Origin: a virus
Reading direction: 5' to 3' (one strand)
Virus record (IMG/VR): IMGVR_UViG_3300023174_000475
Span: 1-30,718 of that record
DNA length: 30,718 bases
This document shows, piece after piece, positions 1 to 30,718 of the stretch. The stretch's first letter is position 1, and each line of letters starts with the position of its first letter. A model generated the notes under the pieces. The model was not told where the DNA came from. It did no database searches and saw only the letters and a list, made by a program, of their open reading frames with translations. The position numbers and the translations under genes are program-made.

Positions 1-322
1 TGCGTATCTCTGCGCCGCTTCTAGTTGCAATTTCGATTGCACGTTTGAGGCCATCATTAAACTCCAGATTCTCTATGAGGCAAACTATATTTGCGGCGTT
101 GCCTCCTCTGCCACAGGTAAAACAGAAGTACAGATTGTCATAGGTGTTAATGGATGCAGACCTATGACTGTCATTGTGTAGTACACAACGCACCGATGCG
201 TTACCTTCTCTTACTTCACCGCCAAAGAAGGCAATGATGGGTGTTATGGGGATTGCGTTTGCATCAACGGAACCTTTGTATTTGCGTGTTTTACCCAGCC
301 TGGACCAGTCTTGTGCTGACAT
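1..322 (-). CDS. DnaG-type primase, N-terminal zinc-binding part (3' end cut by window)
   Basis: The 107 visible residues match the CHC2 zinc-binding domain that opens DnaG-type primases and phage primase-helicases: C46, H49, C67 and C70 in the arrangement CVLHND...YFCFTCGRGGN. Proteins of this family make RNA primers at the replication fork. The catalytic TOPRIM part would lie beyond the left edge, so whether a helicase domain is fused cannot be seen. The ATG at 322 was chosen because it is the first plausible start. It overlaps the preceding 59-aa gene by 79 nt, so a later start remains possible. It is the last gene of a tightly overlapping minus-strand replication/recombination block. Confidence 0.85.
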   Translation of the reverse strand, partial: MSAQDWSRLGKTRKYKGSVDANAIPITPIIAFFGGEVREGNASVRCVLHNDSHRSASINTYDNLYFCFTCGRGGNAANIVCLIENLEFNDGLKRAIEIATRSGAEIR

Positions 323-423
323 ACACACCCCTTAACATTGCACTTCTCGTGCCAGTTTGCAGCACGCTTGAGATGACCTAGAGAGTTCTCCTCTCCAGCT
401 TTACCGCAGTTGTCGCAGATCAC
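244..423 (-). CDS. small Cys-rich putative zinc-binding protein (59 aa)
   Basis: A 59-aa frame opens with GTG, whose GTGA overlaps the stop of the gene before it. It carries C3, C6, H25, C28, C33, C35 and H37 (ICDNC, then WHEKC and KGCVCQH), a pattern typical of a small treble-clef or zinc-ribbon protein. Similar short Cys/His proteins are common in actinobacterial phage early operons, usually without known function. Its last 79 nt overlap the primase start in another frame, which is long for a phage overlap. The Cys/His spacing and start coupling still favour a real gene. Function is unknown. Confidence 0.55.
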   Translation of the reverse strand: MICDNCGKAGEENSLGHLKRAANWHEKCNVKGCVCQHKTGPGWVKHANTKVPLMQTQSP

Positions 424-569
424 GCTTGGTCCAGTTCAAACTCTTCGTCACCCTCAATTAAAAAAGGAGTGTGAGTTATGCCCCAAATTACTAAGTTGCG
501 ATTATTTAGTCTGTGACCAAGGCGTTGTGCTGTAATCCCAATAAATCTTTCAGCTCTAAATCTCAACAT
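420..569 (-). CDS. hypothetical protein (49 aa)
   Basis: A short frame starts at an ATG inside the 3' end of the 42-aa gene (14-nt overlap) and ends in a TGA that overlaps the next GTG start. The N-terminal half is basic and aromatic (MLRFRAERFIGI), the C-terminal half acidic (EGDEEFELDQ). No family is recognised. The case for it rests on its fit in a chain of overlapping genes and the lack of any other candidate on either strand here. Confidence 0.5.
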   Translation of the reverse strand: MLRFRAERFIGITAQRLGHRLNNRNLVIWGITHTPFLIEGDEEFELDQA

Positions 570-684
570 CTTCTACCTCTTCCGCAAGGATTGCTTCAGC
601 AATCGCTTCATCGGCTGCTGTTGCAGGCTCTGTATCTTCTACAAAGATTTCGCTAGTGGTGATTACACCTTCTGGTACTGCCAT
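556..684 (-). CDS. small acidic hypothetical protein (42 aa)
   Basis: A 42-aa acidic protein (about a third Asp/Glu, otherwise Ala, Val and Ile) starts at an ATG joined to the upstream nuclease stop as TAATG, with AAAGGAG about seven bases before the ATG. The good ribosome-binding site and the coupling make it a likely gene. No domain is recognised and no function can be assigned. Confidence 0.6.
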   Translation of the reverse strand: MAVPEGVITTSEIFVEDTEPATAADEAIAEAILAEEVEDVEI

Positions 685-1040
685 TATTGTTTCTCCTTTA
701 GCCATTGTGTTAAGTCTTGGACCACCCAAGCCTTCTCTATGCCAGCGTTGCGACGCTTAACTACAACATAATGCAGTGGCACTTCTCCGATACCACGAGC
801 CTTAGCGTAGTTAAGCGCCTCAACTTCTGCTTGCCTCCAGAACTCCGGTAGGTCTAGCCTTGCGGTGTTCTTGAGTTCTAGTATGTAGGTGCTTCCCGAG
901 ACAACACATACTAAATCACCTTCGTCGTCCTTGCCTGCCAAGCGTAAGCGTTCAGCTAGCACACCAAGACTACGAAACCATTTCATTACATCTATCTCAA
1001 AGGCTGCACCCTTGGCCTTATTGTACTTCGGGTTGCTCAT
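684..1040 (-). CDS. PD-(D/E)XK nuclease, Holliday-junction-resolvase-like
   Basis: This 118-aa protein has the order of motifs of archaeal-Hjc-like and VRR-type nucleases: KGAAFEIDVMKWF with E15 near the N-terminus, then D42 in a GDLV strand, then E55 and K57 in YILELKN. These would be the metal-binding and catalytic residues of a PD-(D/E)XK fold. Length fits a stand-alone resolvase. Such proteins resolve branched DNA during phage recombination and before packaging. The start ATG lies 23 nt inside the preceding 55-aa gene. The fold call is from motifs only; branched-DNA specificity is inferred from context with the exonuclease and RecA-like genes. Confidence 0.75.
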   Translation of the reverse strand: MSNPKYNKAKGAAFEIDVMKWFRSLGVLAERLRLAGKDDEGDLVCVVSGSTYILELKNTARLDLPEFWRQAEVEALNYAKARGIGEVPLHYVVVKRRNAGIEKAWVVQDLTQWLKEKQ

Positions 1041-1185
1041 CTACGAGCACAACCTTATTAGTTTTGTAAACCATCTGACCTTCTTCATCCTTGACTATCT
1101 CAACCACACCGGATTGAATCAAAGCATTGAAGAAGTTAGCAAGATCAACCTTAAGGATAGCTACTTCTCTATCTAAATCACTCAT
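1018..1185 (-). CDS. hypothetical protein (55 aa)
   Basis: A 55-aa protein begins at an ATG that overlaps the stop of the RecA-like ATPase gene (ATGA), so translation is likely coupled. The sequence (MSDLDREVAILKVDLANFF then VVEIVKDEEGQMVYKTNKV) looks like a short helix followed by a beta hairpin. No zinc ligands or known domain are visible. It might be a small partner of the ATPase, but this is only suggested by position. Confidence 0.6.
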   Translation of the reverse strand: MSDLDREVAILKVDLANFFNALIQSGVVEIVKDEEGQMVYKTNKVVLVDEQPEVQ

Positions 1186-2057
1186 TGTTCTATCTCATTT
1201 CCATACTCATCTACGATGTAGTCACCAGTATAACCTGCTCGTGCATCCCTTGCCAGCATTGCGCCAAAGGCGTTTCTATCTGATATCTGACAAGCACCAT
1301 AGTTCACATTCAGGGATGTAAAGTCAGAGGCATCTGCCGTGTGTGGCCCAAACCTATTCTTTACTGCTGCAATGTTTAACTCTGCGTTCAACGGATCATA
1401 ACCAAGGGTCAGTATCAGGGCCGGTAGTTGGCTCACCTTGCCGTGAATAGAACGACGGGCAGGTGGCTTAGTAGGACTGCCATACTCTGACTGTTCAGAG
1501 ACGTGGTGCAGGACTAATACACAGGCTTCTGTCTTACGTGCCATATCGTGCAGTTCCATCATAATCGCACGTAAGCCTGCCCATTCATTATCAGTCTCTG
1601 CTGCCACGTTCATCAAGTTATCTATGATGATTAACTCTGGAGCAATTCCGTATAGCTCCACATACGCTCTGATTTCTAACTCGATATCATCGAGTGACGG
1701 ACTAGAATCAAAGACCCACTTAATATGACCTAACTTACTAAGGTGGTGGTTGTAGTGATTATTGTCGGCAGATAAGTTCTGTTCAACGTTGACCTGATTG
1801 TGACCTGATAAGTGTGCTGCACTACGCATCATCACTGTAGTCGTATCAGTATCTGCTGAAAAGAATAACGCTGGCACACCAGCCTTAATTGCGTAGATAA
1901 GTGCAAACATAGACTTACCAGCGTTAGGTGCTGCAGCTACCATACAGACTTGTCCTCGCCGGAACTTGATCTGCTTGGCTGCTAAGCCAGTCCATACATC
2001 AGGTAAAGGCGTTGCCCTAGTGAGCACAGTTCCCCAGGCTCTATCTAGACTAAGCAA
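1182..2057 (-). CDS. RecA/DnaB-like P-loop ATPase
   Basis: This 291-aa protein has a Walker A motif at residues 42-49 (AAPNAGKS), a hydrophobic strand ending in Asp as Walker B at 142-146 (LIIID), and LVLHH at 181-185, as in RecA/DnaB-fold ATPases (AAA_25/RepA-helicase type). It lacks an N-terminal DnaB domain. Likely role: a ring-forming DNA helicase or recombinase-like ATPase in phage replication, working with the primase at the end of this operon. The start is TTG at 2057, preceded by a strong GGAGG six bases away and overlapping the WhiB stop by 8 nt. Helicase versus recombinase cannot be decided from sequence alone. Confidence 0.8.
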   Translation of the reverse strand: MLSLDRAWGTVLTRATPLPDVWTGLAAKQIKFRRGQVCMVAAAPNAGKSMFALIYAIKAGVPALFFSADTDTTTVMMRSAAHLSGHNQVNVEQNLSADNNHYNHHLSKLGHIKWVFDSSPSLDDIELEIRAYVELYGIAPELIIIDNLMNVAAETDNEWAGLRAIMMELHDMARKTEACVLVLHHVSEQSEYGSPTKPPARRSIHGKVSQLPALILTLGYDPLNAELNIAAVKNRFGPHTADASDFTSLNVNYGACQISDRNAFGAMLARDARAGYTGDYIVDEYGNEIEQ

Positions 2058-2316
2058 CGTCTTCCTCCCTTAGTTTAATATTACGTTGTGCTCTGATAGA
2101 AGAACGTTCTCTTGGGGCTAACCCACCCCATATCCCGTGAACTTCTTTTTTTATGCCCCACTCTGCGCACTCAATTTTATGTGGACATAATCCACAAATA
2201 GATTTTGCGATGTGTGTATCTTCTGTGTAAGCAGATTTGTCTGATCTTTCTGAAAACCAAAAGTCACCGCCTACTGTTGCACAGCTTGGGCTCTCATAGA
2301 ACCTCGGCTCGCGCAT
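2050..2316 (-). CDS. whiB: WhiB-family iron-sulfur transcription regulator
   Basis: The 88-aa protein has the four WhiB cysteines C12, C41, C44 and C50 (CxxCxxxxxC in ICGLCPHKIEC), followed by the turn HGIWGGLAPRER at residues 60-71. WhiB proteins bind a 4Fe-4S cluster and sit on the principal sigma factor to alter transcription; they are confined to Actinobacteria and their phages. The start at 2316 is preferred over a longer frame that would run 95 nt into the upstream gene with non-WhiB-like residues. Phage WhiB proteins are known to interfere with host WhiB function (mycobacteriophage TM4). It could do that here or regulate phage late genes. Confidence 0.88.
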   Translation of the reverse strand: MREPRFYESPSCATVGGDFWFSERSDKSAYTEDTHIAKSICGLCPHKIECAEWGIKKEVHGIWGGLAPRERSSIRAQRNIKLREEDVA

Positions 2317-2320
2317 CGAG

Positions 2321-2695
2321 TCATCGAATCCAGATTGTGTCGCACTTCTCTGACTTCGGTAACTCCTTCGGACCGGCACACATAAAGCCCTGCCAAGGTC
2401 CCTTCTCACCCACACCTGAACGGAAGTTCATCTGTCCGTGACGGCACATCTTCACTGATGGGTCTGATGATGCTGCTACTGGTGTTGCAGTGAACTGCGC
2501 TTGGATGTTCTGTACTGCTGCTGCAGTTGACCCACCTGATAGTTCTACTGCTGTTGACTTAATCATTGTTGCAACCATTGCTAGGTCTGTAAGACCTGTC
2601 TCTAGTTCCTTAACATCTGCAGCATATAAATTGATAAGAGTTCCATCGCTTAACTTGTAATTGATTTGGAACTTTGTGTTCTCGTTTGCAGCCAT
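2321..2695 (-). CDS. hypothetical protein with C-terminal Cys/His zinc-binding tail
   Basis: A 124-aa protein begins immediately after the exonuclease stop. Residues 1-60 look like a compact alpha/beta segment; residues 60-80 are an Ala/Thr/Ser-rich linker; the end holds MCRHGQMNFRSG, KGPWQGFMC and KCDTIWIR, with C84, H86, C105 and C117 as likely zinc ligands. Similar CxHG...KGPW...C...C tails occur at the ends of actinophage DNA-metabolism proteins. Its place between a Cas4-like exonuclease and a RecA-like ATPase suggests a role in recombination or single-strand DNA handling. That role is inference; the function is not recognised. Confidence 0.7.
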   Translation of the reverse strand: MAANENTKFQINYKLSDGTLINLYAADVKELETGLTDLAMVATMIKSTAVELSGGSTAAAVQNIQAQFTATPVAASSDPSVKMCRHGQMNFRSGVGEKGPWQGFMCAGPKELPKSEKCDTIWIR

Positions 2696-3655
2696 TTACT
2701 TTCCTCCACTGTGTCTGATGTTGATTCTTACAGATTCATTACCTACCAATTTAGGAACAAACCCCAGAAGTTTCTCTACCTCTTTTGCATCAACTGTCTC
2801 ACGACCTTTGATTGTTGTCCAACTGATTTCAACACCACTTTTAGTGATGCCTGTTGATCCTTCAAGTGAAGCCTTCAAAGAATCTTTCTCTTTCTCCAGC
2901 TCTTTTATCTTGCTATCTAACTGTATGTAATGCAGTGCGTGCTTGTCAACTTCTTCGTCCTCAATAACTACTTCACTCAGGACGATACTTTCTTTTTTTA
3001 AGCCAGTACAACCCATCTCACCGGATGCGTCATAGTACTGGCAGTAATCCTTACAGAAGGATTCATCCTTCTCCGGCTCTGGCAGTGTTGTAGATGCCTT
3101 GACTGCCGCTAGCCAAGTAAATGCTTCCAGTGCAACAGCCTCATCGTAAGGTTCTGTGTGTACCTTGACGTCCTTCTCGTTACCATCACGTGCTATTGCT
3201 ACAAGGTTGACTGTCTTTACATCGTAGCCTTTCTTAGATAGAAGAAAACCATAGAGCTGCACCTGCCAGCGCTGCTGCTTTGATGGAAAGTAACCAAGGT
3301 TCTTTACCTTAGATGTTTTCCAGTCAATGACTGCGCCAGTACTTGGTACATATAAGTCAACGTGTGCTTTCATACCACCAAAGGAAACCTCGGTTTCTAC
3401 CAAGTATTCTTTACCTGCAGGATCTAGTGCGCTAATAGCCTCTTCGATAGCTGTGTGTATAGCAGTACCCATAATGGCAGCCAACTTAGATTGGTTCTCA
3501 TTAGTATGTGGCTGTGCGTTTAGTCTGTACCAGACCTTACGACGACAACCACCTATCTCTGATGGACCAACCTCTGTCTGTGTGCTTCTATCACGAGTAG
3601 CATCTTTGGCGTGCAGTACGTGAAGCAGTAATTCCTTTGGGTCTTCTATCGCCAC
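2696..3655 (-). CDS. Cas4/RecB-type PD-(D/E)XK exonuclease with predicted 4Fe-4S cluster
   Basis: The 319-aa protein has the motif series of Cas4/AddB-like nucleases: C37 in GGCRRKVWYRL, H67 in MGTAIHTAIEE, D100 in the HVDLY strand, D111-x-K113 in VIDWKTSK, Q131 in RWQVQLYGF, and a trio C201, C205, C216 (FCKDYC...GC). With C37 these would hold an iron-sulfur cluster. The C-terminal 80 residues form a predicted coiled coil (residues about 240-265) plus a small domain. Likely role: resection of DNA ends for phage recombination or degradation of host DNA. The start is GTG at 3655, forced because an in-frame TGA lies two codons upstream. It overlaps the small membrane-protein gene by 10 nt. Confidence 0.85.
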   Translation of the reverse strand: MAIEDPKELLLHVLHAKDATRDRSTQTEVGPSEIGGCRRKVWYRLNAQPHTNENQSKLAAIMGTAIHTAIEEAISALDPAGKEYLVETEVSFGGMKAHVDLYVPSTGAVIDWKTSKVKNLGYFPSKQQRWQVQLYGFLLSKKGYDVKTVNLVAIARDGNEKDVKVHTEPYDEAVALEAFTWLAAVKASTTLPEPEKDESFCKDYCQYYDASGEMGCTGLKKESIVLSEVVIEDEEVDKHALHYIQLDSKIKELEKEKDSLKASLEGSTGITKSGVEISWTTIKGRETVDAKEVEKLLGFVPKLVGNESVRINIRHSGGK

Positions 3656-3753
3656 TTGCGGTCATCTCTCCATTGCAGCCAGGTGTCAAAACCATATGCT
3701 GAAACAAAACCTAGTAGCAAACTAAATGCTCCTACTAAAATCAACTCTGTCAT
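3646..3753 (-). CDS. tiny single-pass membrane protein (35 aa)
   Basis: A 35-aa protein starts at an ATG overlapping the stop of the proteasome-like gene (ATGA) and ends 10 nt inside the exonuclease gene. Residues 4-22 are a hydrophobic segment (LILVGAFSLLLGFVSAYGF) followed by a charged tail (WRDDRKWR), so an inner-membrane protein with its C-terminus in the cytoplasm is likely. No family is recognised. The tight coupling on both sides argues that it is translated, and its proximity to the protease gene makes a functional link possible but unproven. Confidence 0.6.
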   Translation of the reverse strand: MTELILVGAFSLLLGFVSAYGFDTWLQWRDDRKWR

Positions 3754-4325
3754 TTGTATACCCTTTCCTGTGCTATTACTTGAATTGGTGGGGATGTATT
3801 GATATCTAAGACGGATGCTATCTGCACTGCCTTCTCAGCTACCACACTTGCTGTTAGTAATTTATTATAGAACTTAGGTTCTAAAGAATACAAGTACCCA
3901 AGGGCATAATTCCCACCGGAGCCTGCCGCGAATAGCCCACGCTCACTGCCATTGAAGGATAGATCCCCGCCGATAGAAAAGATATGAGCATCGAAAGATA
4001 TTAAGAAGCTGAAGTTCATCTCCTTGTTATCAATCTCGTAGTTGCCCTCCTTGAAGGATGCCGAGATACTCGGTATCACCTTGCTACCCATAAAGGTAGT
4101 TGGGTCTTCGCCACGATACAAGGGTGGCTTCCACGCATAGGCGAGAATATCACCTGGTCGTGAGTCACCAGTAAGGCCAAGTAGGTACTTACCCACCGAA
4201 ATTATCTTGGGAGTTTCTACCGAGATAATGCGTTGGTCACCATCTGTAATCTGTGAGTCTGCCGCAAAGACAACGAAGTCTTTGCCCTGAATCCCTATTA
4301 ACGTGGTTATGGCTTCATCTCCCAT
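3750..4325 (-). CDS. proteasome beta-subunit/HslV-like Ntn hydrolase
   Basis: This 191-aa protein reads like a 20S proteasome beta or HslV-type subunit. After a six-residue leader comes TTLIGIQGKDFVVFAADSQ. Taking T7 as the catalytic Thr1, D23 falls at position 17 and K40 at 34, one off the canonical Lys33. AAGSGGNYALGYLY (132-145) matches the conserved GSG helix start (family Ser129), and DINTSPP (174-180) sits where the Asp166/Ser169 pair lies. Length is close to that of mature beta subunits. Such proteins form barrel-shaped proteases cut open by leader removal. No unfoldase ATPase gene lies nearby. The start at 4325 overlaps the endonuclease gene by 19 nt. Actual substrates, and whether it assembles alone or with host subunits, are unknown. 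Confidence 0.8.
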   Translation of the reverse strand: MGDEAITTLIGIQGKDFVVFAADSQITDGDQRIISVETPKIISVGKYLLGLTGDSRPGDILAYAWKPPLYRGEDPTTFMGSKVIPSISASFKEGNYEIDNKEMNFSFLISFDAHIFSIGGDLSFNGSERGLFAAGSGGNYALGYLYSLEPKFYNKLLTASVVAEKAVQIASVLDINTSPPIQVIAQERVYK

Positions 4326-4777
4326 TTAGATAGATACTCAACTGATTTTAATAATATACCTATATTTTCCTTGGCATATCCAATAACAAAATTGCAGTTG
4401 TGACATAATAATCCTCTAACTTGACCAGTATTATGATTATGATCTACGTAAAAATACGCTCCGTTACCACCTGGTTTATCTACTTCACATATAGCACATT
4501 TATGTTCTTGCCCTTGTATTTTTTCATTATATTCTTCCAAGGTAATACCATAATTATATTTAAGGTGTTGACGTTTCTTAAGATCAGGATTTTGTTTATA
4601 CCTTTTGCGTTGATATTCATTATGTTTCTGCCGAACTTCAACGCGTTGATAATATTCTCTATTAAGTTTAATACCGCAGCTTTTACATTCTTGGCGTAAT
4701 CCATCTTTATATCTTTTATTTACATAAAAGTTTTCAACGAGAAGTTCTTGGGTACACACCTTGCACGTCTTAGTCAT
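4307..4777 (-). CDS. endonuclease VII-like HNH nuclease
   Basis: With the ATG at 4777 the protein has 156 residues: an N-terminal zinc finger (C5, C8, C31, C34), a Lys/Arg/Tyr-rich helix (40-75), then YGITLEEYNEK and the recombination-endonuclease-VII core CAIC (C94, C97), VDHNHNTG (D112, H113, N116) and RGLLCHNCN (C125, C128). This family cuts branched DNA in T4, but most phage copies behave as free-standing homing nucleases. Codon use is clearly AT-richer than in neighbouring genes, which suggests recent arrival. The frame stays open upstream to 5044 but that part is low in protein character; in-frame ATGs at 4789 and 4786 are alternative starts. It would be the first gene of the leftward operon. 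Confidence 0.85.
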   Translation of the reverse strand: MTKTCKVCTQELLVENFYVNKRYKDGLRQECKSCGIKLNREYYQRVEVRQKHNEYQRKRYKQNPDLKKRQHLKYNYGITLEEYNEKIQGQEHKCAICEVDKPGGNGAYFYVDHNHNTGQVRGLLCHNCNFVIGYAKENIGILLKSVEYLSKWEMKP

Positions 4778-4829
4778 ACTCGTCATCATATCACGGCGTG
4801 TCGTAAGACACATTACTAAGGTGGGTATG

Positions 4830-4859
4830 TGTATACTACGAGCCGTGAGGCGAGTTAAA
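4830..4859 (-). promoter_or_regulatory. possible promoter for the leftward early operon
   Basis: On the minus strand TTTAAC (4859-4854) and TATACA (4835-4830) are spaced 18 bases apart, about 50 bases before the endonuclease VII-like start. The -35 element is a poor match to the sigma70 consensus. Because GTATAC is palindromic, a plus-strand TATACT (4832-4837) overlaps it, but that has no good -35. A promoter is expected in this gap between divergent genes; this is the best-looking candidate. Confidence 0.25.
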
Positions 4860-4867
4860 CAGACAGA

Positions 4868-4884
4868 GCGCCCTTTGAGGGCGC
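4868..4884. other. GC-rich hairpin in the divergent intergenic gap
   Basis: GCGCCC and GGGCGC pair perfectly around a five-base TTTGA loop. The hairpin lies in the roughly 180-base gap between the leftward endonuclease gene and the rightward zinc-ribbon gene. There is no convincing T-run on either side, so it is not a standard terminator. The rest of the gap has the candidate promoter, a CAGTACTG palindrome at 4899-4906 and the decayed reading frame described under the zinc-ribbon gene. Confidence 0.4.
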
Positions 4885-4958
4885 AGCAGACAGGCGGTAC
4901 AGTACTGACCGTCCAGCTCCGTCTACCAACCCTGCCAAGAATGCGCCACAGAAACCCT

Positions 4959-5174
4959 ATGAGAGGGTTACCACAGGTCACAGGAACCGATTTGCGGGGC
5001 TTAGGACCCATCCACGTATGTCCTTGTGGGTCACAGGTATTCAACGTCGCAGCGTCCTTTGAGGACTACGAGCTAGTTTGGTATGCACTAGATGCTACCT
5101 GTTTCTCTTGTGGAAATTTAGTAGTGGTTCCTTGTCCCCCAGATCGTGATGAAGCACAGCCTTTCGGAGATTGA
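4959..5174 (+). CDS. small zinc-ribbon protein, possibly shortened by a frameshift
   Basis: The frame encodes GPIHVCPCGSQVF, then FEDYELVWYALDATCFSCGN and VVVPCPPD: two Cys pairs (CPC and CFSC) in a zinc-ribbon arrangement. It is one of only two plus-strand genes. The ATG at 4959 has no clear ribosome-binding site; a TTG at 4992 has AGGA six bases upstream and leaves the ribbon intact (60 aa), so the start is uncertain. A protein-like frame without a start codon lies just upstream in another phase and would join this one if a tandem CACAGGT/CACAGGA duplication (4972-4985) were reduced to one copy. The 3' end overlaps the HNH gene by 26 nt. Function unknown; a DNA-binding role is plausible. 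Confidence 0.6.
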   Translation: MRGLPQVTGTDLRGLGPIHVCPCGSQVFNVAASFEDYELVWYALDATCFSCGNLVVVPCPPDRDEAQPFGD

Positions 5175-5502
5175 CGAGCAGGCCAGGACTGGTATCTGTT
5201 CAGTCTGTGGCCCTACTAAAATCAAGATGAGGAACTCTAAACGGGTTAGCCTCAAGGGTAAATACAAGTGCAAGGCAGTCTATCAAAAAGCCTACGACAA
5301 ACTTATCTCTCCATACGCAGTCCACAAGAAGGACTACTGCCAGCAATGCGGGTTCAACCCAGTACATACCAGCCAGCTTGATGTGGACCACATAGACGGT
5401 GACAGGTGGAACAATGACCTATCCAACCTACAGACCCTCTGTGCTAACTGCCACCGCTTGAAGACCCATCTAAACGGTGACGCAAACTCTGGCATATTTT
5501 AG
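5149..5502 (+). CDS. HNH endonuclease
   Basis: The 117-aa protein has three Cys pairs, CSVC (17-20), CQQC (64-67) and CANC (98-101), and the HNH core VDHIDGDRWNNDLSNLQTLC with D80, H81 and N94, plus H102. This is a standard betabetaalpha-metal HNH nuclease. In phages these nick or cut double-stranded DNA, either as homing enzymes or as helpers in packaging. This one is on the opposite strand to almost everything else and far from terminase, which favours a mobile or accessory role. An in-frame GTG at 5146 is an alternative start. It converges on the late operon, with the terminator between them. Confidence 0.85.
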   Translation: MKHSLSEIDEQARTGICSVCGPTKIKMRNSKRVSLKGKYKCKAVYQKAYDKLISPYAVHKKDYCQQCGFNPVHTSQLDVDHIDGDRWNNDLSNLQTLCANCHRLKTHLNGDANSGIF

Positions 5503-5506
5503 GCAC

Positions 5507-5537
5507 AAAAAAAGGGGGCGGCCCCGAAGGACCGCCC
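5507..5537 (-). terminator. rho-independent terminator of the late operon
   Basis: Read on the minus strand, GGGCGGTCC pairs with GGGCCGCCC (nine pairs, one G-T) around a TTCG tetraloop, then CC and seven Ts follow. It lies 25 bases after the holin gene and ends the rightmost, structural/lysis block. On the plus strand the same hairpin, without a T-run, lies just after the HNH gene and may slow transcription from that side too. Confidence 0.9.
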
Positions 5538-5561
5538 ACCTGTTTGCCTCGCGCTTATGGG

Positions 5562-5753
5562 TTACTTAGACCCACGACCAAACTCTGTAGCGTTTGTGTC
5601 AATCGCCTTAAGCAATGGACCTGCGATAGCAGCAATTCCTGCTGATGCTAGAGCCTTTGGATCTGTGACTCCTGCAAGATAGAGTGCAATTACAGATGCA
5701 ATCGCAGCGCGAAGATACGTACAAGCAATAGCTTCTAATTTCTTCTTGTTCAT
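5562..5753 (-). CDS. holin, phage r1t type
   Basis: A 63-aa protein with the pattern of r1t-type holins: a short basic N-terminus (MNKKKLEAI), a hydrophobic helix (about 14-28), the turn GVTDPKALASAG, a second hydrophobic stretch (about 36-50) and a polar end with FGRG. Holins make lesions in the inner membrane that release or activate the endolysin. The ATG overlaps the endolysin stop (ATGA) with AAGGAG just upstream. It is the last gene of the late block. The family call is from overall pattern; membrane topology is predicted only. Confidence 0.8.
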   Translation of the reverse strand: MNKKKLEAIACTYLRAAIASVIALYLAGVTDPKALASAGIAAIAGPLLKAIDTNATEFGRGSK

Positions 5754-6205
5754 TTGTTCTCCTTTTTCTTAGGTAAAGGTTTAGGAAGGTTAGCCTTTAC
5801 CTTATTGATTACCTTTGGTCTACCTAGCCAGGTAAACCAAGGTGAGGTGTCATCACCACATCCTTCTTTGATAGAGATATGGAGATGCTTGTTGTGCTGG
5901 TTGGGACCTGTGTACTTCTTGTCGCCCTTTTCCTTAGACCAGATATGGCCCTTAAAAATTAAATACTTAACGCGGCTATCGTCCTGCAACTTAATATATA
6001 AATCAGCGCAGTCAATTCCATTAACAGGATCGTGAGTAAGATCTACTGCAAAGCCTGAGTTATGGTCAGAGTTCGGGTTCTGATGGACGTGGGCTGCCGA
6101 TGGCAGTAGGCCATCACTTGCCTTCTTGCGCTTAGGAAAGTGCGCTGTTGCTTGGCGCAGTACTGCAATAGCTGCAGGTGTTGCTCTCTTTGCTAGGGCA
6201 ATCAT
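5750..6205 (-). CDS. endolysin, M15-type peptidase
   Basis: The 151-aa protein carries the zinc-peptidase motif SDHNSGFAVD (H48 and D55 as zinc ligands) and KHLHISI (H109), as in M15 D-Ala-D-Ala carboxypeptidase/L-alanyl-D-glutamate peptidase enzymes, which cut peptidoglycan stem peptides. No signal peptide or separate wall-binding domain is seen; the Lys/Pro-rich C-terminus (about 125-151) may bind the wall. It is coupled to a membrane protein before it and a holin after it (ATGA at both ends), a complete lysis cassette. Confidence 0.85.
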   Translation of the reverse strand: MIALAKRATPAAIAVLRQATAHFPKRKKASDGLLPSAAHVHQNPNSDHNSGFAVDLTHDPVNGIDCADLYIKLQDDSRVKYLIFKGHIWSKEKGDKKYTGPNQHNKHLHISIKEGCGDDTSPWFTWLGRPKVINKVKANLPKPLPKKKENK

Positions 6206-6399
6206 TGTCTCTCCGCTATCAGTTTGTATAGGTCGTCAATACGGTCCTCAAGTCTTTTAACGGAGTCCTTGATTGAGCTGCCCCCGTTCGGTTTAAGTTC
6301 ATTGAGGTAGTGCTTGACCATCCATTTCACGGCGCCGACAAAGCCACCAAAGATTGTCATTACTGCAACTGCTATTGTTGCATAGTCTTTCAGTTCCAT
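6202..6399 (-). CDS. small membrane protein, second holin or XhlA-like
   Basis: A 65-aa protein with one hydrophobic segment at about residues 7-27 (IAVAVMTIFGGFVGAVKWMV) followed by a charged predicted coiled coil (SVKRLEDRIDDLYKLIAERQ). This layout is like XhlA/hemolysin-type accessory lysis proteins and some small holins. It starts at the last base of the preceding gene region and overlaps the endolysin by 4 nt. A structural membrane role cannot be excluded. Confidence 0.65.
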   Translation of the reverse strand: MELKDYATIAVAVMTIFGGFVGAVKWMVKHYLNELKPNGGSSIKDSVKRLEDRIDDLYKLIAERQ

Positions 6400-8312
6400 T
6401 AGACCGTCCTAATTGTTACGAGTAATGTGCCGCCAAACCCAGTAAACCTTTTGTCTTCTGGAGTCTTATTCATAAAGTCCATCTCTTCGATGATACCAAG
6501 GTATGACTCGCCTGTTCTTAAATCCTGAACGCGGATAGTATCGCCAGCATTTTCAACTGCTTCTAGTTGTGACATACGTTCGTATGCGGATCCTTCATAG
6601 CCAATCTCATTACCAAACTTGTCGCTCTCGTGGTCATAGCAGAAGACCGGATACTGAATCAGGCGCTGACGTGGTACTGCAGGCAAGGACTTCAACTGGT
6701 AGCCAGTAAAGAGTGGCCCCTTGGTGACATCAGATGTTGAACGGCTCAAGGTAAATCTAAAGCCTAGATATTCCTGCGCTGTCGTTGGATAGCTCACGTT
6801 AATCTCAGGCACAGTCTCACCTTGTGAGAAGGTACCGATACGGTACTCGGTATCTACTGAGTCAATAGAATCAATGTTGATGCCACCATTGGTAGTATCA
6901 ATACGAGCTTGCATCAGTTTGTAAATCTTAGTCTCAAGTGTGTTGTAACGGATGTAACCGGTACGCAGGTAGCCAGATGCTACTAGGCTGGTAGTAGATT
7001 CAGCCCATACGTTATTACCATTAGTAAATGCTGCTCTGTCTGAGTTACCAAAGAAGGCTACCTGTGATGCGGTAGTGGTAGTGCCTGCAGCAATTAGGTC
7101 CCACGCCCAAGGGAAGAACAGGCTATTTCCTATAACAGTAGTAGACAGGTCAACACGGACTAGCCCTGCTTCTCCATCTACCTTAGTTGCAATATAGGCA
7201 TAGCTATCTCTGAAAGCAATAGAGTTACAGGCGGCATCTCTAAAGAGAAGCGGCCCATACTGGATATTGCCAGTGGTATCTGAGATACCTACTCTAAATC
7301 CTAGGCTTGTAGCAAGGACTGCGTAGGTTCCAAGGTATACATCAAAGTCATTGATGCGCTCACCATTAGGCATATCAATAATGACAGTAGGTGTTTCTAG
7401 CGTTGGGAAGCCTAAAGAGTTTGGAGTTGTAGGGTCTAAGATAATCTTAAAGACAGATGATGAAGTTCCATTTGGATCATAGCCTGAGATATAGATAGCC
7501 TGCGGTCCTTCTGCAATGCTTGACCATACCCACGATGCGTTAGGATGGGTATACAAGGCAGTAGGTAGTGCGGTTGATGCACTAGCATTTGGATTTAATT
7601 CATAGATAGTAGGACCGATAGCAGCGATAAGGCGCTGCTTGACATAGCGGATAGTGGCACGAGTAGTACTAGCCGCTAGGTAAATCTCGGTATCACTTGT
7701 TGACCCAGAGATGTTACCTCGGTGGACTGTTGACCCGTTGACAAAGAAGTACTGTGTTCCGTTAGTGGTAAGGCTGTAGATAGTAGATGCTGTACCAGTT
7801 TGTGTATAGGTAGTTGCAGTACCAGCACTGGTAATCTTCTTAAGGGCTGTTCCATCTGTTACCAAGATGCAGTCATTGGTGCCATCGTTGACACCAATTA
7901 ACTGAGCAGCGGCAGCGCCGGAATAGAAGCTGGCTGTGTCATTAAGCAGGGTAGCCTGGCCTCTAGTCCAGACATCTATACCTTTAGATTCTGTATACTG
8001 AAAGCGCAGTGACTCTTCTTGGATAGGCTCAAAATACTTAATCCCCGCCCCAAAGTGGAACGAGGATTGACTTCTAACCCACCAACCGGTGAGCGTCTGC
8101 TCACCAGGCTCACGCGTCTGGTCAATCTGTTGCTTACGATACTGGGCAGTTACACGACGATAAGGTTGCTCATCGGATGCTGCAAGAAAGAAGGGCAGCG
8201 CTGAGAATGCTACATCATAAGCAGGTCCGGTAGGAGTGTAGGTAGTAGATCCCGCAGGGTTAGAAAGGACATAGGGAATTCCCTCGGTTATGTCGTCCCC
8301 AAATGGTGGCAT
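6399..8312 (-). CDS. large beta-rich tail protein, nozzle-like
   Basis: A 637-aa protein with repeated short beta strands and many aromatic and Thr/Ser residues, no membrane segments and no recognised catalytic motif. The regular strand-turn pattern (for example GTAVL, DSYAYIATKV, TQYFFVNGSTV) suggests a beta-propeller, as in T7 gp12-type nozzle proteins. Together with the adaptor-like 298-aa protein this would form a short-tail tip. The fold and the nozzle role are inference from length, composition and order just before lysis genes; a minor tail or receptor-binding protein is the main alternative. The start is joined to the preceding stop as TAATG with AAGGAG upstream. Confidence 0.6.
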   Translation of the reverse strand: MPPFGDDITEGIPYVLSNPAGSTTYTPTGPAYDVAFSALPFFLAASDEQPYRRVTAQYRKQQIDQTREPGEQTLTGWWVRSQSSFHFGAGIKYFEPIQEESLRFQYTESKGIDVWTRGQATLLNDTASFYSGAAAAQLIGVNDGTNDCILVTDGTALKKITSAGTATTYTQTGTASTIYSLTTNGTQYFFVNGSTVHRGNISGSTSDTEIYLAASTTRATIRYVKQRLIAAIGPTIYELNPNASASTALPTALYTHPNASWVWSSIAEGPQAIYISGYDPNGTSSSVFKIILDPTTPNSLGFPTLETPTVIIDMPNGERINDFDVYLGTYAVLATSLGFRVGISDTTGNIQYGPLLFRDAACNSIAFRDSYAYIATKVDGEAGLVRVDLSTTVIGNSLFFPWAWDLIAAGTTTTASQVAFFGNSDRAAFTNGNNVWAESTTSLVASGYLRTGYIRYNTLETKIYKLMQARIDTTNGGINIDSIDSVDTEYRIGTFSQGETVPEINVSYPTTAQEYLGFRFTLSRSTSDVTKGPLFTGYQLKSLPAVPRQRLIQYPVFCYDHESDKFGNEIGYEGSAYERMSQLEAVENAGDTIRVQDLRTGESYLGIIEEMDFMNKTPEDKRFTGFGGTLLVTIRTV

Positions 8313-8413
8313 TACTTCTCCTTATATTGTTTACGGAATTGCTTATCGCATTCAAGGCACATTCCCTTGATGACAGCGTATTTAGTACAGTCTACAATCG
8401 CACACTTGTACAA
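8312..8413 (-). CDS. tiny zinc-finger protein (33 aa)
   Basis: The frame has C4, C9, C19 and C22 (YKCAIVDC...MCLEC) followed by a basic tail (KQFRKQYKEK), a likely single zinc knuckle. The only reasonable start after the in-frame stop is TTG at 8413; an internal ATG at residue 18 would lose half the zinc site. It ends in TAATG with the large tail gene. Function unknown. Confidence 0.5.
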   Translation of the reverse strand: MYKCAIVDCTKYAVIKGMCLECDKQFRKQYKEK

Positions 8414-8418
8414 GATGG

Positions 8419-8649
8419 CTACTTGCTAAGCGCTGATATCTCTTCTGCTGTTAGGCCAAGGGCAGATAGCTTGGCCTGTGCTGATGCCTTAGCATCCGCT
8501 GCTGCCTGTGCTGCTGCATCTTCTTCTGCGCGACGTGCCTCTGCTGCTGCAGCATCTGCTTCCATCTGTGCTACTTCAGCGTCGGTAAGTTCGATGATGC
8601 TTTCGATTCCTGTTGAGCAGTCAATCTCAATGCGGGTAGGACGGGTCAT
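8419..8649 (-). CDS. Ala/Glu-rich small protein, probable coiled coil
   Basis: This 76-aa protein opens with a short beta-like stretch (TRPTRIEIDCSTG), then IIELTDAEVAQMEADAAAAE, a long Ala/Glu/Lys helix, and ends KLSALGLTAEEISALSK. Small proteins of this make-up are common beside phage tail genes. It has a strong AAGGAG site upstream. It is possibly a chaperone or small virion component; no function can be assigned. Confidence 0.7.
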   Translation of the reverse strand: MTRPTRIEIDCSTGIESIIELTDAEVAQMEADAAAAEARRAEEDAAAQAAADAKASAQAKLSALGLTAEEISALSK

Positions 8650-8673
8650 ATTGTTTCTCCTTAGATAGATTGG

Positions 8674-9174
8674 TTAAGAGGACTTTACTCCATATAGGTA
8701 GGCGGTTGAGTATTGGACGAAATTACTGGAAGTTGGAGCAATAGTGACTGTAGAAATTGCACTATTACTAGAAAAAAGTCCAGCCGTTAAATATGATTGT
8801 GCTGCTGTAGCATTGTTTTCGTTAACTACGTCGTGAGATATTGCTTTATATCTAGATGTGGAAGCATAATTAGGTATGTAATATTCACCATTTGAAAATG
8901 TATTTGCTGTATCGCCACTTTGAGTTGCAAGTGAATAAATAGTACTAACAGCACTCGCACCTCCTGCTGCGCTTCCTGTTCCATAAATATACACAGAAGA
9001 GACGTTGGCAGAACTACCATTAAATGTTAAAGTAGTATCTATACTCGTATTATCTTTTCTCACACTAAATTTTACACATAAGTCTGTAAAAGTGGCAGGT
9101 ATGCTAGTAAAAGAAATACTTGCAACCGAACCAGTAGCAGTGTAAGAAGAAATAAGTTCAAATGTATTAGCCAT
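8674..9174 (-). CDS. beta-rich tail protein, paralogue 1
   Basis: A 166-aa Ser/Thr-rich protein starting MANTFELISSYTATGSV and ending FVQYSTAYLYGVKSS. It shares its plan with the proteins at 9174-9662 and 10145-10708: an N-terminal ATGS-type strand, SFTSIPATFTDL, a central YKAISHDV-like strand, SAISTVTIAP and a terminal LYG. These look like single beta-sandwich or jelly-roll domains, probably receptor-facing tail parts. The start is joined to the previous stop as TAATG; a longer frame upstream has no protein-like sequence. Confidence 0.65.
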   Translation of the reverse strand: MANTFELISSYTATGSVASISFTSIPATFTDLCVKFSVRKDNTSIDTTLTFNGSSANVSSVYIYGTGSAAGGASAVSTIYSLATQSGDTANTFSNGEYYIPNYASTSRYKAISHDVVNENNATAAQSYLTAGLFSSNSAISTVTIAPTSSNFVQYSTAYLYGVKSS

Positions 9175-9662
9175 TATGCCGCCGCAATTCCGTATAGAGT
9201 AAAGGTTGATCCAACTGCAAAACTTCCACTTGAAGTTGATAATGTAATTGCATTTATGGCAGAAGCACTTCTCCATAACCCAACACGAGCATATACTCTT
9301 GAATATCTGTTATCATTACTGCGTATCAATACAGTTTTGTAAGTTGTTGCATTTGAATAATTCATAATATTAGCAATAGACATATTATTGCCCAGCGTAG
9401 TACTAGAATCTCTCAGTGTAATTTGATTAACACTTGATTCTTGTTGACTGTTTGCACCTGAACCACCTGTCCAAATTTCCGTTCCACTATAGTTGGTAGT
9501 AGCATCACTGTTAAATCGCATATAAACTTCACCAGAAGATGTTGTTTGTACAACAACAACAATATCCGTATAACTTGATGAAATAGAACTGAATGTATAA
9601 GTGCTTGCAGTGCTGCCTAGTGTAGTAGTTGCTATTGGAGAATACGTGCTGCCCGCAGCCAT
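9174..9662 (-). CDS. beta-rich tail protein, paralogue 2
   Basis: A 162-aa protein beginning MAAGSTYSPIATTTL and ending GSTFTLYGIAAA, with the same motif order as its neighbours (TFSSISSSYTDIVV, TYKTVLIRSN, ASAINAITLSTSS). The start overlaps the HNH stop (TGATG). It begins with the same six residues as the HNH protein upstream. Likely a tail or fibre subunit; the family name is not recognised. Confidence 0.65.
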   Translation of the reverse strand: MAAGSTYSPIATTTLGSTASTYTFSSISSSYTDIVVVVQTTSSGEVYMRFNSDATTNYSGTEIWTGGSGANSQQESSVNQITLRDSSTTLGNNMSIANIMNYSNATTYKTVLIRSNDNRYSRVYARVGLWRSASAINAITLSTSSGSFAVGSTFTLYGIAAA

Positions 9663-10111
9663 CAGATGCCTACCTTTACTGTTCTATTCATACAGGTAGC
9701 ACAACCTCTGCGCTTACCATTTGCATATACGTATATATTGTTTTCCAATTTATGTCCGTTCTTGCAGTGAGTTCTAAACTTTAATACCCGAACTGTTTTT
9801 GCATTATTCTCTGGTGCTGTAACTAGTTGTAAGTGTTCAGGGTTTACGCACCTGCGGTGTTCACAAGCATTGCCACCGTCACAGATATTAGGATCGTGGC
9901 ATAGGTGGTCAATAACCATTCCTTCTGGAATGTTACCGTTGTAGTGCATCCAAGATAGGCGGTGGATAGGAGTTGTCTTAGAGACAGGCCAACCAAACTT
10001 AGTAATGGAATAACCTTTATCGTTTGGTTTTGATGGGTGATGCCAACAACCATTAGGCTGCTTAACAAAACGGTCAACAATTCTTTCAAGCTGAGTTGAT
10101 CCGGCTGCCAT
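9662..10111 (-). CDS. HNH endonuclease with C-terminal zinc finger, inserted in the tail gene cluster
   Basis: The 149-aa protein contains HRLSWMHYNG, MVIDHLCHDP (H69), a Cys cluster (C71, C77, C83, C88) and RRCVNPEHLQLVT (N90, H93), the HNH type with extra zinc ligands found in phage homing nucleases. A second zinc finger follows (C116, H120, C137, C140 in THCKNGHKLE...GCATC). It sits between paralogous tail genes. Its first six residues, MAAGST, equal those of the downstream tail protein but use different synonymous codons, suggesting it captured the 5' end of a third paralogue long ago. Probable free-standing homing nuclease. Confidence 0.85.
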   Translation of the reverse strand: MAAGSTQLERIVDRFVKQPNGCWHHPSKPNDKGYSITKFGWPVSKTTPIHRLSWMHYNGNIPEGMVIDHLCHDPNICDGGNACEHRRCVNPEHLQLVTAPENNAKTVRVLKFRTHCKNGHKLENNIYVYANGKRRGCATCMNRTVKVGI

Positions 10112-10143
10112 TACGCTACCGCCTTTCTAAAGTTAGTTGTCAT
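10111..10143 (-). other. ten-codon open frame, probable gene remnant or leader
   Basis: The frame MTTNFRKAVA starts two bases after the upstream tail gene and ends as TAATG with the HNH start. It is too short to judge as a protein. It may be a leftover start of a tail gene displaced by the HNH insertion, or a chance frame that carries ribosomes to the HNH start. Confidence 0.3.
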
Positions 10144-10144
10144 T

Positions 10145-10708
10145 CTATTTTATCCCGTATAGTGCGAATTTTGATGCAGTTGACCAATTCAAATAAGCAT
10201 CAGGCAAAGTTATTGAAGTGATTGCTGACGTGCTTTGCCACGAACCAGAGGTAAAATTAACCTGTCCACTGCCATTTGCATCATATCCTTCTAAAGTTCT
10301 AAAAGTTTTATATTTATTAGTATTTTGATAATCCAAAATATCAATGATAATTGCACCGACTGTATTTGAAACATTGGTGGTTGGGTAATCTCCGGCAAAC
10401 ATATTATCTCTGGATCCGCTGCCAGATGCAGTCACACTGCTACCATTTGCGCGGATTGTGTGCATTGAATAATTATTACCTGAATCTCCGTTGCATCGAA
10501 TTGGATACATATAAGAAGTTGACGCACCTGTGTAAGTGGATTGTACTACCATTCTTATTTGTAAATGCTTATATGTTGATGGAATAGAACTAAAAGTAAT
10601 AGTGCTACTTGAGCCTGTTCCATTAAAAGTAGCAATAGACTCGTAAGAGTTAGTATTTGCTTTGCTGCCGCTGATTGAACTAGCCATAATTCCTAGCATT
10701 GGAGTCAT
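10145..10708 (-). CDS. beta-rich tail protein, paralogue 3
   Basis: A 187-aa Ser/Thr/Asn-rich protein with TITFSSIPSTYKHLQIRM, VGAIIIDILDYQNTNKYKTF, SAITSITLPD and the final KFALYGIK, the most complete copy of the family also seen at 8674-9174 and 9174-9662. It starts as TAATG with the preceding gene; an ATG seven codons in, preceded by AGGA, could be the true start. Likely beta-sandwich tail or fibre component. Confidence 0.65.
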   Translation of the reverse strand: MTPMLGIMASSISGSKANTNSYESIATFNGTGSSSTITFSSIPSTYKHLQIRMVVQSTYTGASTSYMYPIRCNGDSGNNYSMHTIRANGSSVTASGSGSRDNMFAGDYPTTNVSNTVGAIIIDILDYQNTNKYKTFRTLEGYDANGSGQVNFTSGSWQSTSAITSITLPDAYLNWSTASKFALYGIK

Positions 10709-11547
10709 TAGGCAAGGTCCCCAATCACGGTAAATGTATTTGCAGCAGTGCAGACAACTGTGGCTGCAGAGAACTGCGCCCGTAGTTTAGGAGCTGCAGA
10801 TGTTGCACCGGTTGAGGTAATAGTAACTCCAGCACCTGCTGCAAAGGTTACTTGACCTGCGCCAATTTGCTGCAAGTTAATAACATCTCCTGCGGTAAAT
10901 ATGCTAGGTGGAACTGTTAAGGTAATAGCTGCTGCATTAGAACAGGTTACTAATTTGTAAGAAGCATCTGCAGCGACTAAAGTGTAAGTAGTTCCAGTTT
11001 GTGCATTAAGAGTAAGTCTCTGTGTTGGAGTTGTAATAGTCGGGCTAGTCAAAGTCTTGTTAGTCAGCGTATCGGTAGTTGCCTTACCTACCAAGGTATC
11101 GGTTGCAGCAGGTAGCGTCAGCGTTGTAGTGCCAGCGATTGCAGTTGCCTGCACTGTGGTAGTTCCAGAGGTTGATCCGCTAAAGCCAAAGGATGCTACC
11201 GGTGAGGCGTTGTTACGGAAGAAGATTAAGTCAGATGATGTCAGTACGTGCTTAACGGATGCACCGGCAGTATGTGATAGACCAGATACTCCAGCAGTTC
11301 CTGTACCAGCTTGACCACGACTGATGGTTAGTGTGTCACCAGATACCTGCGTGACGAATACAATTTCTTCGTTGACTGTATCTGCGTCCAGTGCAACAGT
11401 GAAGATATCTACGTTGCCACCAGCTAAGGTGATACCACCCATTAGTGTAGTAGCAGTACCGGTTGCCACTGTTATAGTAGTAGCAGTTGTATTGACGCTA
11501 CTAGCAAGCGTTGTCTCAACGCTAATAGAAGAATACTGTCTAGTCAT
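10708..11547 (-). CDS. tail fibre/structural protein with shared C-terminal module
   Basis: A 279-aa Thr/Ala-rich protein. The first 110 residues (TTITVATGTATTLMGG, EEIVFVTQVSGDTLTISRG, AHTAGASVKHVLT-like) form a beta domain seen in phage tail proteins; a TDTLTNKTLTSPTI linker follows, a common phage fibre element; the last 90 residues end GATSAAPKLRAQFSAATVVC and FTVIGDLA, closely resembling the end of the collagen-like protein. Probable fibre or baseplate-associated subunit. Confidence 0.65.
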   Translation of the reverse strand: MTRQYSSISVETTLASSVNTTATTITVATGTATTLMGGITLAGGNVDIFTVALDADTVNEEIVFVTQVSGDTLTISRGQAGTGTAGVSGLSHTAGASVKHVLTSSDLIFFRNNASPVASFGFSGSTSGTTTVQATAIAGTTTLTLPAATDTLVGKATTDTLTNKTLTSPTITTPTQRLTLNAQTGTTYTLVAADASYKLVTCSNAAAITLTVPPSIFTAGDVINLQQIGAGQVTFAAGAGVTITSTGATSAAPKLRAQFSAATVVCTAANTFTVIGDLA

Positions 11548-11556
11548 TTATCTGCC

Positions 11557-12453
11557 TTACTTTGTGTAGTGGATACGGATTGGGTATTTGTCTTGGAGCT
11601 TGAGTGCTTCTTCATTAAGTCTCTGTTGATACAGAGCAAAGATGTAACGAGATGATGCAACGCCTGCTGTGCTTGGAATCTTGGTATCGTTTAAGTCTGC
11701 CTCTGCAGAACTTAGGTTGATACGACCAGCATCCACATAGGAGAGCAACTTGTAGCAAGCGCCAAGGATTACTACTTCAACTGCTGAAGCAGGTAGCCCT
11801 GTTACGTCAGCAAAGTCATCTGTATTGTTATCCAACGTGTTAGGAGTAGTTGTGTAGTACACCTGTACTGTTCTACCAGGCTGGATATTCTCGTAGATGT
11901 TTACTGTGTTTGTTGTATTAAATGCTGAAATGTTTGCCATTGGGTCTGCACGCCAACGGTTGATAGGTAGCCATTCAAGGCTTGATCCTGTTGTTTGCCA
12001 AGACATATAGAGGATTGACTCTAGGTCATCTGGTAGTGCATAGGTTGTCTGGCTTGCGTTAAAAGTAAAGGTAGTTGAGGCTACAGCCCAGAGTTTAGGA
12101 AAGAGGCTATTGATTACATCATTGATAGCCTTCTTAATCATTACTCGTGGAAAGGTTGGAGTAAGAGTTATCTGTGCATACTGTGCGTGTGGTGAGGCTG
12201 GTGTGTTCTGATAGCCACGACCAAAGCCTGGAGCTGCATTAAGTGTGCTGCTTGCTTGAGCAAAGTTGTCAATCCAGATAAGTTCATCATCAATTTCAAT
12301 GATACCTTTAGCCAGGTTAGAACTTGAACCAATTACCATAGCGGTAGCAGTAGATGATATAGCAGCATTGAGATAAGTGATTCTATCTTGGCGCAGGGTG
12401 TAGCCTGCTAAAGATGAGCGAACCTCATCTACCATATCGCTAAATGTAGGCAT
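11557..12453 (-). CDS. adaptor/head-tail connector-like protein
   Basis: This 298-aa protein opens MPTFSDMVDEVRSSL, has a central beta region (GIIEIDDELIWIDNF, FGRGYQNTPASPH), RVMIKKAINDVINSLFPKLW, a YALPDDLESIL stretch and a helical C-terminus (AVEVVILGACYKLLSYVDAG). The helix-beta-helix layout and its place among tail genes resemble adaptor proteins such as T7 gp11. Function is inferred. It is joined to the glycosyltransferase stop as TAATG. Confidence 0.55.
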   Translation of the reverse strand: MPTFSDMVDEVRSSLAGYTLRQDRITYLNAAISSTATAMVIGSSSNLAKGIIEIDDELIWIDNFAQASSTLNAAPGFGRGYQNTPASPHAQYAQITLTPTFPRVMIKKAINDVINSLFPKLWAVASTTFTFNASQTTYALPDDLESILYMSWQTTGSSLEWLPINRWRADPMANISAFNTTNTVNIYENIQPGRTVQVYYTTTPNTLDNNTDDFADVTGLPASAVEVVILGACYKLLSYVDAGRINLSSAEADLNDTKIPSTAGVASSRYIFALYQQRLNEEALKLQDKYPIRIHYTK

Positions 12454-13514
12454 TATTTCCTTTCATACCAGCCATCTCCCCATAGAGTTAGCAGTCTTGC
12501 AAAGTATTGTTCGTATTGTGGTGCAATAGCATCTAGTGAATACAACGCTACGGCTCTCTTATGTATTGCAACTGGGTCCAGATTCTTTACCCACTCTGTT
12601 GCTACCGCAAACTCCATTGCATTTCTGCACCGGTATCCGGTAACACCTTGTGGGTTAGTCTCTGTAAAGGCTCCCCAGTCTGTAGTAATCGTTGGAGTAC
12701 CACAGGCTTGTGCTTCGATAACTACGTTACCAAAAGGTTCTATGTATAGCGTTGGTGCAAATAGGGCAATAGCACCACCCATTAACTTTGCACGTTCTTC
12801 TGGACCTACTGGTCCAACCCATTCACCATATTCAATCTTTGGGTTATTGCCAGGTCCTGCCATAATTAGCTTTAGCCCTAGTTCTTTACAAACGTGTTGT
12901 GCAATGATGATGCCCTTGCGGTCTACCATACGACCTACGTAGAGGTAGTAATCTTCTTTCTTCTCCTGTAATGGGAACATCTCTGGTTCTAAGTAACCAG
13001 GTATTACCGCATCGTAGAAGTTGCCATCTACTAGAGTCGGATCTTTATACATCGCATAGATGCTGTGCATCCAGGCGTAAGACTCAAAGACTCTGTACTT
13101 ACTAAATACTCCGCCGTAGCCCACACCAAACTCTACGCTCATATACTCTGGGTAAGCATCTGCGATAGGCTTTTGTGAAGCACCACCGATAAGACAGATA
13201 AAGTCTTTATGCTGTAGGCGCTTACCTAGTTCTTTGATTGCAGTATTGTTAAATATCTGCCAGTGCGGTAAAGTATTATCAAATGCAGCTTCGGTGTAGT
13301 GCTTACCGTCTAGCGCTTCGTCTTGCTGCTCTTTAGTAATACAGGTGATTAACTCATCAACCGGTGCTTCATTATCTTCACCGGCATAAAGGTAGACCGT
13401 ATGGCCTAGACTTTTCATCATTATGCAAAAGCGTCTGACCTTTTCAGTATAGGCGCAGTTGACATAATCTTTAGTTGTCTGCGTGTGAGGCAGGCTTATT
13501 ACGTGGAATCTCAT
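12453..13514 (-). CDS. glycosyltransferase family 4-like (GT-B fold)
   Basis: The 353-aa protein has the GT4 landmarks: YVGRMVDRKG (192-201), MAGPGN (218-223) and the E-x7-E motif EPFGNVVIE (E259 and E267) followed by AQACGTPTITTDWGAF, where the nucleotide-sugar donor binds. The N-terminal half is the acceptor-binding Rossmann domain. It has no signal peptide, so it acts in the cytoplasm. It is surrounded by virion genes and directly follows the collagen-like fibre gene, so decoration of a virion protein is more likely than modification of DNA or the cell surface. Donor sugar is unknown. Confidence 0.85.
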   Translation of the reverse strand: MRFHVISLPHTQTTKDYVNCAYTEKVRRFCIMMKSLGHTVYLYAGEDNEAPVDELITCITKEQQDEALDGKHYTEAAFDNTLPHWQIFNNTAIKELGKRLQHKDFICLIGGASQKPIADAYPEYMSVEFGVGYGGVFSKYRVFESYAWMHSIYAMYKDPTLVDGNFYDAVIPGYLEPEMFPLQEKKEDYYLYVGRMVDRKGIIIAQHVCKELGLKLIMAGPGNNPKIEYGEWVGPVGPEERAKLMGGAIALFAPTLYIEPFGNVVIEAQACGTPTITTDWGAFTETNPQGVTGYRCRNAMEFAVATEWVKNLDPVAIHKRAVALYSLDAIAPQYEQYFARLLTLWGDGWYERK

Positions 13515-13523
13515 ACCACAAGT

Positions 13524-14876
13524 CTACGCTAAATCTCCAAAAACAATCCAAGAGTTGGCGGCGAGTTTCTTACAAGTTGCACCAGAGTTGACTACTCTGA
13601 GCTTCGGGGTAGCACTGGTGGCTCCCGTTGAAATAACAGTCGTAGTTCCAGGGGTTACCGCACCAATGGTTGGCTGGCCTGCGCCTGTAATCCAGAAGAC
13701 GTTAATCTCTGTGCCTACCGCAAAGTTAAAGGTAGCATCTGTAGGAATATTAAACTGCTGAGTAGCAGCATTATTCATTGAGAATAACTGGCCTTCATCA
13801 CCGGATGCAAAGGTATATGCAGCAGTCTTGGCTGTATAAGTTGATGAAATCTTAGGGCTAGATATTACTGGTGTTGCGATAGTTGGGCTAGTACCAAAGA
13901 CCAATGATCCCGTACCAGTCTCATCAGTTACTGCAGATATAAGGTTTGCAGATGATGGAGTAGCAAGGAATGTAGCAACGCCAGTACCTAGACCAGAGAT
14001 ACCGGTAGATACAGGAAGTCCAGTTGCGTTAGTTAATACACCAGACGCTGGAGTTCCTAAAGCGGGTGTTACCAAAGCAGGGCTAGTTGCAAAGACCAAA
14101 GCACCAGTGCCTGTCTCATCGGAGATAACACCTGCTAATTGAGCAGAAGTAGTAGCAGCAAATTGTGATAATGGACTAGCAGTTAGACCAACACCTGTAG
14201 TTGGGTGGACGTGATCATCCTTAGATGCTGTAGTTCCTACACCTGCTGCTGCTGTACCTAACGCTTGCGGAGTAGCTGCTGAAAGGCTTGGTTGTGGTCC
14301 TGTTGCACCAGTAGGACCAGTTGCACCAGTAGCACCTGCTGGACCTGTGGCACCAGTTGGGCCAGCAACGGTACTTGCAGCACCAGTTGCACCTGTTGGT
14401 CCTGTAGGACCAGTTGCACCAGTTGGTCCAACTAGGTTGACACCAGTAGGCCATACACCTGCTGCCTTTGGTCCAAAAATTTTATTAGTTGCTGTGTTGA
14501 TATAGAAATCGCCATTGACGCCTTGTGTTGTTGGGTCTACTGCACCATTAAGAACGGTATAGCCAGCAGTACCAGTAACACCAGTTGCGCCAGTGACACC
14601 AGTAGGACCTGTAGGTCCTGTGGCCCCTGCAGGGCCTGTAGGACCCGTAGGACCAGCAACTGTGCTAGCAGTACCAGTTGCACCAGTAGGTCCTGTAGGG
14701 CCTGTAGCACCTGTTACACCAGTAGCACCAGATGCACCAGTTGGACCAGTAGCGCCGGTAGCACCATTAGGACCAGTTGGGCCTGTGGCACCTACTGCAC
14801 CTTGTGGACCTTGCTGTGCTGAGAATACTAAGGATTGGTTAGGAGTAATGGATTCGATAACTACAAAAGTTGTCAC
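13524..14876 (-). CDS. collagen-like tail fibre protein
   Basis: A 450-aa protein with Gly-X-Y triplets, mostly GATGPTG and GPTG, in four runs (residues about 23-69, 75-105, 150-166 and 172-193), separated by an STVAG break and by a small domain (106-149). Residues 201-228 ([20 protein letters not shown]) form the common fibre element before a His-containing turn. The C-terminal module (about 355-450) ends GDLA. The triplets should trimerise into a fibre. Thr fills most Y positions and Pro is limited, so stability without hydroxyproline may depend on Thr contacts or sugars. The start is GTG, overlapping the previous stop (GTGA). Confidence 0.85.
14298..14810 (-). repeat. collagen-triplet-coding repeat DNA
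   Basis: The stretch holds degenerate 9- to 18-base repeats coding Gly-Ala-Thr-Gly-Pro-Thr units, interrupted at 14432-14561 by a non-collagen domain. Repeats of this kind expand and contract by recombination, so the copy number may differ between related phages. A Val/Ala/Pro-rich plus-strand frame here is only the mirror of the repeat. Confidence 0.8.
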
Positions 14877-15214
14877 AGTGTTACAGCCCCCGTTACGATA
14901 AATAAGCCTTCAAGATATCTGGTGATAGTTGCTCCGCTATTGAGTACTAGATCGTATGAGTAACGACCAGGAGTAATTTCCTCTGTAAGAGCTGCAGAAA
15001 TTGTAACTGTCACAGTGCCGGTAGCACCAGTAATAACCATACGACCATTAGTAGTAGTGGCAGTTATGGTTGTAGTGCTAGAGCCCACGAATGGGCGCAC
15101 TGTCATAGTTCCGGTATAACCAGTAAGGTTGATAGGAACTGCATCATTGTTGATTGAGAACTGAAAGTTAAATGTGGTTGCTTGCTCGCAGATTAAATTA
15201 AATTTAGCGCTCAA
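14873..15214 (-). CDS. beta-sandwich tail-associated protein
   Basis: A 113-aa protein starting at TTG (TTGA overlap with the preceding stop): [20 protein letters not shown], then [35 protein letters not shown] and [11 protein letters not shown]. This is the pattern of a small Ig/BppU-like beta domain often found next to fibre genes, where it may join fibre to tail. A longer frame upstream of the TTG runs inside the neighbouring gene and is not protein-like. The family call is tentative. Confidence 0.65.
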
Positions 15215-15495
15215 GATGAGATTCCTCTGAGAGCCTGCGCTGCAGGTAGTTGAGAAGTACCAGCGAGAGCGTTGCATATGCCAGCAAGGTCAAGACGATT
15301 GGCAGCAGTCGTTCCTTTAATCGCATTGAGTACTCCCACTGTGTCTGTTAAATTTGTTGATACTGATTTGAGAACTGCCCATTGACGGGTGGCAAGTGCT
15401 CTGCCTACCATTGCCCCTGGTGCTCGATAGGTGCCACCATTAGCCAAACGGTTAAGTTCATCTAATAAAGTTGTTCCTGCTACTCCTAGTGCCAC
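15211..15495 (-). CDS. hypothetical protein (94 aa), tail region
   Basis: A GTG start with AGGAG upstream opens a 94-aa, mostly helical protein (GTTLLDELNRLANGG, GAMVGRALATRQWAVLKSV, LDLAGICNALAGTSQLPAAQ). No family is recognised. It is coupled to the beta-sandwich gene by TTGA, so it may be a tail-assembly or virion protein. Confidence 0.65.
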   Translation of the reverse strand: MALGVAGTTLLDELNRLANGGTYRAPGAMVGRALATRQWAVLKSVSTNLTDTVGVLNAIKGTTAANRLDLAGICNALAGTSQLPAAQALRGISS

Positions 15496-15504
15496 CTATA
15501 TCTC

Positions 15505-15741
15505 CTATCTAAATGCTGCTGTTTTCTTAGCTATGTTCTTTGGTTGCTTTACATTCTGCTTGCCCTTGGCATTACCTTTGGCCTTAGCCACATTGGTTGC
15601 ACGCTTTTCTGCTGGAGACAATGCGTTCCAAGCTGCGGCAGGTAGATAACGCTTCTTGCCCTTTGATGGCTTGCCATCAGAGGTCTTCCATTTCTGGTCG
15701 CCCCAATTTTTTAATGACTGCTGTGATTTAGCAAGTGCCAT
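15505..15741 (-). CDS. small basic protein, DUF5872-like
   Basis: The 78-aa Lys-rich protein contains WKTSDGKPSKGKKRYLPAAA, then LSPAEKRATNVAKAKGNAKG, the recognisable core of DUF5872-type small basic proteins found in viruses and bacteria of aquatic samples. Function is unknown in the family; the charge suits nucleic-acid binding. It starts as TAATG with the preceding gene in a string of tiny basic proteins. Confidence 0.7.
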   Translation of the reverse strand: MALAKSQQSLKNWGDQKWKTSDGKPSKGKKRYLPAAAWNALSPAEKRATNVAKAKGNAKGKQNVKQPKNIAKKTAAFR

Positions 15742-15926
15742 TACTTGTAACCTCCGCCTGCCTTCTTGTACTGGACAGCAAGCAGTTGTGCCTTACGAGC
15801 AGACCATTCACCAGGATCGCCGCCTTTAGTGCCAGCTTTAATCTTCTTAAATAGTGCCGCACGCATACCAGGCTTGGTGTAATTACCTGCCTGATTTACT
15901 TTTGACTTTGCTGCTTTCTTTTTCAT
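15741..15926 (-). CDS. small basic protein (61 aa)
   Basis: Contains GNYTKPGMRAALFKKIKAG, then GGDPGEWSARKAQLLAVQYK and a GGGYK end, a pattern seen repeatedly in phage and aquatic metagenomic small proteins. The ATG at 15926 overlaps the preceding stop (ATGA) and is preferred to a TTG two codons earlier. Lys/Arg-rich, no cysteines. Probable nucleic-acid-binding or virion-associated protein; function unknown. Confidence 0.7.
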   Translation of the reverse strand: MKKKAAKSKVNQAGNYTKPGMRAALFKKIKAGTKGGDPGEWSARKAQLLAVQYKKAGGGYK

Positions 15927-16201
15927 TTGCAACTACAATCCCAAGCACGAAGTGACTTGTTTATTCTTGAGTTCGGATCTTTAGCTGTCTTGCTAGAAGT
16001 GTTCTTGGCCTTCATCCCACACATACGACCACAGAAAGACTTGCGCCTTGCTGCAGACTTAGGCGACTTAGCCGCCTCAGCCTTCTTAACGGGAGGCTTG
16101 AGGTTCATCCCCTGCGCTTTAGCAGAGGCACGACCTTTTGCATTAAGGCCACCCTTTGGGTTTTTACCCTCTGCTCTTTGCCACGCTGGAGACTTTGCCA
16201 T
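15923..16201 (-). CDS. small basic Cys-containing protein, DUF6321-like
   Basis: The 92-aa protein reads SPAWQRAEGKNPKGGLNAKG then ARRKSFCGRMCGMKAKNTSS and DPNSRINKSLRAWDC, the hallmark sequence of DUF6321-type small basic proteins. C57, C61 and the C-terminal CSC could bind a metal. Function is unknown. It starts directly after the previous stop. Confidence 0.72.
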   Translation of the reverse strand: MAKSPAWQRAEGKNPKGGLNAKGRASAKAQGMNLKPPVKKAEAAKSPKSAARRKSFCGRMCGMKAKNTSSKTAKDPNSRINKSLRAWDCSCK

Positions 16202-16375
16202 TTACTTCTTCTTACCCATTTTCTTGTTAGACATCTTTGCTGAAGATAGTGCAATAGCAACTGCTTGCTTCTTGCTCTTTACGATTGGTCCCTTGCTAGA
16301 GCCAGAGTTCAGCGTTCCCGCCTTGAACTCCTTCATTACCTTAGCAACCTTTGCCTTCTTAGCTGCCTTGTTCAT
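16202..16375 (-). CDS. small Lys-rich protein, DUF6496-like (57 aa)
   Basis: The sequence KVMKEFKAGTLNSGSSKGPI followed by VKSKKQAVAIALSSAK matches the pattern of DUF6496-like proteins (EFKxGxLxSGS...KQAIAIALSxA). 17 of 57 residues are Lys. It is joined to the preceding gene as TAATG. It is probably a DNA-associated protein; function unknown. Confidence 0.7.
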   Translation of the reverse strand: MNKAAKKAKVAKVMKEFKAGTLNSGSSKGPIVKSKKQAVAIALSSAKMSNKKMGKKK

Positions 16376-16566
16376 TACTTTTTCTTACCCATCTTCTTCA
16401 TACCGGAAACTTTCTTCAGGTTTGGGTTAGCCTTAATTGCTTTTGGTCCAGCCTTACGAGCACCTGCTGCAAGGATAGCGCCAGCACGTTCCATACCAAC
16501 GCCTTGCTTTGCGGCAATCTTCTTCTGAACTGCCTTAAATCCTGGGTGTGCTTTACCTTTTTTCAT
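16375..16566 (-). CDS. small basic protein (63 aa)
   Basis: The sequence HPGFKAVQKKIAAKQGVGME, then RAGAILAAGARKAGPKAIKA, is a pattern known from many phage small proteins. The ATG at 16566 is joined to the preceding stop as TAATG and is preferred over a GTG two codons earlier. Very basic, no membrane segment. Function unknown. Confidence 0.7.
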   Translation of the reverse strand: MKKGKAHPGFKAVQKKIAAKQGVGMERAGAILAAGARKAGPKAIKANPNLKKVSGMKKMGKKK

Positions 16567-16634
16567 TAGCACTTACACGCTTTCTTTGACTTACCACACT
16601 TCTTGCACATTCCTGCCATTGGCTTCTTCTTCAT
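16566..16634 (-). CDS. tiny Cys/Lys-rich zinc-knuckle-like protein (22 aa)
   Basis: MCKKCGKSKKACKC gives four cysteines in a CxxC...CxC arrangement within 22 residues. It overlaps the 50-aa gene stop (ATGA) and ends as TAATG with the next, so it is likely translated. It is too short for family assignment. Confidence 0.5.
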   Translation of the reverse strand: MKKKPMAGMCKKCGKSKKACKC

Positions 16635-16783
16635 TTTGCTGCCTTTCCCATTGCTCCGGTTTGTATGGAGTCATAAGACGAATACTTAGTATTATTTGGA
16701 TACTGCTTATCTGATGATGGATAAGGAAGGATAGATTCCTCCATACTCATATCATTCATCATTGAATTATCTGATGTGTTCAT
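16631..16783 (-). CDS. hypothetical protein (50 aa), Ser/Met/Asp-rich
   Basis: MNTSDNSMMNDMSMEESILP then a Tyr/Ser-rich polar tail. Unlike its neighbours it is not Lys-rich and looks disordered. It lies three bases after the previous stop and overlaps the next start (ATGA). Perhaps a virion-associated or scaffold-like peptide; unknown. Confidence 0.55.
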   Translation of the reverse strand: MNTSDNSMMNDMSMEESILPYPSSDKQYPNNTKYSSYDSIQTGAMGKAAK

Positions 16784-16785
16784 TA

Positions 16786-16935
16786 TTAACTACCTTTCTT
16801 CATAGCGGAGTTCTTCATCATCTTGCCATTAGCCATCTTGTGCATACCTGTCTTGGCTTCCATCTTCTTCTTGGCAGGAGATTCTTTCTTTTCGTGCTTC
16901 ATCTTGGCTGCCTTGCTCTTGTAAACTTCTTTCAT
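16786..16935 (-). CDS. Lys/Met-rich small basic protein (49 aa)
   Basis: 16 of 49 residues are Lys and 8 Met, with no hydrophobic core, so it is probably disordered and may bind DNA. AAGGAG stands just before the ATG and two stop codons in a row close the frame. It is the first of the run of tiny basic genes after the capsid region. Confidence 0.6.
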   Translation of the reverse strand: MKEVYKSKAAKMKHEKKESPAKKKMEAKTGMHKMANGKMMKNSAMKKGS

Positions 16936-16944
16936 TACTACTCC

Positions 16945-17217
16945 TTAGTTTTTGAAGGTCATTGCAATCCCATCGAAAGCCTTACCAGCCTCGTTGGAAA
17001 GTTTAACTGCGGCATCTATATCTTTGCTCTTGGTAGAACGGGGTTCAATACCTTGACGTGTTGCATCATAATAAGACTGTAGTTCTTTATCGTGCTGCTT
17101 AGCAGTAGGCAATCCTCTATGGTTTGCCACTCCTACGCTGAGTTCTAACTCGCCTATCTTGCAGCCAAAGCATCCTTCTACATACTCAGGATGTGCTTGT
17201 ATTCTATGTAAACTCAT
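16945..17217 (-). CDS. conserved hypothetical phage protein (90 aa) with CxxC
   Basis: Starts MSLHRIQAHPEYVEGCFGCK (C16, C19) and continues with DKELQSYYDATRQGIEPRST, a pattern recurring in actinophage proteins encoded near capsid genes. It overlaps the preceding gene by ATGA. Function unknown, possibly a small head or tail-completion component. Confidence 0.68.
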   Translation of the reverse strand: MSLHRIQAHPEYVEGCFGCKIGELELSVGVANHRGLPTAKQHDKELQSYYDATRQGIEPRSTKSKDIDAAVKLSNEAGKAFDGIAMTFKN

Positions 17218-17540
17218 ACTATCGGTGTCACATAATCGCCGTAGCCAGCGTTAATAAGGACCTGTGCTTGTCCATCACTAATCTCATACTCGTGTCCACC
17301 AAGGAAGTAATAACTAGCTGCTGCCAGATCATCTTGGCTAGGAGTTAATGTCAGAGTAACTGTAGTTCCATTGACAATCATTGTCTGACCACGTGCTACA
17401 TCTGTAAGGCTGATTGGGATAGCACCATCAATAGTTCCACCGTTAAAGCGGCGACCAGCAAGGCGTGAGTACTCGGTGTATACACCAGTGCCTGCGCCCC
17501 AGGTCTGCCACTGGTACGGTGTTACTAGCGTGTATGCCAT
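17214..17540 (-). CDS. hypothetical virion protein (108 aa)
   Basis: This mostly beta protein (YQWQTWGAGTGVYTEYSRLA, TMIVNGTTVTLTLTPSQDDL, GGHEYEISDGQAQVLINAGY) directly follows the capsid gene. Position suggests a head-decoration or head-completion protein, but no family is recognised. Confidence 0.65.
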   Translation of the reverse strand: MAYTLVTPYQWQTWGAGTGVYTEYSRLAGRRFNGGTIDGAIPISLTDVARGQTMIVNGTTVTLTLTPSQDDLAAASYYFLGGHEYEISDGQAQVLINAGYGDYVTPIV

Positions 17541-17559
17541 ATCTAACCTTTCCTAAGTA

Positions 17560-17587
17560 GCAGAGGTGGGTTTGACCCCACCCCTGC
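17560..17587 (-). other. strong hairpin just after the capsid gene
   Basis: On the minus strand GCAGGGGTGGG pairs with CCCACCTCTGC (eleven pairs, one G-T) around a six-base loop. It starts 17 bases after the capsid stop codon. No T-run follows in the transcribed direction, so it more likely protects the capsid mRNA end or slows polymerase than ends transcription. On the plus strand a T5 run follows, which does not match gene direction. Confidence 0.7.
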
Positions 17588-17604
17588 CGTTGCACTTTTT
17601 GGAA

Positions 17605-18786
17605 TTATCCGTTTGTTGCTGCAGACTCAATGCGATAGAGCGCTGCTTCACGAAGGCGTGCAAAGCCTCCGAAGTAGTACCAACCGATTGTGCGGAAACG
17701 ACGGAGTGCATCAATCTCTGGACCGATAACGGTTGAGATGTCTGCAGCCTGTGCTTCAGCCAATGCTTCACGACCTGCGACGATTGCGCGGTAGTTGTTG
17801 GTGAATGTAACAGTACCTGTATCAGCAACTGATGTGATGTTAGATGCTGTAAGTGAATAGGTAAATGTTGTTGTAGATGGTGTTGAGGCGATTGTGTATG
17901 TGCCGTTAACACCTGTGTTAGTTGTAGCAGCAACTGTTACAACCTGACCTGTTCCGAGACCGTGAGCAACTGCTGTAGTAATTGTTACTACGTTAGATGT
18001 CAAAGCAACGTTGGTGATAGTTGTGCTTGTAGTGATACCTGTTGAGAGCTTTAGGCCGTTAAGGACACGTGGTGTCTCAACGATGAAAGCGCCTTCAATA
18101 ACTCCTACTGCACCAGCAACGAACGGTGTACGCTCTACGTACTTTGTTAGCTCCTGGAATCCGCCTGTACCAGTCTCAGCGCGAAGGTCTGCTGACTGAC
18201 GTGGGTGGAGGTATGCTGCGTAGAGTTCACCCATACGAGGCAGCGCCTTGTTTGTGCGTAGTGAAACAACAGCGTTGCGGATATCCGCTACTGTCATTGT
18301 ATCTACTGGGAGAACTGCAGATGATGCAGTTGGAGTAGTACCTGATGGACCGTTTGAGTAGATTACGTTAGTTCCTGCTGAGAGGACCTGACCTACTACG
18401 TTGTCAATCGAGTCTGCTGCGTTGTACGCGATGATGTCAGCAAGAGCTGAATCAACGTCGTTGAAAGAAGTTAGGTTTAGCTTCTTTGTTGTTGTAACTG
18501 CTGAACCGTATTCGTTCAGTGTTACTGTAACCTGTGAAGGGTTACCTAGTGCGATGCTTGAAACATCTGAAGATTCTGTCAATGTAGATGTAGCTTGTGC
18601 TAAATCTGAGTAGATTGAGAATACAACTGATGATCCTGGCATTGCCTGTTGTACTGGCTTAACATCTGCAAGTGAGCGCATAACAGGAATGGAGCGAAGC
18701 GCCATTCTTACATACTGGTCGTATGCTGCTTGTACTAGATTGCTGATGCTAGACGTAGTAGTGGGGGTACCTGTTGGAATTGCCAT
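17605..18786 (-). CDS. major capsid protein, HK97-fold (N4 gp56-like)
   Basis: The 393-aa protein follows the scaffold gene. Features include an N-terminal arm, ALRSIPVMRSLADV, VTVTLNEYGSAVTTTKKLNL, DSIDNVVGQVL, GELYAAYLHPRQSADLRAET and the end GWYYFGGFARLREAALYRIE, as in N4-gp56-type HK97-fold capsid proteins. Residues about 253-331 look like an inserted beta domain (VVTITTAVAHGLGTGQVVTV, NGTYTIAS), of a kind known from other phage structural proteins. Highly Thr/Ala/Val-rich, no protease domain. AAAGG stands upstream of the ATG. Confidence 0.85.
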   Translation of the reverse strand: MAIPTGTPTTTSSISNLVQAAYDQYVRMALRSIPVMRSLADVKPVQQAMPGSSVVFSIYSDLAQATSTLTESSDVSSIALGNPSQVTVTLNEYGSAVTTTKKLNLTSFNDVDSALADIIAYNAADSIDNVVGQVLSAGTNVIYSNGPSGTTPTASSAVLPVDTMTVADIRNAVVSLRTNKALPRMGELYAAYLHPRQSADLRAETGTGGFQELTKYVERTPFVAGAVGVIEGAFIVETPRVLNGLKLSTGITTSTTITNVALTSNVVTITTAVAHGLGTGQVVTVAATTNTGVNGTYTIASTPSTTTFTYSLTASNITSVADTGTVTFTNNYRAIVAGREALAEAQAADISTVIGPEIDALRRFRTIGWYYFGGFARLREAALYRIESAATNG

Positions 18787-18817
18787 TTAGGTCTAGCCTT
18801 TCTTGTTTAGGATCGAA

Positions 18818-19294
18818 TTAGAGTCCAGACAATCTAATGACTTCATCCAACTCTTCGCGGCTATTTGCGTTCATAAGTTTTTGCATAATGTCTGCATTGT
18901 GTTCTGGCGCTGAGCCGGAATCTGCAGTATTAGTCATTCTCTTATACGCTGCCGCTTGTGCTGGATCTACATTAGGTGATGCCTGGGTTTGGCTAGACTC
19001 GAAGCCGAATACATCGGCGTAGTCGTCTAACCATTTAGACAAAGACTCTTCAGTTGGGTCAATGTCCTGCGGAATAAATGAAGCAATTTTGCTATTTACC
19101 CCGCGAGTTGCGAGGACATCCTTAATTGCTCGTTCGCGCTGGCCTTTGCTTAGGTTTTCAAACTGAGAGCGAAGCTCCTGCAGTTCTTTATCCTTTTGCT
19201 TTGCAGCCTTGCGTAGTTGCTTTACAAGGTCATTAGACTGTGGAGATTCCGTCGTGAAATCGTCGTCGTCATCCTCGTACTCGTAATTGGACAT
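18818..19294 (-). CDS. scaffolding protein
   Basis: The 158-aa protein is acidic at the start (NYEYEDDDDDFTTE), has a long charged helix (VKQLRKAAKQKDKELQELRS), a low-complexity middle and an acidic end (MNANSREELDEVIRLSGL), the usual build of capsid scaffolds. It directly precedes the capsid gene. The ATG at 19294 has GGGAG seven bases upstream; an ATG six codons earlier has no ribosome-binding site. Confidence 0.8.
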   Translation of the reverse strand: MSNYEYEDDDDDFTTESPQSNDLVKQLRKAAKQKDKELQELRSQFENLSKGQRERAIKDVLATRGVNSKIASFIPQDIDPTEESLSKWLDDYADVFGFESSQTQASPNVDPAQAAAYKRMTNTADSGSAPEHNADIMQKLMNANSREELDEVIRLSGL

Positions 19295-19327
19295 AGTCCA
19301 TCTCCCTATCATTAGTTGATTTCGCTA

Positions 19328-19358
19328 GCCTCATACTCGAATGGGGATTCGGTATGGC
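19328..19358 (-). other. twelve-pair stem-loop upstream of the scaffold gene
   Basis: On the minus strand GCC-ATAC-CGAAT pairs with ATTCG-GTAT-GGC around a CCCC loop, with one- and two-base bulges on the 3' side. The loop ends about 35 bases before the scaffold start. Three matching arms argue for selected RNA structure. It may control translation of the scaffold/capsid genes or be a processing site. Confidence 0.55.
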
Positions 19359-19384
19359 TCTAACTCCTGGTAATTGTTGTCGCT

Positions 19385-19408
19385 CCACTAGGCCAGTCGT
19401 TCTAGTGG
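19385..19408 (-). other. seven-pair stem-loop after the 399-aa gene
   Basis: CCACTAG and CTAGTGG flank a ten-base loop, nine bases after the 399-aa stop. No T-run follows in the transcribed direction, so it is a weak terminator at best. With the stem-loop at 19328-19358 it fills the 123-base spacer before the scaffold gene, the longest gap in the late block. Confidence 0.5.
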
Positions 19409-19417
19409 CAGGTCTGT

Positions 19418-20617
19418 TTAGTATCCGCCTGCGCGGTCACGTGCTAGTGCTCCGCTAGTGATTCCGGTCTGACCACTAAAAGCAGCCTTCTCAAGTCCGG
19501 TAATCTTTTTGCGTTGTCTCTCTGCTTCAGTTTGTCCTGAAAGTTTGAATACTTCTTCTTCTGCTGTTGCCTGTGTATAAGGGTTCTCGCCATAGATTGA
19601 AGCAAGTTCTGAGCCACGTTGTAAGCCGCTACCAATAGCGCTGTAGCCCTGTGTTGCTTGTGCTTTATCAACACCATAACCAGCAAGTTGCATTGCACGT
19701 GCTTCTGAAGTAGTAAGTATTGGCTTGCCTGCAGCATTCTTAGGAATCATTGCAGCGCCACCAATTTCAGCAGCAGTTACCTTGCGCTTAATATCTTCAA
19801 GTCCCTTTGTTGGATCAAGTGTATAAGCTAAGATATCGCCATTAGTAATATCAGGATAGAACTGCTTGAGTGCTGCAGATACTTCTGGGTTAGCGTTAAT
19901 AACACGCTTCTGTGCTGTACCAATTCGGTCTTCAAGTTCTAGTGCAGATACATCTCCAGCAATAAACTTCTCAAAACCTACCTGCCTGCCTGTGCCATCT
20001 TTAGTATAATAAGATGCTGGTAGTCCATAATTACGCATAATCTCTTGGTACTGGTCTTCTAATCCAATATACTCTGCAGGACTTAGCGCTCTTAGTCCGG
20101 CTTTGATTCGATTTTCATTTGCTGCAAAACGGTCTTTATATGATTTTGTATTCTTTAGTTCAAGAGCAAATTGTGATGGGGATACATCAGATTGAAGAAG
20201 GTACTTAACATCTTCTACCAAGCCACCTAGTCCATAAGCGCTAAATTCATTAAAAAGAATATCGTAAGCAGACTGACGATCACGAAGATCGGCTGCAGTT
20301 TGTGCATCTTTTTGTTGCTGCAAAAGCAACGCTTTAGCTGCATCTGCAGCATTTACTGGTGGTACAACAACTGGTGTTACGCCAAACCTTTTAGCAGTAG
20401 CGGCTTCATCAATAATAATTTGACCAGTTCTTGAGTCAACCTTTTGACCTGTCTGTGCAGCAATTTCTGCTACTTGTTTTTTAAGGTCAGCTAATTCTGC
20501 TGCATCTTGGGCAGCAGTAGTTCTTTTTGGCACAGGAATAGGTGTCATCGGTTTTCCACCGCCACCTGCCTGTCCTGCACCACCAAGACCGCCATAATTA
20601 GGTGCTATAGCCATCAT
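19418..20617 (-). CDS. helical virion protein (399 aa), possibly internal
   Basis: Starts with a Gly/Pro-rich arm (GGLGGAGQAGGGGKPMTPIP), then a coiled coil (AAELADLKKQVAEIAAQTGQ), DRQSAYDILFNEFSAYGLGG, YGLPASYYTKDG and a helical C-terminus ending SGALARDRAGGY. No catalytic motif. It sits between the giant internal-type protein, a 459-aa protein and the scaffold, so it is probably packaged in the virion or part of the ejection apparatus. Function is unrecognised. A second ATG directly follows the first. Confidence 0.6.
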   Translation of the reverse strand: MMAIAPNYGGLGGAGQAGGGGKPMTPIPVPKRTTAAQDAAELADLKKQVAEIAAQTGQKVDSRTGQIIIDEAATAKRFGVTPVVVPPVNAADAAKALLLQQQKDAQTAADLRDRQSAYDILFNEFSAYGLGGLVEDVKYLLQSDVSPSQFALELKNTKSYKDRFAANENRIKAGLRALSPAEYIGLEDQYQEIMRNYGLPASYYTKDGTGRQVGFEKFIAGDVSALELEDRIGTAQKRVINANPEVSAALKQFYPDITNGDILAYTLDPTKGLEDIKRKVTAAEIGGAAMIPKNAAGKPILTTSEARAMQLAGYGVDKAQATQGYSAIGSGLQRGSELASIYGENPYTQATAEEEVFKLSGQTEAERQRKKITGLEKAAFSGQTGITSGALARDRAGGY

Positions 20618-21997
20618 TTACCCCATAAATCCAAAGTCGCGTAGCACGGTTTTAGCAACATCAGATGCTTCAGAACGTGCATTATTGGTATATTGCCAAC
20701 GATTATCTTTTCTAATTTGACGTTGGAAATCATAGATAGGCATTTCTTTATCCCCTTGAATTGCACTTCTTAATAGAGGATCGCTAAGGCTAATTGAATC
20801 TGGGTTAACCTCAAGCAATGAAGCCATAGTGTTTCTGTATGGCGCATAGACGGCATCAAGGTCCAAGCCCTGGTCAAGCAGTTTACTTACCTTATCTGGT
20901 AAACCAATCTTTGCAGTCTGGCGAATAATCTGCTTAAATACTTCAGGGTCTTCGCCGTTCTCAATTCTTTTAGTCCAGATAGGTAACTGACTTGCAAAGG
21001 TTTTATCCAAATCAAGGCCATTAGCAACTGCTGTTTTAACTAGGTCTGCCTTGCCAACATCTCGTAGACCCTGCTTACGCTGATCGTATTCAGGATTCTT
21101 CTTGATAATATCTGAAAGAAACTGTACTTCATCTAAGTTACCGGTTGTATCTGCAACTCTTACTCCATCAATCATTGTATACTTGGTGGTAGTAATAGCC
21201 TTTGACTGTGCTTTCTTAAGGCTAGCCATTAACTTTGTTAACTCTTCTGGAGTTGCTTCACGTCCGAGAATACTTTTAGAAACAGCATTGATAGTAGAGA
21301 TAGCTTCTGTTGGTGTGTATACAGTTCTAGTTCCAGTAGGAATAGGTAACTTGGTTCCGCCTGCACCGACTACTGGTACTGCTAAACCTCTATTGGCAAT
21401 TTCTTCGAAGAAAGCATTTCTATCTACTACATTTCCGCTTTCAGTTTCAACTTGTTTTATTTCAGCATCAGCATTTCTAATAGCCTGACCTAATGAAACA
21501 TTGTAGATACCATCAACTGGTCCTGAGTAATAAGGAACACCAATGAGATTTTTTCCAGCATCTTTTAATAGTTGCTGAAGATTTTTAATTTGTTCTGGAT
21601 TAGCATTTGCTACGGATCTAATATATTCTTCTGTAACAAGTTTAGGCTTTTTACCAGCTTCTTCTTCTTTTTTGCTTTTAGTTGGTATGTATTTTTTGCC
21701 TTCAGCAAAGGCTTCAAGTTCATTTTTGTCGGCATTCTTTACTTCTGCCAGACTAGCCTTTGCTGCATCAAGTTGGCTTTTTGCCTGTGACTCTTTTGTT
21801 GCTGCCTCACTTGCTAGTTTTCCGAGTCTTTGCAATTCAGCATAGGCAGCATCACCCTGTGGGGTTCCCTTTTGAAAGTCTTTTGGAAACTTCTTCATTC
21901 TGTTTAACTGATTCTGTGCGGCAGCTTTTGCGTTGCGAGAAGCTGAACGTGCGTCACTAAACGCCTTATCAAGTAACTTGATTTCTTTGTCAGTCAT
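20618..21997 (-). CDS. helical virion protein with possible peptidoglycan-binding segment (459 aa)
   Basis: Residues 1-90 are a coiled coil; 90-120 Lys/Glu-rich; 133-180 (NPEQIKNLQQLLKDAGKN, GPVDGIYNVSLGQAIRNADA) resemble a PG_binding_1 domain; 229-265 (PTEAISTINAVSKSILGREA, TPEELTKLMASLKKAQSKA) is a helical repeat; the rest is helical. A peptidoglycan-contacting part would suit a protein ejected at infection. This is pattern-level evidence. TAATG coupling joins it to the 1615-aa gene. Confidence 0.6.
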   Translation of the reverse strand: MTDKEIKLLDKAFSDARSASRNAKAAAQNQLNRMKKFPKDFQKGTPQGDAAYAELQRLGKLASEAATKESQAKSQLDAAKASLAEVKNADKNELEAFAEGKKYIPTKSKKEEEAGKKPKLVTEEYIRSVANANPEQIKNLQQLLKDAGKNLIGVPYYSGPVDGIYNVSLGQAIRNADAEIKQVETESGNVVDRNAFFEEIANRGLAVPVVGAGGTKLPIPTGTRTVYTPTEAISTINAVSKSILGREATPEELTKLMASLKKAQSKAITTTKYTMIDGVRVADTTGNLDEVQFLSDIIKKNPEYDQRKQGLRDVGKADLVKTAVANGLDLDKTFASQLPIWTKRIENGEDPEVFKQIIRQTAKIGLPDKVSKLLDQGLDLDAVYAPYRNTMASLLEVNPDSISLSDPLLRSAIQGDKEMPIYDFQRQIRKDNRWQYTNNARSEASDVAKTVLRDFGFMG

Positions 21998-24900
21998 TAC
22001 TCTCCCAATAAACTTCCGAATAGAACGTTGTATGCTGCCTTGGTATTCTCATTTGTTTCTGAGAGAATCTTAATCTGCAATATGGTTTGGTCCTTAAGTG
22101 CAGATATTGACTTTCTAGATCCACTTACCAATTCAAGCTGTTGCTTTTGCGTCTTATAGTTATCGTAAAGTCTAAGCATATCGTTGAGTGCTCGTTGTGT
22201 ATTAGGCTTTACATTTACACTGCTATCGTTGAGCATTGCTCTTAAATCATCAAGTGCCTTTAGACGTTCAATGGCCTTTTGTCCACCCTGTGATAGTTGT
22301 TCTGGTACTAATGGACGACCAGCAAAGAAGATTTCTTTCCAAGAGTTAAACTCCTGGCGAAGTGCTGTCTTTGCTACACCCTCTGGAACCATCTCTAGGT
22401 TCTTCTCGTACTCACCCTTTTTATCGTAGTAAGTCTGCAAATCTGTAGCTGTCTGTACTTCTAGTAGATAATCTTCTACACGCTTAGAGGAACGAAGTCC
22501 CATATCCTTCATAGTCTTATAGGCATCCCAAGAGAAGCCAGCCTTGTGAGGTATCAAGAATGCCGCAGCTTGTGGATAGCGCTTAAAGAGTTCTTCATTC
22601 TGTGCTACAAAATCACCGGACTCTTCTGCATATCTAAAGTATGCAACAGTTGAACGCTTAGATTCTGTGACTGTAAATGGAATCTGATCTGGGTAAAGTT
22701 CTACCCACTTCTCCATTGCCTTGTCGTAGTCACCTGGGTACTTATCTAGCAAGTCATTCCATACCTGCTTAAAGCTGGCGCTACCATTATCTCTTACCCA
22801 CTCAGCCATATCTGACTTAAGTTGTACTTGAGGTGATGCAGGTGCAAAGAATCCAAATACGAATCTAGTACCAAGAATACCAATAGTAGTGTTCTTTACC
22901 TTAAGACGGTAGGCCTCAAGTTCTGCAGCAGAAGGTGGAATCAATGTTCCATCTGGGTTGTACTTCTTAGGAATACCATTACCTGATGCTTCTAGGTAAG
23001 TTACTGACTTACGCCAAGCAGATGCGTATTGTGAATCTCTTTCGTCACGGTCCATTGCTGCATAAAGACGATTGATGTGGGCTGGTAGGAAAGCAGATAT
23101 CATAGGTTGATCTACTGCGTACTTACCCATTGTCATCTGTGTAATAGTGTCTGCGGTTCCTGGTGCAGCAAAACCAATGAGGTTGGTAATTACCTTCATT
23201 GATACGCCAGATAAAGGACCAGCAAATGTAGGAACTATTGAATCAGGGTTCAAAGATGGAGTAAGCATCTTTACCTGAGCACCGAATTGAACCGGAAGTG
23301 GAACTCTAAACTCTGCTGGAATACCTAACGCTGTCATAGCACCCTGAACGGCGCGATATACAGGTTCAATACCTGGGTAAACAAAGTAAGATTCACCTTG
23401 GTCGTCTTGTTGAATCCAACCAGAGTGTGTAATACCTTCATAGGTAAGTCCAGCTTTAACGATTGCCTCTGGGTTATACCTAACAACACGATACATACGG
23501 CGATAGAAGTCTTCAGTAGCACGATAGAATCGTGCAAAGTTACGTACACCAAATGCTAACTGGCTACGGACCATTGGATTGTCAACATAGTCAAGAATCT
23601 GTAGTCTTGCTCTATCTTCTACAATCTGTGCTAACTTTTGCTTAGCAAGGTCAGTTGCTTTCTCTATTTTAGCTGGGCTAGCAGGATCTACATTTTTAAT
23701 AAAGGACTGGATAAAAGCATCTTCAAAACCAGACTTACGCATCTCTTTGCGAATACGAATCATCTCAGCAAGCGCTAATGGCTCACGAGATAGACGTGCG
23801 TTAGATAGTCCTAGCCAAGTCCAACCCTTCTCCATAAGAGAAGATGTGTAGTTTCCTGTATCAGATACAGCTACAAGTTGTGGACCGACAACATATTCTG
23901 GAATATCTAATTCGTTACTTGGTAAATCATCAAGTGATAACTTACCACGAACTACATACTCACCGGTCTTGTCATCAATCTGGCGTACCTTATTAAGCAG
24001 GTCTAGATTTAATTCTTTGTTCTGTTTCTCAAACAGTTCACGGGATGCCTTGTAGACTATCTCTGCGTGCTCTTGTTTTGTGTAACCGTTTGTTTCTAAA
24101 CGGAAAGCATCTACAACTTTTTTATTCTTTGGATCATCAAGCCAAGCAAATATTTTAGCGACTGCATCATCTTGGTCTAGATTAGCAATAGCAATAGCAC
24201 CTAGTTCATCGTTGCTATAATAAGATATACGCATAAGCCACGCGACCATAGATGCTTCATCCTGTGGTCCAACTGAAATTGCTTTATACCCAATAGAACC
24301 TTTGGCTCTTGTATATGGCCTAGGCACTTCAATCTTTAGCGCTACGCTGCGAACTCCGTGTTGACGAGTAAAGTTAACGGCACGTGATACGTAGTCAATA
24401 CCTACTGCGAAGTTCTTTCCACCTTCTACAATATCAGCAAGGGCATTATCAAGATCACCGTGAAGAATCTGCTCTGCAAGAAGTTCTTTATCTAACTGAC
24501 CAGGTGCTTTAAGCCCAAGTCGCTTGTAGGCTCGGTTCAGTTTACCTTCGTTAAGGGCTTGAGCAAGAATAACTCTACGCTGTTGAACTGGGCCGCCTTT
24601 AATACTGGCCTTAAGTTCTGCAATTTTGGCTCGTGTAGTAATTTTTGTTGCTTCATCAGTAGTAGATTTAAGAACATTATTTAATGTTTTAATTTCTTCT
24701 CTTGTTTTAACGATGACATCATCAATCTCATCTATTCTTTTAGCAAATGCTTGTGCTTCTTTTTTATTAACTACTCTAAGTACAGCTCCAAGAGGATTAG
24801 CTGCAATTCGCTCTGCTTTAGTCAAACCCTTTTCAAGACCTCTGGCAGTATTAAGACGGGTAGATAGTATTCTAGCTTTTCCAAGTCCCCATACAGTCTC

Positions 24901-26844
24901 ACCGATAGCAAGGTTAACCATTAAATCTTCTGTTGCATTACGCAATGCGTAACGAGGACCGGCAAGTGTAAGGAATGACCAGCCTGCGGTCATCTTTTCT
25001 ACCCACTCATTGTTGGCAAGACCTGCCATACGCTGAATTAAACCTGATCTAGTTGCTGCTCTGTCAATATCTGCAATAGATGGAGCTGAAACAAATGCTG
25101 AATTATCAGATGGAATGATAGCGATGTCAGTACCATCTTTAGCTTTGCCATAACGACCTACGCTAAAGCGTGTTTGGCCTTTACCAGTTAACTGACGTAC
25201 AATTAACTGTCCAGGCTCAGTGGCTTTAAGGCCACGAATGTCAGCAATGGTTGACCATAGACCGTAGAACGCATCTTTTCTAGCGTTAACATCTTCGATT
25301 GCAGCAAATGATGATGCTAGTACTCGTGATTCAGCCTTTGGAAGTACCAATCTTGCTAGACGATACATCTGTTCAGGAGCTTCAAGTGAGGTCACATCTA
25401 GTACGTCATCTTTGAAGAATGGAATGGTTTCAAACTTTGCTTTGAATCTATCAATTCTGTAGTTAATCATCTCCATAGAAAAGCGACCAACATCTTTTCC
25501 TGGAGTTCTAGCCTTTACTGTTGTTGATATTGTTTCTACTCCATCAACGAGTTGTTTCATAACTCCATCTGTAGTAGCTGGAGCGCCATAGAACAAATCA
25601 TTGACAAAGCGTGAACCCATTTTATCAATATTAAAAACTCTGTTAGCAGTAGTTGCTGCAGCTACACGAGTTTTACGTGCTAAGTCAAGTCTAGGAGCCA
25701 ATACTCTACGACGACCAATACTGCCTGTCATTATAGAACCTAGTTCAGAAGCATTTTCAAAGTAAGCCTTAGCGGTAAGTGCATCAACTACAGGCAAATC
25801 TGCCTTCATCATATCTTTAATTACTGCTGGACCAAACTCAGGTGCTAGACGCTTAAGGTTATTCTCAGCAACAATAGCTTCTTTTACATTCTTAGAAGAA
25901 CGTGCCTTGTTAAGAGCATCTAGGTTTGCACCGTACTCGTCCCAAAAGTTAATTGCTGCTGGCTTGGCGAAGTACTCTGCTAGTTTAGTTCCGCCCTTAG
26001 TAGTATCGCCAACTAGCACGTCTACTGCGTACTTCTTAATATCGTAAAGACGCTTTGCTTTACCGGCTACAAGAAGCGGATCTGCGAAGATACGATAAGC
26101 AGCATCAGTTGTACCAGAGATAGCCTTATAGAAAAACCCTGAACCTTCCATTGATGCTGGAAGTAATAGGTTTGCTAACTGGCGACCAGGTGAGAACTTG
26201 GCAGCGTTAACGGCATCAAGAGTATCTTGGAATAAGTCTCTATCTGCTTGATCTTTTTTAGTTGTCTGACCTTCTTCTAAACCTTGTTTCTTATCAGCAA
26301 GTCTTAGGTATCTTAACTGATCTGGAGTTGCAGTCTCTGCAATCTCTGCCGCAGTTTCTCCTCTAGCAATTCTAATTGCTACGTCAACTGCTGCCTGTCC
26401 AAACTTTTCTTTAGCATCTTCGATGCGTCCATCATTAAATACTTTATCGCCTTTATCGTTGGCTTCATCCCAAGCAAATCCAAGTTCACCCTGTGATAGT
26501 GGGATAGCAACTGCGCGATAGCCGCGTGTCATTACATCAGATACATTTTGCAGTCCAGCTAGTCCAAGGGTAAAACCTTCTTTAACTGCACCACCAGTAT
26601 AAGCCCAGGCAGTTCCTAGCCAACCACGAGATGGTTTAACAGTAGGATCTTCTGTTCCATAGTTATCAGCAAGAATTCTTTTTTGATTTGCTGGCTTGTT
26701 GTTATAGACAGTTGTTGCTACGTCTGGAGGAAGGTTTAATAATTCTCTATGTACAGTAAGAGACTTGTTATAGTCTTCTACTTTTTTCTTTTCGTTAGGT
26801 GATAATCCCGCAGAGAAAGAGGCTGCTTTTAGATTATCAGCCAT
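21997..26844 (-). CDS. giant internal virion protein candidate (1615 aa)
   Basis: A 1615-aa, mostly helical protein without signal peptide. Recognisable pieces: a hydrophobic stretch WAYTGGAVKEGFTLGLAGL (about 79-97), LTLAGPRYALRNATEDLMVN about 640-660, coiled coil about 720-800 (RIDEIDDVIVKTREEIKTLN), RNFARFYRATEDFYRRMYRV about 1100, and Gly/Pro-rich membrane-like FAGPLSGVSMKVITNLIGFA about 1210. No lysozyme or RNA polymerase motif is seen. Size, composition and position between portal and scaffold suit an internal core protein like T7 gp16, which enters the cell during infection. A tape measure protein would be the alternative, but its position is wrong for that. Confidence 0.6.
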   Translation of the reverse strand: MADNLKAASFSAGLSPNEKKKVEDYNKSLTVHRELLNLPPDVATTVYNNKPANQKRILADNYGTEDPTVKPSRGWLGTAWAYTGGAVKEGFTLGLAGLQNVSDVMTRGYRAVAIPLSQGELGFAWDEANDKGDKVFNDGRIEDAKEKFGQAAVDVAIRIARGETAAEIAETATPDQLRYLRLADKKQGLEEGQTTKKDQADRDLFQDTLDAVNAAKFSPGRQLANLLLPASMEGSGFFYKAISGTTDAAYRIFADPLLVAGKAKRLYDIKKYAVDVLVGDTTKGGTKLAEYFAKPAAINFWDEYGANLDALNKARSSKNVKEAIVAENNLKRLAPEFGPAVIKDMMKADLPVVDALTAKAYFENASELGSIMTGSIGRRRVLAPRLDLARKTRVAAATTANRVFNIDKMGSRFVNDLFYGAPATTDGVMKQLVDGVETISTTVKARTPGKDVGRFSMEMINYRIDRFKAKFETIPFFKDDVLDVTSLEAPEQMYRLARLVLPKAESRVLASSFAAIEDVNARKDAFYGLWSTIADIRGLKATEPGQLIVRQLTGKGQTRFSVGRYGKAKDGTDIAIIPSDNSAFVSAPSIADIDRAATRSGLIQRMAGLANNEWVEKMTAGWSFLTLAGPRYALRNATEDLMVNLAIGETVWGLGKARILSTRLNTARGLEKGLTKAERIAANPLGAVLRVVNKKEAQAFAKRIDEIDDVIVKTREEIKTLNNVLKSTTDEATKITTRAKIAELKASIKGGPVQQRRVILAQALNEGKLNRAYKRLGLKAPGQLDKELLAEQILHGDLDNALADIVEGGKNFAVGIDYVSRAVNFTRQHGVRSVALKIEVPRPYTRAKGSIGYKAISVGPQDEASMVAWLMRISYYSNDELGAIAIANLDQDDAVAKIFAWLDDPKNKKVVDAFRLETNGYTKQEHAEIVYKASRELFEKQNKELNLDLLNKVRQIDDKTGEYVVRGKLSLDDLPSNELDIPEYVVGPQLVAVSDTGNYTSSLMEKGWTWLGLSNARLSREPLALAEMIRIRKEMRKSGFEDAFIQSFIKNVDPASPAKIEKATDLAKQKLAQIVEDRARLQILDYVDNPMVRSQLAFGVRNFARFYRATEDFYRRMYRVVRYNPEAIVKAGLTYEGITHSGWIQQDDQGESYFVYPGIEPVYRAVQGAMTALGIPAEFRVPLPVQFGAQVKMLTPSLNPDSIVPTFAGPLSGVSMKVITNLIGFAAPGTADTITQMTMGKYAVDQPMISAFLPAHINRLYAAMDRDERDSQYASAWRKSVTYLEASGNGIPKKYNPDGTLIPPSAAELEAYRLKVKNTTIGILGTRFVFGFFAPASPQVQLKSDMAEWVRDNGSASFKQVWNDLLDKYPGDYDKAMEKWVELYPDQIPFTVTESKRSTVAYFRYAEESGDFVAQNEELFKRYPQAAAFLIPHKAGFSWDAYKTMKDMGLRSSKRVEDYLLEVQTATDLQTYYDKKGEYEKNLEMVPEGVAKTALRQEFNSWKEIFFAGRPLVPEQLSQGGQKAIERLKALDDLRAMLNDSSVNVKPNTQRALNDMLRLYDNYKTQKQQLELVSGSRKSISALKDQTILQIKILSETNENTKAAYNVLFGSLLGE

Positions 26845-27251
26845 TACTGTCCTTTAGATAGTGCTTGCTGATAAAGGATTCCTATTTCACCGGTTTCATC
26901 ATATGGAAGCATCTTTGCTAAAGCATCTGAAAGTTTCTCTGAAGACTTAGCCATCATTAGTGCTGATGATCCAACACCTGGTCCAATGTCAACACCTGAT
27001 GTAATATCTTCTTCAGGTCGGCCTGATGGTGCATATAATTCTGTAACTGGCTCTTGTGCTGCTGCACGTACCTCTGATGCTGGCATACCGCGTACTTCGC
27101 CAGTCTTAGCAAGTGGAGCGCCTGCCTTAATAGCGGCTGTCTCTACACCTTCTCCATAGGCAATAGAACCCATCTGCAAATTATCTGTACGTGTGGAATA
27201 TTTTCCAGGACCTGCGGGACCTGCCAATGGATTCATTGGTGCTGTTGTCAT
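26844..27251 (-). CDS. hypothetical virion-region protein (135 aa)
   Basis: Pro/Gly/Ala-rich at the start (MTTAPMNPLAGPAGPGKYST), GMPASEVRAAAQEPVTELYA, a disordered middle and a short helical end. The ATG at 27251 overlaps the preceding stop (ATGA) and TAATG joins it to the giant gene. No family recognised; may be a head-associated or chaperone-type protein. Confidence 0.6.
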   Translation of the reverse strand: MTTAPMNPLAGPAGPGKYSTRTDNLQMGSIAYGEGVETAAIKAGAPLAKTGEVRGMPASEVRAAAQEPVTELYAPSGRPEEDITSGVDIGPGVGSSALMMAKSSEKLSDALAKMLPYDETGEIGILYQQALSKGQ

Positions 27252-27457
27252 CGGTCCTCCTCTAAAGTCTCTAGGTCTTGCGCCATCTGCTCCCACGCCT
27301 GATTAGTTTCAGTCTTGTGGTTAGCGTGGTAAATACTTAATTCATATAATGATTCAAAAAATCCTGTTGCAGCCTGCGCAAAATTAAAAGCAGTCTCTGC
27401 AAGTACTACTACAAAATCGGAAGAGCGTATAGGACGACGAATTCTATTATTATCCAT
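27248..27457 (-). CDS. hypothetical protein (69 aa)
   Basis: A basic start (MDNNRIRRPIRSSD), an amphipathic/hydrophobic helix (FVVVLAETAFNFAQAATGFF) and a charged C-terminus ending LETLEEDR. It could be a small membrane-associated protein. The ATG at 27457 is used; a GTG four codons earlier is possible. ATGA overlaps the next gene. Confidence 0.58.
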   Translation of the reverse strand: MDNNRIRRPIRSSDFVVVLAETAFNFAQAATGFFESLYELSIYHANHKTETNQAWEQMAQDLETLEEDR

Positions 27458-27484
27458 CGTCCCATACACCTTCCACTAAAATTA

Positions 27485-27625
27485 TTATGCCTTTGTAGTC
27501 TTCTTACCAGGGCGGCCTTTAGCCATCATTCCGAAAAACACCTTACCGCCTGCTGGCTTAGAGGTATCCATCTTGCCTTCCTTTGGCTTTGCCATTGGTG
27601 CGGCTGCGCGTGATCCTTTGTTCAT
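27485..27625 (-). CDS. small Lys/Met-rich basic protein (46 aa)
   Basis: The frame encodes MNKGSRAAAPMAKPKEGKMD and ends AKGRPGKKTTKA, 46 basic residues without cysteine. GGGAGG stands upstream of the ATG, and two stop codons in a row end it. It resembles the tiny basic proteins after the capsid gene in composition; function unknown. Confidence 0.6.
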   Translation of the reverse strand: MNKGSRAAAPMAKPKEGKMDTSKPAGGKVFFGMMAKGRPGKKTTKA

Positions 27626-27642
27626 ATTTACACCTCCCTCGC

Positions 27643-29397
27643 TTAAGCTGCGCCGGAAATACCGGCTAGTAGTTGAGCTATATCTGGACGTTGACCAGCA
27701 GCAGGGGCCATTCCACCTTGTTCTTGTGGTTGCGCTGAGGCTGTGGTGGGGGCCGCACCTGCCGCTGGAATCTGTTGCTCCATACCTGGTGCCATAGGTG
27801 GCATCTCTGGGGTTGGTGCTGGTTCTGGTGCAAATGCTTTTTCGATAATGTTCTCTAGGGCTTGTCCCTTTTGGCGACCTTGGATAACAGTTGCGATACG
27901 GCTGATAATCTCGGAAGGGTCTTGGCCTTGCGCCGCGAGTGCCGGTATCGCCTGAGCATACTGAGCAACAGCAACGCGCAAAGAATCGCGCATCTCTTCA
28001 ATGTCAACACGTTGTTCCTCTTGTGTAACGTTAAGGTCCATTGGAATCTCACGACGTACGTAGTCACGTGAGACAAGTTTATCTGAACGCATTTGTAGTA
28101 AAGCAATGATGGCGCGGTTGGGATCCATACCAGACATAATGCCGTAACGGACATCTACGCCGTACTCGCCCTTAATGTCGCGTGATGGGATGTACTTGAG
28201 TACATATGGTGTTCCATCGTCAGATCCCTTAATAGTCTTTGGGATACCGCCGAATACTTTCTCATCTGCTTCAAAGCAGAGAGAAGAAAGTTCTGTAAAT
28301 AGTCTAGCAAACTGTGCTTGTGCTGCCTTAATCTGTGTATCAAAGCCAGCTTGGAGTGCTTGCACACCGCGACCAGTGACCACAGATGCGTCAATGTTAC
28401 CTGAGCGAGATTCTGGGTAGCGAGCACCCATACGTAGTTCACGCTCAAGGACCCCAGATTCTGTAAATACTCCAGCCGGTAGCTCTAGTGGTACACGACG
28501 AATGCCTTGTGGATTGGCAGAACGCATAATTGCGTCCGGTCCAAGGGCAAGTTCCTGTACATCTTGTGGGATAGCAATAGGTGCTTGGATAGATTTCTCA
28601 GCAGCTTGAATCTGCAAGATAGCAAAGCGAGCACGAGCAAGTTGTACTGAGAGTACATCATCAAACTGACCGCGTGCTTCTCCGTCAAGAGATGAACGCA
28701 TTACTGTGCGTCCCATACACTTACCAAGAATGTTAGGTGTTGCAGATAGGACTAGGTTCTTACGCTCTGGTAAGTAGAGTAGGTCCTGATCCTTGTCGTG
28801 ATAGCGAACCATTGATACATACGGTGAAGATAACTGGTACTGGTTCTTACCTAGGATTTGGTCATAAAATTCTGGGTACTGCGCGGCAAGAGACTCTGCA
28901 TCGGTAACAATAACCTGGGTCACAGATAGTGTTCTGCCGTATCGGTCTAGCTCTGGGTATACACCGAATGGGTTGAGCATACGGATACGTGGGTTGTTAT
29001 CGTCGTAATCCATCTCGACCATACCAACACACATACCATAGGTGTTATACCAATCTGCTGCGGTATACATCTGAAGCTGGAGATCAGAATTTGCTACGTA
29101 AAAGTTAGCAATTCGGGTACGAATATCTGCCGCTTTACGGGCCGTATCGGAAACCATATTAGTTGCTGAACAGTTAAAGGATGGCAGTGGTGCCATCGCT
29201 TCTGCTAGGTCGCGTGCTGCTACGTCAATGAAGTTTGCAACGAGAGGCTTAGGATAGTCCTCGGAGAACATTGATGGAAATACCTTTGAGATATCTCCTT
29301 GACGTACCGAAAGCACGTCGCGCATACGCTGGTCGCGTGAAGCGGACCGTGTGCGTAGCCGCGATAGTTTCGCGTCAACTTCTTTGACTGATAACAA
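27643..29397 (-). CDS. portal protein
   Basis: The 584-aa protein follows the terminase region and has the usual portal layout: a helical, positively charged start (KEVDAKLSRLRTRSASRDQR), PLVANFIDVAARDLAEAMAP, a stem region with YNTYGMCVGMVEMDYDDNNP, a long helical wing and a Pro/Ala/Gln-rich C-terminus (PEMPPMAPGMEQQIPAAGAA). The ring of this protein forms the DNA entry channel in the capsid. The TTG at 29397 has AAGGA seven bases upstream; a longer frame upstream would run into the preceding gene. Family assignment is by layout and gene order rather than by a signature motif. Confidence 0.72.
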   Translation of the reverse strand: MLSVKEVDAKLSRLRTRSASRDQRMRDVLSVRQGDISKVFPSMFSEDYPKPLVANFIDVAARDLAEAMAPLPSFNCSATNMVSDTARKAADIRTRIANFYVANSDLQLQMYTAADWYNTYGMCVGMVEMDYDDNNPRIRMLNPFGVYPELDRYGRTLSVTQVIVTDAESLAAQYPEFYDQILGKNQYQLSSPYVSMVRYHDKDQDLLYLPERKNLVLSATPNILGKCMGRTVMRSSLDGEARGQFDDVLSVQLARARFAILQIQAAEKSIQAPIAIPQDVQELALGPDAIMRSANPQGIRRVPLELPAGVFTESGVLERELRMGARYPESRSGNIDASVVTGRGVQALQAGFDTQIKAAQAQFARLFTELSSLCFEADEKVFGGIPKTIKGSDDGTPYVLKYIPSRDIKGEYGVDVRYGIMSGMDPNRAIIALLQMRSDKLVSRDYVRREIPMDLNVTQEEQRVDIEEMRDSLRVAVAQYAQAIPALAAQGQDPSEIISRIATVIQGRQKGQALENIIEKAFAPEPAPTPEMPPMAPGMEQQIPAAGAAPTTASAQPQEQGGMAPAAGQRPDIAQLLAGISGAA

Positions 29398-29407
29398 TGT
29401 GGGGTCC

Positions 29408-29797
29408 TTAATTAGTTCCGTAGTTAGGCCACTTGCCTGTTTTCTTAGCAGTGGCAGCACGCTTCTTCATAAGATCGTCCATAGCCTTTTTCTGCTTTTG
29501 AGTTTCTGTCATAGGCTTAGCCTTAGCTGTTGCCTTTGGTGTTGCTTTTGCCTTAACTTCTTCCTTAAAAATTGTTTTTGCCTTAGCGCGAGCAAGTGTC
29601 TTACCAAGGTCAATCTTGCGGCGAGCTTCTACAGCCTTCATTCCCTTAGTTACATCTTTAGAAGTATAAACTCCACCTTTAGACTCAAGGTTAGCTTTTG
29701 ACGCTTTTGCTGAAGCAGATGACCCAGTACCCTTAAGGTTCTTAATTCTATTGGCAGTCTTAATTTCTACCATCTTTGCTTTGTCTGGAACTGCCAT
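29408..29797 (-). CDS. Lys/Ala-rich basic protein (129 aa)
   Basis: About a quarter Lys, with Ala/Lys repeats (KAKATPKATAKAKPMTETQK) resembling histone H1-like tails and a helical middle (KAVEARRKIDLGKTLARAKA). TAATG links it to the 158-aa gene before it. Position between terminase and portal and its charge suggest a DNA-binding virion or packaging protein; inference only. Confidence 0.62.
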   Translation of the reverse strand: MAVPDKAKMVEIKTANRIKNLKGTGSSASAKASKANLESKGGVYTSKDVTKGMKAVEARRKIDLGKTLARAKAKTIFKEEVKAKATPKATAKAKPMTETQKQKKAMDDLMKKRAATAKKTGKWPNYGTN

Positions 29798-30273
29798 TAT
29801 TTTTTATCCTTTTTGTTTTTAGCAGATTTTGCATTCTTTACTTCGTTGGTAACATAAGCTCCAGTAACTGCTGCTTTTGCGTAAGTTCCGGCTTTCTTTG
29901 TACCTTCTCTGACAGTGCGACCTGTTGTAAGCGTTGCTTGCTGACTAGGAGTAAGTCCTTTGGTTTTGTACTTAACCTCTACTTTAGTACCACGAATTGG
30001 AGAGTTGGGTCCAGCCTTAGATTTCTTAGGAGGAGTGTTTGTGATCCTGGCTCTTTCTCCTTGGGTAAATGTCTTTGTCTTTACTTTAGGAGCACCGGAA
30101 GAAAGTTTTGTGGCTTTAGAAGCTGATGCAAATTTAGCAACAGTCTTTGCTGCTCGACCTGTAGGAATTAAATTAGCTACAGTTACTAAGCCCGCTACTG
30201 CGCCTTTGCCAATAAGTCTTGCATCTTCCTTAAGACCTTCTTTTAACGAAGGCTTGGCTTTTTTCTTTGCCAC
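29797..30273 (-). CDS. basic hypothetical protein (158 aa)
   Basis: A GTG start with GGGAG upstream. The protein is Lys-rich at both ends (AKKKAKPSLKEGLKED and KSAKNKKDKK) with a short hydrophobic patch at about residues 23-38 (GKGAVAGLVTVANLIP) and a Thr/Lys-rich middle. No family recognised. It follows the terminase stop by nine bases, so it may be a packaging or head-associated protein. Confidence 0.6.
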   Translation of the reverse strand: MAKKKAKPSLKEGLKEDARLIGKGAVAGLVTVANLIPTGRAAKTVAKFASASKATKLSSGAPKVKTKTFTQGERARITNTPPKKSKAGPNSPIRGTKVEVKYKTKGLTPSQQATLTTGRTVREGTKKAGTYAKAAVTGAYVTNEVKNAKSAKNKKDKK

Positions 30274-30281
30274 AGTTCTCC

Positions 30282-30718
30282 CTAAATTACTCTCATTTTA
30301 TTTTGTTCTGCGAACGCTTCTTCAAGGTTGATGACTGTTCGCTTGCCTATCTCGTGCCGAGATAAGAATGGATTCTTCATATGGTGCGTTGCGTACTGAC
30401 CGTAGTTGAGCATCTCACGTGCTCTAATCTCACAGAACCACAGAGCCATCACCATATCGGTCTTACCTTTAGTCGTTGGAGTCCAGGTAATTAACTGCTC
30501 AATCAGAGCCTTGATGTTCTCAGTCTGATCTGATGGAAGATGTATTAAGTTATCTCGATGGTGCTTACCATCAAATTGCTTAGTACCAAAGAGGGTAGCC
30601 ATAGATGCCACACCGAAACCGGCATCCCATTTATTAGAGCCGGTATGGTGTTCCTTGAATGCAACACCTCGTGATGCTAGGTGCATACGGATGCCTTCGT
30701 CCTGCGTTAAGAAAGACT
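30282..30718 (-). CDS. terL: terminase large subunit, C-terminal part (5' end cut by window)
   Basis: The visible C-terminus reads GFGVASMATLFGTKQFDGKH, then LIHLPSDQTENIKALIEQLI and KGKTDMVMALWFCEIRAREM, matching the end of the RNase H-like nuclease domain of TerL, where the Asp in TDMVMALW is the last metal ligand. TerL pumps and cuts the DNA during packaging. The frame runs open through the window edge. The ATP-binding part is off the edge. Confidence 0.82.
   Translation of the reverse strand, partial: SFLTQDEGIRMHLASRGVAFKEHHTGSNKWDAGFGVASMATLFGTKQFDGKHHRDNLIHLPSDQTENIKALIEQLITWTPTTKGKTDMVMALWFCEIRAREMLNYGQYATHHMKNPFLSRHEIGKRTVINLEEAFAEQNKMRVI

Follow-up and report, generated by a model that had tools for sequence, protein, structure and literature searches.

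The window, i.e., the whole stretch of DNA analyzed in this work, comprises 30,718 nt of the IMG/VR record IMGVR_UViG_3300023174_000475 (positions 1 to 30,718). The open reading frame at 3750-4325, singled out by a sequence-only reading as a phage-encoded proteasome-beta/HslV-like protease, was confirmed and assigned to the minus strand. It encodes 191 aa, and the mature threonine (Thr) protease, counted from the first of two adjacent threonines (Thr1), has 185 aa. The gene of the Cas4-like exonuclease follows it in the operon, and the HNH endonuclease gene of the opposite strand is syntenic in many relatives. The coordinates of the features are collected in Table 1.

Table 1. Genes and predicted sequence elements in and around the protease operon of the window.
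Feature	Position	Strand	Remarks
DnaB-like replicative helicase	1182..2057	-	PHROG_243, E 2.5e-71; same operon as the protease
WhiB-like regulator	2050..2415	-	Pfam WhiB, E 3e-12; actinophage marker, same operon as the protease
Cas4-like PD-(D/E)XK exonuclease	2696..3655	-	Pfam Cas_Cas4, E 1e-8; PHROG_1674 exonuclease, E 2.8e-32
Small ORF, 35 aa	3646..3753	-	Hydrophobic N-terminal half; overlaps the protease stop
Thr-protease CDS	3750..4310	-	From the ATA (4310-4308) directly before Thr1, the putative start, to TGA (3752-3750)
Endonuclease VII/HNH ORF, 156 aa	4307..4777	-	Inserted; Pfam Endonuclease_7, E 2.9e-21
-10 element (predicted)	4785..4790	-	TATGAT, 7 nt 5' of the ancestral start codon
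Operator-like element	4794..4811	-	GTGTC-TTAC-GACAC-GCCG; inverted repeat 4811-4798; ACGACACGCCG at 4804-4794; conserved
HNH endonuclease	5146..5502	+	Pfam HNH, E 4.5e-8; between the lysis cassette and the protease promoter
Terminator-like hairpin	5516..5537	-	GGGCGGTCCTTCGGGGCCGCCC followed by a T-run; between the lysis cassette and the protease promoter

All residues listed in the sequence-only reading were found in place (TT at 7-8, D23, K40, GSGG at 135-138 and DINTS at 174-178 of the ORF). Its claim of an intact Ntn-hydrolase active site also held: after profile alignment with HslV, Thr1, Asp17, Lys33 and Gly47 were all present, and T1, T2, D17, S18, K34 (equivalent to Lys33), G47 and D168 were invariant across 23 diverse phage homologs, down to 25% identity. 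The Pfam profile PF00227, proposed earlier as a check, recognized the protein (E 4.6e-8, 33.4 bits with the gathering cut-off at 22.4), as did PHROG_1040 "peptidase HslV family" over residues 7-187 (E 6.4e-23), the latter match meaning that phage proteins of such a kind have already been catalogued. Modelled by AF2 on an alignment of the 23 phage sequences, the mature chain (pLDDT 89.9, pTM 0.87) displayed the four-layer Ntn sandwich and clearly matched the proteasome/HslV/BPH fold in the Foldseek and VIA searches. The outcomes named beforehand as refuting the reading, a missing profile match or a model lacking that sandwich, did not occur. The closest PDB structure was that of BPH, the beta-proteobacterial proteasome homologue (5ovs/5ovt; Foldseek E 4.6e-13, TM 0.76; VIA Z 19.7 over 173 residues with 25% identity), followed by 20S beta, HslV and Anbu with Z values of 18-19 in VIA. 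Since these Z values are close, the fold is certain but the sub-family is not; the identity to the solved relatives is 12-25%.

The second profile check, that against HslV, yielded only weak matches, 33.1 vs 157.75 and 32.7 vs 137 bits for the two equivalog models, which is more than 100 bits short. No match to TIGR03690 (actinobacterial 20S beta) was obtained for the window protein, and neither a second proteasome match nor an alpha subunit was detected in the 30.7-kb record. The window protease is neither HslV nor a 20S beta subunit. In the IQ-TREE tree, which contains long branches, the freshwater phage clade was well supported (96/99) and placed outside both HslV and a starred clade formed by AAH-like proteins from plasmids of Rhizobium, Streptomyces and Paraburkholderia, the "AAH" labels being assigned by taxonomy and position. 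The phylogeny called for previously separated the window clade from HslV, but the placement of BPH, itself a long-branch row, is unreliable.

Known proteasome homologs allow the window protein to be described more closely. Fuchs, Alva and Lupas described 22 new proteasome homologs, including the phage PPH and AAH (the alpha-proteobacterial and actinobacterial homolog), and found no actinobacteria-specific phage with AAH (Fuchs et al. 2021; PMC8665760). Apart from that study, only annotation papers were found in the literature on phage HslV-like proteins. The PHROG_1040 proteins resemble the window protease in the full-length match, phage origin and intact Thr1 site, but this family pools distant proteins and the freshwater clade forms a separate branch (96/99) with about 25-33% identity to the rest. 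BPH (5ovs/5ovt/5ovu) is similar as the best fold match and in its Met|Thr1 start without a propeptide, and a partner unfoldase is absent in both cases (for BPH, PMC5777263); it differs in being cellular and in having a long acidic pore loop. AAH is likewise a compact group I homolog found in phages too, whereas the AAH-like plasmid proteins begin with Thr-Cys or Thr-Val and form a clade of their own. PPH, also a phage-borne group I homolog, has ~140 residues and no helix H2, whereas the 185-residue window protease has both helices of the pair in the AF2 model (49-58 and 69-87). HslV/ClpQ shares the TT start, GSGG, an overlapping fold and the weak profile matches, but the score of 33 bits stands against 158 and 137, and the phage has no HslU. 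Altogether, the window protein is a group I-like proteasome homolog in actinophages and not a PPH; as a kind, the gene is not new, being preceded by PHROG_1040 and the phage proteasome-like proteins of Fuchs et al. (2021). Judging from the sequence, it would be a protease with an N-terminal threonine, from the HslV/BPH-like branch, and probably catalytically active. Its self-compartmentalisation is plausible by analogy with BPH, a tetradecameric double ring (14-mer) with an epoxomicin-reactive Thr1, in which removal of Met and the start at Thr1 were measured (PMC5777263).

Homologs of the window protease were present in 540 viral stretches, and the search of 84,980 cellular genomes gave one weak locus, which indicates that the close family is phage-restricted and argues against a cellular origin of this clade. 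The gene is under purifying selection, with dN/dS of 0.03-0.25 (median 0.12, 1693 pairs).

The actinobacterial context assumed previously was corroborated. The window carries WhiB and L5-gp49-like genes, and its DnaB-like, Cas4-like and capsid genes are related to actinophage genes, the DnaB-like protein having relatives in 1451 records, nearly all of them actinophages. The major capsid protein is nearest to those of OX376640/1 and of Streptomyces phages. OX376640.1 and OX376641.1 (L126 and L368; 39.1 and 38.9 kb), filed unannotated as "Caudovirales sp. ct2KA10", seem to correspond to two phages of Ca. Planktophila in culture, LanE43AprE7 (E7) and AprF5 (F5) of PMC10202952. The identity between E7 and the window is 52-53% for the portal, 66% for the lysin and 44% for the helicase. 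Such likeness to a Planktophila phage, along with the actinophage-type genes, makes a Nanopelagicales host likely for the window phage. Within the structural region, the major capsid protein (17605-18786) aligns to its relatives in two pieces, and the part at about residues 247-327, which matches PHROG_9998, resembles an insertion of an Ig-like or surface domain. The same region contains a glycosyltransferase group 1 gene (12453-13514), and 13524-14876 encodes a long protein of collagen-like Gly-X-Y repeats (GATGPTGP), probably a fibre of the tail or head.

It had been proposed that the protease could compete with or modify the host 20S particle, an idea that extends to co-assembly with it or an effect on the Pup pathway and to which the actinobacterial host and the proteasome fold lend themselves. 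The protein does not match the 20S beta model, however, no alpha subunit accompanies it, its identity to solved relatives is low, and homologs are encoded by phages of Vibrio, Geobacillus and Aeromonas, genera that are not known to have a 20S particle. We consider such interference very improbable. The absence of an adjoining unfoldase gene was correctly noticed: no AAA+ unfoldase was detected in 18 phage records of 31-43 kb, with only a DnaB-like match in E7, and the AAA_2 profile for HslU found nothing in the 18 records while all control genomes were positive, a result that concerns the phage genomes and not the host HslU.

The six-residue leader MGDEAI, which the upstream ATG at 4325 would add if used, had been taken as a part of the protease. 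Its codons proved to lie in the tail of an endonuclease ORF inserted here, and it is not a propeptide; propeptides are absent from group I homologs other than HslV (PMC8665760). Almost all relatives start with Met|Thr-Thr, the codon before Thr-Thr being ATG, GTG or TTG in 148 of the 158 with a readable junction. In a pairwise comparison with L001, a relative without the insert, the homology to the window stops at 4773 and picks up again at 4310. The insert sits exactly between the former start codon and Thr1: the ATG of the endonuclease (4777-4775) is the ancestral start codon of the protease, and its stop TAA (4309-4307) overlaps the ATA now preceding Thr1. GGGAG lies eight bases 5' of this ATA, the alternative being the in-frame ATG leading to MGDEAI. 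The ten relatives with ATC or ATA before Thr1 (L004, L014, L016, L017, L021, L024, L025, L030, L057 and L064) carry an endonuclease or a 50-aa ORF at the insertion position, and in nine of them no in-frame ATG, GTG or TTG occurs downstream of the preceding stop. The dN/dS of 0.06 between the insert-bearing L017 and L024 shows that the protease gene remains under selection despite the insert. The simplest reading is that the insert-bearing protease genes are initiated at AUA/AUC, this codon being preceded by a Shine-Dalgarno-like stretch. That frameshifting fuses the protease to the inserted ORF is disfavoured because of that stretch and because Thr1 must be N-terminal. A group I intron, or some other RNA known to Rfam, at the gene's 5' end was also considered and rejected: there was no Rfam match, the insert is an ORF without space for an intron core, and the 3' junctions have no terminal G.

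Slot loci were fetched with the neighbouring Cas4-like exonuclease as bait, from two clades. Among the 80 loci near the window's exonuclease, the Thr protease was encoded in 51, an unrelated HExxH protein of ~110 aa (the Zn-slot protein) in 27, and two were too short; in the distant clade the Thr protease was found in 77 of 80 loci, the other three being too short. Thus, the 155 informative loci (five too short) comprised 128 Thr and 27 Zn loci, with no locus carrying both and none carrying neither; counted by distinct exonuclease sequences (135), there were 109 Thr and 26 Zn loci. The other occupant was absent from all 115 Thr-seeded and 35 Zn-seeded loci. Searches of whole records detected PHROG_1040 in 0/15 Zn records (9.9-44 kb) and the Zn protein in 0/23 Thr records (32-43 kb), with positive controls of 9/9 and 13/13. 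At least eight changes of the Thr/Zn label were required on the exonuclease tree (six forced by well supported branches) and at least eight on the exonuclease+DnaB tree (five so forced), and the DnaB tree required at least 10 (seven forced). Between L256 (Zn) and L019 (Thr) the identity is 90% upstream, as far as some 22 bp from the start, and 95% downstream of the ORF, with no homology across the ORF itself, and in the Zn/Thr pairs L184/L097, L255/L097 and L199/L194 the homology runs through the start codon. The exchange of the two genes at one slot is exclusive and repeated, and the replacement begins at the start codon or shortly before it. This slot is the main new result of the analysis. 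The 35-aa ORF is kept 3' of either protease gene in most loci of the window's clade.

Both occupants share promoter features. A TAnnnT motif ending 6-9 nt before the start was present in 66 of the 68 distinct Thr loci, with 7.8 expected by shuffling, and the two exceptions both carry inserts; it was found in 26 of the 35 Zn loci, the other nine having short ORFs in between. TAnnnT so near the start, together with the terminator-like hairpin, points to a leaderless transcript that is predicted to begin with the protease gene, ahead of the exonuclease, WhiB and DnaB genes. Just 5' of the -10 element lies the inverted repeat GTGTC-TTAC-GACAC followed by GCCG, with GACACGC kept in nearly all relatives; it is possibly bound by a regulator of phage or host origin, for instance WhiB. 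Behind the shared promoter, a 50-aa ORF (MEELIEKLREASYY...) was observed in Thr as well as Zn loci (L004, in the region -169 to 0 before the protease gene, and L186, L188 and L212), for which the Pfam and PHROG searches gave no match, and a short ORF of ~18 aa (MTITYLDWLSINNIDWDD-like) lies between the promoter and the Zn-protein gene in L197, L198, L209, L215 and L231.

The Zn-slot protein (MPRIYSVKIFGQ...MHEVTHAVIHES...VEEVCD) has an invariant HExxH (H53, E54, H57) and, 17-18 residues on, the near-invariant E74/E75. It weakly matched DUF6782 "putative metallopeptidase" (E 4e-6, 26.8 bits vs the cut-off of 27), M78/IrrE (E 6e-4, 16.7-20 bits vs the gathering cut-off of 22), a PHROG peptidase (2e-5), a PHROG metallo-protease (8.5e-5) and a SprT-like profile; its nearest PHROG, 1233, has no assigned function. 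The AF2 model was poor (pLDDT 61.6), and neither Foldseek with this model nor a PDB profile search returned a match. The HExxH and the downstream Glu are shared with the IrrE/ImmA-like (M78) minimal metallopeptidases, from which the protein differs in having ~110 aa, no DNA-binding domain and scores below the curated cut-offs. The motif and the profiles suggest a zinc-binding metallopeptidase. In L218 (1874-2138) the Zn-slot protein is in two segments, perhaps due to a frameshift or sequencing error.

The slot might be nothing more than a hot spot of recombination or insertion that follows a strong leaderless promoter and is filled by two unrelated accessory genes with no common role. Endonuclease ORFs and the 50-aa ORF also enter this position and the flanks of Thr and Zn loci are near identical; moreover, mosaic phages swap cassettes by recombination, so the exclusivity could partly reflect allelism at such a spot. 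However, the inserts only add and never replace, no locus out of 155 was empty or doubly occupied, and both occupants look like peptidases. On balance, we regard the hot spot as unlikely to be the whole explanation. The exclusive filling of the slot by a Thr or a HExxH enzyme argues that the needed output is most likely proteolysis, and their exchange that cleavage itself is what selection acts on.

The sister phages of the E7 type are arranged differently. The early slot of E7, between o63 and the Cas4-like gene, contains neither the Thr nor the Zn protein, and the Thr protease gene lies directly 3' of the portal gene, as in 33/33 E7-type IMG/VR loci (fetched by the protease itself). A protease was found in every phage examined, the E7-type loci having been fetched by the protease itself. 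The place behind the portal gene is the usual one for a prohead protease, and among the tested genes of the window's structural region no head protease was recognized, so that a head-maturation protease cutting the capsid, scaffold or portal in prohead assembly has to be considered. Against this, the window-family gene opens a separate unit after the lysis cassette and terminator, ahead of the replication genes, and can be swapped for the HExxH protein; other actinophages have the gene in non-structural regions, and head proteases known to us are serine enzymes. Altogether, a role in head maturation seems unlikely, more so than the mere hot spot, though the position in E7 speaks for it. Vibrio phage phi 3 had suggested that protease and exonuclease are linked in phages at large; this is not general, as the protease has other neighbours in the Arthrobacter, Microbacterium and DSL-LC01 phages. 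In DSL-LC01, a 129-kb actinophage, the Thr protease has a basic C-terminal tail and its gene adjoins a WhiB gene (L083, 8013-8966); WhiB is also encoded near the Thr protease in L131 and L132 among L131-L133.

The reading that we prefer, with a probability of roughly 0.6, is that the slot serves an early phage protease function, specific and unfoldase-independent, which either of two unrelated enzymes can fill. The Thr protease gene would be the first of the replication ("early") operon in this family of freshwater actinophages. Translation would begin at the codon before Thr1, and the host methionine aminopeptidase would take off Met to expose Thr1 as the nucleophile. The subunits would probably stack as a BPH-like double ring without a dedicated unfoldase, and this ring might act on one protein or a small set of them, specific or loosely folded, so that a particular host or phage protein would be proteolyzed, presumably early in infection. 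The Thr and HExxH occupants may act on a common substrate. BPH showed no activity with casein or standard peptides (PMC5777263), which cautions that an intact site is no guarantee of general proteolysis; by analogy, this inertness is in keeping with a narrow range of substrates.

A special case of the preferred reading is a counter-defence or anti-toxin protease whose substrate would be a host defence protein or regulator. ImmA/IrrE-type metalloproteases cut repressors, and the alternative occupant resembles the IrrE/M78 type; the protease is also encoded by the first gene of the early operon and the gene relocates between related phages. Near-universal presence in the family is nevertheless unusual for a gene of that sort, and PADLOC gave no match for the Thr protease. 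This special case is doubtful, although somewhat less so than the other alternatives. A strong form of the preferred reading has about even odds of being right, namely that the family needs one proteolytic step, that the Thr protease and the minimal HExxH metallopeptidase are true functional substitutes exchanged gene for gene at least eight times behind one leaderless promoter and neither co-occurring nor both missing, and that the AUA/AUC start in the insert-bearing phages keeps Thr1 N-terminal.

For phage proteasome homologs in general, gene context and co-occurrence gave no clue to function in the survey of Fuchs et al. (2021; PMC8665760), and the Thr/HExxH exchange offers one. The exchange points to peptide-bond cleavage in trans as the output, and not to scaffolding or modulation of the 20S particle, and to a substrate within reach of a small metallopeptidase. 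Phages of the window type are widespread in freshwater metagenomes, and since E7 and F5, phages of Ca. Planktophila in culture, contain a relative of the protease gene, its role is open to experiment.
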